Shown here one piece after another: positions 1-64,000 of a stretch of 64,000 bases of DNA. The position numbers were made by a program, and so were the translations under genes. Source of the DNA: Leptothrix sp. (in: b-proteobacteria) (GTDB lineage: Bacteria > Pseudomonadota > Gammaproteobacteria > Burkholderiales > Burkholderiaceae_C); the NCBI GenBank assembly GCA_013822685.1, contig PNKV01000012.1:1-64000 (forward strand), written 5' to 3'. The notes beneath the pieces were generated by a model. It did no database searches, was not told where the DNA came from, and saw only the letters and a program-made list of their open reading frames with translations. Each line of letters opens with the position of its first letter. The first letter of the stretch is position 1.

Positions 1-1
1 C

Positions 2-415
2 TTCATGGGCGTGGCCTTTTGCTATTTCTTTGTTTTTGGGCAAGTGTTTGCCTTCATCCAGAGCTTCGCGCCCAAGAGCATCACCGCCGCGCCTGACATC
101 GAGTCTTACCTGAGCTTCGTGCTCAACATGTTCCTGGCCTTTGGAGCAGCTTTCGAGGTGCCCGTGGTGCTGGTCATCCTGGCGCACATGGGCATCGTGA
201 CCGTCGACAAGCTCAAGGAATTTCGCCGCTACTTCATCGTGATCGCCTTCGTGATCGCGGCGGTGGTCACACCACCGGATGTGGTGTCCCAGCTGGCCTT
301 GGCCATCCCGATGTGCATCCTGTACGAAATCGGCATTTGGGCCGCGCAGATGTCGGGCAAGCCCAAAGCGGCATCGGCCGCTGACGCGGCCTCCACCACC
401 GATCACTCTTCCTGA
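2..415 (+). CDS. tatC: Sec-independent protein translocase TatC, 3' part
   Basis: This is the C-terminal 137 residues of TatC, the multispanning receptor of the twin-arginine export system. The reading frame is open to the left edge, so the start lies outside the window; a full TatC is about 250 residues. Several hydrophobic segments are visible, along with the family-typical FGAAFEVP stretch with its conserved Glu and the following VTPPDVVSQ loop. The tail after the last membrane segment is Ala/Ser-rich and unconserved. The stop codon overlaps the convergent protease gene by 13 bases. TatA and TatB presumably lie just left of the window, as in most relatives. Confidence 0.93.
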   Translation, partial: FMGVAFCYFFVFGQVFAFIQSFAPKSITAAPDIESYLSFVLNMFLAFGAAFEVPVVLVILAHMGIVTVDKLKEFRRYFIVIAFVIAAVVTPPDVVSQLALAIPMCILYEIGIWAAQMSGKPKAASAADAASTTDHSS

Positions 416-1599
416 GGGATTCCCTGGCGGGCGATCTCGTTGCGCGGTGCCTTGGGGCGCTGTGCGGCCACCACGTCCAGTGCCAGCACTTTGCCGGCGC
501 GCTGCACCATGATCTTCGCAGGCTGACCGGGCTTGAGGCTGGCCACCGCGTTGAGCAGCTGCGATGTGTTGGCCACCGGGGTTTGCGCGATCTGAACGAC
601 CACATCACCCGGGTGCACGCCGCCTTGCGCGGCAGGACCGTTTTGCAGCACGCCGGTGATCAGCACGCCATCCTTGACCGGCAGGTTGAAGGTCTCGGCG
701 ATTTCTGCGGTCAGGTCGCGAGGCTCGACACCGATCCAGCCCCGGGTGACCTGCCCATCGCGGATCAGGCTTTCAAGGACGTGCTGCGCGGTGGACACGG
801 GGATGGCGAAACCAATGCCCAGGCTGCCGCCCGAGCGCGAATAGATGGCGCTGTTGACGCCCATCAGGGTGCCGTTGGCATCTACCAGTGCACCACCCGA
901 ATTGCCGGGGTTGATGGCGGCATCGGTCTGGATGAAATTCTCGAAGGTGTTGATGCCCAACTGGTTGCGGCCCAAAGCGCTGACGATGCCCGCCGTGACG
1001 GTTTGCCCCACGCCAAACGGGTTGCCAATGGCCAGCACGGCATCACCCACCTGCAGGTTGTCGGAATTGCCAAAGGTGATGGCGGGCAGGCGGTCCAGCT
1101 CGATCTTGAGCACGGCCAGATCGGTCTCAGGGTCACTGCCGATGACCTTGGCCCGCGCCTTGCGCCCATCCGTGAGCATGACCTCGATGTCGTCCATGCG
1201 CTCGACCACGTGGTTGTTGGTCAACACGTAGCCGTTGGACGAGACGATCACGCCTGAACCGATGCCCGATTGAGGCTGGCTGCCTTGCTCGCCAAAGAAA
1301 TACCTGAACCAGGGATCGTTCTGCCGCGAGCCGCGCCGCGAAGCGGCTTTGCTGGAGGTGATCACGCTGACCACGGCCGGGGCTGCCCGCTTGGCCGCAT
1401 CGCTGAAACTGAGCATGGGCGTGCCCGACAAGCCGCCCGCAGTCCGGGGGGCCGCCACGGGCGCCGTGATGACCGTGGCCGGCTGGTTCGTGCGCCAAGG
1501 CATAGACTGCACCCACTGCGGCTTGAGCGTGGTCACCACGAACAACACCGCCACGAGCACGGTGACGGCTTGCGAGAAAATCATCCAAAGTTTGCGCAT
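403..1599 (-). CDS. Membrane-anchored DegS/AlgW-type serine protease (HtrA family)
   Basis: A 398-residue periplasmic protease with an uncleaved N-terminal membrane anchor (about residues 8-24). The trypsin-like domain has the triad His130 (TNNHVVE), Asp160 (ETDLAVLK) and Ser234 (GNSGGAL). A single PDZ domain follows (about 285-375). One PDZ plus an anchor matches DegS/AlgW, which senses unfolded outer-membrane proteins and starts sigma-E signalling, rather than the two-PDZ DegP. The ATG at 1599 is preferred; a TTG six codons upstream is possible. The gene is convergent with tatC and divergent from the Nif3-like gene. In pseudomonads algW also lies near hisD-hisG-murA, which supports the call. 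Confidence 0.85.
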   Translation of the reverse strand: MRKLWMIFSQAVTVLVAVLFVVTTLKPQWVQSMPWRTNQPATVITAPVAAPRTAGGLSGTPMLSFSDAAKRAAPAVVSVITSSKAASRRGSRQNDPWFRYFFGEQGSQPQSGIGSGVIVSSNGYVLTNNHVVERMDDIEVMLTDGRKARAKVIGSDPETDLAVLKIELDRLPAITFGNSDNLQVGDAVLAIGNPFGVGQTVTAGIVSALGRNQLGINTFENFIQTDAAINPGNSGGALVDANGTLMGVNSAIYSRSGGSLGIGFAIPVSTAQHVLESLIRDGQVTRGWIGVEPRDLTAEIAETFNLPVKDGVLITGVLQNGPAAQGGVHPGDVVVQIAQTPVANTSQLLNAVASLKPGQPAKIMVQRAGKVLALDVVAAQRPKAPRNEIARQGIPQEE

Positions 1600-1628
1600 T
1601 GAACCCACAGACTCCAAAAAGGCCTGCC

Positions 1629-2378
1629 GTGATTGACCGAGACACTTTGCACCACCACCTCAACACCGTGCTGGAGGCGGGCCGCTTCAAGGATTATGGG
1701 CCGAATGGTTTGCAAGTTGAGGGCCGAGGTCAAGTCGGCAAGGTTGTCACCGGGGTCACGGCCAGCAAGGCACTCATTGAAGCGGCCGTTGAGGCCCAGG
1801 CCGATGCCATCCTGGTTCACCATGGCCTGTTCTGGCGCGGCCACGATGGGCGTGTCACCGGTTGGATGAAGCAGCGCCTTGCCTTGTTGCTCGAGCACAA
1901 CATCAGTTTGCTGGCCTACCACCTGCCTTTGGACGCCCATCCCACGCTGGGCAACAACGCCCAGTGGGGTAAGCGCCTGGGGTTGGTGGCCGACGGGTGC
2001 TTTGGAGATCAGAACCTGGGCTTCGTGGGCCCGGCACCCCAAGGTTTGACATTGGACAGCCTGACCGCGCAAGTGACCTCAGCGCTGGCAAAGGCCCCCA
2101 CGGTGGTGGCTGGCGACGGCAGACCACTGAAGCGCGTGGCCTGGTGCAGCGGCGGCGCGCAAAGCTTTTTCGAGGACGCCATCGCGGCAGGGGCCGACGT
2201 CTTTCTGACCGGCGAGATATCGGAGCCGCAGGCGCACTACGCCCGCGAAACGGGCGTGGCCTTCATGGCCTGCGGGCACCACGCCAGCGAGCGCTATGGA
2301 GTGCAGGCCCTGGGCGCCGCCGTGGCGCACGAGTTTGGCCTGACCCACCAGTTCATCGACATCGACAACCCGGCCTGA
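1629..2378 (+). CDS. Nif3-like dinuclear metal protein (YbgI/DUF34 family)
   Basis: A 249-residue protein of the Nif3/YbgI family, annotated variously as GTP cyclohydrolase I type 2 homologue; the cellular substrate is not settled. Metal-binding motifs are visible: HHGLFW near the N-terminus, YHLPLDAH in the middle and CGHHASER near the C-terminus. The start is taken as GTG at 1629 because AAAAAGG lies 6 bases upstream of it. A TTG at 1599 in the same frame has no ribosome-binding site and would abut the divergent protease start. In many Burkholderiales this gene sits between the degS-like protease and the petABC genes. Confidence 0.85.
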   Translation: MIDRDTLHHHLNTVLEAGRFKDYGPNGLQVEGRGQVGKVVTGVTASKALIEAAVEAQADAILVHHGLFWRGHDGRVTGWMKQRLALLLEHNISLLAYHLPLDAHPTLGNNAQWGKRLGLVADGCFGDQNLGFVGPAPQGLTLDSLTAQVTSALAKAPTVVAGDGRPLKRVAWCSGGAQSFFEDAIAAGADVFLTGEISEPQAHYARETGVAFMACGHHASERYGVQALGAAVAHEFGLTHQFIDIDNPA

Positions 2379-2394
2379 CCGGCCGGCGCCGTCA

Positions 2395-2979
2395 TCAACG
2401 CACCAGCGCGGCTTCCAGTTCGGCAAAACTGCGCGAATGCAGGTCGCTGCCGATGGCCGTGCCCAAAGCCTGCTCAAGCCGCGTGGCGGAGAACAGGCCA
2501 CGCAAGGTGGTCTTTCCATCCTTGAGCTGGGTAACCAGCAGGTAGCGCAGGCCGTGCTCGTGCATGGTGGCCACGATGTCGCCCAGGCGGGCGGTGCGCA
2601 CCTGGGACAGGTCCAGCACCTCCCAGTGGTTGATGGGGATCATCATGTCGGCGACGGTCAGATCCTTGTGCGCCACATGGTGGTTGGACGCGCGCAGCAC
2701 CGGCCGTTCGCCTTGAAGCAGGTCGGCGGTGACCACCCCCGCCAACAGGCCATCGGCACCCGCCACAAACACCATCCGCACACCCGCGCGCATCATCACG
2801 TGCAAGGTGCTTTCAAGGCCGTCACGGTGGATGGCGACCACACAGGCGCTGTGGGTCAGGTCGGTCAGCAGGGCAAGCGCGGGATCTTCCGGGTGCGCCT
2901 GCCGGTGCGTTTGAGGCAGGCCGGGGGCCGTGTTCAAGGAAGACAGTTCAAGGGGCTTGAATCTGGGGGCTAAGGCCAT
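2395..2979 (-). CDS. CBS-domain-pair protein
   Basis: A 194-residue soluble protein made almost entirely of two CBS motifs (about residues 38-105 and 110-180). CBS pairs usually bind adenosyl nucleotides and regulate attached or partner proteins; no catalytic domain is present here. Sequence hallmarks are GADGLLAGVVTADLL in the first motif and RYLLVTQ...LRGLFSATRLE in the second. It is convergent with the Nif3-like gene, 16 bases apart, and separated from hisF by about 140 bases. The physiological ligand cannot be told from the sequence. Confidence 0.8.
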   Translation of the reverse strand: MALAPRFKPLELSSLNTAPGLPQTHRQAHPEDPALALLTDLTHSACVVAIHRDGLESTLHVMMRAGVRMVFVAGADGLLAGVVTADLLQGERPVLRASNHHVAHKDLTVADMMIPINHWEVLDLSQVRTARLGDIVATMHEHGLRYLLVTQLKDGKTTLRGLFSATRLEQALGTAIGSDLHSRSFAELEAALVR

Positions 2980-3123
2980 GTTCGTTCCTGGAAGTGACGA
3001 TGGAATCAGCGTACGCCTTTCCCCCCTTGGGGCTGGGCGCCGATTTCATGGCCATTCGTGGAATGTTGCCTCCCTCTGGCACAGATCAGGCCGGGAGGTT
3101 CATAATCATTGCCCGTCAATTAT

Positions 3124-3903
3124 TCAGAGGCGAACGGGAATGCCACGCTGATTCATGAGCGCCTTGGCCTGGCCCACCGTGTATTCACCGTAGTGAAAGA
3201 TGCTGGCGGCCAGCACCGCATCGGCGCCGCCCTGCTGCACGCCATCGGCCAAGTGATCCAGGTTGCCCACGCCGCCCGAGGCGATGACCGGCACACCGAC
3301 CGCGTCGCTCACCGCGCGGGTCAATTCCAAGTCGAAGCCTGACTTGGTGCCGTCGCGGTCCATGCTGGTCAAAAGGATCTCGCCAGCGCCGAACTCGGCC
3401 ATTTGCGTGGCCCAGGCCACCGCGTCCAGGCCCAGATTTTTGCGGCCACCGTGGCTGTACACATCCCAGCCCGGCCCACGCGCGGCCAAGTCATCGCCCG
3501 CGCGCCGTTTGGCGTCGATGGCCACCACGATGCACTGCGAACCGTAGCGGTCCGAGGCCGCACGGATGATCGGCGGGTTGGCCAAGGCGGCTGAATTGAA
3601 ACTGACCTTGTCGGCACCGGCGTTGAGCAGGCGGCGAACGTCTTCGACCGTGCGCACGCCCCCACCCACCGTCAGCGGGATGAAGACTTGCGAAGCCACC
3701 GCTTCGATGATGTGCAGGATCAGGTCGCGGCCATCGCTGGTGGCGGTGATGTCCAGAAAGGTGAGTTCGTCGGCGCCCTGCTCGTTGTAGCGCGCGGCGA
3801 TTTCCACCGGGTCACCGGCATCGCGCAGCTCAACGAAGTTGACGCCCTTGACGACCCGGCCGCCCGTGACGTCCAGGCAGGGAATGATGCGTTTGGCCAG
3901 CAC
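3124..3903 (-). CDS. hisF: Imidazole glycerol phosphate synthase, cyclase subunit HisF
   Basis: HisF (259 residues, normal length) uses ammonia from HisH to convert PRFAR to imidazole glycerol phosphate and AICAR. It is a (beta/alpha)8 barrel with the catalytic aspartates Asp11 (PCLDV) and Asp130 (VVAIDAK). The phosphate-binding loops [12 protein letters not shown] and [10 protein letters not shown] are also present. It is the last his gene of the block: hisA ends 13 bases upstream, and no hisI or hisE follows, unlike the usual arrangement in this order. Confidence 0.97.
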
Positions 3904-3916
3904 TGGTTGCCTTGTC

Positions 3917-4663
3917 TCAGCGAGCGCCGTTGAGTTCGTCGGCGCGGGTCTGGCCGGCGGCGAAATCGAGGTCGCCGCTGTAGATCGCGCGGCCGCAGAT
4001 CACGCCTTGCACGCCTTCGCTTTCAACCGCGCACAGGCGATCGATGTCCGCCAGGTTGGACAGGCCACCTGAGGCGATCACAGGGATGGTCAGGGCCTGG
4101 GCCAGCTTGACGGTGGCCTCGATGTTGATGCCCGAGAGCATGCCGTCGCGGCCAATGTCTGTGTAGATGACGCCTTCGACGCCGTAATCCTGGAATTTCT
4201 GGGCCAGGTCGATGACTTCGTGGCCGGACAGCTTGCTCCAGCCGTCGGTAGCCACTTTGCCGTCCTTGGCGTCCAGGCCGACGATGATGTGGCCGCCAAA
4301 CGCCGTGCACGCATCGCGCAGGAAGCCGGGGTTCTTGACCGCGGCCGTGCCGATGATGACGTAGCTGATGCCGTCATCGAGGTAACGCTCGATGGTGTCG
4401 AGGTCACGGATGCCGCCGCCCAGCTGCACCGGGATCTCGTCGCCGACTTCTTTGATGATCGCCTTGATGGCGGCCTCGTTGACGGGCTTGCCGGCAAAGG
4501 CACCATTCAAGTCCACCAGGTGCAAGCGCCGGGCGCCCGCATCAAGCCAGCGCCGGGCCATCGCGGCCGGGTCCTCGCCAAAGGTGGTGGAATCGTTCAT
4601 GTCGCCTTGTTTGAGGCGCACACATTTGCCGTCTTTCAGGTCAATCGCGGGGATCAGCAACAT
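3917..4663 (-). CDS. hisA: ProFAR isomerase HisA
   Basis: HisA (248 residues) performs the Amadori rearrangement of ProFAR to PRFAR. The barrel begins [11 protein letters not shown] with catalytic Asp8. The second catalytic Asp lies in GLDAKDG near residue 130, and the phosphate loops [12 protein letters not shown] and [11 protein letters not shown] are clear. It sits between hisH (29-base gap) and hisF, the standard order in which the HisA product feeds the HisH-HisF complex. Confidence 0.97.
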
Positions 4664-4692
4664 GGCTGTGACAGGTGGTGGTGAAAAAGGAT

Positions 4693-5379
4693 TCAGGGAT
4701 TCCAGCGCAGAAAATTGCGGTACAGGGCCAGGCCGTGCTGCGCGCTTTTTTCTGGATGGAACTGGGTCGCAAAAATGTTATCCCGGGCCACGGCGCTGGT
4801 AAAGCGGGCGCCATAGTCGGTTTCACCCGCAGTATGTTGCGGATTGTCCACTCGGGCGTAGTAGCTGTGGACGAAATAGTAATAGCTGCCGTCGGGGATG
4901 CCTTCCCAGACCGGGTGCGGCTGACCACCCCGGACATCAGCGCGCGTGCTCTGGAAAACGCGGTTCCAGCCCATCTGGGGCACCTTGTAGCGGCTGCCGT
5001 CGGGTTGGCGTTGGTTGTCCAACCTGAAACGGATCACCTGGCCGGGGATGAAACCCAGGCCGGAGGTGTCTTGCTCTTCGCTGTGGTCCAGCAGCATCTG
5101 CATGCCCACACACACGCCCATCAAGGGCTTGTTGTTGGCAGCGTGGCGCACGGCGCCCAGCAGATCGCCGCCATGGGCATCGCGCAGCTCCTGCATGCAG
5201 TCGCGCATGGCGCCCTGCCCTGGCAGGACCACGCGTTCGGCGGCGTGCACCACTTCGGGGTCGTTGGTGACGACCACGTTCAGGTTCAGGCCTTGGGCGG
5301 CATGCTGCACCGCCTGGGACACCGAACGCAGATTGCCCATGCCGTAATCGATGACGGCCACAGTCGAGGTTGAACTCAT
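4693..5379 (-). CDS. hisH: Imidazole glycerol phosphate synthase, glutaminase subunit HisH
   Basis: HisH (228 residues) is a class I glutamine amidotransferase that delivers ammonia to HisF. The triad is visible: Cys90 in GVCVGMQ, with His208 and Glu210 in TQFHPEKS. The N-terminal VIDYGMGNL strand and the oxyanion-hole PGQGAM motif are also intact. A loop around residues 118-150 is slightly longer than in the E. coli protein. The gene follows hisB by 9 bases in the same operon. Confidence 0.97.
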
Positions 5380-5388
5380 GGCGTCAGA

Positions 5389-6027
5389 TCAGAGCGAGCC
5401 CTTGGTGGACGGGATGACACCCGCCATGCGGGGATCGCGCTCCAGCGCCATGCGCAGCGCCCGCGCGAAGGCCTTGAAGACCGTTTCGCACTGGTGGTGG
5501 GCGTTGACGCCTTTGAGGTTGTCAATGTGCAGGGTGACGCCAGCGTGGTTGACGAAGCCCTGGAAGAACTCGTAGGTGAGCTGGGTGTCGAAACCGCCGA
5601 TGCTGCCGGCCGTGAACGGGATGTGCATCTCCAGGCCTGGGCGGCCGGAGAAGTCGATCACGACGCGCGACAGGGCTTCATCGAGCGGCACATAGGCGTG
5701 GCCATAGCGGCGGATGCCCTTCTTGTCGCCCACGGCCTTGGCAAAGGCCTGGCCAATGGTGATGCCGACGTCTTCCACGGTGTGGTGGCCGTCGATGTGC
5801 AGGTCGCCCACGGCGTGCACGTCCAGGTCGATCAGGCCGTGGCGGGCGATCTGGTCGAGCATGTGGTCGAAGAAACCGATGCCGGTATGCAGCTTGGCCG
5901 CCCCCGTGCCATCCAGGTTGATGCGCGCGGTGATCTGCGTTTCGGCCGTGTGCCGGGTGACTTCGGCCACGCGGTCGTCAAACGAGGTATCGGCGGATTG
6001 CGGCGCCGTCTTCTCAGGAGCGTTCAT
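5389..6027 (-). CDS. hisB: Imidazoleglycerol-phosphate dehydratase HisB
   Basis: A monofunctional dehydratase of 212 residues, without the HAD phosphatase half found in enteric HisB; histidinol phosphatase must be encoded elsewhere. Manganese-binding motifs are [22 protein letters not shown] and [11 protein letters not shown]. About 15 N-terminal residues ([15 protein letters not shown]) precede the conserved core and could be an extension or a misjudged start. It lies 13 bases downstream of hisC. Confidence 0.96.
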
Positions 6028-6040
6028 GTTGGGATGGACT

Positions 6041-7126
6041 TCAAAGTGGCCTGGTCAAGGTGGACTGCAAGGCGGCAATCATGGCGTCATTTTCAGAGGG
6101 CAGGCCCACGGTTAAGCGGACACAGTGTGCCAGCAAACCATGCATGCCCGAGACATTCTTGATCAGGATGCCACGTTCCTTCAGCCCCGTGAAGACGGTG
6201 GCGGCGTCGGGCACGCGCACCAGGATCATGTTGGCCTGGCTTGGGTAGGACTTCACGCCGGGCATCTTGGCCAAGGCGGCCTGCAGGCGTTCGCGCTCAG
6301 ACTTGATGATGTCGGCCTGGCGGGTGAATTCGGCTTCGTGCTCGAGCGCGAAGAGCGCGGCTTCGGCATTCAGGACGCTGACGTTGTAAGGCGGGCGGGC
6401 CTTGTCGACCTCCGCCACCACGGCGTCGGGGCCGATCAGGTAGCCCAGGCGCACGCCGGCCAGGCCGAATTTGCTGAGAGTGCGCATTAGCAGCACGTGG
6501 GGGTGCTGGGACAGTTTGCCAAGGTAGCTGTGGCTGGCGAAAGGCTGGTAGGCCTCGTCCATGACGACGAAGCCGCAGCCTTCTTGTGCCACGGCGTCAA
6601 CGACGGCCTGGATGGCGTCCGCGTCCCACAGGTTGGCCGTGGGGTTGTTGGGGTAGGCGATGTAGGTCAGGGCCGGGCGGTGCTCGCGGATGGCGGCGAC
6701 CATGGCGGCGGTGTCGAGTTCGAAATCGGCCGTGAGCGGCACGCCGACAAATTTCAGGCCCTGCAGCTTGGCCGACATCTCGTACATGACGAAGCCGGGC
6801 AGCGGGGCCAGCACGGTCGCGCCCGGCTGGGCGCAGGCCATGGACAGCAGCGAGATGAGCTCGTCCGAGCCATTGCCCAGCACGATGCCGTAGCCCTCAG
6901 GCACCTGCGCATGGCGGCGCAGTGCGGCATGCAGGTCGTTGATGCGCGTGCCGGGGTAGCGGTTCAGCGCGACGGCGCCCAGGCGTTGGCCCAGCTCGGC
7001 TTGCAGCTCGGGCGGCAGCGTGAAGGGGTTCTCCATCGCGTCGAGCTTGATGAAGCCGGCGGCGTCTTGCACATGGTAGGCGTGCATGGCCCGCACATCG
7101 GGGCGGATGACGTCTGAAAGGCTCAT
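6041..7126 (-). CDS. hisC: Histidinol-phosphate aminotransferase HisC
   Basis: A 361-residue PLP-dependent fold-type I transaminase that converts imidazole acetol phosphate to histidinol phosphate. PLP-lysine Lys219 lies in [16 protein letters not shown]. Further cofactor contacts are GNGSDEL, YPNNPT and MDEAYQPF. The ATG overlaps the hisD stop by four bases (ATGA), which indicates translational coupling. Confidence 0.96.
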
Positions 7127-8448
7127 GGTTTGGCGTGGGACTTGAGTCGGAATTCGGCGGCCTGGGCGTGGGCTTGCAGGCCTTCACCATGGGCCAGCAC
7201 AGAGGCGATCTGGCCCAGGGTCTGGGCGCCGGCTTCGCTCACTTCGATCAGGCTGCTGCGCTTCTGGAAATCGTAGACGCCCAGGGGCGACGAGAAGCGC
7301 GCGGTGCCCGAGGTGGGCAGCACGTGGTTGGGGCCGGCACAGTAGTCGCCCAGCGATTCGCTGGTGTAGGCGCCCAGGAAGATGGCACCGGCGTGCTTGA
7401 GCAGTGGCTCCCAGCGGTGCGGGTCGTTGGACGAGACTTCCAGGTGCTCGGGTGCGATGCGGTTGCTGATCTCGCACGCCTCTTCCATGCTGCGCGTGAG
7501 GATCAGGGCGCCCCGCCCTTCCAGCGAAGCGCGGATGATGTCGGCCCGCGGCATGGTGGGCAGCAGGCGCTCGATCTCGGCCTGCACCTTGGCGATGTAG
7601 CCGGCATCGGGACACAGCAGGATGCTTTGCGCCAACTCGTCGTGCTCGGCCTGGCTGAACAGGTCCATGGCGACCCAGTCGGGCGGCGTGGAGCCATCGG
7701 CCAGCACCAGGATCTCGCTGGGGCCGGCGATCATGTCGATGCCGACTTGGCCAAACACATGCTTCTTGGCGCTGGCCACATAGGCGTTGCCGGGGCCGGT
7801 GATCTTGTCGACTTTGGGCACCGTCGCCGTGCCGTAGGCCAAAGCAGCCACGGCCTGCGCGCCGCCGATGGTGAAGGCGCGGGTGACACCGGCCACATGG
7901 GCCGCGGCCAGCACCAGCGGGTTCTTCTCGCCACGGGGCGTGGGCACGACCATGATGATCTCGCCGACGCCGGCCACGTGGGCGGGGATGGCGTTCATCA
8001 ACACGGACGAGGGATAGGCCGCCTTGCCGCCAGGCACGTAGATGCCCACGCGGTCGATGGGCGTGACTTTCTGGCCCAGCAAGGTACCGTCTTCATCACG
8101 GTATTGCCAGCTCAGGCCGCAAGCCTGTTTTTGACGCTCGTGGTAGTCACGCACCCGGCGGGCGGCGGCTTGCAATGCTTCGGCCTGCTCGGAGGGCAAC
8201 CCGTCAAACGCGGCTTTCAATTCGGCCGCGCCCAGCTCCAAGGCGCTGAGACTGTCAGCTTGAAGGTGGTCGAAACGACCGGTGTATTCCAGCACCGCCT
8301 CATCGCCCCGCAAACGCACATCGGCCAGGATGGCGCCAACGCGGTTTTCGATCTCCACGTCCGTGTCAGCCGACCAATGCAACACCTTGTGAAAGGCGGC
8401 ATCGAAGTCAGGCTGAGCGGTGTCGAGGTGGCGGATGTTGACGGTCAT
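7123..8448 (-). CDS. hisD: Histidinol dehydrogenase HisD
   Basis: HisD (441 residues) carries out the last two NAD-dependent oxidations of histidine synthesis, from histidinol to histidine. Conserved blocks are [37 protein letters not shown] with the catalytic Glu/His, and RIAPEHLE. The frame runs further upstream, but alignment of the MTVNIRHLD start places the ATG at 8448, 16 bases after the hisG stop. Confidence 0.96.
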
Positions 8449-8464
8449 GGTGTCTTGCAATGAC

Positions 8465-9118
8465 TCAGGCAGGGATGGCCGATTCAAAGGCCTGGATGAC
8501 TTGGCGGATGGCTTCACGCTTGAGCTTGAGCGAAGCCTGGTTGACCACCAGGCGCGAAGAGATCTGCATGATCTCTTCCACCTCGACCAGGTGGTTGGCC
8601 TTGAGCGTGTTGCCGGTGGAGACCAGGTCCACGATGGCATCGGCCACGCCGATCAGCGGGGCCAGTTCCATCGAGCCGTAAAGCTTGATCAGGTCGACGT
8701 GCACGCCTTTGTTGGCGAAGTGCTCGCTGGCGATGGTGGTGTACTTGGTGGCCACGCGGATGCGCGAGCCTTGCTTGACCGCCGTGGCGTAGTCAAAGTC
8801 GGCGCGCACGGCCACGCTCATGCGGCACTTGGCGATGTTCAGGTCGAGCGGCTGGTAGAGGTTGTCGCCACCATGCTCAATCAAGGTGTCTTTGCCAGCC
8901 ACGCCGATGTCGGCACCGCCATGCTGCACATAGGTGGGCACGTCGGTGGCGCGCACCAGCACCACGCGCACGTCGGGGCGGTTGGTGGACAGGATCAGCT
9001 TGCGGGATTTTTCAGGGTCTTCGGTGACCTTGATGCCGGCCGCAGCCAGCAAGGGCAAGGTCTCTTCGAAGATGCGGCCTTTGGACAAGGCCAGGGTGAT
9101 CATGCCGGAGGTGCTCAT
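8465..9118 (-). CDS. hisG: ATP phosphoribosyltransferase, short form HisG(S)
   Basis: HisG catalyses the first committed step, ATP plus PRPP to phosphoribosyl-ATP. At 217 residues this is the short form: it has the type II periplasmic-fold catalytic halves ([15 protein letters not shown]-type [20 protein letters not shown]) but no C-terminal regulatory domain. Short HisG needs HisZ for activity and histidine feedback; no hisZ lies in this window. The ATG overlaps the murA stop (ATGA). An internal Met6 is an alternative start. Confidence 0.95.
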
Positions 9119-10419
9119 GCTGGGGCCTTGACGCGTTCGATGTCAGCGCCAATGGCACGCAGCTTGGCTTCCATGCGGTCGTAGCCACGGTCGAGGTGGT
9201 AGATGCGGTCGATCAGGGTCTCGCCATCGGCCACCAGGCCGGCAATGACCAGGCCAGCGGAGGCGCGCAAGTCGGTCGCCATGACGATGGCCCCTGACAG
9301 TTGCGGCACGCCCGTCACCACCGCCGTGTGCCCGTCAATGTTGATGCGGGCGCCCAGGCGCACCAGCTCGTTGACGTGCATGAACCGGTTTTCAAAAATC
9401 GTCTCGTGGATCACGGACGTGCCCTCGGCCACGCAGTTGAGCGCCATGAACTGGGCCTGCATGTCGGTGGGGAACGCTGGGTATTCGCGGGTGCGGAACC
9501 CCACCGCCTTGGAGCGGCCATCGGCCTGCACGCGGATCCAGTCCTCGCCCGATTCAATCGACACGCCCGCTTCGCGCAGCTTCTCGATGACGGATTCAAG
9601 GTGGTCGGCGTTGGCGCAGCGCAGGGTGACGTCGCCCCCCGTGGCGGCCACGGCGCACAGGAAGGTGCCTGTCTCGATCCGGTCAGGGATGATCTGGTGT
9701 GGCTTGGCGCTGCTCAAGCCATTCAGCTTGTCGACACCCTGAATGCGCAGGCGGTGCGTGCCACGGCCTTCAATCTTGGCGCCCATGGCCAGCAGCATGT
9801 CGACCAGGTCGGTGATCTCGGGTTCTTGGGCGGCGTTCTCCAAGATCGTTTCACCCTCTGCCAGGCTGGCGGCCATCAGCAGGTTCTCGGTGCCGGTGAC
9901 GGTGACCATGTCGGTGGTGATGCGCGCACCTTTCAGCCGAGTAGGCTGGCCGTCGGCGCCCAGGGGCGTGCGCGCTTCGATGTAGCCGTGCTCAACCGTG
10001 ATCTGCGCGCCCATGGCCTGCAAACCCTTGATGTGCTGATCGACCGGGCGCGAGCCAATCGCGCAGCCACCAGGCAAGGAGACGCGCGCGCGGCCGAAGC
10101 GGGCCAGCAGCGGGCCCAGCACCAGGATGGAGGCGCGCATGGTCTTCACCAACTCATAAGGCGCCTCGGGGTTGTTCACTCGGCCGGCGTCGAGCGTGAC
10201 GTGGTCGTCCTGCTCGGCATGGCGCTCGCACACCACGCCCATGTTGCTCAGCAGCTTGAACGTGGTCAGCACGTCTTTCAGCTGCGGAACATTGGCCAAT
10301 GTCACGGGCTCGGCGCTGAGCAGCGCGGCGCACAGTTCGGGCAGCGCGGCATTCTTGGCGCCGGCAATGGTCACTTCGCCTTGCAGACGGCGACCGCCAC
10401 GGATCAGGAGTTTGTCCAT
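9115..10419 (-). CDS. murA: UDP-N-acetylglucosamine 1-carboxyvinyltransferase MurA
   Basis: MurA (434 residues) transfers enolpyruvyl from PEP to UDP-GlcNAc, the first committed step of peptidoglycan synthesis. The PEP-attacking, fosfomycin-reactive Cys119 is present in [13 protein letters not shown], and Lys22-Asn23 ([10 protein letters not shown]) are conserved. The start is taken at MDKLLIRGG; a GTG three codons upstream is possible. It is preceded by bolA (91-base gap) and overlaps hisG. Confidence 0.96.
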
Positions 10420-10510
10420 GAAAAGCACAAAGGGCGCGAGGCCGCCGGAGACAGGAATCCGGGGCTCGCGCCTGGGTTGAAATCGGTAAAACTGAAAATT
10501 CGCGAACAGA

Positions 10511-10756
10511 TCAGGCTTTTTCGGCCCATTCCGCCGGGGTCAATGTCTTCATCGACAGGGCGTGGATCTGAGCCCGCATTCTATCGCCCAGGGCTTGGTA
10601 GACGCGCTGGTGCCTTGCAATGCGGGTCTTGCCCTCGAACTCGCTGGACACGATGGTGGCGAAAAAGTGCTGGCCGTCGCCCTCCACTTCCAGGTGGGCG
10701 CAGGGCAAGCCCTCGGCAATGTAGTGCTGGACTTCAGCGGCGGTGGGGTCGGCCAT
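10511..10756 (-). CDS. BolA/IbaG family protein
   Basis: An 81-residue BolA-like protein. Its place directly before murA matches ibaG (yrbA) of E. coli rather than bolA proper. The class-II KH-like fold is indicated by a conserved C-terminal stretch with RHQRVYQAL and the [13 protein letters not shown] end. BolA proteins usually partner with monothiol glutaredoxins in Fe-S handling. The ATG at 10756 gives MADPTAAEV; the frame could extend eight codons further. Confidence 0.88.
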
Positions 10757-10795
10757 GGTGCGTGCTCTCGGCAAAATCAATCAAAAAAAGGGCAA

Positions 10796-11578
10796 TCAAT
10801 GCCGGATTTTGTACCCGGTCTTGAGAAGGTGCAGGGCGACCAGCGAAACCCCCAGCGTGGCGCTGCCCACCACGCCCAGGCTGAGCCAGGGGCTCACATC
10901 GCTGACGCCAAAGAATCCGCGCCGGAAACCATCGATGAGGTAGAAAAACGGGTTGAGGTGCGACAGGCCCAGCCAGAAAGGCGGCAGCGAATGCACCGAA
11001 TAAAACACGCCCGACAAAAACGTCATGGGCATGATGATGAAGTTCTGGAACACCGCCATGTGGTCGAATTTTTCAGCCCACAGCCCGGCGATCAGGCCCA
11101 GGGCGCCCAGCAAGGTGCCGCCCAGCACCGCGAAAATCACCGCCCACCAGGGTTCGGCCAGGCCTGGCGGCGCAAACCAGCCCGTGACCAGGAACACCCC
11201 CAACCCCACCGCAAGGCCCCGCACCAGCGAGGCACCGACATACGCGAAGAACCACGCGCGGTGCGACAACGGCGTCAGCAGCAAAAACACCAGGTTGCCG
11301 GTGATCTTGCTCTGCACCAGCGACGACGAGCTGTTGGCAAAGGCGTTTTGCAGCAAGCTCATCATCACCAGCCCGGGGATCAGAAAGCGGGTGTAGCCCA
11401 CGCCATTGAACACCTCGACCCGGCCCTGCAGCACGTGGCCAAAGATCAGCAGGTAGAGCACCGCCGTGAGCACGGGCGCGGCCACGGTCTGGAAAGCCAC
11501 TTTCCAGAAACGCAGCACTTCCTTGATGAACAGTGGTTTGGCGCCCGCCAGGCCCAGCGCGTTGACCAGGCCGCTCAT
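10796..11578 (-). CDS. ABC-2 type transporter permease
   Basis: A 260-residue integral membrane protein with about six hydrophobic segments and an ABC2_membrane architecture. The N-terminal region has the conserved EVLRFWKV...TVAAPVLTAVLY element. It pairs with the ATPase encoded immediately upstream (ATGA overlap), forming an export-type half-transporter like YadH/YadG. In E. coli the same position next to ibaG-murA is held by the Mla lipid transporter, but this permease is a different family. The substrate is unknown. Confidence 0.88.
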   Translation of the reverse strand: MSGLVNALGLAGAKPLFIKEVLRFWKVAFQTVAAPVLTAVLYLLIFGHVLQGRVEVFNGVGYTRFLIPGLVMMSLLQNAFANSSSSLVQSKITGNLVFLLLTPLSHRAWFFAYVGASLVRGLAVGLGVFLVTGWFAPPGLAEPWWAVIFAVLGGTLLGALGLIAGLWAEKFDHMAVFQNFIIMPMTFLSGVFYSVHSLPPFWLGLSHLNPFFYLIDGFRRGFFGVSDVSPWLSLGVVGSATLGVSLVALHLLKTGYKIRH

Positions 11579-12483
11579 GCGTGCACCCCTTGCATGATGC
11601 TGAGGAACACGTCTTCCAGATCAGCGCGGCCGATTTCCAGGTCTTCAATGCGGCACTGGCTTTGCCGCAAGGTGGCGAGAATTTGTTCGACCTCGGCCGC
11701 GTCATGAGCCGGCAATTGCACGATGCGGCCCGTGATGCGCGCCTGTGCGGCCAGTGCGGGCGGCAATGGGTCGTCAGTCTTGAAGCGCAGCATGGTGTGC
11801 GCGGTGCCGGCCAGCAGGGCCGATGTGCGGTCCAGGGCCACCAGCTTGCCTTGCTTGAGCATGCCAATGCGGTGGCACAGCGCCTCGGCCTCTTCCAGGT
11901 AGTGGGTGGTCAGCAGCACGGTGTGCCCTTCCTTGTTCAGGCGGGCGATGAACTGCCACAAGGTCTGGCGCAGCTCCACATCGACCCCGGCCGTGGGCTC
12001 GTCCAGCACGATCACCGGCGGCTTGTGCACCAGGGCCTGCGCCACCAGCACGCGGCGCTTCATGCCGCCCGACAGCTGGCGCATGTTGGCATCGGCCTTG
12101 TCGGCCAGGCCCAGGTGTTGCAGCAGTTCGTCGACCCAGGCGCCGTTCTTGTTCAAGCCAAAGTAAGCACTTTGGATCATCAGCGCTTCGCGCACCGTGA
12201 AGAAGGGATCGAAGACCAGCTCCTGCGGCACCACGCCCAAGCGGCGGCGGGCAAAAGCGTAGTCCTTCACCACATCGTGGCCCTGCACCATCACCCGCCC
12301 CGTGGTGGCATGGCTCAGGCCGGCCAGGATGCTGATGAGGGTGGTCTTGCCGGCGCCATTGGGGCCCAGCAGGCCAAAGAACTCGCCCTCTTTGATGTCA
12401 AAGCTGACGCCCTGCAAGGCCGCGACGGATCGCCCGGCCGACACATAGGATTTGGTGACTTGTTGGAATGAAACGGCACTCAT
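11575..12483 (-). CDS. ABC transporter ATP-binding protein (ABC-2 type)
   Basis: A 302-residue ATPase with Walker A GPNGAGKT (residues 40-47), signature LSGGMKRRV, Walker B VIVLDEPTAGVD and the switch His in LLTTHYLEEAE. The C-terminal extension (about 220-302) is the usual DrrA/CcmA-type accessory domain. It drives the adjacent permease. The start MSAVSFQQV is chosen by alignment; an ATG four codons upstream is equally possible, and neither has a clear ribosome-binding site. Confidence 0.9.
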   Translation of the reverse strand: MSAVSFQQVTKSYVSAGRSVAALQGVSFDIKEGEFFGLLGPNGAGKTTLISILAGLSHATTGRVMVQGHDVVKDYAFARRRLGVVPQELVFDPFFTVREALMIQSAYFGLNKNGAWVDELLQHLGLADKADANMRQLSGGMKRRVLVAQALVHKPPVIVLDEPTAGVDVELRQTLWQFIARLNKEGHTVLLTTHYLEEAEALCHRIGMLKQGKLVALDRTSALLAGTAHTMLRFKTDDPLPPALAAQARITGRIVQLPAHDAAEVEQILATLRQSQCRIEDLEIGRADLEDVFLSIMQGVHA

Positions 12484-12607
12484 GAGGTGCCGCATTGTAG
12501 GGAGCGCGTCAAAAGCCTGCCGCTCCTGAGCAAACAGCCACCGCATTCAAGGGGCTGATGCCCAAAATGGTCGGCAGTAAGATTGGCGGCCTAACAGGAG
12601 ACAAACC

Positions 12608-12865
12608 ATGACCGACCTGACCGCTCAATTTGAAGCCGCCGTGGCCAATTCCAAGCTGCTGCCCGCCAAGCCTGACAACGACACGCTGCTGAAGATCTAC
12701 TCGCTCTTCAAGCAAGCCACCGTGGGCGACGTGCAAGGTGACCGCCCCGGCATGATGGATTTCGTGGCCCGCGCCAAGTACGACGCCTGGGCTTCCCTCA
12801 AGGGCAAGACGTCCGACCAGGCCAAGCAAACCTACATCGACCTGATCGCCTCGCTGAAGAAGTAA
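12608..12865 (+). CDS. Acyl-CoA-binding protein
   Basis: An 85-residue protein of the ACBP family, a four-helix bundle that binds long-chain acyl-CoA in the cytoplasm. Ligand-contact residues of the family are visible in IYSLFKQATVGD and in ARAKYDAWASLKG. A strong ribosome-binding site AGGAGA lies 7 bases before the ATG. The gene stands alone between the ABC ATPase (divergent) and the convergent flavoprotein. ACBP is common in eukaryotes and patchy in bacteria but frequent in Burkholderiales. Confidence 0.95.
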   Translation: MTDLTAQFEAAVANSKLLPAKPDNDTLLKIYSLFKQATVGDVQGDRPGMMDFVARAKYDAWASLKGKTSDQAKQTYIDLIASLKK

Positions 12866-12871
12866 GGAGCG

Positions 12872-14092
12872 TTATTCGGTGAAGAGCTTGAACACACCCT
12901 TGGCCGTCAGCAGGTGGCCGGGGTTGCTGGTTTCATCAAGCAAACCACTGATGCGCTGGCGGATCCTGGCGCTGCGTTGCGCGCGCCAGACCACCACGTC
13001 GGCCAACCAAGGCTGACGATTGACCCAATTGGCGCGCTGGTACATCTTGAAGCGGGGCTTCAGGGCACCGAGCTGCCCCTCATAGCTGGCGCGCACCTGG
13101 GCCTCGGCCCAGCCTCCCTTTTGCCCATCGATCAGCGCCCGCGCGGCCAGCATGCCGGTGTGCAAGGCTTTGCCGATGCCCTCGCCTGTGAACGAGTAAG
13201 TGCTGCCCGCGGCCTCGCCGCACACCAGCAAGCCGGGCCTTGAAAAGCGCGCGCCGTCCAGATTGAAGCGCAAGGGCGCCCCCTTGATCTCGCCCATGGG
13301 CACGCCACCTTGCACCAGCTCACGCGCAGGGCCATGCACGCGGATGAAGCGCTCGTAGATCTGGCGCAGATTGGGCTGGCCGCCACCGCGCGTAGACCGA
13401 ATCTCGGAGATGCCCACACCGATGTTGAACACCCCATCGCCGCACGGGAAGATCCATCCGTAGCCTGGGCGCAGCGCCCGGTGCCAGACGATCTCAAGGC
13501 GGTCAATGCGACCCACCATGGCGTCATTTTTGATGTAGCCACGCAGCGCCACGCCACTGGGCGTGTGGCGCTCGGCCATGCGGGCGGCGAGCAAGGCCTG
13601 GGGCACCGCACCGGTGGCCAGCAGCACCCACCGCGCGGTGATGTCACACTGTTGATCACCCTGCTGCAGCCGTGCGCCGGTCACCACGCCGTCAAGCTCA
13701 AGCGGCGCCACAAATTGCACGGGCGCATGCATGCGGGCACCCGCCGCCACCGCTGCACGGCACACGATGTCATCCAGCACTTTGCGAGGCAACACCGCCA
13801 GTTCGCCCGCCACATCGACACGCCCACCCCGGGGCGCAATGCAGGCAACATGACTGACCCGCTGGGCATGCCGCATCACCTCGCTCAGCACGCCCAATTC
13901 GCGCAACGCCTGATGCGCATCGGGGATTAGGCCATCGCCGCACACCTTGTCGCGCGGAAACGCGTGGCGGTCTACCAGCACCACCGACATGCCTGCGCGC
14001 GCCAGCGTGAGCGCAGCAGCACTGCCAGCGGGACCAGCCCCCACGACCAGGACATCGCAGGCCTGGGGCAGCGCTTCAAAACCCAGGTTCAT
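12872..14092 (-). CDS. Geranylgeranyl-reductase-family FAD oxidoreductase
   Basis: A 406-residue flavoprotein. The N-terminal Rossmann fold has GAGPAG (residues 18-23) and the acidic end VVLVDRH. These are followed by the family-typical KVCGDGL motif and the second FAD motif around GEAAGSTYSFTGEGIGKAL. The family reduces prenyl chains or related unsaturated lipids; without photosynthesis genes nearby, the substrate here is open. Its ATG lies 6 bases after the stop of the PHA-system gene, so the two are probably co-transcribed. Confidence 0.85.
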   Translation of the reverse strand: MNLGFEALPQACDVLVVGAGPAGSAAALTLARAGMSVVLVDRHAFPRDKVCGDGLIPDAHQALRELGVLSEVMRHAQRVSHVACIAPRGGRVDVAGELAVLPRKVLDDIVCRAAVAAGARMHAPVQFVAPLELDGVVTGARLQQGDQQCDITARWVLLATGAVPQALLAARMAERHTPSGVALRGYIKNDAMVGRIDRLEIVWHRALRPGYGWIFPCGDGVFNIGVGISEIRSTRGGGQPNLRQIYERFIRVHGPARELVQGGVPMGEIKGAPLRFNLDGARFSRPGLLVCGEAAGSTYSFTGEGIGKALHTGMLAARALIDGQKGGWAEAQVRASYEGQLGALKPRFKMYQRANWVNRQPWLADVVVWRAQRSARIRQRISGLLDETSNPGHLLTAKGVFKLFTE

Positions 14093-14098
14093 GGAGCG

Positions 14099-14413
14099 TC
14101 ACGCGGTGGACGAGCCGCCTTGTGCCTTGGCCAAAATATTGGCCAGATTCCGATCAATCTCAGCTTCAATCAAGGGTTTGAACGCCGACATCATCATGCC
14201 CAGCTTGGTGTCCAGCTCGAAGGCATCGGCACGCACTTTCATTTGGCCCGTGACGCCCATGCGCTCGAAGCTGATGATGTCCTCGTCATCGCCCTGCACC
14301 ATTTGGCAGTTCAGGCCCAGTTGCTTGGCGGCATCGCCCATCCAGTCTTGCGCCAGGGCGCGTGCCTTGTCCATGCCCAAGGCATGGGAACGTTGAATCT
14401 TGATGTCGGCCAT
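14099..14413 (-). CDS. Putative polyhydroxyalkanoic acid system protein
   Basis: A 104-residue protein resembling the PHA granule-region family (PHA_gran_rgn). It begins with IKIQRSHALGMDKARALA and contains an amphipathic beta region (FERMGVTGQMKVRADAFEL). Members occur with polyhydroxyalkanoate genes, but the biochemical role is not known. It is the first gene of a two-gene unit with the geranylgeranyl-reductase-like protein and diverges from the M20 hydrolase. No other PHA gene is in the window. Confidence 0.8.
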   Translation of the reverse strand: MADIKIQRSHALGMDKARALAQDWMGDAAKQLGLNCQMVQGDDEDIISFERMGVTGQMKVRADAFELDTKLGMMMSAFKPLIEAEIDRNLANILAKAQGGSSTA

Positions 14414-14528
14414 GAACGGGCCCTCCGTGGGTGATTTGGCCCTCAGTTTAACGTTTGCCCTGCTGATGCTGGCCTTGTCAGGGGCCCGCGGGTAAGATCA
14501 GCTTTCCTTCTCATCAAGCTACTTCGCC

Positions 14529-15746
14529 ATGTCCGCCGACATCTCCGACCTGTCGTCATTGGTGCTGCCCTCTTTGCTGGATCAGGCCGAATCGATCCAG
14601 GTTCTGCGCCGCGACATCCACGCGCACCCTGAGTTGTGCTTTGAAGAGGTTCGCACCTCGGACCTGATTGCCAAGGCACTGGCCGAGTGGGGCATTGAAG
14701 TGCACCGGGGGCTGGGCAAGACAGGCCTGGTCGGCGTGATCCAGGGCCGCCCCGGGCCCAACTCGGTGGGCCTGCGCGCCGACATCGATGCCCTGCCAAT
14801 CACTGAGCGCAATGAGTTTGCCCACGCCAGCCGACACGCGGGCCGCATGCACGCTTGTGGCCACGACGGGCACACCGCCATGCTGCTGGCAGCGGCGCAG
14901 TACTTGGCCCGACACCGCGACTTCGAAGGCACGGTGTACCTGGTGTTTCAACCCGCCGAAGAAGGCGGTGGTGGCGCCGCAGCCATGATGCGCGACGGCC
15001 TGTTCACGCGCTTTCCGATGCAAGCCATCTTTGGCGTGCACAACTGGCCGGGCATGGGCGCGGGCCAGTTCGCCATCAAGCCCGGCCCTTGCTTCGCATC
15101 GAGCAATGAGTTCCACATCACCGTGCGCGGCAAGGGATCGCACGCGGCCATGCCGCACCTGGGCATCGACCCGGTGCCCGTGGCCTGTCAGATGGTCCAG
15201 GGCTTTCAGACCATCCTGACACGCAATGTGCGCCCCATCGACACGGGCGTCATCTCGGTCACCATCATTCAGGCTGGCGAAGCCACCAATGTCGTGCCCG
15301 ACTTTGTCACGGTGCAAGGCACTGTGCGCACCTTCACGACCGAGGTACTGGACCTGATCGAATCGCGCATGCAAGACGTGGCCCGACACACCTGCGCGGC
15401 CTTCGGGGCTGAATGCGATTTCAAGTTCAACCGCAATTACCCGCCCACCATCAACCACCCGAAGGAGACCGACTTTGTCCGCGAGGTGATGGTGGACCTG
15501 GTCGGTGCAGACAACGTGCTGGAGTTCGAGCCCACCATGGGCGCCGAGGATTTCAGCTACTACCTGCAGGCCATTCCAGGCGCCTACTTCTTGATTGGCA
15601 ATGGCGATGGCGCGCACCGCGAAGGCGGACATGGCCTGGGACCGTGCATGCTTCACAACCCAAGCTATGACTTCAATGACAAACTGATCCCACTGGGTGC
15701 CAACCTGTGGGTGAACCTGGCGCAGCGGTGGCTGGCCAAACGTTGA
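14529..15746 (+). CDS. M20 family amidohydrolase (hippurate hydrolase-like)
   Basis: A 405-residue zinc aminoacylase/carboxypeptidase of the M20D type (hippurate hydrolase, IAA-amino acid hydrolase, N-acetyl-diaminopimelate deacetylase). Metal-binding motifs are MHACGHDGHTAM (Cys110, His112, His115) and FQPAEEGGGG. The dimerisation lid runs from about residue 190 to 300, and a final metal His lies in the C-terminal ACMLHN-type stretch (PCMLHNPSYDF). The substrate is not determinable. It is a single gene 89 bases before the kinase operon. Confidence 0.87.
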   Translation: MSADISDLSSLVLPSLLDQAESIQVLRRDIHAHPELCFEEVRTSDLIAKALAEWGIEVHRGLGKTGLVGVIQGRPGPNSVGLRADIDALPITERNEFAHASRHAGRMHACGHDGHTAMLLAAAQYLARHRDFEGTVYLVFQPAEEGGGGAAAMMRDGLFTRFPMQAIFGVHNWPGMGAGQFAIKPGPCFASSNEFHITVRGKGSHAAMPHLGIDPVPVACQMVQGFQTILTRNVRPIDTGVISVTIIQAGEATNVVPDFVTVQGTVRTFTTEVLDLIESRMQDVARHTCAAFGAECDFKFNRNYPPTINHPKETDFVREVMVDLVGADNVLEFEPTMGAEDFSYYLQAIPGAYFLIGNGDGAHREGGHGLGPCMLHNPSYDFNDKLIPLGANLWVNLAQRWLAKR

Positions 15747-15835
15747 AGAGACAACACAAAAACAACTGCGCTGCCTGCTGGACTTGAAATAGCGATCAAC
15801 GTGCGAGAGGATGCCCTCCAAAAGGAGAAATAGGG

Positions 15836-18800
15836 ATGCAACTCTCAATCGCCGCCAAGCTCGGCCTTGGCTTCGTGCCGGCCCTGGTGGCACTGCTTGC
15901 CGTGGGTTCGATCTTCCGCGAACGCATCACCGAGATTGATGACAGCGCCCGCTGGGTGACCCACACCTTGAGTGTGCAACAGCAGTTGGAAAACGCGCGG
16001 GCACGGTTGGCTGAAGCCGAGAGCAGCGCGCGGGCCTACATGCTCAGCCCCAAAGAGGTCTATCAGCAGTCGACCCGCCAGGCCGCCGTGGAGGCCCGCA
16101 GCGCCATCACCTCGGTGCGTCGCCTGACCGTTGACAATCCCGCGCAGCAAGCCTTGGCCGATGAACTGGAAGTCGCGCTGGACAAACGCCTAGACACGCT
16201 CCTGCACCAGGCCCTGGGAGACATCCCCGTATCCCGCATCGAAGGGGTGATCGCCAATGGCCGCCTTCAAAGCCAGGCCGTGCGGGACATCATCGGATCA
16301 ATGGAGAAGGCGGAGCATGCCCTGCTCGCCGGGCGCCAAGCCACGCAATCGCAAACATTGAAAGACAGCGCACGCACTGTGACGCTGGCCACACTGGGCG
16401 CCGCCGCCCTCGTGATCGGCTTCGGGATCGTCACCGTGCGCAGCATCACCCGGCCGCTGTTGAACCTGGAGAGCGGGGCCCGACGTGTCGGGGACGGTGA
16501 CTATGCCCACCGCATCGCCAGCGAATCGCACGACGAAATTGGCCGGGTGGCGGCCATGTTCAACCAGATGGTCGAGCGCATCGAGCACCGCGAACGCATC
16601 GCCACCGATGAGAACTGGATCAAGTCCAGCCTGGCCAGCTTCACGCCAATCTTCCAGGGCGGAGAGGACCTGGGCAGCGTGTGCCAGGCCACCTTGTCCC
16701 AGTTGGCCACCCTGCTGTCGGTGCCCTGCATGGTGCTGTACATGAGCAAGAAAGGCGCAGGCGAAGCCGGCTTGGTCCGTTGCGCCCACTTTGCCGCGCA
16801 GGACGCGCCCGAACACTTGGCGCCTGGTGAAGGCCTGGCCGGCCAATGCCTGCTTGAAGCTCGCCCGCTGCTGCTGTCCGACCTGCCTGGCCACTACCTC
16901 AAGGTGGCATCTGCACTGGGTTCGACGCCACCCCGGCATGTGTACGTCGGGCCCATTGCTTTCGAGGCCCAGGTCCAGGCGGTCATCGAGATCGCCCTCA
17001 TGCAACCCCTGACCGACATCCAGCGCGAGTTCCTTGATCGGCTGGGCGAAGGCCTGGGCCTGATGTTGAACGCCTTGGAAGCCAAGCAGCACACCGAGGC
17101 CGCCCTGAAAGCCCAGACCGCCCTGAGCCTGACCCTGCAAAAGCAGCAGGACGCCCTGAAGCTGAGCAATGAAGAACTGGCCTTGCAAAGCGAGCAACTG
17201 CGGGCCTCTGAACGCCTGGCCCGCGAACAACAAGAAGAGCTGATGATGGCCAACGAGGAGCAGCACCAGGCCAATGCCGAGCTGCGCCAATTGACTTTGT
17301 CGCTGGACCAGAAGGCGCAGCAGTTGACCGAGACCTCGGCGTTCAAGTCTGAGTTCCTGGCCAACATGTCGCACGAGTTGCGCACACCGCTGAACAGCCT
17401 GCTCATCCTGTCCAAGCTGCTGGCCGAGGATGTGGAACACCCGCTGTCCACCAAGCAATTGCAATACGCCAAAACCATCCACGGCGCGGGCAACGACCTC
17501 TTGGCGCTGATCAACGAAATCCTGGACCTGGCCAAGATTGAATCGGGCAACACCCACATCGACATCACCGAGGTGCCTTACGCCAACCTCGTGCAGATGG
17601 CCAGTGACACCTTCATGCACGTGGCCCAGACCAAGAAGCTGGAGTTCGTGATCGAGGTGGACCCGCAGCTGAACCAAAGCCTGCACACCGACCAGGGCCG
17701 GGTCTGGCAGATCTTGAAGAACCTTTTGTCGAACGCCTTCAAGTTCACGGCCCAAGGCCGGGTGGTGCTTCGCTTTGGCATGGCCGCTGCCAACGGGCTG
17801 CCCGCCCGCCTGAGCATGAGCGTGCAGGATTCGGGCATCGGCATCCCCCCTGAAAAACAGGCGCGCATCTTCGAAGCCTTCAAGCAGGGTGACTCGGGCA
17901 TTGCGCGGCAATACGGCGGCACCGGCCTGGGCTTGTCGATCAGCCAGAAGCTGGCCCACCTGTTGGGTGGCTCGCTGGAGGTGGTCAGTGAAGCCGGCCA
18001 AGGCAGCACCTTCACGCTGTACTTGCCCATGGATGCCGCCCTGACCTCGCCTGGCGGCACGCCCATGGCGGCCTTGGCGCCACCAGAAGCGATCATCACC
18101 AAACCGACCGTGGCACCGGCATTGCCTGCAGGCCAGAGCACGCTCATGGTGGTCACCGACAACGAAGCCTTGGTCCAAAGCCTGGGCGACATGCTCAAGG
18201 ATTACCCGATCGAGCTGGTGCGCATCCCCGAGTTCTCACAAGTCATGGCCGCTTGCGAGGCGCATCCGCCCTTGCTGGTGGTGATGGATGGCACGGCTCA
18301 CCAGGGCGAAATGTGGATGGCCATGGGCCACCTCAAACAGGATCCCAAGACCCGCCACGTCTCCATCCACGTGATGTGCGACGAAGACCAACGCGAACGC
18401 TCGCTGCGGCTGGGCGCCACCTCCTACACCCTGCTGCCCACCGAATCCATCGACACCCTGACGGCAACCCTGCGCTCGCGCCTGGCCCGTTTGACGCAAT
18501 GGCAGCGCAACGTGCTGGTGGTCGAGGACGACCCGGTTCAACTGGCGGCCGTTCTGGATTTGATCGGCAATGGCGACATCCACGCCAAGGGCGTGTCCAC
18601 GGCGGCCGAGGCGCTGGAAGCCATCGAGGCCATGCCTGTTGATTGCCTGGTCATCGACCTGGGTCTGCCCGACATGGACGGTGGCGCGCTGATCGACGCC
18701 TTGAGCCAGCGCCTGGGCCGCGCCAGCCCCCCTGTGATTGTCTACACCGGCCGCGCCATGTCGCGCACCGAAGAAATCGGGCTGATGAAAAAAGCCCAGG

Positions 18801-19309
18801 CCTTGATCGTCAAGGGCGTGGGCTCGCCCGAGCGCCTGATTGACGAGCTGTCGCTGCTGATGAGCCGCCAACCCTCGCGCCTGTCTCCCAGCGCGCGGCA
18901 GTTGATCGACCGAAGCCGCAGTGAAGACCCGGTGCTGGCCGGGCAAAACATCCTGGTGGTGGACGATGACGTGCGCAACATCTTCGCCATCTCGGCCGCA
19001 TTGGAAACCTACGGTGCCCACGTGATCCATGCCGAAAGCGGGCTGGCCGGCATCGACATGCTGCACCAGCACCCTGACACCCACGTCGTGTTGATGGACG
19101 TGATGATGCCGACCATCGATGGCTTGGAGACCATCCGGCGGATTCGCCAGTTGCCGCAGTTCGCGATGCTGCCCATCATCGCGGTCACGGCCAAGGCCAT
19201 GCCCGGCGACCGCGCGGCCTGCGTGGAAGCAGGCGCCTCGGATTACCTGGCCAAGCCAGTGGACATGGACCGCTTGCGCGCCATGCTGCGGGTGTGGTTG
19301 ACAGAATGA
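15836..19309 (+). CDS. Large membrane hybrid histidine kinase with three receiver domains
   Basis: A 1157-residue sensor kinase. It has TM1 (about 9-27), a periplasmic four-helix-bundle sensor (28-180), TM2 (181-203), HAMP (204-257), GAF (about 270-412) and a coiled coil (415-500). HisKA carries phospho-acceptor His513 (MSHELRTPLN), and HATPase_c has DSGIGIP and GGTGLGLS boxes. Three REC-like domains follow: the first (768-880) lacks the normal acidic pair, while the second and third carry Asp941 (DLGLPDMDG) and Asp1088 (MDVMMPTIDG). AGGAG precedes the ATG. The stop overlaps the CheR-like gene by ATGA, so the kinase, methyltransferase and REC-kinase form one operon. The stimulus is unknown. 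Confidence 0.9.
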   Translation: MQLSIAAKLGLGFVPALVALLAVGSIFRERITEIDDSARWVTHTLSVQQQLENARARLAEAESSARAYMLSPKEVYQQSTRQAAVEARSAITSVRRLTVDNPAQQALADELEVALDKRLDTLLHQALGDIPVSRIEGVIANGRLQSQAVRDIIGSMEKAEHALLAGRQATQSQTLKDSARTVTLATLGAAALVIGFGIVTVRSITRPLLNLESGARRVGDGDYAHRIASESHDEIGRVAAMFNQMVERIEHRERIATDENWIKSSLASFTPIFQGGEDLGSVCQATLSQLATLLSVPCMVLYMSKKGAGEAGLVRCAHFAAQDAPEHLAPGEGLAGQCLLEARPLLLSDLPGHYLKVASALGSTPPRHVYVGPIAFEAQVQAVIEIALMQPLTDIQREFLDRLGEGLGLMLNALEAKQHTEAALKAQTALSLTLQKQQDALKLSNEELALQSEQLRASERLAREQQEELMMANEEQHQANAELRQLTLSLDQKAQQLTETSAFKSEFLANMSHELRTPLNSLLILSKLLAEDVEHPLSTKQLQYAKTIHGAGNDLLALINEILDLAKIESGNTHIDITEVPYANLVQMASDTFMHVAQTKKLEFVIEVDPQLNQSLHTDQGRVWQILKNLLSNAFKFTAQGRVVLRFGMAAANGLPARLSMSVQDSGIGIPPEKQARIFEAFKQGDSGIARQYGGTGLGLSISQKLAHLLGGSLEVVSEAGQGSTFTLYLPMDAALTSPGGTPMAALAPPEAIITKPTVAPALPAGQSTLMVVTDNEALVQSLGDMLKDYPIELVRIPEFSQVMAACEAHPPLLVVMDGTAHQGEMWMAMGHLKQDPKTRHVSIHVMCDEDQRERSLRLGATSYTLLPTESIDTLTATLRSRLARLTQWQRNVLVVEDDPVQLAAVLDLIGNGDIHAKGVSTAAEALEAIEAMPVDCLVIDLGLPDMDGGALIDALSQRLGRASPPVIVYTGRAMSRTEEIGLMKKAQALIVKGVGSPERLIDELSLLMSRQPSRLSPSARQLIDRSRSEDPVLAGQNILVVDDDVRNIFAISAALETYGAHVIHAESGLAGIDMLHQHPDTHVVLMDVMMPTIDGLETIRRIRQLPQFAMLPIIAVTAKAMPGDRAACVEAGASDYLAKPVDMDRLRAMLRVWLTE

Positions 19310-20130
19310 CCAAGATGCCTGCCCACCTGCGCGCTGAGCTCGGCCAGTTGGTCGAGGCTGTGTCGGCGCTCAGTGGCATGGATTTTCGGCGTTATCAGCG
19401 CTCGGCCCTGCTGCGCCGCGTGCTGCACACCGTGGACCAGGAGGGGGTGGGCTCCATCGCTGGCTTGGTATCCAAGGTGCGCACCGACCGCGATTGCCTG
19501 CAACGCCTGCGCGCGGCCATGATGCTGCACGTGACCACGCTGTTCAGGGACGAGGGCTATTACCGCGAAGTGCGCAAGCACATCGGGTTTCTGGCCACCT
19601 ACCCCAGCTCACAACTTTGGGTGGCGGCCTGCTCAACCGGGGCCGAGGTGATCTCTTACCGCATCTTGCTGCACGAAGCGGGGCTGGCCCAACGCTGCCG
19701 GGTCTATGCCACTGACCTGAGCGAGGCTGCCATTGCCCAGGCCCAGACCGGGCAATTTGAAGACCACCAATTGGCGGAGTACGAACGCAATTACGTGCTG
19801 GCCGGTGGCCAAGGCCGCTTGAGCGACTACTGCACACGCGTCGATGGGCGTTGGCGGTTCAACACTGCCCTGCTGGACAACGTGGTCTTTGGTGTTCACA
19901 ACCTGCTGACCGACGCATCCTTCAATGACTTTCAGTTCATCTCTTGCCGCAATGTGACCATGTACTTCGACCCCCAGGGCCAGAGCCGCGTTCACACCTT
20001 GCTGCACCAAAGCCTGAGGCCATTCGGTTACCTGGGCCTGGGATTGAGCGAGTCGCTGATGCTCTCGCCGCACTGCGAGGACTACCGGCAGATTCATCCC
20101 GGCGAACCTCTTTACCGCAAGATCCGATAA
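19306..20130 (+). CDS. CheR-type chemoreceptor/protein-glutamate methyltransferase
   Basis: A 274-residue CheR-like SAM-dependent methyltransferase with an N-terminal helical part (1-75) and a catalytic domain. The SAM-binding motif reads ACSTGAEVIS where typical CheR has STGEEPYS, so the conserved acidic residues are replaced. The later RNVTMYFD and CRVYATDLSEAA motifs are close to consensus. The ATG overlaps the kinase stop. There is no CheB or receptor gene in the operon, so the likely substrate is something other than a local chemoreceptor, possibly the kinase itself (inference). Confidence 0.8.
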   Translation: MTKMPAHLRAELGQLVEAVSALSGMDFRRYQRSALLRRVLHTVDQEGVGSIAGLVSKVRTDRDCLQRLRAAMMLHVTTLFRDEGYYREVRKHIGFLATYPSSQLWVAACSTGAEVISYRILLHEAGLAQRCRVYATDLSEAAIAQAQTGQFEDHQLAEYERNYVLAGGQGRLSDYCTRVDGRWRFNTALLDNVVFGVHNLLTDASFNDFQFISCRNVTMYFDPQGQSRVHTLLHQSLRPFGYLGLGLSESLMLSPHCEDYRQIHPGEPLYRKIR

Positions 20131-20139
20131 AGGGAACTC

Positions 20140-21321
20140 ATGCAAGCCAAACCCGACATCAGCATCCTGATGGTGGACGACGAGCCCGCCAATCTGCTGG
20201 CGCTCGAAGGCATCCTGGCGCCTTTGGGCCAGCGCTTGATCCGCGCGCAGTCCGGCACGGAGGCCCTGCGCCACCTGCTGGACACCGACTTCGCCGTGAT
20301 CTTGCTGGACGTCCGCATGCCTGGCATGAGCGGCATTGAAGCGGCCGCGCTCATCCGCAGCCGCCCCCGTTCGCGCTCCACGCCCATCATCTTCCTGACG
20401 GGCGAGGAGAAAAGCGCCGATGCCATGTTCGAGGGCTACTCGGCCGGCGCGGTCGATTACCTCATGAAGCCCGTGGTGCCCGGCATCCTGCGCTCGAAGG
20501 TCGAGGTCTTCACCGAGTTGGCGCAGGCACGTCTGCGTCTGCAGCAGCAGGTGCAGGAGCGCGAGCAGGCGGCTGAAGAGTTGTCGCGCTTGAACGCCAT
20601 GCTGGCCCAGCGCAATGGGGACCTGGCCGCCGCCAACCTCGAGCTGGACTCGTTCTGCGCCACGGTGGCCCATGACCTGCGCTCACCGCTCTCGCAGATC
20701 ATCGGTTTCACACAACTGCTGGAAATGTCGGTGGCCAGCAAGCTGGGCAAGGACGAACTGCAAAGGCTGAACCTGGTGCGCACCATCGGCCTGCAGATGA
20801 ATGACATGGTGACTGACTTCCTCAACTTCGCCCGCCTGGGCAGCACGCCCATCCAGGCCGAACCCGTCAACATGGCCGACATGGCCAGCACCATCGTTGC
20901 TGAGTTGTCAGCGCCCGGCCGGGGCGCGCCGGCCGAGTGGACCGTGGGCGCCCTGCCCTTAGCCCATGGCGACAGCCGCATGCTGCGACAGGTGTGGATC
21001 AACCTGCTGTCGAACGCCTTGAAGTATTCCAAAAACAGCCACCCCATCCGCATCCATGTGCAGGGCGAGTTACAAGGTGATGAGCTGGTCTACAGCGTGA
21101 CCGACAACGGCGTGGGCTTTGACACCAGCCAGGCGCCACGCCTGTTCGCGGCGTTTTCACGCCTGCATGGACAAGACGAATTCGAGGGCATCGGCATTGG
21201 CCTGTCGTCGGTCAAGCGAATCATTCAAAAGCATGGCGGCCGGGTTTGGGCTCAAGCCGAAGTGGGCCATGGGGCCACGTTCTGCTTCTCGCTGCCCGCC
21301 TCGCCCCAGGCCATTCGCTAG
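20140..21321 (+). CDS. Response regulator receiver-histidine kinase protein
   Basis: A 393-residue soluble protein with REC (1-120, Asp57 in LLDVRMPGMSG, Lys110 in YLMKP), a coiled coil (125-170), HisKA with His178 (VAHDLRSPLSQ), and HATPase_c (DNGVGFD, GIGIGLSSVKRII). Such REC-kinases often take phosphate from a partner hybrid kinase and relay it onward. The gene follows the CheR-like gene by 9 bases, with AAGGGAA as ribosome-binding site. Its TAG stop and that of the convergent DUF1631 gene share the tetranucleotide CTAG. Confidence 0.88.
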   Translation: MQAKPDISILMVDDEPANLLALEGILAPLGQRLIRAQSGTEALRHLLDTDFAVILLDVRMPGMSGIEAAALIRSRPRSRSTPIIFLTGEEKSADAMFEGYSAGAVDYLMKPVVPGILRSKVEVFTELAQARLRLQQQVQEREQAAEELSRLNAMLAQRNGDLAAANLELDSFCATVAHDLRSPLSQIIGFTQLLEMSVASKLGKDELQRLNLVRTIGLQMNDMVTDFLNFARLGSTPIQAEPVNMADMASTIVAELSAPGRGAPAEWTVGALPLAHGDSRMLRQVWINLLSNALKYSKNSHPIRIHVQGELQGDELVYSVTDNGVGFDTSQAPRLFAAFSRLHGQDEFEGIGIGLSSVKRIIQKHGGRVWAQAEVGHGATFCFSLPASPQAIR

Positions 21322-23273
21322 GCATCGTCCAGGTCTTGCAGCACGCTGTCCACGGCCCGCTGCATCAGGCTCAACTCCACGAACGTGGTGGCCAGGCCCT
21401 CGATGCGCAAGCGCTCCAGAGCGCGGCGTGTCATCGAGTGCATGCCCCCGGCCAATGAGCTGGTGAACATGAAGAACTCGCCGTTGTCGCTGCGCCAGAG
21501 CAAGTGGGCCGTCACCCACTGGCCTTGCAGGAAGAGCTTGCAGCGCACGCCTTTGGTCAGCGTCTGCAACCAGCGCTGCGCAGCGCCCTTGACGCGGCTG
21601 TCCTCATCGGCGCCACCCAAGGCCATGGGCACCGTGGGCAGCGCCCCCACGCTGGTGTCCTGGGCCCAGCTGTCCGATGCGTGCTCGCGGTCTTCATCCA
21701 GCACCTCGTCGCGCATCTGCTGAACCAGGTCCTGAGGCGTGACGGCTTGGGCCTCGCCTGCGGGCACCGTGCGCAAACGCCGGGTATGCGTGCGCATCAG
21801 GTCATCGAGCACGTGGTCACGCTCGGCCTGCGGCAAGCCAATCATCTCCATGCCCAGCTTCAGGCGCTCGATCAGTGAGGGCAAACGCTGGCGAACCTCG
21901 TCGCGGTCCAGCTCGCTGGACGGGCGCTCCAGGCTCCAGAGCAACTCGTCGACCGTGCCTACCAAGGCCTGCGTGTGGGCGTTGTCGGTGCCCTGCGACA
22001 CCATGGTGCGCGCCAGCACATCCACCCACGGGCCGGTCAGGAAACGCCGCAATGTCTCGCTCAGCTCGGAACTCTGCAGCTGGTGCATCACCTGTTGGCG
22101 CAACAGCGGCATCAAGGTCTGGCGTTGCTCGGCTTCGGCCAAGGCCTTCACGGCGGCCTGTGAGTGCTGCAGCTGCGCCTCGTCCTCGCGGTCGATGTAA
22201 GCCTGCACGTCGGACAAGGCGTCTTCGTACAAGGCCGCGTTGGGTGCGTCGTCCACAGCCAGCCGCTCGACCAGGGGCTCGACAAACTCCATGAACGCGG
22301 AACCGCGCGAATCGCTGAACTGAGGGTGGTCGGACGCATGCGCGGCGATCTGGTTGATCAAGGTCCAGGCCGGGTGCTCGTGCGAGCTCATCAGCGTCGG
22401 GTCGGTCAAGGCCACACGCACCACCGAGGCCTGCAAACGCCCGATCATGTCCTTGACGGTTGATTCCAGCTTTGGATCGGCCAGGATCTGCTCGAACAGG
22501 CGAGACAGCAATTCCACCGTCTGGTGCTGCGCCGGCTCGCCGGTGGGCGGGTGCTTGTGCAGCCGATCGCGCAGGTTCAGCAACGCATCGGGCTGCGTCA
22601 GATCGACCTCGGGCATGGCGCCTGTCCGCACGATGGGTGCGCTGCGGAATTCAAGCGGCTGCACGCCCCAGCTCTTGAGCCTCCGGCAAGCGTCGCCATA
22701 CACATCGCGCAGCACATCGGCCATGGCGAAACCGGCTGTGCGCAAGAACAGGCCCCGGCTGGCCTTGGACACGTTAATGCCATGCGCCGCACGACTCAAG
22801 GCGCGCGCATAGACCATGGGGCGGCAAGGATTGGCTTCCAGCCGCAGCACGGTTTCGCCCAGCAAGGTGGCGGTCAGCGCCTGCAACTCGCGCAACTCCC
22901 ACTCGGCCTTCAAGTCGATGAGCTGGATGGTGCGCGAAATCTCGATGTCTTTTTCGGCTTGGTCCTCGTCCATCAAGGTCAGGTCTTCGAGGCGCAAGGG
23001 CCCTGCGGGCACGCGCACCTGCGTGACTTGCGCCTGCGCTGCGGCTTCGATCTCGGATTTGATGTCGCCGCCAAATGCGGTGGTCAAGGCCAACTGGTGA
23101 ACCTGCAATGCTTCCAGCACCTCAAACAGCTGCTGGCGGTCTGAGGCCAGGGCCATGGTCGCGCCGTTGTCCCGCAAGCGCTGAACCGTGGCATCAATCA
23201 CCTGCTGCGCGACCAGTGGGCCGCCTGCCAGCATGGCATCGAGGTGCTTCTTCACGAGGGGGCCATCGTGCAT
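21318..23273 (-). CDS. DUF1631 family protein
   Basis: A 651-residue protein of the proteobacterial DUF1631 family. It is Gln/Leu-rich, mostly helical, has no signal peptide or membrane segment, and is of unknown function. Its C-terminus contains a short beta-rich portion (LFLQGQWVTAHLLWRSDNGE) that looks like a PilZ-like or adaptor element, which I offer only as a guess. It is convergent with the REC-kinase. There is no clear ribosome-binding site; a GATAAT box lies five bases before the ATG. Confidence 0.75.
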   Translation of the reverse strand: MHDGPLVKKHLDAMLAGGPLVAQQVIDATVQRLRDNGATMALASDRQQLFEVLEALQVHQLALTTAFGGDIKSEIEAAAQAQVTQVRVPAGPLRLEDLTLMDEDQAEKDIEISRTIQLIDLKAEWELRELQALTATLLGETVLRLEANPCRPMVYARALSRAAHGINVSKASRGLFLRTAGFAMADVLRDVYGDACRRLKSWGVQPLEFRSAPIVRTGAMPEVDLTQPDALLNLRDRLHKHPPTGEPAQHQTVELLSRLFEQILADPKLESTVKDMIGRLQASVVRVALTDPTLMSSHEHPAWTLINQIAAHASDHPQFSDSRGSAFMEFVEPLVERLAVDDAPNAALYEDALSDVQAYIDREDEAQLQHSQAAVKALAEAEQRQTLMPLLRQQVMHQLQSSELSETLRRFLTGPWVDVLARTMVSQGTDNAHTQALVGTVDELLWSLERPSSELDRDEVRQRLPSLIERLKLGMEMIGLPQAERDHVLDDLMRTHTRRLRTVPAGEAQAVTPQDLVQQMRDEVLDEDREHASDSWAQDTSVGALPTVPMALGGADEDSRVKGAAQRWLQTLTKGVRCKLFLQGQWVTAHLLWRSDNGEFFMFTSSLAGGMHSMTRRALERLRIEGLATTFVELSLMQRAVDSVLQDLDDA

Positions 23274-23394
23274 AGAAAATTATCCCGGAACACCAGTGAT
23301 TGGTTCACACAGTGTAGGTCGGGGGGTTCATGGCACGCTGATGGAAAAGCCCCAGGAGATGGCGGGAAAAGGAACGCCCCGCTACTGCAGGCGC

Positions 23395-23426
23395 CTGACC
23401 GGCTCGGTCGTCCGCAGGCCGGTCAG
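23395..23426 (-). terminator. Possible hairpin terminator after the DUF4148 gene
   Basis: A nine-base perfect stem (CTGACCGGC/GCCGGTCAG) with a 14-base loop lies 12 bases beyond the stop of the DUF4148 gene. No U-tract follows, so it may be a stabilising 3' hairpin rather than an intrinsic terminator. Confidence 0.4.
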
Positions 23427-23438
23427 TGCCAGCCAGCC

Positions 23439-23708
23439 TCAATGGGCCGTCTTGCTGGTGGTGACTGCCGCTTGGTTGCCAGCGGCCGTGGGGCTCAGGT
23501 CTTCAATCTTGGCGGTGGCGGCCGACGTCGACTGGCGCGAAACCGGGGTGACGAACTCGCGGGCAAAGTCCAGCTCGCCGGCCTTGAGTGCGCGCAGGTA
23601 TTCGGCCTTGACTTGGTCACGTGTGACGCCGGGGGCGTTGGTGTCGGCCAAGGCGGGCAAAGCCAAGGCAGCGGTCAGAACGGCCAAGAGGGTAGTGCGT
23701 GTGTTCAT
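23439..23708 (-). CDS. Small secreted DUF4148 protein
   Basis: An 89-residue protein with a clear Sec signal peptide ending ALPALA at residues 16-21, followed by a short mature chain. The DUF4148 hallmark VTRDQVKAEYLRALKAGE is present. DUF4148 proteins are abundant in Burkholderiales and have no assigned function. The start at 23708 is set by GAAGGAA 6 bases upstream. It diverges from a LysR regulator with 172 bases between them. Confidence 0.82.
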   Translation of the reverse strand: MNTRTTLLAVLTAALALPALADTNAPGVTRDQVKAEYLRALKAGELDFAREFVTPVSRQSTSAATAKIEDLSPTAAGNQAAVTTSKTAH

Positions 23709-23729
23709 GGTGTTTCCTTCTTCAACAGA

Positions 23730-23749
23730 CATCAGGAAAATCCCTGATG
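23730..23749. promoter_or_regulatory. Palindrome in LysR/DUF4148 intergenic region
   Basis: CATCAGG-N6-CCTGATG is a perfect 7-base dyad located 21 bases before the DUF4148 start, in the space between the divergent DUF4148 and LysR-type genes. It could be a regulator operator or a 5' leader hairpin. It does not follow the T-N11-A LysR box exactly. Confidence 0.4.
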
Positions 23750-23880
23750 TGTTCACTGTAGAAGTGAGCAATGCACGGAAAAAGCACCGCAGCGCGAATG
23801 CACTATTCCAAAAACAAGAACAAAGCGCGCCCCTAGCGTAGAGTTTCAGTGCCAGCATGGACGCTGAAAGGACAACGACG

Positions 23881-24858
23881 ATGGACCGGCTTCAAAGCAT
23901 GCAGATCTTCTGCCGCGTGATCGACCTCAATGGGTTCGCTGCCGCGGCACGTGCTCTGAACCTCTCACCCTCCGTGGTCACGCGCCTGATCAACGAGCTG
24001 GAAGCGCACCTGGGATCGCGGCTGATCAACCGCACCACCCGCAAGCTGGTGCTGACCGATGCCGGTGAGCGCTACCTGGAACAGGTGCGCCGCATCCTGG
24101 CCGACGTGGCCCAGGTGGAGGCCGAGGTGGGCTCGGACGCGGCCGATCCGCGCGGTGTGCTCAAAGTGCTGGCGCCGCCCGCTTTTGCCGCGCACCAACT
24201 GGCGCCCACCCTGCCCCGCTTTCGCGCGCTGTACCCGCGCATCGACATTGATTTGTCTGCCCCAGGGTTGGTGGAAACCTTGGACGAGAACTTTGACGTG
24301 AGCATCATCGCGGCCCAAGGCAAACCGCTGGATGGCAGCTTCGTGGCCCGCCATTTGGCCACCTCGGCCGTGGTGCTGTGCGCCACACCCGCCTACCTTC
24401 AGCGCCATGGCAGGCCCACGCATCCGCAAGATTTGCTTCGGCATGACATGCTCACCCCCAAACGGCCCTGCGAGCTCACGTTTTACCCAGAGCTTGATGG
24501 CCAAGCCGAAAGCGACCGCCCCCAGCCCCTGACTTTGGCGGTGCCCTCGCCCGCGTTGAGCACCGGGCACCTGGACACCATCCGCCACGCAACGCTGGCA
24601 GGCATGGGCATTGGCGGGTTTCCTTCTTATGTCATCGCGCACGCGCTGGCACAGGGCACCCTGGAGCGGGTGCTGCCGCGATGGCGTTTGTTCGAGATGG
24701 GCATCTACGCGGCCATCCCTTCCCGACGGCATCTGCCGGCCAAGACCCGTGCATTCTTTGATTTTTTGGTCAACACATTTGAAGGCCACCAAGGGGTGGA
24801 CCCGTGGCTGCCAGGCGGCTCATCCGCGCCCAAGGCACTGCCGCAAAAAGCGGCCTGA
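23881..24858 (+). CDS. LysR-family transcriptional regulator
   Basis: A 325-residue regulator. The N-terminal winged helix-turn-helix (residues 1-60) contains FAAAARALNLSPSVVTRLI and the linker RLINRTTRKLVLTDAG. The substrate-binding domain (about 90-295) is of the CrgA/DsdC-like type 2 periplasmic fold. The ATG at 23881 matches the family N-terminus. It diverges from the DUF4148 gene, the usual setting for a LysR regulator and its target, so it may control that gene; the inducer is unknown. Confidence 0.9.
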   Translation: MDRLQSMQIFCRVIDLNGFAAAARALNLSPSVVTRLINELEAHLGSRLINRTTRKLVLTDAGERYLEQVRRILADVAQVEAEVGSDAADPRGVLKVLAPPAFAAHQLAPTLPRFRALYPRIDIDLSAPGLVETLDENFDVSIIAAQGKPLDGSFVARHLATSAVVLCATPAYLQRHGRPTHPQDLLRHDMLTPKRPCELTFYPELDGQAESDRPQPLTLAVPSPALSTGHLDTIRHATLAGMGIGGFPSYVIAHALAQGTLERVLPRWRLFEMGIYAAIPSRRHLPAKTRAFFDFLVNTFEGHQGVDPWLPGGSSAPKALPQKAA

Positions 24859-24863
24859 CCTGG

Positions 24864-25811
24864 TCAAGGCGTGCCTGCCGTGGGGGGCACCGCGCCCTGC
24901 ACTTCATGGAGGCGACCCGAATGCGTGGTCACGTAGATGCTGCTGGCGCGGTAAGCGCCTCCGGCCTTGCCCACGGCCACCGCGCTGGGCAGTGACAGGC
25001 CGGACGCCAGCAGACACATTTGGCGGCTGGCAGGATCCAACCGCCACACCTCGCCGGCCCAGTAAGAGACCACATAAAGGCGACCCAGGCCATCGATGTC
25101 CAGGCCATCAAGCAAGCTCCACTTGCGGGCCGGTGGTGCATTCGCCACCACCGAGGTCTGCCCCGTAGCGCGGTCCACCGCCAGGATGCTAGCCGGCACC
25201 ATCTGGTTCACATACAAGGTCTTCTGATCCTTGCTGATGGCCAGCCCGTTGCTGTTCTGCCTGAGCCAGGTACGCTGAACCGTGCCATCGGGCAGCACGC
25301 GGTCCAGGCTCGCTGCCAGGTCATCCGAGGCGTAGAAAGTGCCATCGGCCGCACGCACCAAGCCGTTGGCCATGGACAAGCCGCTCACGTGTGGCGTGAC
25401 GTGACCATTGTCCAGATTGACCTTGACGATGCCAGCCTTGGCAAGCGATGGCGCGAAACCCGTCAGGCCATTGCCCACGCCCACATAGGCTTCGCGTGGG
25501 CCCGTCACGGCGATGCCGCCAGGGCTGTCCACACCCACGGCGACGGTGGCTGGCACGGCCTGGGGCGAGTCAAGACGAACCAGTTCGCCTTTGAACAGCC
25601 GGGTGTACAGAAGACGCCCCCGCTGGTCGAAAGCGATCGACTCCAGCGCGCCTTGCCCGGCCAGCATCACTGACGCTGCGCCCACCCCGGCACACCAAGG
25701 CAGGCCTGAATCCGCGGCGCGGGCCTGGCCAAGCAACAATCCACCCGATGCCGCCAGACAGCACGCCCAGGGCAGAGGCAACCCTAAAACCTTGCTTCTG
25801 AAGCTTTGCAT
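24864..25811 (-). CDS. Secreted beta-propeller protein (SMP-30/NHL-like)
   Basis: A 315-residue exported protein. The start at 25811 gives a signal peptide of about 32 residues ending GQARA. The mature part has repeated strands such as ESIAFDQRGRLLYT, NGLVRAADGTFYAS, NGLAISKDQKTLYVN and DGLDIDGLGRLYVV, typical of six-bladed SMP-30/gluconolactonase or NHL propellers. I did not identify a definite catalytic metal site. It lies 29 bases downstream of the PEP-CTERM gene on the same strand, so both are probably one transcript and may act together at the cell surface. Confidence 0.72.
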   Translation of the reverse strand: MQSFRSKVLGLPLPWACCLAASGGLLLGQARAADSGLPWCAGVGAASVMLAGQGALESIAFDQRGRLLYTRLFKGELVRLDSPQAVPATVAVGVDSPGGIAVTGPREAYVGVGNGLTGFAPSLAKAGIVKVNLDNGHVTPHVSGLSMANGLVRAADGTFYASDDLAASLDRVLPDGTVQRTWLRQNSNGLAISKDQKTLYVNQMVPASILAVDRATGQTSVVANAPPARKWSLLDGLDIDGLGRLYVVSYWAGEVWRLDPASRQMCLLASGLSLPSAVAVGKAGGAYRASSIYVTTHSGRLHEVQGAVPPTAGTP

Positions 25812-25840
25812 CACGCGCCCAGACCCTGCAGACGCCTGGA

Positions 25841-26614
25841 TCAAATAATTGATGCCGAGTTGCTTTTTGAGCGCGCAACTCTTCGGGCCCTGACCATCAG
25901 CCCCACAGCCAGACCTAAGCAAGACAGAGCCAACGTCCCTGGCTCGGGGACCTGAGTGATCTGGGCGATCTGGATCGAACCTCTTTCTCCCACGAAGCCG
26001 CCAGGCGGCAAGCCATCGGGGAACGCGAGTGAAGAGTTGAATGCAATGCGCGATGTCATGACATAGCGCCCCGTCTGCAAGGTGAGGTTCAACTGCTCCT
26101 TGGTTTCCCTGGAGCCGTTGCTCAGGACGGGCAGAGAGAACGACTCAAAACTGCCATCACCCAGCAAGCGCCCGAAGGAATAGGAGCTGGAAAACGGCGC
26201 CAGAACCGAGGCATCTTGCGAGATACCATGGCCCAAAGTCAGCAGCACGTCGGTCTGTTCCGCGACGTCAAAGGTGAGGGAGACCTCGCCCTTGTTGAGC
26301 AAATCGACCGGGCTGGCCGACGCGTAGACCATGCTGGCAACGGTCAAGCGGCTGGGTTCACTGTACGACCACACCTCGACATCATGGTAAAAATTCTCGG
26401 TGCATCTTGGCGGCGAGCAAGCTGGGTCATGTGAGCTTTGGCTAGAAGCCCAATAGCCTGGTTCGCCCGGGGATTGCACCAGGTCTATCACGTTGCCAGG
26501 CCGGGCTTCAAGTTGTCCCGTTCGCGACACCACGGTGAATTGCGCGAATGCGGCGTGCGACGCCAAAACTGCCGTCAATGCGATGGCCGCGCTGGCCAGG
26601 TTCATGAACTTCAT
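25841..26614 (-). CDS. PEP-CTERM sorting-domain protein
   Basis: A 257-residue surface protein with a signal peptide (1-24, ending AAFA) and a C-terminal exosortase signal: VPEPGT, a hydrophobic stretch LALSCLGLAVGLMV, then RARR. About a dozen residues follow the basic cluster, longer than usual. The middle is beta-rich and has a Cys pair (DPACSPPRC). AGGAGGAAGC precedes the ATG. Its presence implies an exosortase (EpsH-type) and an exopolysaccharide locus elsewhere in the genome. The function of the middle region is unknown. Confidence 0.85.
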   Translation of the reverse strand: MKFMNLASAAIALTAVLASHAAFAQFTVVSRTGQLEARPGNVIDLVQSPGEPGYWASSQSSHDPACSPPRCTENFYHDVEVWSYSEPSRLTVASMVYASASPVDLLNKGEVSLTFDVAEQTDVLLTLGHGISQDASVLAPFSSSYSFGRLLGDGSFESFSLPVLSNGSRETKEQLNLTLQTGRYVMTSRIAFNSSLAFPDGLPPGGFVGERGSIQIAQITQVPEPGTLALSCLGLAVGLMVRARRVARSKSNSASII

Positions 26615-26735
26615 GCTTCCTCCTGATTTGATGTTTCTGGCCTGGGACAGGTCAGATCCGCTTGATCTTAAAGGCAAGCGTAGGAACGATCAATCGTAAA
26701 GCCCAGGCGAGGTCGAGCCCGAAGCTGACAAACAA

Positions 26736-26771
26736 AAACCCCCCGCCTTGCCTGAGCAAAACGGGGGGTTT
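26736..26771 (-). terminator. Rho-independent terminator of the tRNA-Lys unit
   Basis: On the minus strand, a 10-base stem AAACCCCCCG/CGGGGGGTTT with a 16-base loop runs into TTTTTG, 5 bases after the CCA end of tRNA-Lys(CUU). Confidence 0.85.
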
Positions 26772-26776
26772 GAAGC

Positions 26777-26852
26777 TGGTGGGCCCCGACAGATTCGAAC
26801 TGTCGACCAACGGATTAAGAGTCCGCTGCTCTACCAACTGAGCTAGGAGCCC
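26777..26852 (-). tRNA. tRNA-Lys, anticodon CUU
   Basis: A 76-base cloverleaf with encoded CCA: acceptor GGGCTCC pairs with GGGGCCC, the D-arm has AGCTCAGTTGGTAGAGC, the anticodon loop is CTCTTAA and the T-arm has GTTCGAATC. The CUU anticodon reads AAG. It lies downstream of tRNA-Lys(UUU) on the same strand. Confidence 0.97.
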
Positions 26853-26958
26853 GAAACTTATTCGATCCTTGCATTGCTGCAAGTTGCAAAGATTGAGTAC
26901 TTTGCGAAGATTTCCATTATACAACGGAAACCGATCATCTCTTCTAAACGTCTTAATT

Positions 26959-27034
26959 TGGTGGGTCGAGCGAGACTCGAACTCGCGACCAACGGATTAA
27001 AAGTCCGCTGCTCTACCGACTGAGCTATCGACCC
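26959..27034 (-). tRNA. tRNA-Lys, anticodon UUU
   Basis: A 76-base cloverleaf with encoded CCA: acceptor GGGTCGA pairs with TCGACCC, the anticodon loop is CTTTTAA and the T-loop GTTCGAGTC. The UUU anticodon reads AAA and AAG. Its D-stem and anticodon arm are almost identical to the CUU gene 106 bases away, which suggests an old duplication. Confidence 0.97.
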
Positions 27035-27048
27035 CCGAAAAGCCTAAG

Positions 27049-27078
27049 ATTATAACGTGGTTTTTAGCGTTTGATCAA
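27049..27078 (-). promoter_or_regulatory. Promoter of the tRNA-Lys pair
   Basis: On the minus strand, TATAAT (27054-27049) lies 14 bases before the mature tRNA-Lys(UUU) 5' end and has TTGATC at an 18-base spacing. The -35 box falls inside the last codons of tcdA. Confidence 0.7.
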
Positions 27079-27834
27079 AGTGTTGATCAACTGTGCTGCC
27101 GAAACCATGCCAAAGGTCGCGGTCACCACCACGCTGGAGCCATAGCCATGGCAGTTCAGCGAGCCATCGCCGATGTCGCACTCTACGTCTTGCGGCGGCA
27201 ACACCGCCTCGCGTGAGAACACGCACATCAGGTCCATGCGGCCCTTGCGCGCGCCCTCATGGCGCTGTCGCAAACGTTGGCGCACGCTGGCCAGCAAGGG
27301 GTCGTGGGTCACTTCCGACAAGTCACCCACTTCAACCAGTTGCGGCTGGGATTTGCCCCCGGCCGCGCCCACGGCCACCACCGGCACCTGGTGCGCCCTG
27401 CCCCAGGCCGCGATGGCCGCTTTGGCCTTGACCTGGTCGCAGCAATCGATCACGCCATCCAAGGGCTGGGCCGAGAGCAACGCACTCACATTGCTTTCAT
27501 CGATGAATTCTTCAACGGAATGGACCACGCAAGCCGGGTGGATCTGCGCGATGCGGTCCTGCAGCGCCAACACCTTGGCCTGGCCAACGGTGCTCTCCAG
27601 CGCGTGCACTTGGCGGTTGATGTTGGATTCGGCCACATGGTCCAGATCAATCAAGGTCAGCTCGGCCACGCCGCTGCGCGCCAGGGCTTCGGCCGCCCAG
27701 GATCCGACGCCACCCACACCGATCACCGCGATGCGGGCCGCGCGAAGACGCTCGTAAGCCGCGGCGCCATGCAAGCGGCGCAGGCCGCCAAACCGGCGCT
27801 CCAGGTCGGCATCGTTCGCGCTCGATAAAGCCAC
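27064..27834 (-). CDS. tcdA: tRNA threonylcarbamoyladenosine dehydratase
   Basis: A 256-residue E1-like (ThiF/MoeB superfamily) enzyme that cyclises t6A37 to ct6A in ANN-decoding tRNAs, using ATP. Nucleotide-binding motif GVGGVGSWAAEALARSG follows the N-terminal RRFGGLRRLHG. Further motifs are DLDHVAESNINRQ and DCCDQVKAK. It lacks the C-terminal rhodanese or zinc domains of other E1s. It is apt that it directly precedes two tRNA-Lys genes, whose products carry t6A, though the co-location may be accidental. It begins 2 bases after the cpoB stop. Confidence 0.92.
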   Translation of the reverse strand: MALSSANDADLERRFGGLRRLHGAAAYERLRAARIAVIGVGGVGSWAAEALARSGVAELTLIDLDHVAESNINRQVHALESTVGQAKVLALQDRIAQIHPACVVHSVEEFIDESNVSALLSAQPLDGVIDCCDQVKAKAAIAAWGRAHQVPVVAVGAAGGKSQPQLVEVGDLSEVTHDPLLASVRQRLRQRHEGARKGRMDLMCVFSREAVLPPQDVECDIGDGSLNCHGYGSSVVVTATFGMVSAAQLINTLIKR

Positions 27835-27836
27835 GC

Positions 27837-28637
27837 TCAGTTCTTTCGCGCCTGCGCTTTGGCCGCAGCGGTGGACGCACTGGCCAGACGCTCGCGCGCC
27901 GCCTGGGCCGCTTCAGAATCGGGGTAGTTCTTGATCAGGTCGTCCAATGCCTTGCGGGCGGCTTTGGTTTCTTTGAGCTCGGTGTGGCAATTGGCGATGG
28001 ACAGCATGGCCTCGGGCGCGCGGGCATGCGTCGGCGCCTGGCTCAACAAGGCGCGGAAGCTGACCAACGCTTCCTTGTAATTGCGCAAGCCATATTGCGC
28101 GTTGCCCTGCCAGTACAAGGCTGACTCGCGGTAGCCCGTCGCTGGGTAGCGCTTGATCAAGCCCGCCAGTCCAGCCGCGCCACCCGCGAAGTCGGCTTGC
28201 CGCAACTTGGCCAAGGCGTCTTCAAACAGGGCTTTTTCTTCGGGCTCGACCTGGAAGGTTTTGCCATCGAGGTTCACCGTTTGCGGCTCGAGCTTGCGCA
28301 CACGCTCATCCACGCCTTGTTGCAGATCCTTCTGATGGCGCTGCAGCTCGGACAGGTCGCGGGCCAGCAGTTCGTTCTGGCCGCTTTGCTTGGCCAGATC
28401 GCCGCGCAGCTGTTCGATCTGGGCATTCAGATCCACCAGGCTGCGCTTGACCTGGTCAAGCTGGGCGTTCAGGGCGCTGAGCTTGGCATTGCTCGATTCG
28501 CTGTCCTTGGCGCGTTGCTGGCGCAACTCCAGGATGGCACGGCGTGCCTCGTCATCGTCCAGCAAACCAGCATGGGCGCTCAGCGCCCCGCAAGCCGCGG
28601 CCAGGGCCAGCGCCCAGGGGCGCACACGGTACAACAT
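27837..28637 (-). CDS. cpoB: Cell division coordinator CpoB (YbgF)
   Basis: A 266-residue periplasmic protein with a signal peptide (about 1-23, ending SAHA), a coiled coil (about 35-110) and a C-terminal TPR region (about 140-255) with repeats such as YRESALYWQGNAQYGLRNY. CpoB links Tol-Pal constriction to peptidoglycan synthesis by PBP1B. ATG 28637 is chosen because it begins the signal peptide; in-frame starts at 28652 or 28658 would overlap pal. It is the third gene of tolB-pal-cpoB. Confidence 0.9.
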   Translation of the reverse strand: MLYRVRPWALALAAACGALSAHAGLLDDDEARRAILELRQQRAKDSESSNAKLSALNAQLDQVKRSLVDLNAQIEQLRGDLAKQSGQNELLARDLSELQRHQKDLQQGVDERVRKLEPQTVNLDGKTFQVEPEEKALFEDALAKLRQADFAGGAAGLAGLIKRYPATGYRESALYWQGNAQYGLRNYKEALVSFRALLSQAPTHARAPEAMLSIANCHTELKETKAARKALDDLIKNYPDSEAAQAARERLASASTAAAKAQARKN

Positions 28638-28654
28638 CAACGAGGCCCCCATGA

Positions 28655-29236
28655 TCAACGGTCTTTGAACTCGGCGCGGCGGTTCTTGGCCCAGGCTTCT
28701 TCGGTGCTGCCGGTGGCGGCTGGGCGTTCTTCGCCAAAGCTCACGGCCTCGACCTGGTCGGCGGACACGCCCAGCAGCGTCAAGGATTTGACGACGGCTT
28801 CAGCACGCTTCTGGCCCAGGGCCAGGTTGTATTCGCGGCCACCGCGCTCGTCGGTGTGCCCTTCGATGAACAGCTTCTTGCCGCGGATGGTCGTCAGCAC
28901 CTTGCCGTAGCCGTCCAGTACAGGACGGAACTCGTCCTTGACGACGAAGCTGTCGAAATCAAAGTAAATGACGCGGGGCAGGCCGCTCAGGGCGGCATTG
29001 GCGCCAGCGTCGGGATCGGCCGCCACCACCGGGGCCACGGTCGACGCGGCGTTGGATGACGACGACGTGCCGGTGCTGCCCGACACATTGCGCGACTCGA
29101 TCGGAGGCGCCTTGTCGTCCAGCTTGACGGAGCTGCAGCCGGCCATCCACAGCGTGGACGCGCCCACCAGGCCGACCACGGCCAGGCGGATGGCGCGTGC
29201 GGACATCGAAGCGGAAGTTGTTTGGATCGGGTTCAT
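28655..29236 (-). CDS. pal: Peptidoglycan-associated lipoprotein Pal
   Basis: A 193-residue outer-membrane lipoprotein. Lipobox MAGC places the acylated Cys at residue 34 with Ser at +2, which favours outer-membrane retention. The C-terminal OmpA-like domain has the peptidoglycan-binding signature FIEGHTDERGGREYNLALGQ. AAGGAG lies 5 bases before the ATG. It anchors the outer membrane to the wall and binds TolB, encoded just upstream. Confidence 0.96.
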   Translation of the reverse strand: MNPIQTTSASMSARAIRLAVVGLVGASTLWMAGCSSVKLDDKAPPIESRNVSGSTGTSSSSNAASTVAPVVAADPDAGANAALSGLPRVIYFDFDSFVVKDEFRPVLDGYGKVLTTIRGKKLFIEGHTDERGGREYNLALGQKRAEAVVKSLTLLGVSADQVEAVSFGEERPAATGSTEEAWAKNRRAEFKDR

Positions 29237-29283
29237 GAAGGCTCCTTACAAAGGTCGATCAAAGATTCAAGAAAAAAGAAACG

Positions 29284-30630
29284 TCATCGCTTGGCGCCCA
29301 CGATGTCGGGGCCCCAAACGGGCTCGCGGACATCGGCTTGCGGCGTGGCCAGGCTGGCCTTGATGCGGCCATCCAGCGAGGTGGTCATGAGCACATCGCG
29401 CCCTTGGCTGCGCGTGGCATAGATGATCTGTTTGCTGTTGGGGGCAAAGCTGGGGCTTTCGTCGTCGCGGGTGTCGGTAAGAACGCGCACGGTGCCGGTG
29501 GCCAGCTCCATCAGGTGCACCTTGTAGCCGCCGCTCACCTGGCCGATGAAAGTCATCCAGCGGCCATCGGGGCTCAGCGCCGGGCTGATGTTGTATGGCC
29601 CATTGAAGGTGACGCGCTGGGCGCTGCCACCCGACAACGGCGTCTTGTAGATCTGCGGGCTGCCGCCCCGGTCACTCACGAAATAAAGGGTACTGCCATC
29701 GGCCGACCAGGCCGCTTCGGTGTCGATGCCGCCGCTTTGCGTCAGGCGCCGCACGTTCTCGCCGTCAATGCCCATCACGAACAACTGCGAGCCGCCATCA
29801 CGGCTGAGCGTGACTGCCATCTGCCGCCCATCGGGCGACCAGGCGGGTGCGCTGTTGGTGCCTTTGAAGCTGGCCAGCACGCGGCGGCGCCCGGTGGTCA
29901 GCTCCTGCGACATGACCTTGGCTTTGCCGCCTTCGAACGACACATAGGCCAGCTTGCCGCCATCGGGCGACCAGGCGGGCGAAATGATGGGCTCGTTGCT
30001 GGTCAGGGCGTCGCGCTCGCCCTTGCCGTCAGAGTCGGCCACCCACAGCACATAACGGCGGCCGGTCTTGGCCACGTAGGCGATGCGCGTGGCGAAAGCA
30101 CCCTTGTCACCGGTCAGCTTTTCATAAATGTCGTCGGCGATGCGGTGGGCGGCCAGGCGCAAATCCGCGGCGGGCACGACCAGGCTTTGCACGCCCAGGT
30201 CCTTGTTGCGGGCGGCGTCCCACAGCCGATAGCGGATGTCGAAGCGGCCATCGGCCAGGGGCAGGATGGAACCGGCCAGCAAGGCATCGGCGCCTTTGCC
30301 GCGCCAGTCGGTCAGCACCGGGCGCGAGGTCTCGTCCAGCTTGTCCGCCGAGGCGTCGAGCGTCTTGAACAGACCGCAACGCTGCAAGTCGGCGGTCACG
30401 ATGCTGGCGATGGGCTGGGGCACGCCCTCTTCGCCCTTGAAGCGCCCGATGGCCACCGGAATCTGCGTGGCGCCCACACCCGCGATCTCGACCCGGAACT
30501 GGGCCCACACCGGGTTGCTGGTCCACAGGCCTGCGGCTGCCATGGCGCCGCACAGCGCCAAAGTCTTCAGGTGCCCACGGCGGGCGGTGTCCAGCCCGGG
30601 CTCGGCAGAATTCGTCGGGTGTTCAAGCAT
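29284..30630 (-). CDS. tolB: Tol-Pal system protein TolB
   Basis: A 448-residue periplasmic protein with an N-terminal TolB_N domain (about 45-165) and a six-bladed propeller built of repeats such as SPAWSPDGGKLAYVS and APAWSPDGRQMAVT. It bridges Pal and TolA. The start is uncertain: ATG 30630 or 30654, neither with a good ribosome-binding site. The export signal has a twin-arginine look (ARRGHLKTLAL, then a hydrophobic core and NPVWA cleavage), unlike the Sec signal of E. coli TolB. tolQ, tolR and tolA are not upstream; rng is. Confidence 0.94.
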   Translation of the reverse strand: MLEHPTNSAEPGLDTARRGHLKTLALCGAMAAAGLWTSNPVWAQFRVEIAGVGATQIPVAIGRFKGEEGVPQPIASIVTADLQRCGLFKTLDASADKLDETSRPVLTDWRGKGADALLAGSILPLADGRFDIRYRLWDAARNKDLGVQSLVVPAADLRLAAHRIADDIYEKLTGDKGAFATRIAYVAKTGRRYVLWVADSDGKGERDALTSNEPIISPAWSPDGGKLAYVSFEGGKAKVMSQELTTGRRRVLASFKGTNSAPAWSPDGRQMAVTLSRDGGSQLFVMGIDGENVRRLTQSGGIDTEAAWSADGSTLYFVSDRGGSPQIYKTPLSGGSAQRVTFNGPYNISPALSPDGRWMTFIGQVSGGYKVHLMELATGTVRVLTDTRDDESPSFAPNSKQIIYATRSQGRDVLMTTSLDGRIKASLATPQADVREPVWGPDIVGAKR

Positions 30631-30746
30631 CGTGTCTAGAAGGGATTCGTCCATGTGAAGTGCCGATTGTGCCGCGAGTGCCAAACACCACTGCCGCGCA
30701 AGGTGTTGGCCCGTGCAAAGTCATGTAAAGCGCCTCATGGCAGCGC

Positions 30747-32249
30747 TCACAGCAAGACGATGTCGTACTGCTCGGGCGACACCCAGGGTTCGGTTTGCAG
30801 GGAGATCGGTTTGCCGATGAAATCGATCAGGCCGGCCAGGTGCTGGCTTTCTTCATCGAGCAGCATCTCGACCACGGTGGCGCTCGCCACGACTCGGAAC
30901 TCGCGCGGGTTGAACTGGCGCGCCTCGCGCAAAATCTCGCGCAGGATGTTGTAGCAGACGGTGCGCGGCGTCTTGACCTGGCCACGGCCTTCGCAGGTGG
31001 GGCAAGGCTGGCACAGCATGTGCGCCAGCGATTCGCGCGTGCGCTTGCGCGTCATCTCCACCAGCCCCAGCGGCGAAAACCCGCTGATGGTGAGCTTGGT
31101 GCGGTCACGGCTCATCTGCTTGCGGAACTCGGCCAGCACGTTGTCGCGGTGATCCTCGCGCAGCATGTCGATGAAATCAACAATGATGATGCCGCCCAGG
31201 TTGCGCAGGCGCAATTGCCGCGCAATGGCCTGCGAGGCCTCCAGGTTGGTCTTGAAAATGGTGTCGTCGAAATTGCGCGCACCCACATAACCACCGGTGT
31301 TGACGTCGATGGTGGTCAGCGCCTCGGTCTGGTCGATGATCAGGTAGCCACCCGATTTCAAATCAACCCGGCGCGCCAGGGCTTTTTCGATCTCCTGGTC
31401 GATGTTGTAGAGGTCAAAAATGGGCCGCTCGCCCTTGTAGTGCTGCAGCTTATCGACCGAGGTGGGCGTGAACTCGGCGCCAAAGGCACGCAGGGCATCG
31501 AACTGGATCAGCGAGTCAATGCGGATGTTGGCCGTCTCGTCGGTGACCAGGTCGCGCAGCACGCGCTGGGCCAGGTTCAAGTCCTGGTGCAGCAAGGAGC
31601 CTGGCGCCGCCTTGAGGCCTTGCTCGCGGATCGTCGCCCAGGTTTTGCGCAGGTAGGCGATGTCGGCACCCAGCTCCTCGTCGGTGGCATCTTCGGCGTT
31701 GGTGCGCAAGATGAAGCCGCCCGAGCGCGTGCGCCCTTCCTTGCTGTCGGCCTCGCCCAGCAATTGCAGCATGCGGGCGCGCAGTTGGTCGCGCAGCTCA
31801 GGCGAGCCGATCTTTTGCGAGATGCCGATGTGGTCGTCTTGCGGCAAGAACACCAGCAAGCGCCCTGCAATGCTGATCTGCGATGACAGGCGCGCGCCCT
31901 TGGTGCCAATCGGGTCCTTGAGGACCTGCACCATCAGCGTCTGGCCTTCGTGCAGGCGCTTTTCAATGGGCGTGGCGTTGTCGGGCGAGCGGACGCTGCC
32001 CCGTTGGCTGGGATCCTCGCGGTGCAAATCGGCCACGTGCAAGAAGGCGGCGCGCTCCAGGCCGATGTCGATGAAGGCTGATTGCATGCCGGGCAACACG
32101 CGCGCCACCCGGCCCGCGTAGACATTGCCCACCAGGCCGCGCTCCAGCGTGCGCTCGACGTGCAGCTCCTGGACAGCACCGTTTTCAACCACGGCGACGC
32201 GGGTCTCCTGCGGGGTCCAGTTGATCAGAATATCGTGTGAGTAGGCCAT
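30747..32249 (-). CDS. rng: Ribonuclease G
   Basis: A 500-residue endoribonuclease of the RNase E/G family, acting in 16S rRNA 5' maturation and mRNA decay. The N-terminal S1 domain (about 38-125) is followed by the catalytic core with TIDVNTGG and VDFIDM carrying the metal-binding aspartates, and the zinc-link CQPCPTCEGRGQV. The short C-terminus, without a degradosome scaffold, distinguishes it from RNase E. It ends the maf-SDR-rng chain, 33 bases after the preceding gene. Confidence 0.95.
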   Translation of the reverse strand: MAYSHDILINWTPQETRVAVVENGAVQELHVERTLERGLVGNVYAGRVARVLPGMQSAFIDIGLERAAFLHVADLHREDPSQRGSVRSPDNATPIEKRLHEGQTLMVQVLKDPIGTKGARLSSQISIAGRLLVFLPQDDHIGISQKIGSPELRDQLRARMLQLLGEADSKEGRTRSGGFILRTNAEDATDEELGADIAYLRKTWATIREQGLKAAPGSLLHQDLNLAQRVLRDLVTDETANIRIDSLIQFDALRAFGAEFTPTSVDKLQHYKGERPIFDLYNIDQEIEKALARRVDLKSGGYLIIDQTEALTTIDVNTGGYVGARNFDDTIFKTNLEASQAIARQLRLRNLGGIIIVDFIDMLREDHRDNVLAEFRKQMSRDRTKLTISGFSPLGLVEMTRKRTRESLAHMLCQPCPTCEGRGQVKTPRTVCYNILREILREARQFNPREFRVVASATVVEMLLDEESQHLAGLIDFIGKPISLQTEPWVSPEQYDIVLL

Positions 32250-32282
32250 CTGATTTCCTGAAGATTCATGGGTAGAGTCAGC

Positions 32283-32960
32283 TCAGACGCCTCGGTTCAA
32301 TCTCAGCTCAATGTTAGTCAGGCCATGCACGCCCGGACGGGCCGATTTGGCAGCATTGACCAAGCCTTGCGCCACCTGGCTGGCCTGCACAGGGCGGTAG
32401 CGCTCAGGCATCAGCCAACCAAATTTGAGGCCGATGCGTTCGGCGATGCGCACTTCGCTGCGCTCACCCGCCAGCAAGGAAGGCCGCGCGAAGGTGACCG
32501 ACTCAAAACCGATGGCCGCGATGGCTTCCTCCAGCTCGCCCTTGACGCGGCTGTAGAACACCTTGGACTTGGCATCGGCCCCCGTGGCACTGACCAACAA
32601 GAAACGTTTGGCACCTTGGGCCTTGGCCAGTTGCGCCACCTGCAGCGGGTAATCAAAATCGACCTGGCGGAAAGCGGCACGCGAGCCAGCCTTGGCGATG
32701 GTGGTGCCCAGGGCGCAGAACACCCAATCGGCTTGCAGCCAATCGACGTGCGACTCCAGCCGATCGAAGTCCGCCACGCACACCTGCACCTTGGGCGAAT
32801 CGACCACCATGGGCCGGCGCACCAGCACGCGCACGGTGCCCACGGCGGGGTCTTGCGTCAACAAGCGAAGGCAGTGCTGGCCGACCAATCCGGTCGCGCC
32901 AACGAGCAGCGCCACGGGCCGGGTCGCGGAATGGGTTTCAGTGGTCATGCTTTGGGTCAA
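32283..32960 (-). CDS. NAD(P)-binding Rossmann protein (HTATIP2/YbjT-like)
   Basis: A 225-residue atypical short-chain dehydrogenase. Nucleotide-binding motif [16 protein letters not shown] (about residues 18-33) is followed by VFCALGTT and [12 protein letters not shown]; a Tyr in [14 protein letters not shown] could be the catalytic Tyr-x3-Lys. Related proteins are described as oxidoreductases or NAD(P)H sensors, and the substrate is unknown. The ATG overlaps the maf stop by four bases, placing it in the rsfS-rlmH-maf transcript. Confidence 0.8.
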
Positions 32961-33580
32961 AACCGCCAGCCCAGGGGGCTGAGCAACTCGGCGGTTTCAT
33001 ACAAGGGCAGGCCCATGATGCCACTGTAGCTGCCCTCGATCTTTTGCATCCAGGCGGCTGCCTGGCTTTGGATGGCATAGGCACCGGCCTTGCCCATGGG
33101 CTCGCCGCTGGCCACGTAGCGGTCGATCTCATCGGCGCCAAGGGTGCGCCAGGTGACGTGCGAGGTGCTGAGCAGCAGGCTGCCGTCCACCACCACGGCG
33201 GTCAGAACCCGATGCGTGCGACCGGACAGGCGAGTGAGCATGCGGGCGGCGTCGGCATGGACAACCGGCTTGGCCAGGATGTCCGGGCCGATCGCCACGG
33301 TGGTGTCGGCGCACAGCACAGGCGCGGTGGGCAAGTTTTGCGAGGCCTGCCGACGTGCCAGGCGAAGGCGCGCCGCCTCCCATTTGGCCAAGGTCACGCG
33401 CTGCACATAGTCTTCGGGCGCCTCGCCAGCGCGCTCGGCCTCCAGCGCTTCGGCATCCTCGTGCGGATCGGGCAGCAAGAGTTGATGCCGAACGCCGATC
33501 TGGTCCAGCAACTGACGCCGCCGAGGGCTTTGGGAGGCCAGGTAAATGAACGGGGCCTCGGGCTCTGGCACGGTGCTCAT
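32957..33580 (-). CDS. Maf-family nucleotide pyrophosphatase
   Basis: A 207-residue house-cleaning pyrophosphatase of the Maf fold, hydrolysing dTTP/UTP or modified pyrimidine nucleotides. Motifs are [17 protein letters not shown] at the N-terminus, ADTTVAIG with the catalytic Asp, and [12 protein letters not shown] near the C-terminus. The subgroup (YhdE or YceF) was not resolved; the position next to rlmH and rng matches the YhdE-type. Both ends overlap neighbours by ATGA. Confidence 0.92.
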
Positions 33581-34047
33581 GCGCGGTGATAAGGATGGTT
33601 GTTGCGCAATGACCAGACCCGGTAAAGCTGTTCCAGCAGCAGCACCCGGGCCAGCGCATGTGGCAAGGTCAGGTCCGACAAGCGCAAGGTCTCGTCGGCG
33701 GTTTTCTTGAGCGCGGGGTCGATGCCATCGGCCCCACCGATCACAAAGGCCACGTCGCGGCCATCGTTGAGCCAAGCCTCAGCGCGCTGGGCCAGCTCGA
33801 CGCTGGTCAGGCGGCTGCCACGTTCATCCAGGATGACACGGCGCACATCGCGGCCCAAAGCCGCCTCGATGCGGGTGGCCTCGGCCTGCATGATGGCCGG
33901 CACCGATTTGCCACCTTCGCGGGGCTCGGCCTTGAGGGCCTTGACCTCGACTTTCCAATCGGGCGGAAAGCGCTTGAGGTAGTCCTCGCAGGCCGTTTCC
34001 GCCCAGGCGGGCTGGCGCTGGCCAATGGCCACCACCGTCAGCTTCAT
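33577..34047 (-). CDS. rlmH: 23S rRNA pseudouridine1915 N3-methyltransferase RlmH
   Basis: A 156-residue SPOUT methyltransferase that modifies m3-psi1915 in helix 69 of 23S rRNA. The trefoil-knot SAM site is visible as VIGGADGID and the C-terminal [10 protein letters not shown]...NHPYHR tail, both highly conserved. Length is normal. The ATG overlaps the rsfS stop, coupling two ribosome-related genes. Confidence 0.96.
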
Positions 34048-34787
34048 GAAGCCTTGCGGGCCACTTTCTTGGCGGCCACCATCTTGCGGACCGGCGCCTT
34101 CTTGGCGGCGACCTTTTTAGCCGCCACTTTCTTGCCAGCCACCTTCTTCACGGCGGGCTTGTTGATCACCATGGTCTTGGGCACCACGGGGATCGCTGCG
34201 GCCACTTTCTTGGCGGCTGCCTTTTTGGCGGCGATCTTCTTGGCGGCTACTGGTACGCGGTTGGAAGTGGAACGCTCGGCCGGTGTCTTGGCCACTGCTT
34301 TTTTGGCGACAACCTTCTTGGCCGCGACTTTGCGCACGGGTGCGTCCAGCTTGCCCGCGACCGACTTCTTGCCAGACGCTTTCTTGGGCGCGGCATCTTC
34401 GTCGTCCATGGGCTCGGAGGCCTTGACCAGGCGGGTCACCACATCGTTGAGCTTGATCTTGATGGGCTTTTCGCCCCAGATCTCTTCCAGCAGGTAGTAC
34501 TGGCGGATGGCGGGTTGCATCAGGTGCACCACGGCCGCAGCGCAGTCCACGATGATCCATTCGCCGTTGTCTTCGCCTTCGGTGCGCATGACCTCGAAGC
34601 CGGCAGCCCGCACGGACTTGCGCACGCTGGCGGCCAGCGCCTTGGTTTGCCGGTTGGACGTGCCCGATGCGACGACCACCCGTTCGAACAAGGGCGAGAG
34701 GTGCTCGGTGTTGAAGACAACGATGTCTTGGCCCTTGACGTCTTCGAGGCCATCGACGATGGCGCGTTGCAGTTTACGAATGTCCAT
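34044..34787 (-). CDS. rsfS: Ribosomal silencing factor RsfS with a long Lys/Ala-rich tail
   Basis: Residues 1-120 are a complete RsfS domain (VFNTEHLSPLFERVVVASG, GEWIIVDCAAAVVHLM), which binds uL14 on the 50S subunit and blocks subunit joining in starvation. Residues about 130-247 form a tail of AKK and KKVAAKK repeats, the composition of histone H1-like proteins; family members are usually only 105-140 residues. The tail is in frame and the stop overlaps rlmH as expected, so it is not a sequencing artefact at the 3' end. It is likely disordered and nucleic-acid binding (inference). Confidence 0.93.
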   Translation of the reverse strand: MDIRKLQRAIVDGLEDVKGQDIVVFNTEHLSPLFERVVVASGTSNRQTKALAASVRKSVRAAGFEVMRTEGEDNGEWIIVDCAAAVVHLMQPAIRQYYLLEEIWGEKPIKIKLNDVVTRLVKASEPMDDEDAAPKKASGKKSVAGKLDAPVRKVAAKKVVAKKAVAKTPAERSTSNRVPVAAKKIAAKKAAAKKVAAAIPVVPKTMVINKPAVKKVAGKKVAAKKVAAKKAPVRKMVAAKKVARKAS

Positions 34788-35456
34788 TCAGCGGGGGGTG
34801 CCAGCGGCGTAGAGTTGATGTTGTTCAATATAGCGCGCCACGGCGTTTGACACCATGGCGGGCACGAGGGTTTGGGCGGCATCCCCATGGGCCAGCCGGG
34901 CCCGGATGTCGGTCGAGGAAACGGCCATTTCAGGCATCGGCAGCACCACCATCCGGTGAGGGTGTGACGCCAATTCAGGACCGGGCCGGGGCACTTGCCC
35001 TGCGCGGCTGGCCACGGCCAGGGTCACGCGCCGAACCAGTTCCTGCCAACCATGCCAGGTGTGCAGGTTGGCGTATTGGTCCTGCCCGATGATCAAAAAC
35101 CAGCGTTCCACCTGCGTAGAGTCGGCCTCGAATTCGGCACTTTGCAGGGCACGCACGGTGTCGAGAGTGTACGACGGACCACTGCGGACGGTTTCCAGGG
35201 GGTCAACGACAAAGCGCGGCTCGTGCGCGGTTGCGGCCCGGACCATGGCCACGCGGTGGTCGGCGGGGGCCAGTTGGCGGGACTTTTGCCAAGGCTGGCC
35301 CACGGGGATCCAGCGGATTTCGTCCAGCTGCAAATGGCTCAAAGCGGTTTGCGCGAGCGCCAGGTGCGCTTGGTGCACCGGGTCGAAACTGCCGCCGAAC
35401 AAGCCGATCCTTCGGCCTGCTGGCGGGGTTGTCGCCAAGGCTTCAGACCCAGTCAC
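34788..35456 (-). CDS. nadD: Nicotinate-nucleotide adenylyltransferase NadD
   Basis: A 222-residue enzyme forming deamido-NAD from nicotinate mononucleotide and ATP. The adenylyltransferase motif [15 protein letters not shown] is present near residue 20, and the C-terminal [12 protein letters not shown] matches the ISxTxIR signature. About 16 residues precede the motif and overlap the hemF 3' end by 14 bases; a later start would remove part of strand one, so the upstream ATG is kept. It abuts rsfS directly. Confidence 0.95.
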
Positions 35457-36354
35457 GTGGGGGCAGGAAGTCGGAGTACAGGCGGGCCTCGGGCGTGCCG
35501 GGCTCGGGGTGCCAGTCGTAGCGCCACTTCACGATGGGCGGCATTGACATCAGGATGCTTTCAGTGCGGCCGCCCGACTGCAGGCCGAACAGGGTGCCGC
35601 GGTCCCAGACCAGGTTGAACTCAACATAGCGGCCGCGGCGGAAGGCCTGGAAGTCGCGCTCGGTTTCGCCATGGGGCGTGTCGCGGCGGCGTTTCAGGAT
35701 CGGCAGGTAGGACTCGACAAAGGCATCGCCGACCGACTGGGTCATGGCGAAGCCCTGTTCGAAGCCCAGCTCCGAGAAATCGTCGTAGAAGATGCCGCCG
35801 ACGCCGCGGGCTTCGTTGCGGTGCTTGAGGAAAAAGTATTCGTCGCACCACTTTTTGAAGCGCGGGTGCTTGTCGTCGCCAAAAGGTTGCAGCGAGTTTT
35901 TGCAAACCTGGTGGAAGTGGCGCGCGTCTTCTTCAAAGCCGTAATACGGCGTGAGGTCCATGCCGCCGCCGAACCAGGCCACCACCTCGCCATCCGGCTT
36001 GTGCGCGGCCAGCATGCGCACGTTCATGTGCACCGTGGGCGCATAAGGATTGCGCGGGTGAAAGACCAGCGAGACGCCCATGGCCTCAAAAGGGCACCCC
36101 GCCAGCTCGGGCCGGTGCTGCGTGGCAGAAGGCGGCAACTGCGGACCCTTGACGTGCGAGAAATTGCAGCCACCGCGCTCTAGGACCAGGCCTTCCTCGA
36201 TCACGCGCGAGCAGCCATCACCCTGCAGGCGCTCGCCCGGTTCACGCACCCAGGCATCGCGCTTGAACGGTGTGCCGTCCTCGGCTTCGAAGGCCGCCAC
36301 GATGCGGTCTTGCAGGCCCAGCAAATACTGGCGTACGGCGGCGGTGTCCATCAT
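35443..36354 (-). CDS. hemF: Oxygen-dependent coproporphyrinogen III oxidase HemF
   Basis: A 303-residue enzyme that oxidatively decarboxylates coproporphyrinogen III to protoporphyrinogen IX in haem synthesis. Signature blocks are [53 protein letters not shown] and [21 protein letters not shown]. It starts 8 bases after the purD stop; ATG ATG gives two adjacent possible starts. It requires oxygen, so the organism can grow aerobically. Confidence 0.96.
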
Positions 36355-36362
36355 CTTGATGA

Positions 36363-37649
36363 TCAGCGAGGCTTGTTGATGGCGCGCCAGCCGATGTCCC
36401 GGCGGAACTGCATGCCATCGAACTGGATGCCCAGCATGTATTCATACGCGCGCTGCTGCGCCAACTTGGCCGAGTCACCCAGCGCCGTCACGCACAGAAC
36501 GCGGCCACCATTGGTCACCACCTTGCCATCGACCACTTGCGTGCCGGCGTGGAACACCATGGCATCGTCCGCATCCGCCGGCAGGCCAGTGATGACGTCA
36601 CCCTTCTTCGGGTTGAGTGGGTAGCCACCCGCGGCCACAACCACCCCCAGCGCGAAGCGGCGGTCCCATTGCAGCTCAACCTGGTCCAGCGTGCCATCGG
36701 TGGCGCTGAAGAACACGTCCACCAGGTCGCTCTTCAAACGCATCATGATGGGCTGCGTTTCAGGGTCGCCCATGCGGCAATTGAACTCGAGAGTCTTGGG
36801 GTTGCCCTGCGCGTCGATCATCAAGCCGGCGTACAGAAAACCGGTGAAGGGGATGCCATCCTTGCCCATGCCCGCCAGCGTCGGCAGGATGATTTCCTGC
36901 ATGGCCTTGGCGTGCACATTGGGCGTGACCACGGGGGCGGGCGAGTAAGCGCCCATGCCGCCGGTGTTGGGGCCTTCGTCAGCATCAAGCAGGCGCTTGT
37001 GGTCCTGGCTGGTGGCCAGCACGGCCACGTTCTTGCCGTCGGCCAGCACGATGAAGCTGGCTTCTTCGCCTTGCAGGAATTCTTCGATCACGACACGGGC
37101 GCCGCCGGCGTTGTGCGTCACGCCCAGCTTGTTGTCCAGCAGCATGAAGTCGATGGCTTCATGGGCCTCTTGCAGCGTCATGGCCACGACCACGCCCTTG
37201 CCAGCCGCCAGGCCATCGGCCTTGACGACGATGGGGGCGCCGTGCTTGTCCACATAGGCATGCGCGGCCGTGGCGTCAGTGAAGGTTTCATAAAAGGCCG
37301 TGGGAATGCCATGGCGCTTCATGAAATCCTTGGCGAAGGCCTTGGAGCTCTCCAGCTGCGCGGCCGCCTTGGTGGGGCCGAAGATGCGCAGGCCGCGCGC
37401 GCGAAACTCATCCACCACGCCCGCCGCCAAGGGGGCTTCGGGGCCCACCACGGTCAGGTTGATTTTTTCGGTTTCAGCGAAGTCGGCCAGGGCCTTGACG
37501 TCGGTGATGTCGATGTTGACGAGGTGCGGACTGCGGGCGGTGCCGCCATTGCCCGGTGCCACGTAGATCTTTTGGGCCTTGGGCGATTGGGCCAGTTTCC
37601 AGGCCAGGGCATGTTCGCGTCCACCCGAGCCGATCACAAGAATATTCAT
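36363..37649 (-). CDS. purD: Phosphoribosylamine-glycine ligase PurD
   Basis: A 428-residue ATP-grasp enzyme that makes GAR in purine synthesis. The N-terminal [19 protein letters not shown] and phosphoribosylamine-site [15 protein letters not shown] are canonical; the ATP-grasp core has [18 protein letters not shown] and [13 protein letters not shown]. It is encoded 20 bases downstream of yebC and 8 bases upstream of hemF, on the same strand. Confidence 0.97.
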
Positions 37650-37669
37650 ACAGTCCGTCGATTCTTCAG

Positions 37670-38392
37670 TCAGTTCAATTCAGCGTTGTGGAACACATCC
37701 TGGGCATCGTCCAGGTCTTCCAACATGTCCAGCAATTTCTGCTGGCGGGCAGCATCATCGCCGCTCAGTTCAACCGTGTTTTCAGCGCGCATGGTCACTT
37801 CGGCCACCTCGGGGGTCAATCCCACGTTCGTCAAGGCTGCCTTGATGGCCTCAAACGCCAACGGCGGCGTCAGCACTTCGATGGAACCATCGTCGTGCGT
37901 GATGACGTCGTCGGCGCCCGCTTCCAGCGCAGCTTCCATGACCTTGTCCTCGCTTGTGCCCGGCGCAAAGATCAGCTGGCCGCAGTGCTTGAACTGGAAC
38001 GCGACCGAGCCTTCCGTGCCCAGGTTGCCACCGTACTTGCTAAAAATGTGCCGGACTTCGGCCACGGTGCGCACGCGGTTGTCGGTCATGCAGTCAATGA
38101 TGATGGCCGCGCCGCCAATGCCGTAGCCCTCGTAGCGCACTTCTTCGTAGTGCACGCCTTCCAGATTGCCGGTGGCCTTGTCGATGTTGCGCTTGATGGT
38201 ATCGGCGGGCATGTTGGCCGCCTTGGCTTTTTCAATCGCCAGGCGCAGGCGCGGGTTGACGTCCAGGTCGCCGCCACCCAGGCGGGCCGCGACGATGATT
38301 TCGCGGATGACCCGGGTCCAGACCTTGCCTCGTTTCTCATCCTGGCGCCCTTTGCGGTGCTGGATGTTGGCCCATTTGGAATGTCCGGCCAT
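37670..38392 (-). CDS. yebC: YebC/PmpR family protein (TACO1-like)
   Basis: A 240-residue protein of the YebC/TACO1 family. It begins [20 protein letters not shown] and has [17 protein letters not shown] and [18 protein letters not shown]. Members are described as transcription regulators and, more recently, as translation factors that help ribosomes at polyproline stretches. The frame extends upstream, but the conserved MAGHSKW start at 38392 is unambiguous. It is the first gene of the long minus-strand chain and diverges from the HerA-like gene. Confidence 0.96.
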
Positions 38393-38531
38393 GGTGTGTG
38401 TGCTCCAAACTGTTTTTCGCCGCAAAACGGCGCGTCGCGCACCACATTGGTAGAGGGCGCGAACATGATTTGCAGAGATACTGGGATCTCGTGATTTCCC
38501 GAATTTTACCTTTGCCCTCAGGAGCCCGTTC

Positions 38532-40103
38532 ATGGCCGACCCAATTCTGATTGCCCGCCACGGCGACACCGAATGCCACTTGCTGCCAGAATTGGCCAAT
38601 CGGCATGGCCTGATCACGGGCGCCACGGGCACGGGCAAGACGATCACCTTGCAAAACCTGGCCGAAAACTTCTCGAAACTGGGCGTGCCGGTCTTCATGG
38701 CCGACATCAAGGGCGACCTGACCGGCATTTCGCAGGCCGGCACGGTCAGCCCCAAATTGGCGGCCATCCTGAAAGAACGCGGCATCGAGGCGCCAGCCCC
38801 GGTGGCCTGCCCCACCGCCTTGTGGGATGTGTTTGGTGCGCAGGGCCACCCGGTGCGCGCCACCGTGTCGGACATGGGCCCGCTGCTGCTGTCGCGCATG
38901 CTGAACCTGAACGACACGCAGCAAGGCGTGCTGCAACTCGTGTTCAAGATCGCCGATGACAACGGCCTGCTGTTGCTCGATCTGAAAGACCTGCGCGCCA
39001 TGCTGCAGCACGTGGGTGACAACGCCAGCCAGTTCACCACCGAATACGGCAACATTAGCCCGGCCAGCGTGGGCGCCATTCAGCGCGGCCTGATGCAGGT
39101 GGAAGAACAAGGCGGCGATCAATTCTTTGGCGAGCCCATGCTCGACATCCACGACTTCATGCAGACGGTCGATGGCCGTGGCGTGGTCAACATCCTGGCC
39201 GCCGACAAGCTGATGAACGCGCCGCGTCTGTACGCCACCTTCCTGCTGTGGATGCTGTCGGAGTTGTTTGAATCCCTGCCAGAGGTGGGCGACCTGGACA
39301 AACCCAAGCTGGTGTTCTTTTTTGACGAGGCCCACCTGCTGTTCACCGACGCGCCCAAAGCCTTGATCGAGCGCATCGAATTGGTCGTTCGCTTGGTGCG
39401 GTCAAAAGGAGTGGGCGTTTATTTCGTCACTCAAAATCCGCTGGACGTGCCCGAAACGGTTTTGGGCCAGTTGGGCAACCGCGTGCAACATGCCCTGCGC
39501 GCCTTCACGCCCCGCGATCAGAAAGCCGTCAAGTCGGCGGCGGAAACCATGCGCGCCAACCCAGGCCTGGACATTGGCACCGCCATCACCGAACTGGCGG
39601 TGGGCGAGGCCTTAATCAGCTGCCTGGACGACAAGGGCCGCCCCGGCATCACGCAACGCGTGTTTGTGCTGCCGCCTGGCAGCCAGATTGGCCCGATCAC
39701 ACCCGATCAGCGCAAGACCTTGCTGACCACATCGTTGGTCGCAGGCGTGTACGAGAAAGTGGTGGACCGCGACTCGGCTTACGAAAAGCTCAAAGGCCGC
39801 GCCGCCAGCACGCCCACCCGTGAACAGGCGGAAGCGCATGCGCCAAGCTCAATGCGCGAAGAAGCGGAGGCCGCCGTGCGTGGCAATCGCAGCACCCCCA
39901 GCAGTCAGCCTGCGCCAGATGCCGGAGGATCCTGGCTGGGTGACTTGGCCGGTGGGCTGCTCAAGGGCAGTGGTCGCAAGGATTCCATACTGGAAACCGT
40001 GGCCAAGTCGGCCGCGCGCACCATCGGGTCATCGGTCGGCCGCGAGATCATCCGCGGCGTGCTGGGATCGCTGCTGGGGGGCAGCAGCAGCCGACGCCGC
40101 TGA
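38532..40103 (+). CDS. HerA-like ATPase (DUF853)
   Basis: A 523-residue RecA-fold P-loop ATPase of the HerA/FtsK clade. Walker A GATGTGKT lies at residues 30-37 and Walker [11 protein letters not shown] at 261-270, followed by the sensor region [20 protein letters not shown]. The C-terminal 120 residues are Ala/Gly/Ser-rich and end in basic SSRRR, a flexible tail. The family is often annotated as DUF853 or YjgR; its DNA substrate is not known. No NurA nuclease gene is adjacent, so this is not a classical HerA-NurA end-resection pair. Confidence 0.88.
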
Positions 40104-40130
40104 CCGCCAAACCCAGCCTGCCAAGGCCGA

Positions 40131-40559
40131 TCAACGGTCTCGGTGGCCCCAGCCGCCACGGCGGTCGTCGTGGTCATTGCCGCGGTCGTAACCACGCTCA
40201 TAACCCTGGCGGTAGCCATTGGCGTAAGCCTCAGCGCGACCATGGCGGTGCCAACGGCCATGGTGCCAGCCCCGGTCGGAGCGGAAACGGGGAGGCGCCT
40301 GGTAGACCACCGGCTGCACGCCGTAATACGGCTGAGGCACCACCACGACCCGGCGCGGCTGCACATACACCGGTTGCGGTGGATAGTAGTAGCCGCCGCC
40401 ATTCGAGACCACGGCATTCACATGGCCTGGTCCGGCGATGAGGGGCGCGTGCACCCCGACGGACCAAGAAACGCCACCTGCGTTGGCCACCCCGGCCACA
40501 GCCACCAAGGCGGTGGCCATCAGGATCTTGGGTCGAGAAAAAATTTGGCGAACATTCAT
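40131..40559 (-). CDS. Small secreted Pro/Tyr- and His/Arg-rich protein
   Basis: A 142-residue exported protein of unknown function with a signal peptide (1-27, ending VANA). A Val/Pro/Tyr-rich middle contains PXPV-like repeats (PQPVYVQP, PQPYYGVQP). The His/Arg/Gly/Tyr-rich C-terminus (about 95-142) has RWHRHGR and GYERGYDRG. AAGGAG lies 9 bases before the ATG at 40559. Low-complexity envelope proteins of this type are common in Burkholderiales; metal or surface binding is only a guess. Confidence 0.72.
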   Translation of the reverse strand: MNVRQIFSRPKILMATALVAVAGVANAGGVSWSVGVHAPLIAGPGHVNAVVSNGGGYYYPPQPVYVQPRRVVVVPQPYYGVQPVVYQAPPRFRSDRGWHHGRWHRHGRAEAYANGYRQGYERGYDRGNDHDDRRGGWGHRDR

Positions 40560-40698
40560 GCTGGGTCTCCTTGTCATGACGGCGGCCCTGGATGAAACAA
40601 GCGGCACGCTTTCCGTCATGGCTCTACAACGTCCAGCTTAATCCCGTCGATGACAGGATTACGTAAAGCTATGTTGCGCTTGTGTGAGCAGTGGTGAC

Positions 40699-41976
40699 TC
40701 AGTGGCAGTCGCTGCGCGCCACCGCCAACAGGCGCTCGACCTCGTCCCGGTGGTGGACGGTGTTGCTGCGGTGCCAGAGCCAGATGCCCATCATGGAGGC
40801 CGCCACCACCAAGCCAAACGCCGTGATGGCGCCATAGGCCGACAGGCCTGACTTGGTGAGCCCGCTGTACATGGCGCCCATCACCAGGATGGCCGCCTGC
40901 TCATTGAAGTTCTGCACCGCGATGGAGCGGCCCGAACCCATCAGGTTGTGGCCCCGGTGCTGCAGCAAGGCATTCATGGGCACCACCAAAAAGCCACCCA
41001 AACCACCCAGGATGATCAAGAAGGGGATGGCCACGCTGACGTCGCGGATCATGTTCATGCCCAGCACCAACACGCCCATGGCCACGCCCAGCGGGATCAC
41101 CCGCGTGGCCTGGTCCAGGCGCATCTTGGCGGAGGCCAACACCGCACCCACCGCCGTGCCCACAGCCACCACACCCACCAGGGCCGACGCCTGAGTTGTG
41201 TCATAGCTCAATGCCACGCCAGCCCACGCCAACACGATGTAACGCAAATTGCCGGACACCCCCCAAAACAAGGTGGTTGTGCCAAGGGAGATCTGACCCA
41301 GCTTGTCTTTCCACAAGCGGCGATTGCAGTCAAAGAAATCACCCACCAAGGACCACAGATGCGCCGGCAGCGGCTGCAGGGGGGTTTCCGTGCGGGGGAT
41401 GCGCAAGTTGAACAAGGCCGCCAGCACGTACAACAGGATCATGGTGGCGATGGCCGCCTCGGGCGGTGTATCGATGCCGGTGTTGATCAAAGGCAAGTCG
41501 AAAGCCAGCAGGTGCGGCGCCACGACTTCACCCATCAACTGGCCGCCCAACACCACACCCAGGATGATGGAGCTGATGGTCAGGCCCTCGATCCAGCCAT
41601 TGGCCTTGACCAACTGCGAAGGCGGCAGCAATTCGGTCAGGATGCCGTACTTGGCCGGCGAGTAAGCCGCCGCGCCCAGGCCCACCACGGCATACGCGAT
41701 CAGGGGGTGGCTGCCGAACAGCATCATCAGGCAACCGACCACCTTGATGCTGTTGGAAAAAAACATGACCCGGCCCTTTGGCACCGCGTCGGCAAAAGCG
41801 CCGACAAAGGGGGCCAGCACCACGTAGAACAAGGCGAACATGGGCACCAGCGCCGCAGGCTGCCAATCAGGGGCGCCCGAACTTTTCAGCAATTCCACCG
41901 CGGCCACGAACAAGGCGTTGTCGGCGAGCGAGCTGAAGAACTGCGCCGCCATGATGGTGAAAAAGCCTTTTTTCAT
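40699..41976 (-). CDS. lplT: Lysophospholipid transporter LplT (MFS)
   Basis: A 425-residue 12-TM major facilitator. The N-terminus MKKGFFTIMAAQFFSSLADN and the loop PKGRVMFFSNSIKVVGCL match LplT, which moves lysophospholipids from the periplasmic to the cytoplasmic leaflet for re-acylation. There is no acyltransferase/acyl-ACP synthetase (Aas) gene or fusion nearby. The start at 41976 follows family alignment. It diverges from alr with 116 bases between starts. Confidence 0.9.
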   Translation of the reverse strand: MKKGFFTIMAAQFFSSLADNALFVAAVELLKSSGAPDWQPAALVPMFALFYVVLAPFVGAFADAVPKGRVMFFSNSIKVVGCLMMLFGSHPLIAYAVVGLGAAAYSPAKYGILTELLPPSQLVKANGWIEGLTISSIILGVVLGGQLMGEVVAPHLLAFDLPLINTGIDTPPEAAIATMILLYVLAALFNLRIPRTETPLQPLPAHLWSLVGDFFDCNRRLWKDKLGQISLGTTTLFWGVSGNLRYIVLAWAGVALSYDTTQASALVGVVAVGTAVGAVLASAKMRLDQATRVIPLGVAMGVLVLGMNMIRDVSVAIPFLIILGGLGGFLVVPMNALLQHRGHNLMGSGRSIAVQNFNEQAAILVMGAMYSGLTKSGLSAYGAITAFGLVVAASMMGIWLWHRSNTVHHRDEVERLLAVARSDCH

Positions 41977-42092
41977 AAGCGGGCAGTCACTGTCTTCATG
42001 CGTGTGATGTTGGACCTTCGCCACCCACCAGACATCGGTAAAGCGGCAGGCCAAGCCGCGGTTTATAGCATGGCCACTGGCACAATCCCCTC

Positions 42093-43199
42093 ATGCCCCG
42101 TCCCTTAGAAGCCCTCATCCACGTGGACGCCCTCCACCACAACTTGCAGCGTGCGCGTGACTGCGCGCCAGACGCGAGGGTGTGGGCGGTGGTCAAAGCC
42201 AATGCCTACGGTCACGGCATCGAGCGTGCCTTTGAAGGCCTTCGCGCCGCCGACGGCTTTGCCCTGCTCGACATCGCCGAGGCACAGCGTCTGCGCAAAC
42301 TGGATTGGCGTGGTCCCATCTTGTTGCTGGAGGGTGTGTTCGAAGCGCGCGACCTGGAATGGTGTTCGCGCTTGGGCCTGTGGCACGTGGTGCACTGCGA
42401 TGAGCAGATTGATTGGCTGGCCCAGCACAAGACCGAGTGGCCGCACCGCGTGTTCCTGAAGATGAACACCGGCATGAACCGATTGGGTTTTACGCCGCCC
42501 GCCTTCCGCAGTGCCTGGGCCCGCCTGTCGGCCTTGCCACAGGTCGACGAGGTGTCGCTCATGACGCACTTCTCCGACGCGGACGGGCCCCGCGGCATCG
42601 CGCACCAGACCGAGCTGTTCCTCAGCACCTGCGCCGATTTGAGCGGAGAGCGCAGCCTGTGCAACAGTGCCGGCACCTTGCGCCATGCGCACGGTGCCAG
42701 CGTTCGTGGCGATTGGGTCCGCCCGGGCATCATGCTGTATGGCTCCTCACCCGACTACCCGGAGCACACCGCGGCCTATTGGGGCTTGCAGGCCACCATG
42801 ACCTTGAAATCGCAGCTCATTGCCATCCAGCATCTGAAAGCTGGCGACACCGTGGGCTATGGCAGCCGCTTCGTCGCGGACCGCGACCTGCGCCTGGGCG
42901 TGGTTGCTTGTGGTTATGCCGATGGCTACCCCCGCCATGCGCCCGATGGCACGCCCTTGCTGGTCGATGGCGTGCGCGTGCCCTTGATCGGGCGCGTGTC
43001 CATGGACATGGTCACGGTGGACTTGAGCGCAGCGCCCCAGGCCAAAGTGGGTAGCGAGGCGACCTTGTGGGGCCACGGCCCTCAGCTCGACGGTCAAGCC
43101 ACCGCCTTGTCGATCGACGAAGTGGCCCGGCACTGCGGCACCGTGGGCTATGAATTGATGTGCGCGCTTTCGCAGCGGGTTCCAGTCAGCGCGGTCTGA
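42093..43199 (+). CDS. alr: Alanine racemase
   Basis: A 368-residue PLP enzyme supplying D-alanine for peptidoglycan. The PLP lysine is Lys35 in [10 protein letters not shown] and the second acid-base Tyr is Tyr256 in TVGYGSRF; the active-site [10 protein letters not shown] stretch is also present. Length and motifs fit the biosynthetic Alr form. It begins near LplT on the opposite strand; the linkage lplT-alr-radA recurs in the order. Confidence 0.96.
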
Positions 43200-43263
43200 T
43201 GCACCAATTTGCACCAATTCGGCACAGCATTTGCATGCAGCTTTTCCTTTTGCCCCGCCCTCA

Positions 43264-43797
43264 ATGAGTTTTGCACCAGAATCAAGCATGGACATCGACC
43301 ACCACCGCCACCAGTTGCGCATGACCTTGCTCATGACGCCCGACATGGCCAACTTCTCCGGCAATGTGCACGGCGGCACCATCCTCAAGCTGCTTGACCA
43401 GGTGGCCTACGCCTGTGCCAGCCGTTATGCCGGCTGCTATGTGCTGACCTTGTCGGTTGACCGCGTGACCTTCCGCCAGCCCATCCACGTGGGCGAGCTG
43501 GTGACGTTCCTGGCGTCGGTCAACTTCACGGGCAACTCCTCCATGGAGATCGGCGTGAAGGTGATCGCCGAGAACATCCGCACCCAAGTGGTGCGCCATG
43601 CCAACAGCTGTTTCTTCACGATGGTCGCGGTCGATGACAACAACCGCCCCAAACCCGTGACGCCGCTGGAGCCCACCACGGCCGAAGAAAAACGCCGCTT
43701 CGAATCCGCCCTGTTGCGCCGCCAACTGCGCCAGGAACTGGACCGCAAATTCAAAGCCATTCAGGACAACCAGAAGGACGGCGACGAGATCGCCTGA
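43264..43797 (+). CDS. Acyl-CoA thioesterase (YciA/BACH-type hotdog)
   Basis: A 177-residue hotdog thioesterase. The family signature is FSGNVHGGTILKLLDQVAYA with the catalytic Asp in LLDQ; VDRVTFRQPIHVGELV and a Lys/Arg/Gln-rich helical tail (about 130-177) follow. The start at 43264 (MSFAPESS) or 43288 (MDIDHHRHQ) is uncertain because neither has a ribosome-binding site. Two copies of GCACCAATT lie just upstream. It probably hydrolyses acyl-CoAs to release CoA. Confidence 0.87.
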   Translation: MSFAPESSMDIDHHRHQLRMTLLMTPDMANFSGNVHGGTILKLLDQVAYACASRYAGCYVLTLSVDRVTFRQPIHVGELVTFLASVNFTGNSSMEIGVKVIAENIRTQVVRHANSCFFTMVAVDDNNRPKPVTPLEPTTAEEKRRFESALLRRQLRQELDRKFKAIQDNQKDGDEIA

Positions 43798-43810
43798 ACG
43801 ACGACCCTTC

Positions 43811-45181
43811 ATGGCCAAAGACAAAACGATCTTCACCTGCTCAGAGTGCGGTGGCACCAGCCCCAAATGGCTGGGCAAGTGCCCCCACTGCAACGCCTGG
43901 AACACGCTGGAAGAAACCCGTGCCGACACGGGCCCGGCCAAGAACCGCATGCAGGCCCTGACGCGCGGGCTGAACGCGCCGCAGCCGGTGGCGACCTTGT
44001 CCCACATCGAAGCGGCCGACATTGCCCGCACCCCGACCGGCCTGGAAGAGCTGGACCGGGTGCTGGGTGGCGGCATCGTCACCGGGGGCGTGATCCTGAT
44101 CGGCGGCGATCCGGGCATCGGCAAATCGACTTTGCTTCTGCAGGCGCTGGACGCCCTGTCGCGCCAAATGCCGGTGCTGTACGTGACGGGCGAGGAAAGC
44201 GGTGCCCAGGTTGCGCTTCGTGCGCAGCGGCTGGGCCTTGATGGCTCGAAGGTGCGCGTGCAGGCCGAGATCCAGCTCGAGAACATCATCGCCACCCTGG
44301 AGGCCGAGCAACCGTCCTTCTGCGTGATCGACTCAATCCAGACCATCTATTCCGACCAGCTGACTTCGGCGCCGGGTTCGGTGGCCCAGGTGCGCGAGTG
44401 CGCCGCCCACCTCACGCGCGTGGCCAAGTCCAGCGGTTGCACGATGGTGCTGGTGGGGCATGTGACGAAGGAAGGCGCCTTGGCCGGGCCGCGGGTGCTG
44501 GAGCACATCGTTGACACCGTTTTGTACTTTGAAGGCGAAACGCACAGCAGCTTCCGCCTGGTGCGCGCCATCAAGAACCGCTTCGGGGCCGTGAACGAGA
44601 TCGGTGTCTTCGCGATGACCGACAAGGGTTTGAAAGGGGTGAGCAACCCGAGCGCCATCTTCTTGTCCACGCACGATGAGCCGGTGCCCGGCTCGGTGGT
44701 GATGGTGACGCTGGAAGGCACGCGCCCGCTGCTGGTGGAAATCCAGGCACTGGTCGATTCTGGCGGCCCCAGCCCACGGCGGTTGAGCGTGGGCCTGGAG
44801 CGCGATCGCCTGGCGATGTTGCTGGCGGTGCTGCACCGCCACGCTGGCATGGCCTGCTTTGACCAAGACGTGTTCGTGAACGCCGTGGGCGGGGTGCGGA
44901 TCAGCGAGCCAGCGGCCGACTTGGCCGTGTTGCTGGCGATTCAAAGCAGCCTGCGCGGCAAGCCTTTGCCGAAGGGTTTTTTTGCGTTTGGCGAGGTGGG
45001 CTTGGCTGGCGAGATCCGACCTGCGCCGCGTGGGCAGGAACGCTTGAAGGAAGCAGCCAAACTCGGGTTCTCAATCGCCGTGGTGCCCAAGGCCAATGCA
45101 CCCAAGAAGCCCATTGAAGGGCTCATCATCCATGCGGTGGATCGTGTGGAACAGGCCGTGGATTTGGCACGTTCGTTGTAG
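43811..45181 (+). CDS. radA: DNA repair protein RadA
   Basis: A 456-residue protein that drives branch migration in recombination. The N-terminal zinc finger has Cys10, Cys13, Cys24 and Cys27. The RecA-like core has Walker A GGDPGIGKST (98-107) and the RadA-specific KNRFG motif. The C-terminal Lon-protease-like domain (about 290-456) ends in KPIEGLIIHAVDRVEQAVDLA. It begins 13 bases after the thioesterase stop and is the last gene before the palindromic non-coding region. Confidence 0.96.
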   Translation: MAKDKTIFTCSECGGTSPKWLGKCPHCNAWNTLEETRADTGPAKNRMQALTRGLNAPQPVATLSHIEAADIARTPTGLEELDRVLGGGIVTGGVILIGGDPGIGKSTLLLQALDALSRQMPVLYVTGEESGAQVALRAQRLGLDGSKVRVQAEIQLENIIATLEAEQPSFCVIDSIQTIYSDQLTSAPGSVAQVRECAAHLTRVAKSSGCTMVLVGHVTKEGALAGPRVLEHIVDTVLYFEGETHSSFRLVRAIKNRFGAVNEIGVFAMTDKGLKGVSNPSAIFLSTHDEPVPGSVVMVTLEGTRPLLVEIQALVDSGGPSPRRLSVGLERDRLAMLLAVLHRHAGMACFDQDVFVNAVGGVRISEPAADLAVLLAIQSSLRGKPLPKGFFAFGEVGLAGEIRPAPRGQERLKEAAKLGFSIAVVPKANAPKKPIEGLIIHAVDRVEQAVDLARSL

Positions 45182-45246
45182 AGGCCATGCCTCATGCCGC
45201 CGGGTGCGTGCTGTCGTTGGTACGCTTTGTCGGTCAGCGCGAGGCG

Positions 45247-45440
45247 GGGATGAGGCGGCAGTTTGCAGGGCTCCTATGGTGGCGGCCCACCGCTGCGCGG
45301 CGGACTGCTCTGCGGTGCTCGCCCGGGGCGGGATCGTCCGAAACTCGCCCTGCGGGCTCAAACAACGGACGATCTTTTTCCGCCCCAGGCTGCGCTCCTC
45401 GACGCCCCCGAAGTCGCCCCGCCAACTGCCGCCTCATCCC
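45247..45440. repeat. Palindromic element A (nested inverted repeats)
   Basis: The ends are a perfect 17-base inverted repeat, GGGATGAGGCGGCAGTT at 45247-45263 and its complement at 45424-45440. Inside, GATCGTCCG (45332-45340) pairs with CGGACGATC (45366-45374), and GGGGCGG (45325-45331) with CCGCCCC (45380-45386). No convincing reading frame exists on either strand of 45182-45782. It may be a miniature transposon-like repeat or a structured RNA. Confidence 0.75.
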
Positions 45441-45505
45441 TGATCGCCTCGCTGGTGGCGTGCCACCAAATGCGGCCGTGGCATGCCAACAGCAGGGCGA
45501 CAAAA

Positions 45506-45735
45506 GGGCTGGGCGGGCATCCGGCGGGGCGCCTTGTCGGTGCTGAGGAGCGCAGCGCCGAGGTGCGCGCGCGAAGCGCGCATCGTCAACTGACTTGTCG
45601 CCGATGTCTCAACGAAGCGCCTGAAGGGCGCGCAGTGAGTTTCGGCGACACCACCTCGGCGCGAACACCGCAAGGCAGTCCCGCTTGAAAAGCGGGGCCA
45701 CCAACATGAAGCCCCGCCGGATGCCCGCCCAGCCC
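45506..45735. repeat. Palindromic element B (25-base terminal inverted repeat, concentric helices)
   Basis: A perfect 25-base inverted repeat closes the element (45506-45530 with 45711-45735, starting GGGCTGGGCGGGCATCCGGC). Within it are concentric pairs of 11 bases (45555-45565 with 45652-45662), 9 bases (45596-45604 with 45642-45650) and 5 bases (45617-45621 with 45627-45631). Side hairpins lie at 45564-45582 and 45680-45696. Element B's GAGGAGCGCAGC (45545-45556) is the complement of a 12-base stretch in element A (45389-45400), so the two are related. The space 45440-45506 and 45736-45782 shows nothing else. Confidence 0.78.
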
Positions 45736-45782
45736 GCGCCCTGCGCTGCCAATCAAGCACCCCAACCATCACACGCAAAAAA

Positions 45783-47345
45783 CTAGCGCTTGATCGCCTG
45801 CCGCAAATTCATGCCAGACAGCAGCAAAACACCGAAGTAAAGCACCGCTGCTGCCGCCAAACAGCCCGCCATCAGCCCCACACGCAGCAGCGGCTGACCG
45901 TGCAAGCCCAGCCAGTCAATGTGGTGCGCCGCGAACCACAGCAACACGCCCAACAAGCCAGAGGCCAGCACCACGCGCAGCGCGAACAACACCCAGCCCG
46001 GCGAAGGCTGGTAGCGCCCCGCCCGGCGCAAGCCGATCAGCAACCATGTGGCGTTGATCAGCGACGCTACACCAATCGACAAGGCCAGCCCGGCATGACC
46101 CAGCCATGGCACGAACACCAGGTTGAGCAACTGCGTGAAGACCAGCACCGTGATGCCGATGCGCACTGGGGTACGGATGTCTTGCGTGGCGTAAAAACCG
46201 GGCGCCAGGATCTTGATGCCGACCAGGCCCATCAACCCCACGCCATAGCCGCTCAAGGCCAGCACCGTCTGGCGCACGTCGGTCGGGCTGAAACGGCCAT
46301 AGTGGTACAGCACGGACACCAGCGGCTCGGCAAACAACAACAAGGCCACGGCACAAGGCAGCGCCAGCAAGACCACGAGGCGCAAGCCCCAATCCAGCAG
46401 GTTTGAAAACTCGGCCTTGTCGCCACTGGCTTGCGCCTTGGACAACTGCGGCAGCAGCACCACGCCCAGGGCCACGCCCAGCATGGCGGTCGGGAACTCC
46501 ATCAGGCGGTCGGCATAGGTCAGCCACGAGACCGAGCCTGCCTGCAGGTGCGATGCGATCTGCGTGTTGACCAGCAAGGACAACTGCGCCACCGACACAC
46601 CCAGCACCGCCGGCCCCATCTGGCGCAGGATGCGCCGCACGCCCTGGTGATGCCAAGCCGCTTTGATGCCCGACCACGAAACGCCAATGCTGGGCAACGA
46701 TTTGATCCGGATCAGCGCAGGGATCTGGATGGCGAGTTGAGCCACGCCGCCCACCATCACGCCCACGGCCAGCGCCAACACCGGGTCCAGGCCATGGGCC
46801 CGGAACACCGGAGCCGCGAACCAGGCCGCCGCAATCACCGACAGGTTGAGCAACACCGGCGTGGCCGCTGGCACCGCGAAACGCCCCCAGGTGTTGAGGA
46901 TGCCCGCGCTCAGCGCCACCAGGGACATGAAGCCGATGTAAGGAAACATCCAGCGCGTCATCACCACCGCGGCGTCAAACCCGCCACTCTCGCGCAATCC
47001 GGAGGCCATCAACCACACCAGGACCGGCGCGCCCACCACGCCCAGCACGCTCACCACCAGCAAGGTCCAGAACAGGACGGTGGCCACGGCGTTGATGAGC
47101 AGGCGGGTGCCCTCATCGCCCTGGCGGGTGCGGCTTTCGGACAGGATGGGCACGAAGGCCTGCGAAAAAGCGCCCTCGGCAAACAGGCGGCGCAGCAGAT
47201 TCGGGATGCGGAACGCCACATTGAAGGCGTCGGTGGTGGCGCTGGCCCCGAAGGCGGCGGCAATCAGCAGTTCGCGGACCAGGCCGGTGACGCGGGATGC
47301 CAGGGTCAGCAGGGAGACGATGGACGCGGATTTCAGCAAACTCAT
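45783..47345 (-). CDS. murJ: Lipid II flippase MurJ
   Basis: A 520-residue, 14-TM MOP-superfamily flippase that exposes lipid II to the periplasm. It begins MSLLKSASIVSLLTLASRVTGLVREL and contains the basic cavity motifs RIPNLLRRLFAEGAFSQAF and FYATQDIRTPVRIG. The ATG at 47345 lies only 7 bases downstream of a perfect TATAAT on the same strand and has no ribosome-binding site, so the mRNA may be leaderless. It diverges from rpsT, the conserved neighbour of murJ in many bacteria. Confidence 0.95.
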   Translation of the reverse strand: MSLLKSASIVSLLTLASRVTGLVRELLIAAAFGASATTDAFNVAFRIPNLLRRLFAEGAFSQAFVPILSESRTRQGDEGTRLLINAVATVLFWTLLVVSVLGVVGAPVLVWLMASGLRESGGFDAAVVMTRWMFPYIGFMSLVALSAGILNTWGRFAVPAATPVLLNLSVIAAAWFAAPVFRAHGLDPVLALAVGVMVGGVAQLAIQIPALIRIKSLPSIGVSWSGIKAAWHHQGVRRILRQMGPAVLGVSVAQLSLLVNTQIASHLQAGSVSWLTYADRLMEFPTAMLGVALGVVLLPQLSKAQASGDKAEFSNLLDWGLRLVVLLALPCAVALLLFAEPLVSVLYHYGRFSPTDVRQTVLALSGYGVGLMGLVGIKILAPGFYATQDIRTPVRIGITVLVFTQLLNLVFVPWLGHAGLALSIGVASLINATWLLIGLRRAGRYQPSPGWVLFALRVVLASGLLGVLLWFAAHHIDWLGLHGQPLLRVGLMAGCLAAAAVLYFGVLLLSGMNLRQAIKR

Positions 47346-47352
47346 CGCCGGG

Positions 47353-47358
47353 ATTATA
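47353..47358 (-). promoter_or_regulatory. Candidate -10 box of murJ
   Basis: TATAAT on the minus strand, seven bases before the murJ ATG; the matching -35 region is weak (CCTAGG at 17 bases, TTGCCT at 20). Transcription would begin at or next to the start codon. Confidence 0.5.
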
Positions 47359-47377
47359 GGAAGCGCCGGGGCCGGCC

Positions 47378-47406
47378 TAGGCAAAAGCTTTAGGGGACGT
47401 TATAAT
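47378..47406 (+). promoter_or_regulatory. Promoter of rpsT
   Basis: TAGGCA (47378-47383), a 17-base spacer and TATAAT (47401-47406) form a good sigma-70 promoter. It predicts a leader of about 95 bases before rpsT, long enough for the known translational autocontrol of S20. Confidence 0.7.
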
Positions 47407-47507
47407 CGTCGGCTTTTCCACCAACATCGGCTTTGTGGGGTGCGAATTGGCCGCCAGGGTTGCAAAACCCGGGTTTGACCAGGCATCCGCAAGGCCCATT
47501 AAAAATC

Positions 47508-47804
47508 ATGCCATCAGCATCGAAGCCCAAAAAGACCGTCCGCATTGCCTCAGGCCGCAAGCGCGTTCGTCAAGACATCAAACTGAACGCCGCCAATTCG
47601 GCCCTGCGTTCGAAGTTCCGCACCGCCATCAAGGGCGTGCTCAAGGCTGTCAAGGCCGGCGACAAGGCCGTGGCCTCTGACGCTTTCAAGACTGCCCAAA
47701 GCGTGATTGATTCGATCGCCGACAAGGGTCTGTTCCACAAGAACAAGGCCGCTCGCCACAAGAGCCGCCTGTCGGCCAAGGTCAAGGCCCTGACCGCCGC
47801 CTGA
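47508..47804 (+). CDS. rpsT: 30S ribosomal protein S20
   Basis: A 98-residue very basic helical protein that binds 16S rRNA. It starts [20 protein letters not shown], a longer basic N-terminus than E. coli MANIKSAKKRA, and contains the family core [21 protein letters not shown] and [17 protein letters not shown]. The ATG at 47508 is the alignment start. It is a single-gene transcript flanked by its own promoter and a strong terminator. Confidence 0.96.
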
Positions 47805-47855
47805 TCGACGGATCAGCCAACCGGGCTTCGGCCTCGGTTGTCAAAAAGGCCCGCA

Positions 47856-47882
47856 AAAAGGCCCGCTTCAAGCGGGCCTTTT
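47856..47882 (+). terminator. Rho-independent terminator of rpsT
   Basis: An 11-base stem AAAAGGCCCGC/GCGGGCCTTTT with a five-base loop, followed by GCTTTT, begins 52 bases after the rpsT stop. Confidence 0.88.
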
Positions 47883-47907
47883 GCTTTTGGCGCGCTGCTC
47901 ATGCCCT

Positions 47908-48306
47908 TCAAGGCAATGAACAGGCATCCGTCACTTGCAAATCGTTGTCACGGGCAAAGTTCATCACGAAATCCCAGGCCATGGGCTCCAGATCACGCAA
48001 GGCTTCGTTGACGATCACGCATTTGACGTCGCCAATCGATGTCGGCACGCAATAGGGCGAATAACCAATGTGGGCCGAACGGCCCATGTGGGCTGCCCCC
48101 GGCCTGAACGATGACATGGCCCCCGCCAGGCGCTCGGCCCAATCGCTGGGCCGAAAAGTCTTGCCTGATGTGGTCAGGCCCTGGATGAAAACCTCGCGAG
48201 GTTTGGAACTTCGGGGGGGAGTCAATGACACGTTGGGGCTTTCGATGGCGGCCGGTTTTGCCGGCGTGCTGCAAAGAGAGGTCGCGACTTCAAGGGTGGT
48301 ATCCAT
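47908..48306 (-). CDS. DUF3579 family protein
   Basis: A 132-residue soluble protein. The DUF3579 core (about 37-128) is recognised from REVFIQGLTTSGKTFRPSDW, GDVKCVIVNEALRDLEPMAW and NFARDNDLQV. The first 35 residues are Ser/Pro-rich and unconserved. It lies next to the arginine genes on the opposite strand, a frequent arrangement in Burkholderiales; its function is unknown. The much longer open frame upstream is a shadow of argD. Confidence 0.8.
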   Translation of the reverse strand: MDTTLEVATSLCSTPAKPAAIESPNVSLTPPRSSKPREVFIQGLTTSGKTFRPSDWAERLAGAMSSFRPGAAHMGRSAHIGYSPYCVPTSIGDVKCVIVNEALRDLEPMAWDFVMNFARDNDLQVTDACSLP

Positions 48307-48489
48307 CGGCAACAGCCCCACATTGTCGATCACAAGACTGGTGCGTCGCAACATTGATGCCAGTAACCCCGTGCATTGGGGGCGCAAACACAACGATCCC
48401 GAGGGTGCGCCGAAGCCGTGCCTTTTCCTTAGAATGCCCGTAGCGCGGTATTGCCACTGCGCTTTTTCTTTTTTGCGAGAAACCAAGCC

Positions 48490-49692
48490 ATGAACGCCCC
48501 TGTGACGATGCCCCATGTGATGCCCACTTATGGACGCCTGCCGATTGCCTTGTCGCACGGCCAGGGCACCCGAGTCTGGGACACCGATGGCCGCGAATAC
48601 CTGGACGCGCTGGCTGGCATCGCCGTGAACACGCTGGGCCACAACCACGCCAAGCTGGTGCCTGCCCTGCAAGACCAACTCACCAAACTGATCCACAGCT
48701 GCAACTACTACCAGGTGCCGCTGCAGGAAGAGTTGGCGCGCCTGCTGGTCGAGCGCTCGGGCCTGACCAATGTGTTCTTCTGCAACTCGGGCCTGGAGGC
48801 CAATGAGGCCGCGCTCAAGATTGCGCGCAAGTTCGGCCACGAAAAGGGCATCGACAAGCCCGAAGTGATTGTTTATGAGAAGGCCTTCCATGGCCGCTCG
48901 ATCGCCACGCTGTCGGCCACGGGCAACCCCAAGGTCTGGGCTGGGTTTGAACCCCTGGTCGAAGGCTTTGTGCGCGTGCCATTGAATGATGTCGCGGCTT
49001 TGAACGAAGTGGCCGAGACGCGCCCCAATGTGGTCGCCGTGTTCCTGGAAGTGATCCAGGGAGAAGGCGGCGTGAACCCCGCCCGCAATGATTACCTGCA
49101 GGCGGTGCGCAAGCTGTGCGACGAGCGCGGCTGGTTGCTCATGCTCGATGAAGTGCAATGCGGCATCGGCCGCACCGGCAAGTGGTTTGCGCACCAATGG
49201 GCGGGCATCCAACCGGATGTGATGCCGCTGGCCAAGGGCCTGGGCTCGGGCGTGCCGATCGGTGCGGTGGTGTGCGGCCCCAAGGCGGCCCATGTGCTGC
49301 AGCCAGGCAACCACGGCACCACCTTTGGCGGCAACCCGCTGGCCATGCGCGCCGGTGTCGAGACCTTCAAGATCATGGAAGAAGACGGGCTGCTGGCCAA
49401 TGCCGACCGCGTGGGCGCTCACCTCAGGTCTGCGCTGACGCGCGAGTTGGGCGAGCTGAAAGGCGTGGCCGAGATCCGCGGCCAGGGCCTGATGATCGGC
49501 ATCGAGCTGGACCGCCCTTGCGGCGTGCTGCTGAACCGCGCCATGGAAGCCGGCTTGCTGCTGAGCGTGACCGCCGACAAGGTGATCCGCTTGCTGCCCG
49601 CCCTGATCCTGACCACGGAAGAGGCCGACCAGATCGTCGCCTTGCTGGTGCCGCTGGTCAAACAGTTCCTGAACGAAACCAACGCGGCCTGA
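48490..49692 (+). CDS. argD: Acetylornithine aminotransferase ArgD
   Basis: A 400-residue class III PLP aminotransferase that converts N-acetylglutamate semialdehyde to N-acetylornithine, and often also acts in lysine synthesis. PLP-lysine Lys249 lies in MPLAKGLGSG; FFCNSGLEANEAALK, KAFHGRS and MLDEVQCGIGRTG are intact. ATG 48490 is preceded by GAGAAA. argF starts two bases after its stop, so the two arginine genes form an operon. Confidence 0.94.
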   Translation: MNAPVTMPHVMPTYGRLPIALSHGQGTRVWDTDGREYLDALAGIAVNTLGHNHAKLVPALQDQLTKLIHSCNYYQVPLQEELARLLVERSGLTNVFFCNSGLEANEAALKIARKFGHEKGIDKPEVIVYEKAFHGRSIATLSATGNPKVWAGFEPLVEGFVRVPLNDVAALNEVAETRPNVVAVFLEVIQGEGGVNPARNDYLQAVRKLCDERGWLLMLDEVQCGIGRTGKWFAHQWAGIQPDVMPLAKGLGSGVPIGAVVCGPKAAHVLQPGNHGTTFGGNPLAMRAGVETFKIMEEDGLLANADRVGAHLRSALTRELGELKGVAEIRGQGLMIGIELDRPCGVLLNRAMEAGLLLSVTADKVIRLLPALILTTEEADQIVALLVPLVKQFLNETNAA

Positions 49693-49694
49693 GC

Positions 49695-50627
49695 ATGAAA
49701 CCCGGATCCAGCCTGATCAAGCACTACCTGCAGTTCAAGGACCTCCGCGCCGAGGAGTACGCCTACCTGTTCGAACGCGCGGGCCTGATCAAGCGCCGCT
49801 TCAAGAACTACGAAAAGTACCAGCCGCTGGCCGACCGCACCCTGGCCATGATCTTCGAGAAGGCCAGCACCCGCACGCGCGTGAGCTTTGAAGCGGGCAT
49901 GTACCAGATGGGCGGCTCGGTGGTGCACCTGACCACCGATGGCAGCCAGTTGGGCCGCAGCGAGCCCATCGAGGACAGCGCCAAGGTTATCTCGCGCATG
50001 GTCGACATCGTGATGATCCGCACCTACGAGCAATCCAAGCTGGTGAAGTTCGCGGCCAACTCGCGCGTGCCGGTCATCAACGGGCTGACCAACGAGTACC
50101 ACCCCTGCCAGATCCTGGCCGACATCTTCACCTACATCGAGCACCGCGGTTCGATCCAGGGCAAGGTGGTGGCCTGGGTGGGCGATGGCAACAACATGGC
50201 CAACACCTGGCTGCAGGCGGCCGAGATTTTGGGCTTCACGGTGCACGTGAGCACGCCCAGCGGTTATGAGATCGACCCGGTCGTGGCGGGCATCAACAAC
50301 ACAGCCTGCTACAAGGTCTTCAAAGACCCGATGGACGCTTGCCGAGGCGCGTCACTGGTCACCACCGACGTGTGGACCAGCATGGGCTTCGAAGCCGAGA
50401 ACGAAGAGCGCCGCCTGGCCTTTGCCGATTGGTGTGTCGACGAAGAGATGATGGGCGTGGCCCAGCCCGATGCCCTGTTCATGCACTGCCTGCCCGCCCA
50501 CCGTGGCGAAGAGGTTGCCGCCGAGGTGATCGACGGCCCGCAGTCCGTGGTGTGGGACGAGGCCGAGAACCGGCTTCACGTGCAGAAGGTGCTCATGGAG
50601 TACCTGCTGCTGGGCCGCATTGGCTGA
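49695..50627 (+). CDS. argF: Ornithine carbamoyltransferase ArgF
   Basis: A 310-residue enzyme forming citrulline from ornithine and carbamoyl phosphate. The carbamoyl-phosphate loop STRTR is at residues 58-62. HPCQ (NEYHPCQILAD), the ornithine-site DVWTSMG and FMHCLPAHRGEE are all present. Length is typical for the anabolic enzyme. It ends 17 bases before the convergent chemoreceptor gene. Confidence 0.97.
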   Translation: MKPGSSLIKHYLQFKDLRAEEYAYLFERAGLIKRRFKNYEKYQPLADRTLAMIFEKASTRTRVSFEAGMYQMGGSVVHLTTDGSQLGRSEPIEDSAKVISRMVDIVMIRTYEQSKLVKFAANSRVPVINGLTNEYHPCQILADIFTYIEHRGSIQGKVVAWVGDGNNMANTWLQAAEILGFTVHVSTPSGYEIDPVVAGINNTACYKVFKDPMDACRGASLVTTDVWTSMGFEAENEERRLAFADWCVDEEMMGVAQPDALFMHCLPAHRGEEVAAEVIDGPQSVVWDEAENRLHVQKVLMEYLLLGRIG

Positions 50628-50644
50628 CCCAGGCTGAAGAACGC

Positions 50645-52075
50645 TCAGCGCTGAAGCGAGGCGGGCACGCGGAACACCCCCATCGCGTGCGACAGCTCAT
50701 CGGCCTGGCGGCTCAGGCTCTCCGCGGCGGCGGCGGTTTGTTCCACCAAGGCGGCATTGTGTTGCGTGGCCTGGTCCATGCGGCCAATGGCCTGGTTGAT
50801 CTGGCCGATGCCATCGTTCTGCTCCGAGCTGGAGACCGCGATCAAGCCCACCAGCTCGGTCACGCGGCGCACCTGGCCCACCAGCTCGCTCATGGTCTGG
50901 CCCGCGCTGTCGACCTGCGTTGAGCCGGCCTCGACCTGGTCCACGCTGCTGCCAATCAATTGCTTGATTTCCTTGGCAGCTTCGGCGCTGCGCTGAGCCA
51001 GCATGCGCACTTCAGAGGCCACCACTGCAAAGCCGCGACCTTGTTCGCCAGCCCGGGCGGCTTCGACCGCCGCGTTCAGCGCCAGGATGTTGGTTTGAAA
51101 GGCAATGCCATCGATCACGCCAATGATGTCGGTGATCTTGCGGCTGGATTGCTGGATGTCGCTCATGGTGGTGACCACGCGGCTCACCGACTCGCCGCCC
51201 GCCAAGGCGAATTGCGATGCGGTGCCCGCCAGCTGATTGGCTTGCTGCGCGTTGGTCGAGGTGGACCTGATGGTGCTGACGATCATCTCGACCGAGGCCG
51301 CGGTTTCTTCAATGTTGGCGGCCGCCTGCTCGGTGCGCTGGCTCAGCGACTGGTTGCCGGCCGATATCTCGTCGGAGGCCACACGCACGGACTCAGCGGC
51401 CTGGCGCACCTGGTTGATCGACTGGGCGATGTGGCGCAGGGCGTCCAGCAGCCGCATGGTGCGCTGGTCGTCAGAGCGGGTATCGGCCACCGACAAATCC
51501 ACGCTGCCATCGTCCGCTTGCAAGCGGTCCACGATGGCCATCAGCTCCTGCGCGGTGGCGAAGTCTTTGCGGGCCTGGGCGGCGAGGAACAGCAGCACCG
51601 CCGTTTCAGCCACGACATACAGCGCATGCTCCACCACTTTGCCAAAACCCGGCTCGGTGAAACAGAGGGGGCCCCAGGCCCAGGTTTGAAGCTGGTTGAA
51701 CAAGACGTGGTGCACCGCGATCGTGGTGGCCCCCACCAGGATGGGCACGGCTTTGCGGTAGGTGACCAGGCAGGCCATGAACGCAAACACGGCAAAGTGC
51801 GCCTCGTTGTGGCCACGCGCCACGTGGATCATCAGGCCAACCATGGCCATGCCCAAGGCGGGCAAAAGCCATTGGCTGAGCGGCCCGCCGCGCGAACTGG
51901 TGCTCACCAGCAAGGCCGCGATCATGATCGGCACACCGGCGGCCAGGGCCAGACCGATGCCGTTGTAAACGCCGCCATAAATCAAGGCGCCGAGCAGCGT
52001 CGCGGCCATGGCCGAGAGCACGACGAAGTCCTGCGCCTGGATCTTCCAAATAGAACGAGGAGTGTCTTGTCTCAT
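50645..52075 (-). CDS. Methyl-accepting chemotaxis protein with multi-TM His-rich sensor
   Basis: A 476-residue chemoreceptor. The N-terminal 165 residues hold five to six membrane segments, in place of the usual two TMs flanking a periplasmic domain, with several intramembrane or loop histidines ([22 protein letters not shown]). The signalling domain (about 215-460) has the conserved hairpin tip [20 protein letters not shown] at 333-352. There is no clear HAMP and no C-terminal CheR-tethering pentapeptide. It is the last gene of the flagellar block, 61 bases after the soluble receptor gene. A membrane-sensed cue such as redox state, or a bound metal or haem, is possible. Confidence 0.88.
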
Positions 52076-52136
52076 GGTCTGACTTGATGGGAAAGTCTCA
52101 GTATTTCGGCCAAAAGTCCGAATACTTGAGAAATGC

Positions 52137-53519
52137 TCAGAATTTGTAGGCCAGGCGCAGCCCGCCCCAATGGCGGCCTTGCACGATGATGGGCGCCGAG
52201 GCCTCTTTCAGCAGCACGAAGTGGCCGCCGCCCATGTCGCGCCGATAGGTCTGCAACAGGAATGGGCGCTGGTTGCGCGCCGAGGCCAGACCAGTGCGGT
52301 CATTGAAGACGCGGCGCCAGCGCGAATTGGCCGTGTTCCACACCACATCGCCCGCGCGTTGCGTCTGGCAGTACTTCTTGTTGTGGGTGGAGATGTAGCC
52401 GTTGCGGTCGGCCGAGATGCAAAACACGATCTCGGGCAAGGCGGTCAGCGCCGCTTCCTGGATGGCCGGGAAGCTGGCGTCGGTGACCGCGTTGAACTTG
52501 GTTTGATGCTGCTGCGGCTGGCTGCCCTGGATGGGGCGGTAGTGCTCGTCGAACAAATCGGCCAGACTGATCTTGCCGTTGGACACGGCCGCCTCCAATA
52601 CCTGCGCGATCTGGCTGGCCACGCTTTGGGCCAGCTCGATGTAAGGCGTGTCGGCGGTGCGGACACCGCTACCCGCGATCAACTCCATCAGGCGCTCCGA
52701 CACGCCCAGCACGGCTTCGCTGCGCTTCATGGCGGTGTTCAGCGCCGTGTGCGTGCGCTTGATTTGCGCGCCCATCTGCGACACCTGCTGGTTCACACCA
52801 TCCGACAGCCCACGGCTTTGGTCCGCGGCCTCGGTGATGTGCAGCACGCCTGTCTCGACTTGCGTCAAGGCCTGGTGAAACGTGACGCGCTGGGTGCGGC
52901 CATCGCTGGATTTGGCCGCCTCATCCCGCGACAGCAACTCGCGTGACAAGGCCTGGATGCGGTCGTCCAGTTGGCTGACCGTGCTCATGATGGTTTTGGA
53001 GGTGGCTTCCACCTGGGTCGCCAAGTCCTTGACGGCATCGGCCACCACAGAGAACCCACGGCCCGCTTCGCCCGCGCGCTTGGCTTCGACCGAAGCGTTG
53101 AAGGCCACCAGCCGGGTCTGCAAAGCGACCTGGGTGATGTCGCGCGCGGCAGAGGCCACCTGCTTGAGTGTGTCGACCACCTGGGACACCTCGTGCCCCA
53201 CGTGCTCCACGCTTTGGCGGGCTTGCGCCACCGAGGCCAGGCTCTGGTGGCTGGTGTCCTGGATGCGGTGCTGGGCTTGGCCGATGTCTTTCAACTGGCC
53301 GGCCAGCACGGTGAAGCCTTCTTCCTGCTGCAAAGCCACGGCAGAGGAATCCTCCAGCGTGCCGCGCAGTTCGGCGGCTTCGTGGCCCAGGCCATCGGTG
53401 TCTTGCTGGAGCTTCTGCGCCAGCATGTGCGCATCGGATTGAGGTTTCTGCGCCGAATCATTCAATGCGGACGGGGTTGCCGGCGGTGCAACCTGGTCCT
53501 TGCGCTTGAAACCCCACAC
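52137..53519 (-). CDS. Soluble chemoreceptor with C-terminal sensor domain
   Basis: A 460-residue cytoplasmic receptor with no membrane segments. The signalling domain is N-terminal (about 60-260), with the tip [20 protein letters not shown] at 141-160. The sensory part is C-terminal (about 290-460) and resembles a PAS/Cache-like fold ([47 protein letters not shown]). This reversed order is seen in some betaproteobacterial receptors. It starts 4 bases after the fliA stop, so it is probably co-transcribed with the flagellar sigma factor. Confidence 0.88.
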
Positions 53520-53523
53520 GTGA

Positions 53524-54237
53524 TCACCACTCTCTCAATTTGACCCTCAGCCGGGCGATGGACTGGCTGTGCAATTGGCAGACCCGCGACTCGGTCACGC
53601 CCAGCACGGCGGCGATTTCCTTGAGGTTCATGTCTTGCTCGTAATACATGCTCATCACGAACTGCTCACGCTCTGGCAGGTTCTTGATGGCCTCGACCAG
53701 GGCCGAGCGCATGCGGTGGTCCGCCAACAGGGCCAGCGGGTCGTTGCCTTCATCGGTCACGTGGCGGTCAAGGTAGTCGTTGTCGCCATCCTCGCCGCTC
53801 ATGTCTTCCAGGTGGATGAGCTGGGTGCCACGCACCTTGCCCAGCATCTCCTGGTAGTCCACCAGCGACATGTCCATTTCCTTGGCGATTTCGCTTTCCT
53901 GCGGCGCGCGGCCCAGACGCTGCTCCAGGCGGTGCACGGCACCTTCGATGTCGCGCTGCTGTTTGCGGGTGCCGCGGCTCATCCAGTCGGCGCCGCGCAG
54001 CTCATCGAGCATGGCGCCGCGGATGCGCTGGGTGGCGAAGGTTTCGAACTGCACGCCCTGCCCTGCATCAAAGCGGGTCAAGGCGTCGCTCAGGCCGATC
54101 ATGCCAACCTGGATCAGGTCATCGATCTCGACGTTGGCCGGCAACTTGGCAATCATCTGGTGGGCCAGACGCCGCACCAGCGAGCTGTATTGCTTGAGCT
54201 GGGCGTCCATATCGAGGCGGCCTTTGGCGGTGTACAT
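53524..54237 (-). CDS. fliA: Flagellar sigma factor FliA (sigma-28)
   Basis: A 237-residue sigma factor for late flagellar genes. Region 2 includes VEIDDLIQVGMIGLSDALTRFD and FATQRIRGAMLDELRGADW. Region 3 is around residues 90-150, and region 4 has REQFVMSMYYEQDMNLKEIAAVLGVTE and RVCQLHSQSIARLR. The start at 54237 (MYTAKGR) is chosen because GGAG lies 6 bases upstream and relatives begin this way; ATGs at 54249 and 54255 would overlap the preceding gene. Confidence 0.95.
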   Translation of the reverse strand: MYTAKGRLDMDAQLKQYSSLVRRLAHQMIAKLPANVEIDDLIQVGMIGLSDALTRFDAGQGVQFETFATQRIRGAMLDELRGADWMSRGTRKQQRDIEGAVHRLEQRLGRAPQESEIAKEMDMSLVDYQEMLGKVRGTQLIHLEDMSGEDGDNDYLDRHVTDEGNDPLALLADHRMRSALVEAIKNLPEREQFVMSMYYEQDMNLKEIAAVLGVTESRVCQLHSQSIARLRVKLREW

Positions 54238-54254
54238 GCGCTGCTCCATGAACA

Positions 54255-55082
54255 TCAATTGAGTACGGGGGCCATGCGCGAAGGCAAGGCAGACCCTGGT
54301 GAGACCAAATGGTCGAATGCGGCATCACCCAAGGTGAGCGGCAAGGCACACTGCAAAAGTCCGGCGGCCAGTTCCATGAACCGGGGGCTGGGGTCATGAC
54401 TGGCGGGCTCGTGGGGATTGATGCGCAGCCAGTCGCGTTGCGCAGCACCAAGGAAGTTGTCAGCGCACTGGCCCAGGCGCTCGGCCACGGCATCAGCCTG
54501 GTCCGAGTGGGGGGGCGCGCAGACCAGCAGGTCGTAGGCCAACCACGGGCCCCGCTGGCTCATGATCTTGACGGCGGCATAAGCCTGCTTGAGGCCTTCG
54601 GCCACGTCGTTGGTGAACACCAGCGGGCGCAGGTTGCCGTGTCGGGCGCGCTCGCCGAAGATGCGTACCAACTCACTGGCAGAGGCATGCACCAGCACCA
54701 CATCGCATTGCGGTGCCGCATCGGCCAGGGCATGCAGCAAGCTGCCACACGAGCCCCGCGCATCGGCATGCCGCAGCGGCAGGCCACGGGCGGCCAGGTA
54801 GCTCACCTGCTTGGACAAAGGCTCGATGCCTTCACTCAAATCAAATTCGGCCAATTCGCTGGGCGCCCGGGCTTGGTCGCCGGCGTCCACCACCAGGGTG
54901 TGCAGGCCAAAGCTGGCGTAGGCAGCGCACAGGCGCTCCAGCACCACCCCGCCACACACGGCGCCCGCGTTGGCCACCACGGGCACGAAACGCAGCACGC
55001 GCGAAGCGAACATCTGGCGCAAACCCTGGGCCTGGTCGGCCGGCGGGCTGGCAGCGTAGGTTTGAGGCGAAAAACTGGTCAT
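54255..55082 (-). CDS. FlhG/FleN-like protein with degenerate P-loop
   Basis: A 275-residue protein in the flhF-fliA gap where flhG (fleN, ylxH) normally lies. Residues 16-22 read DQAQGLR, the N-terminal FlhF-activating motif DQAxxLR. The MinD-like fold is recognisable (LHTLVVDAG at 60-68, CDVVLVHAS). Where FlhG has the deviant Walker A KGGxGKT, this protein has ANAGAVCGG (37-45), without the catalytic or phosphate-contact lysines. It should therefore not bind or hydrolyse ATP normally, nor dimerise in the usual way, yet could still stimulate FlhF GTPase. The frame is intact and tightly packed between flhF and fliA. Confidence 0.75.
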   Translation of the reverse strand: MTSFSPQTYAASPPADQAQGLRQMFASRVLRFVPVVANAGAVCGGVVLERLCAAYASFGLHTLVVDAGDQARAPSELAEFDLSEGIEPLSKQVSYLAARGLPLRHADARGSCGSLLHALADAAPQCDVVLVHASASELVRIFGERARHGNLRPLVFTNDVAEGLKQAYAAVKIMSQRGPWLAYDLLVCAPPHSDQADAVAERLGQCADNFLGAAQRDWLRINPHEPASHDPSPRFMELAAGLLQCALPLTLGDAAFDHLVSPGSALPSRMAPVLN

Positions 55083-55095
55083 GGGCAGCGACAGG

Positions 55096-56868
55096 TCAAA
55101 GCGCGGACGGAGAGGCCGTGACGTCGGTCATGGCAGGGGTCGAGAACACCAGGCTGACTTCATTCGGGTCCAGGCGGTACGCGGGATTGAGGCTGGCGCG
55201 CAGAGCGCGGTGCACCAAAGCCTGCGATGACAGTCTGTGCCAATCTTCTGGCACGCGTTGGCCGTTGGCGACGCCCAGCACCTTGGATTTGTGACGGATT
55301 AACGCATCCAGCGCCGGACCGAGCTTCACGGCTTCGTCCAGCTTGGACAGGATGACCCCCGCGCAGGCATTGACCTGGTAAGAGGCCATCACGTCTTCAA
55401 TCGCATCGCCTTGCGACGAGGCGTTGATGACCAGCACTTTGCGGATGCTGGGATGGGCCAGCATGTCGAGCAGGTCCTTGGTGCGGCCATCGCGCTGGGC
55501 CATGCCGGCCGTGTCGATGAGCACCATCTTTTTGCCCGACAGCAACTCGAGCAGGTCTTCCAACGCGGCGCGGTCGTGGGCCATGTGCACGGGCACACCC
55601 AGGATGCGGCCATAGGCGCGCAGTTGGTCGTGGGCCCCGACGCGGTAGGCGTCCAGTGTGATCAGGCCCAGGTTCTGCGCGCCATGCTTGGCGGCGAACA
55701 TGGCGGCCAGCTTGGCGGTCGATGTGGTCTTGCCCACGCCGGTCGAGCCGATCAGGGCGAAGATGCCACCCTGGTCTTCGATGGCCAGTTCCTTGTCGGC
55801 GGTGTTCAGGTTGCGTTGCAGCACCTGGGCGGCCCACACGTTTTCGTCTTGAGCGCCAGAGCTGACTTCAGCAGGCATGGCGTCCAGCATCTTGCGGATC
55901 AGCACAGCCGAGAAGCCACCGTCTAACAGCTTTTGGGCCAGGCCGGCCTGGGCGGGCGTGCGGCGCAGTTTTTCGATGAAGGCGATGGTTTCAAACCGCT
56001 CTTTCATCATGGCCCGCATGGCGCGCAGCTCATTGAGCATCGAGGCGTTGGCATCTTGCGAGGCCTTCAGCGCGGCCATGGTGGCGGCGTCGGGGCGCGA
56101 GCTGTCGGCCGAGGCAGCGCTGCGGCCGGTCACCGATTTGAGCGTCAGCTCGGCAGGGTCGCTGGCGGGGCGAACGGCCTTGGCGGGTGCCTGGCGCTGG
56201 GGTTCTTCACGCGATTCGGCGCGCAGCGGCAGCACCTGGGCCACGTGGCCCGTGTCTTGAGGCGCGGTGCGAACGGCTTGCACCGGTCGTGCGGCGGGTT
56301 GAACGGCGGCAGGGGGTGAAGACAACCAAGCCTCCAGGCCGGCCGACAGATCAACGTTGGCGTTGGGCTGCACAGGCTGCTGGGGCTTGACATTGCCCAG
56401 GCGCTGCGAGAGCTGGTCCTCCGGGGTGCCGGCCAGCGCGGGTTCGGTGCGGGCAGCCTTCAGGGCCACCTGGCGGCGCTTGAGCATGCGTTCGCGCACA
56501 TAGTCCTGGAAGGACAAGGTGCTCATGGCCAGTTGCTTGACGTCGTCCTGCACCGTAGAGGCCAGGTTGGACATCGCCGAGCGGGCCTGCGATTGCGCAG
56601 CCACAGGGGCCAATTCGGCCTTCTTCGCAGGTGCGCTGGCTTGCGGTGTGACAGCAGCTTGCGAACGGGCGGCGGGCGCACGCTCTTCACGCTCTGCGGG
56701 CGGGTATGAATCCATGGAGGGCACGCTGTCAGCGGCCATGGCCAGCACCTCGATGCCACCTTCAGGAGCGGGCTTGGTCGACAACACGACAGCGTCGTTG
56801 CCAAACTCGAGCTTGACCTTTTGCATGGCCTCGCGTGAGGTGCGTCCAATAAAGCGTTTGACGTTCAT
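55096..56868 (-). CDS. flhF: Flagellar SRP-type GTPase FlhF
   Basis: A 590-residue GTPase that positions the flagellum and recruits early basal-body parts. The basic N-terminal B domain begins MNVKRFIGRTSREAMQKVK. It is followed by a long Ala/Pro/Gln-rich linker (about 50-265), an N-domain (270-360) and the G domain with Walker A GSTGVGKTT (373-381), DAYRVGAHDQLRAYG and DTAGMAQRD. The linker makes it longer than typical FlhF (about 430-500 residues). The ATG overlaps the flhA stop by four bases. Confidence 0.95.
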   Translation of the reverse strand: MNVKRFIGRTSREAMQKVKLEFGNDAVVLSTKPAPEGGIEVLAMAADSVPSMDSYPPAEREERAPAARSQAAVTPQASAPAKKAELAPVAAQSQARSAMSNLASTVQDDVKQLAMSTLSFQDYVRERMLKRRQVALKAARTEPALAGTPEDQLSQRLGNVKPQQPVQPNANVDLSAGLEAWLSSPPAAVQPAARPVQAVRTAPQDTGHVAQVLPLRAESREEPQRQAPAKAVRPASDPAELTLKSVTGRSAASADSSRPDAATMAALKASQDANASMLNELRAMRAMMKERFETIAFIEKLRRTPAQAGLAQKLLDGGFSAVLIRKMLDAMPAEVSSGAQDENVWAAQVLQRNLNTADKELAIEDQGGIFALIGSTGVGKTTSTAKLAAMFAAKHGAQNLGLITLDAYRVGAHDQLRAYGRILGVPVHMAHDRAALEDLLELLSGKKMVLIDTAGMAQRDGRTKDLLDMLAHPSIRKVLVINASSQGDAIEDVMASYQVNACAGVILSKLDEAVKLGPALDALIRHKSKVLGVANGQRVPEDWHRLSSQALVHRALRASLNPAYRLDPNEVSLVFSTPAMTDVTASPSAL

Positions 56869-58976
56869 GCGTGGCCTCCAATCAGGGTACCGATGCGGAT
56901 CGAATGGGTCTCAGGGATTTCGCTGTGACCCAGCACCTTCAAGCGTGGTGCTGCGCGTTTCAACAGGCGGGCCACCGTCGGCCGGATGGCGTCGGGCACC
57001 AGCAGGCAGGCGGGGTGGCCCAGGTTTTCCTGGCGCTGGGTGGCATCAGCCGCCTGGCGCGTGAGGTGGTCGGCCACGCCCGGGTCCAGCATCGGGCCGC
57101 TGGGCGAGGTCAGGGCCTGGGTCAGCAGGCGTTCCAGATCGGGTTCAATGGCAATCACATCCAACTCCTTCACCGGGCCGTAAATCTGCTGAACGATCGC
57201 CGGGGCCAGGCCGACGCGGATGCGGCGGGCCAGTTCGGCCGGGTCGTTGGCCAGGTGGCCCGCGCCCGAGGTCTGCTCGGCCAGCGTTTCAATGATCGAG
57301 CGCATGTCACGGATGTGAACGCCTTCTTCCAACAGGAGCTGCAGCACTTTCTGCAAGGTAGCAATGCCAACCATCTTGGGAACCACGTCTTCGATCAGTT
57401 TGGGGGCCAACTTCGTCACATGCTCCACCAGCTGCTGGGTCTCTACCCGTCCCAACAACTTGGCCGCATGGATCTGCATCAAGTGTGAAAGATGCGTGGC
57501 CACCACGGTCGAGGGATCAACGACGGTGTACCCGGCCATTTGCGCCGCTTCACGTTGGCGTTCTTCCACCCACACCGCGGGCAATCCGAATGCCGGGTCG
57601 ACGGCCGCCGTGCCCTTCAAAGGATTGGTGACATGGCCGGGGTTGATGGCCATCAACATGTTGGGGAACACCTCGCCCTCGCCCACGATGGCGCCGCGCA
57701 ATGTGATGCGGTAAAAGCTGGGGCGCAGCTCGAGGTTGTCCTTGATGTGCACGGAAGGCGGCAAAAAGCCCACTTCTTGCGCGAACTTGCGGCGAACGCC
57801 CTTGATCCGGGTCAGCAAGTCGCCGCCGCGGTCCTTGTCCACGAGCTGGATCAGGCGGTAGCCTACTTCCAGGCCCAGGGTGTCCACGGGCTGCAGGTCT
57901 TCCCAGGTAGCCTCGCCATTGTTGTTGACGGGGGCATCGGCCGGCTTGTCGACTGGCTTGGGCGCCTTGCGGGCCGCCTCCTGCTTTTCCTGCATGCGCC
58001 AGGCCGCCCAGCCAAAACCACCAGCCATGGGCAAAAACACCAGGCTGGGCATGCCAGGGATCAGGCCCAGCAGGCCGATCACACCGGCCGCCACACCCAT
58101 CACCTTGGGGTTCTGGAACATCTGCGTGATGATCTGCGCGCCGACGTCCTCGCCCTTGCCCACGCGGGACACCACCATGGCCGAGGCCACTGAGATCAGC
58201 AAGGCTGGGATCTGCGCCACCAGCGCGTCACCCACGGCCAGCAGCACGTAGGAGCTGGCGGCATCCGCAGCCGACAGGTCATGCTGCGCCACGCCAATGA
58301 TGAAACCGCCAATGATGTTGATGAACAGGATCAGGATGCCGGCGATCGCATCGCCCCGCACGAACTTCGAGGCACCGTCCATGGCGCCGTGGAATTCAGC
58401 CTCTTCGCCCACCTCGATGCGGCGGCGCTTGGCCTCCTTTTCATCGATAAGGCCGGCGTTCAGGTCGGCATCGATGGCCATCTGCTTGCCGGGCATCGCG
58501 TCCAAAGTGAAGCGCGCACCCACTTCGGCGATCCGTTCCGAACCCTTGGTGACCACCACGAAGTTGATCACCACCAGGATGGCGAACACGATGATCCCGA
58601 CCGCGAAGTTGCCGCCGATCAGGAAGTGGCCGAACGATTCGATCACCGCGCCCGCAGCGCCTGGGCCGTTGTGACCTTCCAGCAGCACCACCCGGGTCGA
58701 GGCCACGTTCAGCGACAGACGCAGCAGCGTTGTCAACAGCAGCACCGAGGGAAAGGCCGCGAAATCCAGCGGACGCAGCATGGTGGCCGACACCATCATC
58801 ACCATCACCGCCATCGCGATGTTGAAGGTAAAGAAGATGTCCAGCGCCAGCGGCGGCAGGGGCAGGATCATCATGACCAGCACCAGCAACACGGCGATGG
58901 GGGCGGCCAGCACCTGGAAGCCCTTGGCGGACTTGCCGCTCATCACGGTTTGAAGTTGTTGCAAGAACGGGTTCAT
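56865..58976 (-). CDS. flhA: Flagellar export apparatus protein FlhA
   Basis: A 703-residue export-gate protein. Eight TM segments lie in the first 330 residues, with FHIPEP-family motifs (RLSLNVASTRVVLLEGHNG, KFVRGDAIAGILILFINI, GDALVAQIPALLISVASA). After a linker comes the large cytoplasmic chaperone- and substrate-binding domain (about 360-703). It uses proton motive force to drive flagellin export with FlhB. Four-base overlaps with flhB and flhF indicate one operon. Confidence 0.96.
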   Translation of the reverse strand: MNPFLQQLQTVMSGKSAKGFQVLAAPIAVLLVLVMMILPLPPLALDIFFTFNIAMAVMVMMVSATMLRPLDFAAFPSVLLLTTLLRLSLNVASTRVVLLEGHNGPGAAGAVIESFGHFLIGGNFAVGIIVFAILVVINFVVVTKGSERIAEVGARFTLDAMPGKQMAIDADLNAGLIDEKEAKRRRIEVGEEAEFHGAMDGASKFVRGDAIAGILILFINIIGGFIIGVAQHDLSAADAASSYVLLAVGDALVAQIPALLISVASAMVVSRVGKGEDVGAQIITQMFQNPKVMGVAAGVIGLLGLIPGMPSLVFLPMAGGFGWAAWRMQEKQEAARKAPKPVDKPADAPVNNNGEATWEDLQPVDTLGLEVGYRLIQLVDKDRGGDLLTRIKGVRRKFAQEVGFLPPSVHIKDNLELRPSFYRITLRGAIVGEGEVFPNMLMAINPGHVTNPLKGTAAVDPAFGLPAVWVEERQREAAQMAGYTVVDPSTVVATHLSHLMQIHAAKLLGRVETQQLVEHVTKLAPKLIEDVVPKMVGIATLQKVLQLLLEEGVHIRDMRSIIETLAEQTSGAGHLANDPAELARRIRVGLAPAIVQQIYGPVKELDVIAIEPDLERLLTQALTSPSGPMLDPGVADHLTRQAADATQRQENLGHPACLLVPDAIRPTVARLLKRAAPRLKVLGHSEIPETHSIRIGTLIGGHA

Positions 58977-60115
58977 GCGTGCGCCTTATTGGCAGGGTCC
59001 AGGGAGGCGGGAACGTCCAGGTCTGGCAGGTTGCCCGGCAGGGGCGCCTTGCCGGCCAAGGCCGCTTTGAGTTGGTACACATAGGCCAGCACCTGGGCCA
59101 CGGCGCCGTACAGGGCCATGGGCACTTCGGCGTCGATCTCGGTGTTGGCGTACAGGGCGCGGGCCAGCGGCGGGGCTTCCAGCACGGGCACCTTGTTCTC
59201 GGTGGCCAAGTCGCGGATGCGCAGGGCCAGCAGGTCCAAGCCCTTGGCCACCACGCGGGGGGCGCCCATCTTGCCTTCGTCGTACTTCAGGGCAACGGCG
59301 TAGTGGGTGGGGTTCATCACCACCAGGTCGGCGGTGGGGATGGCGGCCAACATGCGCTTGCGGGCCATCTCGCGCATCCGTTGCTTGATGCGCTGCTTGG
59401 CCTCCATGTTGCCTTCCATCTGCTTCATTTCGTCCTTCTGATCCTGGTGGCTCATCTTCATGCGGCCCATGAACATGAAGCGCTGCAGGGGCCAGTCCAC
59501 CATGGCGAACAAGGCCAGCACCAGCAGCATCGAGGTCATCACGCTGCCCAGCGTCATGCCAAAATCATGGATGGCCGCGGGCAAAGGCAGGCCCATCAGG
59601 CTCACCATGTCGGGCCACACGCGGGACAAGAAGAAAGCGCCGGTGCCACCCAGGATCAAACCCAGGGCGCTGGCTTTCAGGGCATCCACCATTTGCTGCT
59701 TGGACAGCAGGTTGGCAAAGCCGGTGATGGGGTTGAGCTTGCCGAACTTGGGGAAGATGACCTGGAAGGACATCACCCAGCCGCCCGCCAGGATGCTGGC
59801 CGCCACAGACGCCAGGGCCACGCCTGCGCCAAAGGGCACCACCATCATCATGGCCTGGGTGCTCCACTGCGACAGGCGCTGCAACATGAAGTCTGGATTG
59901 GCCACCGCGCGGGCATCAAAACGCATGCCGGCGTTGAGCTGTAGCTGCATCTTGTCCATCCAGAAGGGCGTCAGCGCCATCAAGACACCCGCCGCGGCCA
60001 GGATCACAAAAAAGTGCCCCAGATCACGCGAACGAACCACCTGGCCTTCTTCACGGGCTTTCTTAAGCTTCCGCTCTGAGGCTGGTAATTGTTTGTCTTG
60101 GGAGCTGTCGGACAT
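58973..60115 (-). CDS. flhB: Flagellar export switch protein FlhB
   Basis: A 380-residue protein of the export gate. It has four TM segments in the first 210 residues and a cytoplasmic switch domain with the autocleavage motif N268-P269-T270-H271 (VVMNPTHYAVALKY). Cleavage there switches export from hook to filament substrates. The N-terminal KTE-like segment SERKLKKAREEGQV is conserved. It is the first gene of the flagellar block; the 116 bases upstream to the hairpin at 60232 must hold its promoter, but I cannot name a box with confidence. Confidence 0.96.
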   Translation of the reverse strand: MSDSSQDKQLPASERKLKKAREEGQVVRSRDLGHFFVILAAAGVLMALTPFWMDKMQLQLNAGMRFDARAVANPDFMLQRLSQWSTQAMMMVVPFGAGVALASVAASILAGGWVMSFQVIFPKFGKLNPITGFANLLSKQQMVDALKASALGLILGGTGAFFLSRVWPDMVSLMGLPLPAAIHDFGMTLGSVMTSMLLVLALFAMVDWPLQRFMFMGRMKMSHQDQKDEMKQMEGNMEAKQRIKQRMREMARKRMLAAIPTADLVVMNPTHYAVALKYDEGKMGAPRVVAKGLDLLALRIRDLATENKVPVLEAPPLARALYANTEIDAEVPMALYGAVAQVLAYVYQLKAALAGKAPLPGNLPDLDVPASLDPANKAHA

Positions 60116-60231
60116 GGTGCTTGGGTGCCTGGGTGCTTGCTCCGATTCTTGGCGACCAGCCCGAAATCTTGAGCGAGATAAGCGCCCGCCAAGACGCCCA
60201 ATTCACGCACCATTTCAAGGCCCAAAATGCA

Positions 60232-60273
60232 CCGAGGGGCGGTTCGTGATCTGCATCACGAACCGCCCCTCGG
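60232..60273. terminator. Perfect 19-base hairpin between flhB and the PstS-like remnant
   Basis: CCGAGGGGCGGTTCGTGAT (60232-60250), loop CTGC and the exact complement (60255-60273). The position, 24 bases past the stop of the truncated PstS-like frame, suggests a minus-strand terminator, but no U-tract follows and the symmetry would serve either strand. Confidence 0.6.
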
Positions 60274-60296
60274 CGTCAGAAGCGTTATGGCTGGCG

Positions 60297-60443
60297 TCAG
60301 TCGAGCGACATCACCACCTTGACCGAGCCGTCAACGGCGGCTTTGTCAATGTAGCCAATGGCTTTGGGATCGCTGATCACCGCTTTTTTCACCGCAGCCG
60401 CGTCCTGCAAAATGATGGGCGCCTGGCCTTTGCCGGTGAACAT
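60297..60443 (-). pseudogene. C-terminal remnant of a PstS-like periplasmic protein
   Basis: A 48-codon frame that matches only the C-terminal third of the intact gene at 60597-61028. By hand alignment 28 of 47 residues are identical, including IGYIDKAAVDGSVKVVMSLD against IGYIEKSAVDASVKVVLSLD. Upstream of its ATG the frame soon meets a stop, and the signal peptide and ligand-binding N-terminal part are gone. GGAG lies 7 bases before the ATG, so a short peptide could still be made, but it would be cytoplasmic. The 120 bases between it and the next terminator show no recognisable coding. Confidence 0.8.
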
Positions 60444-60563
60444 CTTTGGTCTCCAGGGATTTGATGTGGAGTTGATAAAAGCTCATCAGCTTGTCTGTCC
60501 AAACCTATAGGCTTATCGGACAGCTCCAGCTTGGCTGAACCCTTGATCTGCAAAATCCGGAAA

Positions 60564-60583
60564 AACACCTCAAAAGAGGCGTT
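60564..60583 (-). terminator. Terminator of the porin/PstS-like unit
   Basis: On the minus strand, AACGCCTC-TTTT-GAGGTGTT, with one G-T pair, runs into TTT. It lies 13 bases after the stop of the PstS-like gene. Confidence 0.75.
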
Positions 60584-60596
60584 CCCGGACCAAGGG

Positions 60597-61028
60597 TCAA
60601 TCGAGCGACAGAACCACCTTGACCGACGCGTCAACCGCCGATTTTTCGATGTAACCAATGCCATCCGGATTGGATGCCACGAACTTCTTCACGTCAGCCG
60701 ATGAGCCCAGCTCCTTGGGGGGTACCGCTTTTCCGGAAAAAGTCAGTCGAGCCCAAGTGGCCTTGACCTGCGCGGCGTTCTTGCCCGTGGCCTTGGTGTA
60801 GAACTGTTCGCGGACCGCATTCGACTCAGGCAGATCGGCCAGAACCGCCGTTCCGCCAGAGGGCAGCGTGCTGGACTTGCCCAGGTAAATGCTCGATACC
60901 TGCTCCGCCGTCAGAGAGGCCGTGGCGTTCTTGGCGTTCACAACCACTGCCAATTGGGCCATGGCGGAATGAGCGGCCGCGGAAGCGGCCACGGTCAAGG
61001 CAAAGCGAATCAAAGTTTTCGATGTCAT
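60597..61028 (-). CDS. Small PstS-like phosphate/oxyanion-binding periplasmic protein
   Basis: A 143-residue secreted protein with a signal peptide (1-24, ending HSAMA). The mature part resembles one lobe of PstS-type phosphate-binding proteins (AEQVSSIYLGKSSTLPSGG, SNAVREQFYTKATGK, IGYIEKSAVD). At under half the normal 320 residues it is a single-domain form. AAGGAGG lies 7 bases before the ATG. It starts 12 bases after the porin stop, so both are made from one mRNA; it may feed or gate the porin, or sense a ligand. No pstCAB genes are nearby. Confidence 0.8.
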   Translation of the reverse strand: MTSKTLIRFALTVAASAAAHSAMAQLAVVVNAKNATASLTAEQVSSIYLGKSSTLPSGGTAVLADLPESNAVREQFYTKATGKNAAQVKATWARLTFSGKAVPPKELGSSADVKKFVASNPDGIGYIEKSAVDASVKVVLSLD

Positions 61029-61040
61029 GTCGGTGCCTCC

Positions 61041-62294
61041 TTAAAACACAAAGTCAACACTGACACTCAACACATTGACCGTTTGGCCCTTCATGTTCGC
61101 ACCGGCCGGCACGATGAACAAACCTGCCCCGAGGCTGGACGGCTTGATCCGTTCGAACTGGGCCTTCAAGGCCGCGCTGCTGGCCACGTCCCAACGGGCA
61201 CCGACTGCCCATGTTTTCTGAGCGCCACCATTTGTGCTGCGCAAGACCCCAGCGACCTGTCCCGACAAGGCGCCGCCGAGCGGTGCCAATGCATTGGCGG
61301 GGACCCCTTCGATCTTGAGTTGCGTCGCGTAGGCAAAGGGCGTGACCTTGCCGATGCGGTAGCCCACCGAGGTGTACCAGCCCGTCGAGTTACCTTGATA
61401 ACTGTCGATGGTGCGGCGTGTGTACTCGCCGTTCAACTGCCAGTTTCCGCTGTCCCAGGAGGCTCCCACGCCACTGAAGGTGGCGTCGACGTCCTTGAGC
61501 GCAAACTCCGAGGCCAAGGCCCTGACGGAAGGTAACAACGGGCTGTTGGCAAGGGTCAGGCCTTGAACGGTCAAGGCGAAACCGTTCTGCAAAGCAGTGA
61601 GGTTGTTGCTCGTCACCGACAACTTCGCTTTGGCAGAACCCACCCGCAGCGTCAGCCCATTGTCGAATTCGGCCGTGAGGTTCAAGCCCATGGTCTTCTT
61701 GAGCTTGATATCCGAGGTGGCCAACTTGGCTTGCGAATAGCCGCCCCACAACTGCGCCGATAAAGAAGCCGGACCCACGGAGTTCTGAAAAATCAGGTCC
61801 GCGCCGTCAAATTTGGACACAGGCACCTGGCCGTAGGTTTCCAGCGGAGGACGGACCCACAAATTGGCGTAGTTCACGTCCCGGTAGTCCGAGATCATGA
61901 AGAAGGGAGCGCCCATGCGCCCCGCCCGGACGCTGAACTTGGGCGACAGTTTGGCTTTCACGAACGCCCATTCGAACGCCGGATCGTAGTCGCCTTGCCC
62001 GTTCTGTTTGGACAGGATCTGCGCCGTGCCAGAGAACACCGGGTTGAACTGGTAAACACCCTGGATGCCCAGACGCGAATCAACGCCGAACTCGGGGTGC
62101 TCGGTGGCCCCCGTGGCTTGGCCCGGCGTCACGAACTCGCCGTCACGGGTGTCGGTCACCACGGCGCCGAAAGTGCCAAAGCCGGAAAATCTGAAAGCGG
62201 ACGGTCCCGCTGCGTCGTCTGCCGTCGCCGACCCGCAGGTCGCCATCAGGGCGGAAACGGTAGCCGCTACCGCAGTCTTGTGTCTCAAGGGCAT
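61041..62294 (-). CDS. Outer-membrane porin
   Basis: A 417-residue beta-barrel protein. The signal peptide (about 1-25, ending SATA) is followed by alternating strands such as FRFSGFGTFGAVVTDT and GVDSRLGIQGVYQFN, and the chain ends in Phe (SVSVDFVF), the BAM recognition feature. It resembles the betaproteobacterial porins that occur with a small PstS-like protein. AGGAG lies 8 bases before ATG 62294. The cargo is unknown; phosphate or another anion is a reasonable guess from the partner gene. Confidence 0.82.
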   Translation of the reverse strand: MPLRHKTAVAATVSALMATCGSATADDAAGPSAFRFSGFGTFGAVVTDTRDGEFVTPGQATGATEHPEFGVDSRLGIQGVYQFNPVFSGTAQILSKQNGQGDYDPAFEWAFVKAKLSPKFSVRAGRMGAPFFMISDYRDVNYANLWVRPPLETYGQVPVSKFDGADLIFQNSVGPASLSAQLWGGYSQAKLATSDIKLKKTMGLNLTAEFDNGLTLRVGSAKAKLSVTSNNLTALQNGFALTVQGLTLANSPLLPSVRALASEFALKDVDATFSGVGASWDSGNWQLNGEYTRRTIDSYQGNSTGWYTSVGYRIGKVTPFAYATQLKIEGVPANALAPLGGALSGQVAGVLRSTNGGAQKTWAVGARWDVASSAALKAQFERIKPSSLGAGLFIVPAGANMKGQTVNVLSVSVDFVF

Positions 62295-62490
62295 GCTTGT
62301 TCTCCTGGTAAAAAACGCATCGAATTCCCACCGATAACTTCGGCCAAGGGACGTGATTTCGGATTGTTTTGGCAAAACTGAAACACCGAGACAGTGATCA
62401 GTGCCACACACCACAGCCATTTCCGGAACTTGCGCTTGGAAATCAACTGACCGAAAAACCTCATCCACCCGAGGAATCCGTTGTACCCCA

Positions 62491-62518
62491 GCCCCCTCAA
62501 GCAAGGGGGTGGTTTTTT
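62491..62518 (+). terminator. Plus-strand intrinsic terminator without an obvious gene
   Basis: CCCCCT-loop-AGGGGG followed by TGG and six T residues, a reasonable terminator on the plus strand. No plus-strand gene precedes it; the nearest are the minus-strand porin and spoVR genes. The region 62295-62545 otherwise shows only upstream sequence of the porin. Confidence 0.45.
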
Positions 62519-62545
62519 ACCTATTGAACAAATCGCCCTGCGCGA

Positions 62546-64000
62546 TCATTCCATGGACGCAGGAACCACCGTCCATTGCTGGCGAACATCGCCATCGTGG
62601 TTGACGCTTTCCATGTGCACCGGAAAGCCCCACAAACGCGCCACGTGCTTGAGCACCTCGCGCGTGCCATCGGCCAGGGGCCGGTTGGCCTGCTGCGTGT
62701 GGCGCAAGGTCAAGGAGCGGTCACCGCGCAGGTTCACGCTCCACACCTGGATGTTGGGTTCACGCGCGCTCAGGTCGTACTGGCGCGCCAGGCTTTCACG
62801 CAGGGCCCTGTAACCCGCCTCGTCGTGGATGGCCGAGACCTCGTACTCGGGCTCGTCCTCGTCATCGCGGATGGCGAAGAGGCGGAAATCGCGCATCACC
62901 TTGGGCGACAGGAACTGGCCCACGAAGCTCTCGTCCTTGAAGTTGCGCATGGCGTAGTCCAGGGTCTTGAGCCAGGCGTGGTCGCCCTTGGCCGCGCCTT
63001 CGGCCGAGCCCGCGAACTCGGGGAACCAGTGGCGGTCCTCGTCGGTCGGGTGCTCACAGATGCGCTTCAGATCCGTGTACATGGCAAAACCCAGCGCGTA
63101 GGGGTTGAGGCCGCTGTAAGCGCGGTGCCCCACGGGCGGCTGGTACACCACATTGGTGTGCGACTTCAGCCATTCCAGCATGATGCCGTCGGTCAGGTGC
63201 CCGTCTTCGTACATGGTGTTGAGCAAGGTGTAGTGCCAGAAGGTGGCCCAACCCTCGTTCATCACCTGCGTCTGGCGCTGCGGGTAGAAATACTGTGCCA
63301 CCTTGCGCACGATGCGCACCACTTCGCGCTGCCAGGGCTCCAGCAGTGGGGCGTTCTTCTCGATGAAGTAGAGGATGTTTTCTTGCGGCTCTGGCGGAAA
63401 GCGCCTGGCGCTTTCTTCGTCACCCAGCTTGTCGGCACGGCGCGGCAGAGTGCGCCACAAATCGTTCACCTGCTGCTGCAGGTAGGACTCGCGCTCTTCT
63501 CGGCGGGCCAGTTCTTTTTCAAGCGACAGCTTGCTGGGCCGGCGGTAGCGGTCCACGCCATGGTTCATCAGTGCGTGGCAGGAGTCGAGAATTTCCTCGA
63601 CAGCGTCCAGGCCGTGCCGCTCTTCACAGGCCGCGATGTAGTTCTTGGCATAGACCAGGTAGTCGATGATGGACGAGGCGTCCGTCCACATCCGGAACAG
63701 GTAGTTGCCCTTGAAGAAACTGTTGTGGCCATAGGCCGCGTGAGCGATCACCAGGGCCTGCATGGCCATGGTGTTTTCTTCCATCAGGTAACTGATGCAG
63801 GGGTTGGAATTGATGACGATTTCGTATGCCAGGCCCATGAAGCCGCGCCGGTAGTTCTTCTCCGTCGCGATGAACTCCTTGCCGTAAGACCAGTGCCGAT
63901 AGTTCACCGGCATGCCCACGCTGGCGTAGGCGTCCATCATCTGCTCGGCGGTGATGATTTCCAGCTGGTTGGGGTAGGTGTCGAGCTTGAATCGCTCGGC
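62546..64000 (-). CDS. SpoVR family protein, 5' end outside the window
   Basis: The C-terminal 484 residues of a SpoVR/YcgB protein (usual length about 500-520), open to the right edge. Hallmarks are YSYGKEF-like WSYGKEFIATEKNYRRGFMGLAY, ELVINSNPCISYLMEENTMA-type text, HAAYGHNSFFKGNY, and NEGWATFWHYTLLN. In gammaproteobacteria it is co-expressed with the YeaG kinase and YeaH under starvation control; those partners would lie to the right. Its biochemical role is not established. The last gene of its operon appears to end here. Confidence 0.9.
   Translation of the reverse strand, partial: AERFKLDTYPNQLEIITAEQMMDAYASVGMPVNYRHWSYGKEFIATEKNYRRGFMGLAYEIVINSNPCISYLMEENTMAMQALVIAHAAYGHNSFFKGNYLFRMWTDASSIIDYLVYAKNYIAACEERHGLDAVEEILDSCHALMNHGVDRYRRPSKLSLEKELARREERESYLQQQVNDLWRTLPRRADKLGDEESARRFPPEPQENILYFIEKNAPLLEPWQREVVRIVRKVAQYFYPQRQTQVMNEGWATFWHYTLLNTMYEDGHLTDGIMLEWLKSHTNVVYQPPVGHRAYSGLNPYALGFAMYTDLKRICEHPTDEDRHWFPEFAGSAEGAAKGDHAWLKTLDYAMRNFKDESFVGQFLSPKVMRDFRLFAIRDDEDEPEYEVSAIHDEAGYRALRESLARQYDLSAREPNIQVWSVNLRGDRSLTLRHTQQANRPLADGTREVLKHVARLWGFPVHMESVNHDGDVRQQWTVVPASME

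Follow-up and report, generated by a model that had tools for sequence, protein, structure and literature searches.

FlhG (FleN, YlxH) is a MinD-like ATPase found in bacteria with polar or peritrichous flagella, and passages of the review PMC12826062 present it as 'the ATPase' that controls flagellar number. The same passages describe a glutamine of its enhancer helix as co-catalytic for GTP hydrolysis by FlhF, and FlhF as preventing FliG from binding to FliM/FliN, a block that FlhG relieves (PMC12826062). According to excerpts of PMC11236974, FliM binds nucleotide-free FlhG, while FlrA requires the ATP-bound dimer. For the Geobacillus protein, sections of PMC12327844 report that K36A impairs ATP binding, that D60A impairs hydrolysis, and that Lys177, Arg207 and Phe215 make contact with the C-ring protein FliY whether or not nucleotide is bound. 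The Arg is printed there as Arg 277 and its mutant as R207E; we use 207, which is an Arg in the 4rz2 chain, where 277 is a Phe (Geobacillus numbering was checked on this chain, the native number being the chain index minus 8). Here we describe a conserved FlhG clade whose members, by known chemistry, could not act as ATPases, and which raises the question: which functions of FlhG need ATP? Among the open-licence PMC papers searched we found no description of a P-loop-less FlhG.

The window, a 64,000-nucleotide stretch of a Leptothrix sp. genome, carries the genes in the order flhB-flhA-flhF-P0001 gene-fliA (flhB named by eye):

53524..54258, minus strand: fliA, likely start codon ATG at 54237
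54255..55082, minus strand: flhG-position gene for P0001, a P-loop-less FlhG descendant of 275 amino acids
55096..56868, minus strand: flhF, with the GTPase motifs GSTGVGKTT, DTAG, SKLD and GQRVP
56865..58976, minus strand: flhA

The P0001 gene starts 13 nt past the flhF stop and sits directly after flhF and before fliA, which is the position of FlhG/FleN genes. A previous, sequence-only reading had reported an intact 275-residue frame here; its coordinates are correct, the frame running through 275 codons and a stop without interruption (54255-55082) on the minus strand, which had been left unstated. By motif patterns, FlhF in the window keeps its GTPase motifs. The N-terminal peptide of FliM reads ILSQDEVDALL, which we take to be a docking-type peptide. 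Two genes 3' of fliA on the minus strand (50645-52075 and 52137-53519) resemble chemoreceptors by eye, the nearer one (52137-53519) apparently with an extra C-terminal domain.

Curated families do not place P0001 within FlhG/FleN: Pfam gives CbiA only, below the cut-off (E 0.23), NCBIfam gives no match, and a single-sequence PDB search returns weak kinase matches only (E 1.3-1.4). Despite this non-recognition, the structure model has the MinD/FleN fold and bears out the MinD-like fold that had been proposed from the letters. Descent from FlhG is supported, and a convergent DQA motif in an unrelated protein is ruled out by profile, PDB-profile and model matches. With FlhG/FleN/YlxH, P0001 shares the gene position flhF-flhG-fliA, the DQAxxLR enhancer helix, the fold and the Lys177/Phe215 C-ring positions. 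It differs in having neither Walker A nor switch aspartates nor the C-terminal membrane motif, so that it is not expected to dimerise with ATP, to cycle on and off the membrane or to repress FlrA/FleQ, and we do not class it as an FlhG ATPase. MinD has the same fold, but P0001 is without its ATPase centre and membrane helix; MinD of the host genome is a separate gene (L061) with GKGGVGKT.

The loss of the catalytic centre can be followed residue by residue in the alignment with Geobacillus FlhG:

54948..54974, minus strand: ANAGAVCGG, residues 37-45, where FlhG has its P-loop
54879..54881, minus strand: Gly68, where Geobacillus FlhG has its switch I aspartate, D60
54687..54689, minus strand: His132, where Geobacillus FlhG has its switch II aspartate, D139

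ANAGAVCGG does stand at residues 37-45 where KGGxGKT would be expected, as had been noted, and the claimed loss of the ATPase P-loop holds in a broader form. Not only is the deviant Walker A motif KGGxGK[T/S] gone, with A39, G44 and G45 of P0001 replacing K31, K36 and S37, but G68 and H132 also take the places of both switch aspartates, so that signature Lys, Walker Lys, Ser/Thr and switch I and II Asp are all missing. The C-terminal membrane-targeting motif was detected in 0/58 P0001-type proteins and 0/67 other P-loop-less family proteins with a sequence pattern that finds it in 48/48 FlhG proteins of the class. Judged from these features, P0001 has lost the residues with which FlhG binds ATP, hydrolyses it and forms the ATP-sandwich dimer, and the membrane motif with them.

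Could the rebuilt site bind a nucleotide or another ligand by non-Walker chemistry, making P0001 a cryptic switch? The loop at the P-loop place has conserved positions in P0001-type proteins (N38 and G45, then E49 and D66) and equals the P-loop in length in the Geobacillus alignment; a separate hhalign comparison places a one-residue gap there. However, no Lys, Ser/Thr or switch Asp is left at the P0001 site, and in more divergent family members the replacing loop varies in both sequence and length, which leaves a cryptic switch very unlikely in our estimate. The slot protein at one family locus (L126) has an apparent long insertion just past the first strand, at the P-loop place.

The loss of the ATPase centre is not specific to one organism; by sequence, a large clade is affected. 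P0001 is matched in 35 of 36 further genomes from the genus, in one of them as two pieces, and directly in 85/200 family genomes (E <= 0.001), FlhF being found in 146 of the same 200 (E <= 1e-30). We read the slot after flhF in 123 of these 146 genomes (30 P0001-matched loci, 80 and 13 further loci), where P0001-type loci denote the best matches and adjacency to flhF was established by script for 80 loci and by match coordinates for the rest. A gene fills the slot in 115, fliA follows flhF directly in seven, and a contig end cuts one. GKGGVGKT is present in five of the 115 slot genes (L186-L190), and the other 110 have no GK[S/T] in their first 110 residues. Slot frames were sought with the Q-motif, and none was lost by this, as the seven non-matching loci have fliA right after flhF. 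Among the ATPase residues K31, K36, S/T37, D60 and D139, none is kept in 105 of the 110 P-loop-less proteins, one in two proteins and two in three.

Named relatives of P0001, the best 80 of 268, include Aquabacterium, Methylibium, Leptothrix, Sphaerotilus, Rhizobacter, Roseateles, Paucibacter and Rubrivivax, and 0/80 have GK[S/T] within 60 residues past the motif. The closest among these 80 are from Aquabacterium (95-98% identity); a literature search on flagellation in that genus yielded nothing useful. The pattern for the FlhF G3 motif, D[T/S]AG, matched in 22 of 67 cases and in 0/5 canonical-FlhG genomes, and we take it as too strict.

What the clade has kept is as telling as what it has lost:

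55017..55037, minus strand: enhancer helix DQAQGLR, residues 16-22, the FlhF-activating motif
54567..54569, minus strand: Lys172, aligned with Geobacillus FlhG Lys177 (C-ring binding there)
54453..54455, minus strand: Phe210, aligned with Geobacillus FlhG Phe215 (C-ring binding there)

DQAQGLR was found at residues 16-22 as first reported, forming the N-terminal DQAxxLR helix, and residues 17-24 are helical in the model at moderate confidence. All 110 P-loop-less family members have the motif within their first 40 residues against 0.96 expected by shuffling, a comparison to be read with the fact that their frame starts had been chosen near the motif. Over residues 15-275 of P0001, pN/pS is 0.33 across 30 genus loci, the host's own included. 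Among segments it is lowest in the heptad, at 0.08, and highest in the N-terminal tail, at 0.72, with 0.35 for the body and 0.43 for the surroundings of the lost P-loop; nine single genus pairs give 0.02-0.06 in six and 0.09-0.18 in three. The helix, which had been proposed as the retained FlhF-activating motif, is thus under strong constraint, and its Gln is present in 110/110 P-loop-less family proteins (43 P0001-type and 67 others). In the 67 divergent members, Gln is kept in 67/67, the Asp of DQAxxLR in 35/67 and the Arg in 30/67; in 17 very divergent ones, Gln is among eight invariant columns, whereas the motif Asp and Arg vary. This conservation gives comparative, sequence-level support to the view that catalysis by the enhancer helix rests with Gln. 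Among the slot proteins that diverge most (L121-L185), HQGxGL or NQAxGL stands in for the motif, with drift at Asp and Arg and a constant Gln.

These values also speak to whether P0001 is a decaying relic, a non-functional gene that persists through the structure of the operon or because it couples translation to fliA. In favour, seven family genomes that keep flhF have no slot gene, and both the N-terminal tail (pN/pS 0.72) and large parts of the body are variable. Decay, however, does not fit the low ratios in six of the nine pairs and in the helix, nor Gln in every P-loop-less protein and Lys in 106 of 110 at the Lys177 place, and we consider a relic extremely unlikely. The seven genomes in question, with flhF directly followed by fliA and no flhG between them, are L168, L170, L176, L179, L180, L181 and L183; the FlhF G5 pattern was missed in one of the seven. 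FlhF can therefore manage without a slot flhG.

The second conserved element lies in the body of the protein. At the Lys177 place the 110 P-loop-less proteins have K in 106 and R in four; since they average 2.5-2.8 lysines each, a near-invariant lysine at this place is notable. Tyr173 is kept in 108/110, and the Phe215 place holds F in 43/43 P0001-type proteins and F, Y, W or H in 58/67 others. The Arg207 place is R202 in P0001 and R/K in 11/43 P0001-type and 9/67 other proteins, thus not conserved; it varies in FlhG of other families too. By alignment, P0001 therefore has the Lys177 and Phe215 parts of the C-ring-binding surface, and their retention makes a second nucleotide-independent function likely.

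This bears on the sequence-only reading's central proposal, an ATP-independent FlhG that acts solely as an FlhF activator, which would leave the rest of the fold as a mere carrier for the helix. The first part agrees with the loss of the ATPase centre and the retained helix. The restriction to FlhF activation has in its favour that none of the compared segments is under tighter constraint than the helix and that Gln is invariant even where the motif D and R vary; it meets its difficulty in invariant body positions far from the helix that coincide with the known C-ring surface. With the Lys177 and Phe215 counterparts kept, the 'only' looks too narrow, and we regard FlhF activation as the sole remaining function as unlikely. 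The changed rule for flagellar number that the same reading derived from it would be a putative consequence.

We instead favour, as a likely reading resting on sequence and model, a full adaptor model in which P0001 is FlhG reduced to its nucleotide-independent half. By alignment and model, the MinD/FleN fold, the helix with the co-catalytic Gln and two C-ring positions persist in P0001; because the ATP site and membrane anchor are lost while the partner-contact parts are kept, the protein probably works without ATP, as an FlhG-derived pseudo-ATPase functioning like the nucleotide-independent half of FlhG. P0001 would be a soluble monomeric adaptor that binds the C-ring proteins FliM/FliN and whose helix would trigger GTP hydrolysis on the FlhF dimer, leading to completion of the C-ring. 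It would have stopped cycling between cytoplasm and membrane, and would make no ATP-bound dimer to repress a master regulator of the FlrA/FleQ type. Against this model count the variable Arg207 place, the five P-loop-less proteins that retain one or two ATPase residues, the seven genomes whose FlhF manages without a slot gene, and the failure of Pfam and NCBIfam to recognise P0001.

But has the ATPase job perhaps been passed to another protein? A second, canonical FlhG elsewhere in the genome had been suggested as a check, and among PF13614 and PF01656 matches in the host genome (93.6% complete) the outcome is divided: there is no other DQA-bearing protein, but one match, P0002, is a FleN-like ATPase whose P-loop is intact.

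L087:9461-10282, minus strand, own genome: P0002, FleN-like ATPase
L087:10279-11121, minus strand, own genome: GGDEF diguanylate cyclase gene overlapping the P0002 gene

Both P0001 and P0002 are related to FlhG/FleN by sequence, but they hold reverse parts: P0002 has an intact P-loop (GKGGVGKT) and no enhancer helix, lies outside the flagellar operon and has no membrane motif. The idea of a split FlhG, with P0002 supplying ATPase activity in trans to P0001, gains from FleN being its best solved relative by sequence (6.9e-53), and from distribution: P0002-type proteins (E < 1e-80) occur in 125/200 family genomes, 123 of them with FlhF (Fisher p 3e-27, uncorrected for kinship), and are missing from the five family genomes with canonical FlhG. 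They are, however, also absent from 18 genomes that have FlhF but no canonical FlhG, and present in one genome of another family without an FlhF match. P0002-type proteins have neither enhancer helix nor membrane motif (0/37), and their gene is paired with a GGDEF gene (19/20 loci) rather than with flhF. A quick tree, with a single long MinD sequence as outgroup, sets them apart as a clade separate from every DQA-bearing FlhG, so P0002 is not a recent duplicate, and a recent duplication with division of labour between P0001 and P0002 is not supported. Taken together, we judge a split FlhG unlikely. In the host genome the P0002 gene lies near cheR-cheD-cheB, but che genes accompany it in only 7/20 loci, and we rejected a che-cluster protein as a general rule. 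The conserved GGDEF/FleN-like ATPase pair, which co-occurs strongly with FlhF in the family, is possibly a c-di-GMP-linked flagellar regulator.

Returning to P0001 as an adaptor, how could an ATPase have been dismantled in this way? Outside the host order, FlhG of the class has GKGGVGK[T/S] in 48/48 proteins (50 loci were opened, 30 top and 20 lower ones, and two without a frame by pattern were set aside; the search used a profile of P-loop-bearing or near-P-loop proteins, which matched 151/276 genomes), and the strict DQAxx[L/I/M]R motif in 42/48. FlhG of other families of the host order was found with P0002 as query (39/200 genomes, E <= 1e-25); as both sets derive from P-loop-bearing queries, strongly degenerate FlhG may be missed in them. 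Twenty DQA-bearing proteins from these families (L208-L229) are like P0001 in the helix (DQAxGLR) and the Lys177 place (both 20/20), in the loss of the signature Lys (16/20, R in 15) and in that of the switch I Asp at D60 (19/20). Unlike P0001, they keep the Walker A Lys (15/20), the switch II Asp (20/20) and the membrane motif (19/20). A quick tree unites the 20 in one clade with the family's five canonical FlhG and a single sequence from the class (SH-aLRT 99).

From these sequences, the ATPase seems to have eroded within the host order, and the intermediate proteins of other families suggest that residues for dimerisation and hydrolysis were lost first, ATP-binding and membrane parts last. 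The signature Lys and switch I Asp would have gone first, followed by the Walker Lys, the switch II Asp and the membrane helix. Within the family, the P-loop-less slot proteins of L182, L184 and L185 may, judged by sequence, be intermediates of ATPase loss: in the alignment they retain one or two of the five ATPase residues, which in L182 and L184 are the Walker Lys and the switch II Asp.

Transcriptional control offers a possible setting for the last steps. FlhC is encoded in the host genome (E 1.8e-83) and found in 15/15 picked P-loop-less family genomes, host included, against 0/5 canonical-FlhG genomes, a link to full loss that comes from one clade and hand-picked genomes. The class set has strong FlhC matches in 0/30 and weak ones in four. 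Full loss of the ATPase in this clade was probably permitted because flagellar genes are driven by FlhDC instead. FlhDC as the sole trigger was rejected: of 20 deviant-P-loop genomes from other families, 17 show no FlhC match, so the first losses had another cause.

On a wider scale, the FlhF/FlhG circuit may have been rebuilt family-wide, in a lineage run by FlhDC rather than FlrA/FleQ, as a nucleotide-free adaptor, by stepwise shedding of ATP use, dimer and membrane contact while the FlhF-firing Gln and the C-ring surface were kept, a proposal to which we give an even chance. If true, it would be a natural separation-of-function experiment on which FlhG outputs need ATP. A conserved clade with such an FlhG predicts that FlhF activation and C-ring loading are ATP-free, and that ATP is required for cycling at the membrane and for repressing the master regulator.

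A mirror image of P0001 also exists. In seven family genomes with FlhF below the cut-off, the neighbour of a divergent flhF (28-33% identity) is an FlhG whose P-loop is intact (GKGGVGKT in six, GKGGAGKT in one) and whose enhancer helix is absent by pattern, from which it follows that the two FlhG modules can be lost independently. An intact P-loop FlhG without DQAxxLR beside a strongly divergent flhF was seen at L384-L390, L209 and L214, and one genome (G334) has two flhF-like matches, one of them of the strongly divergent kind.
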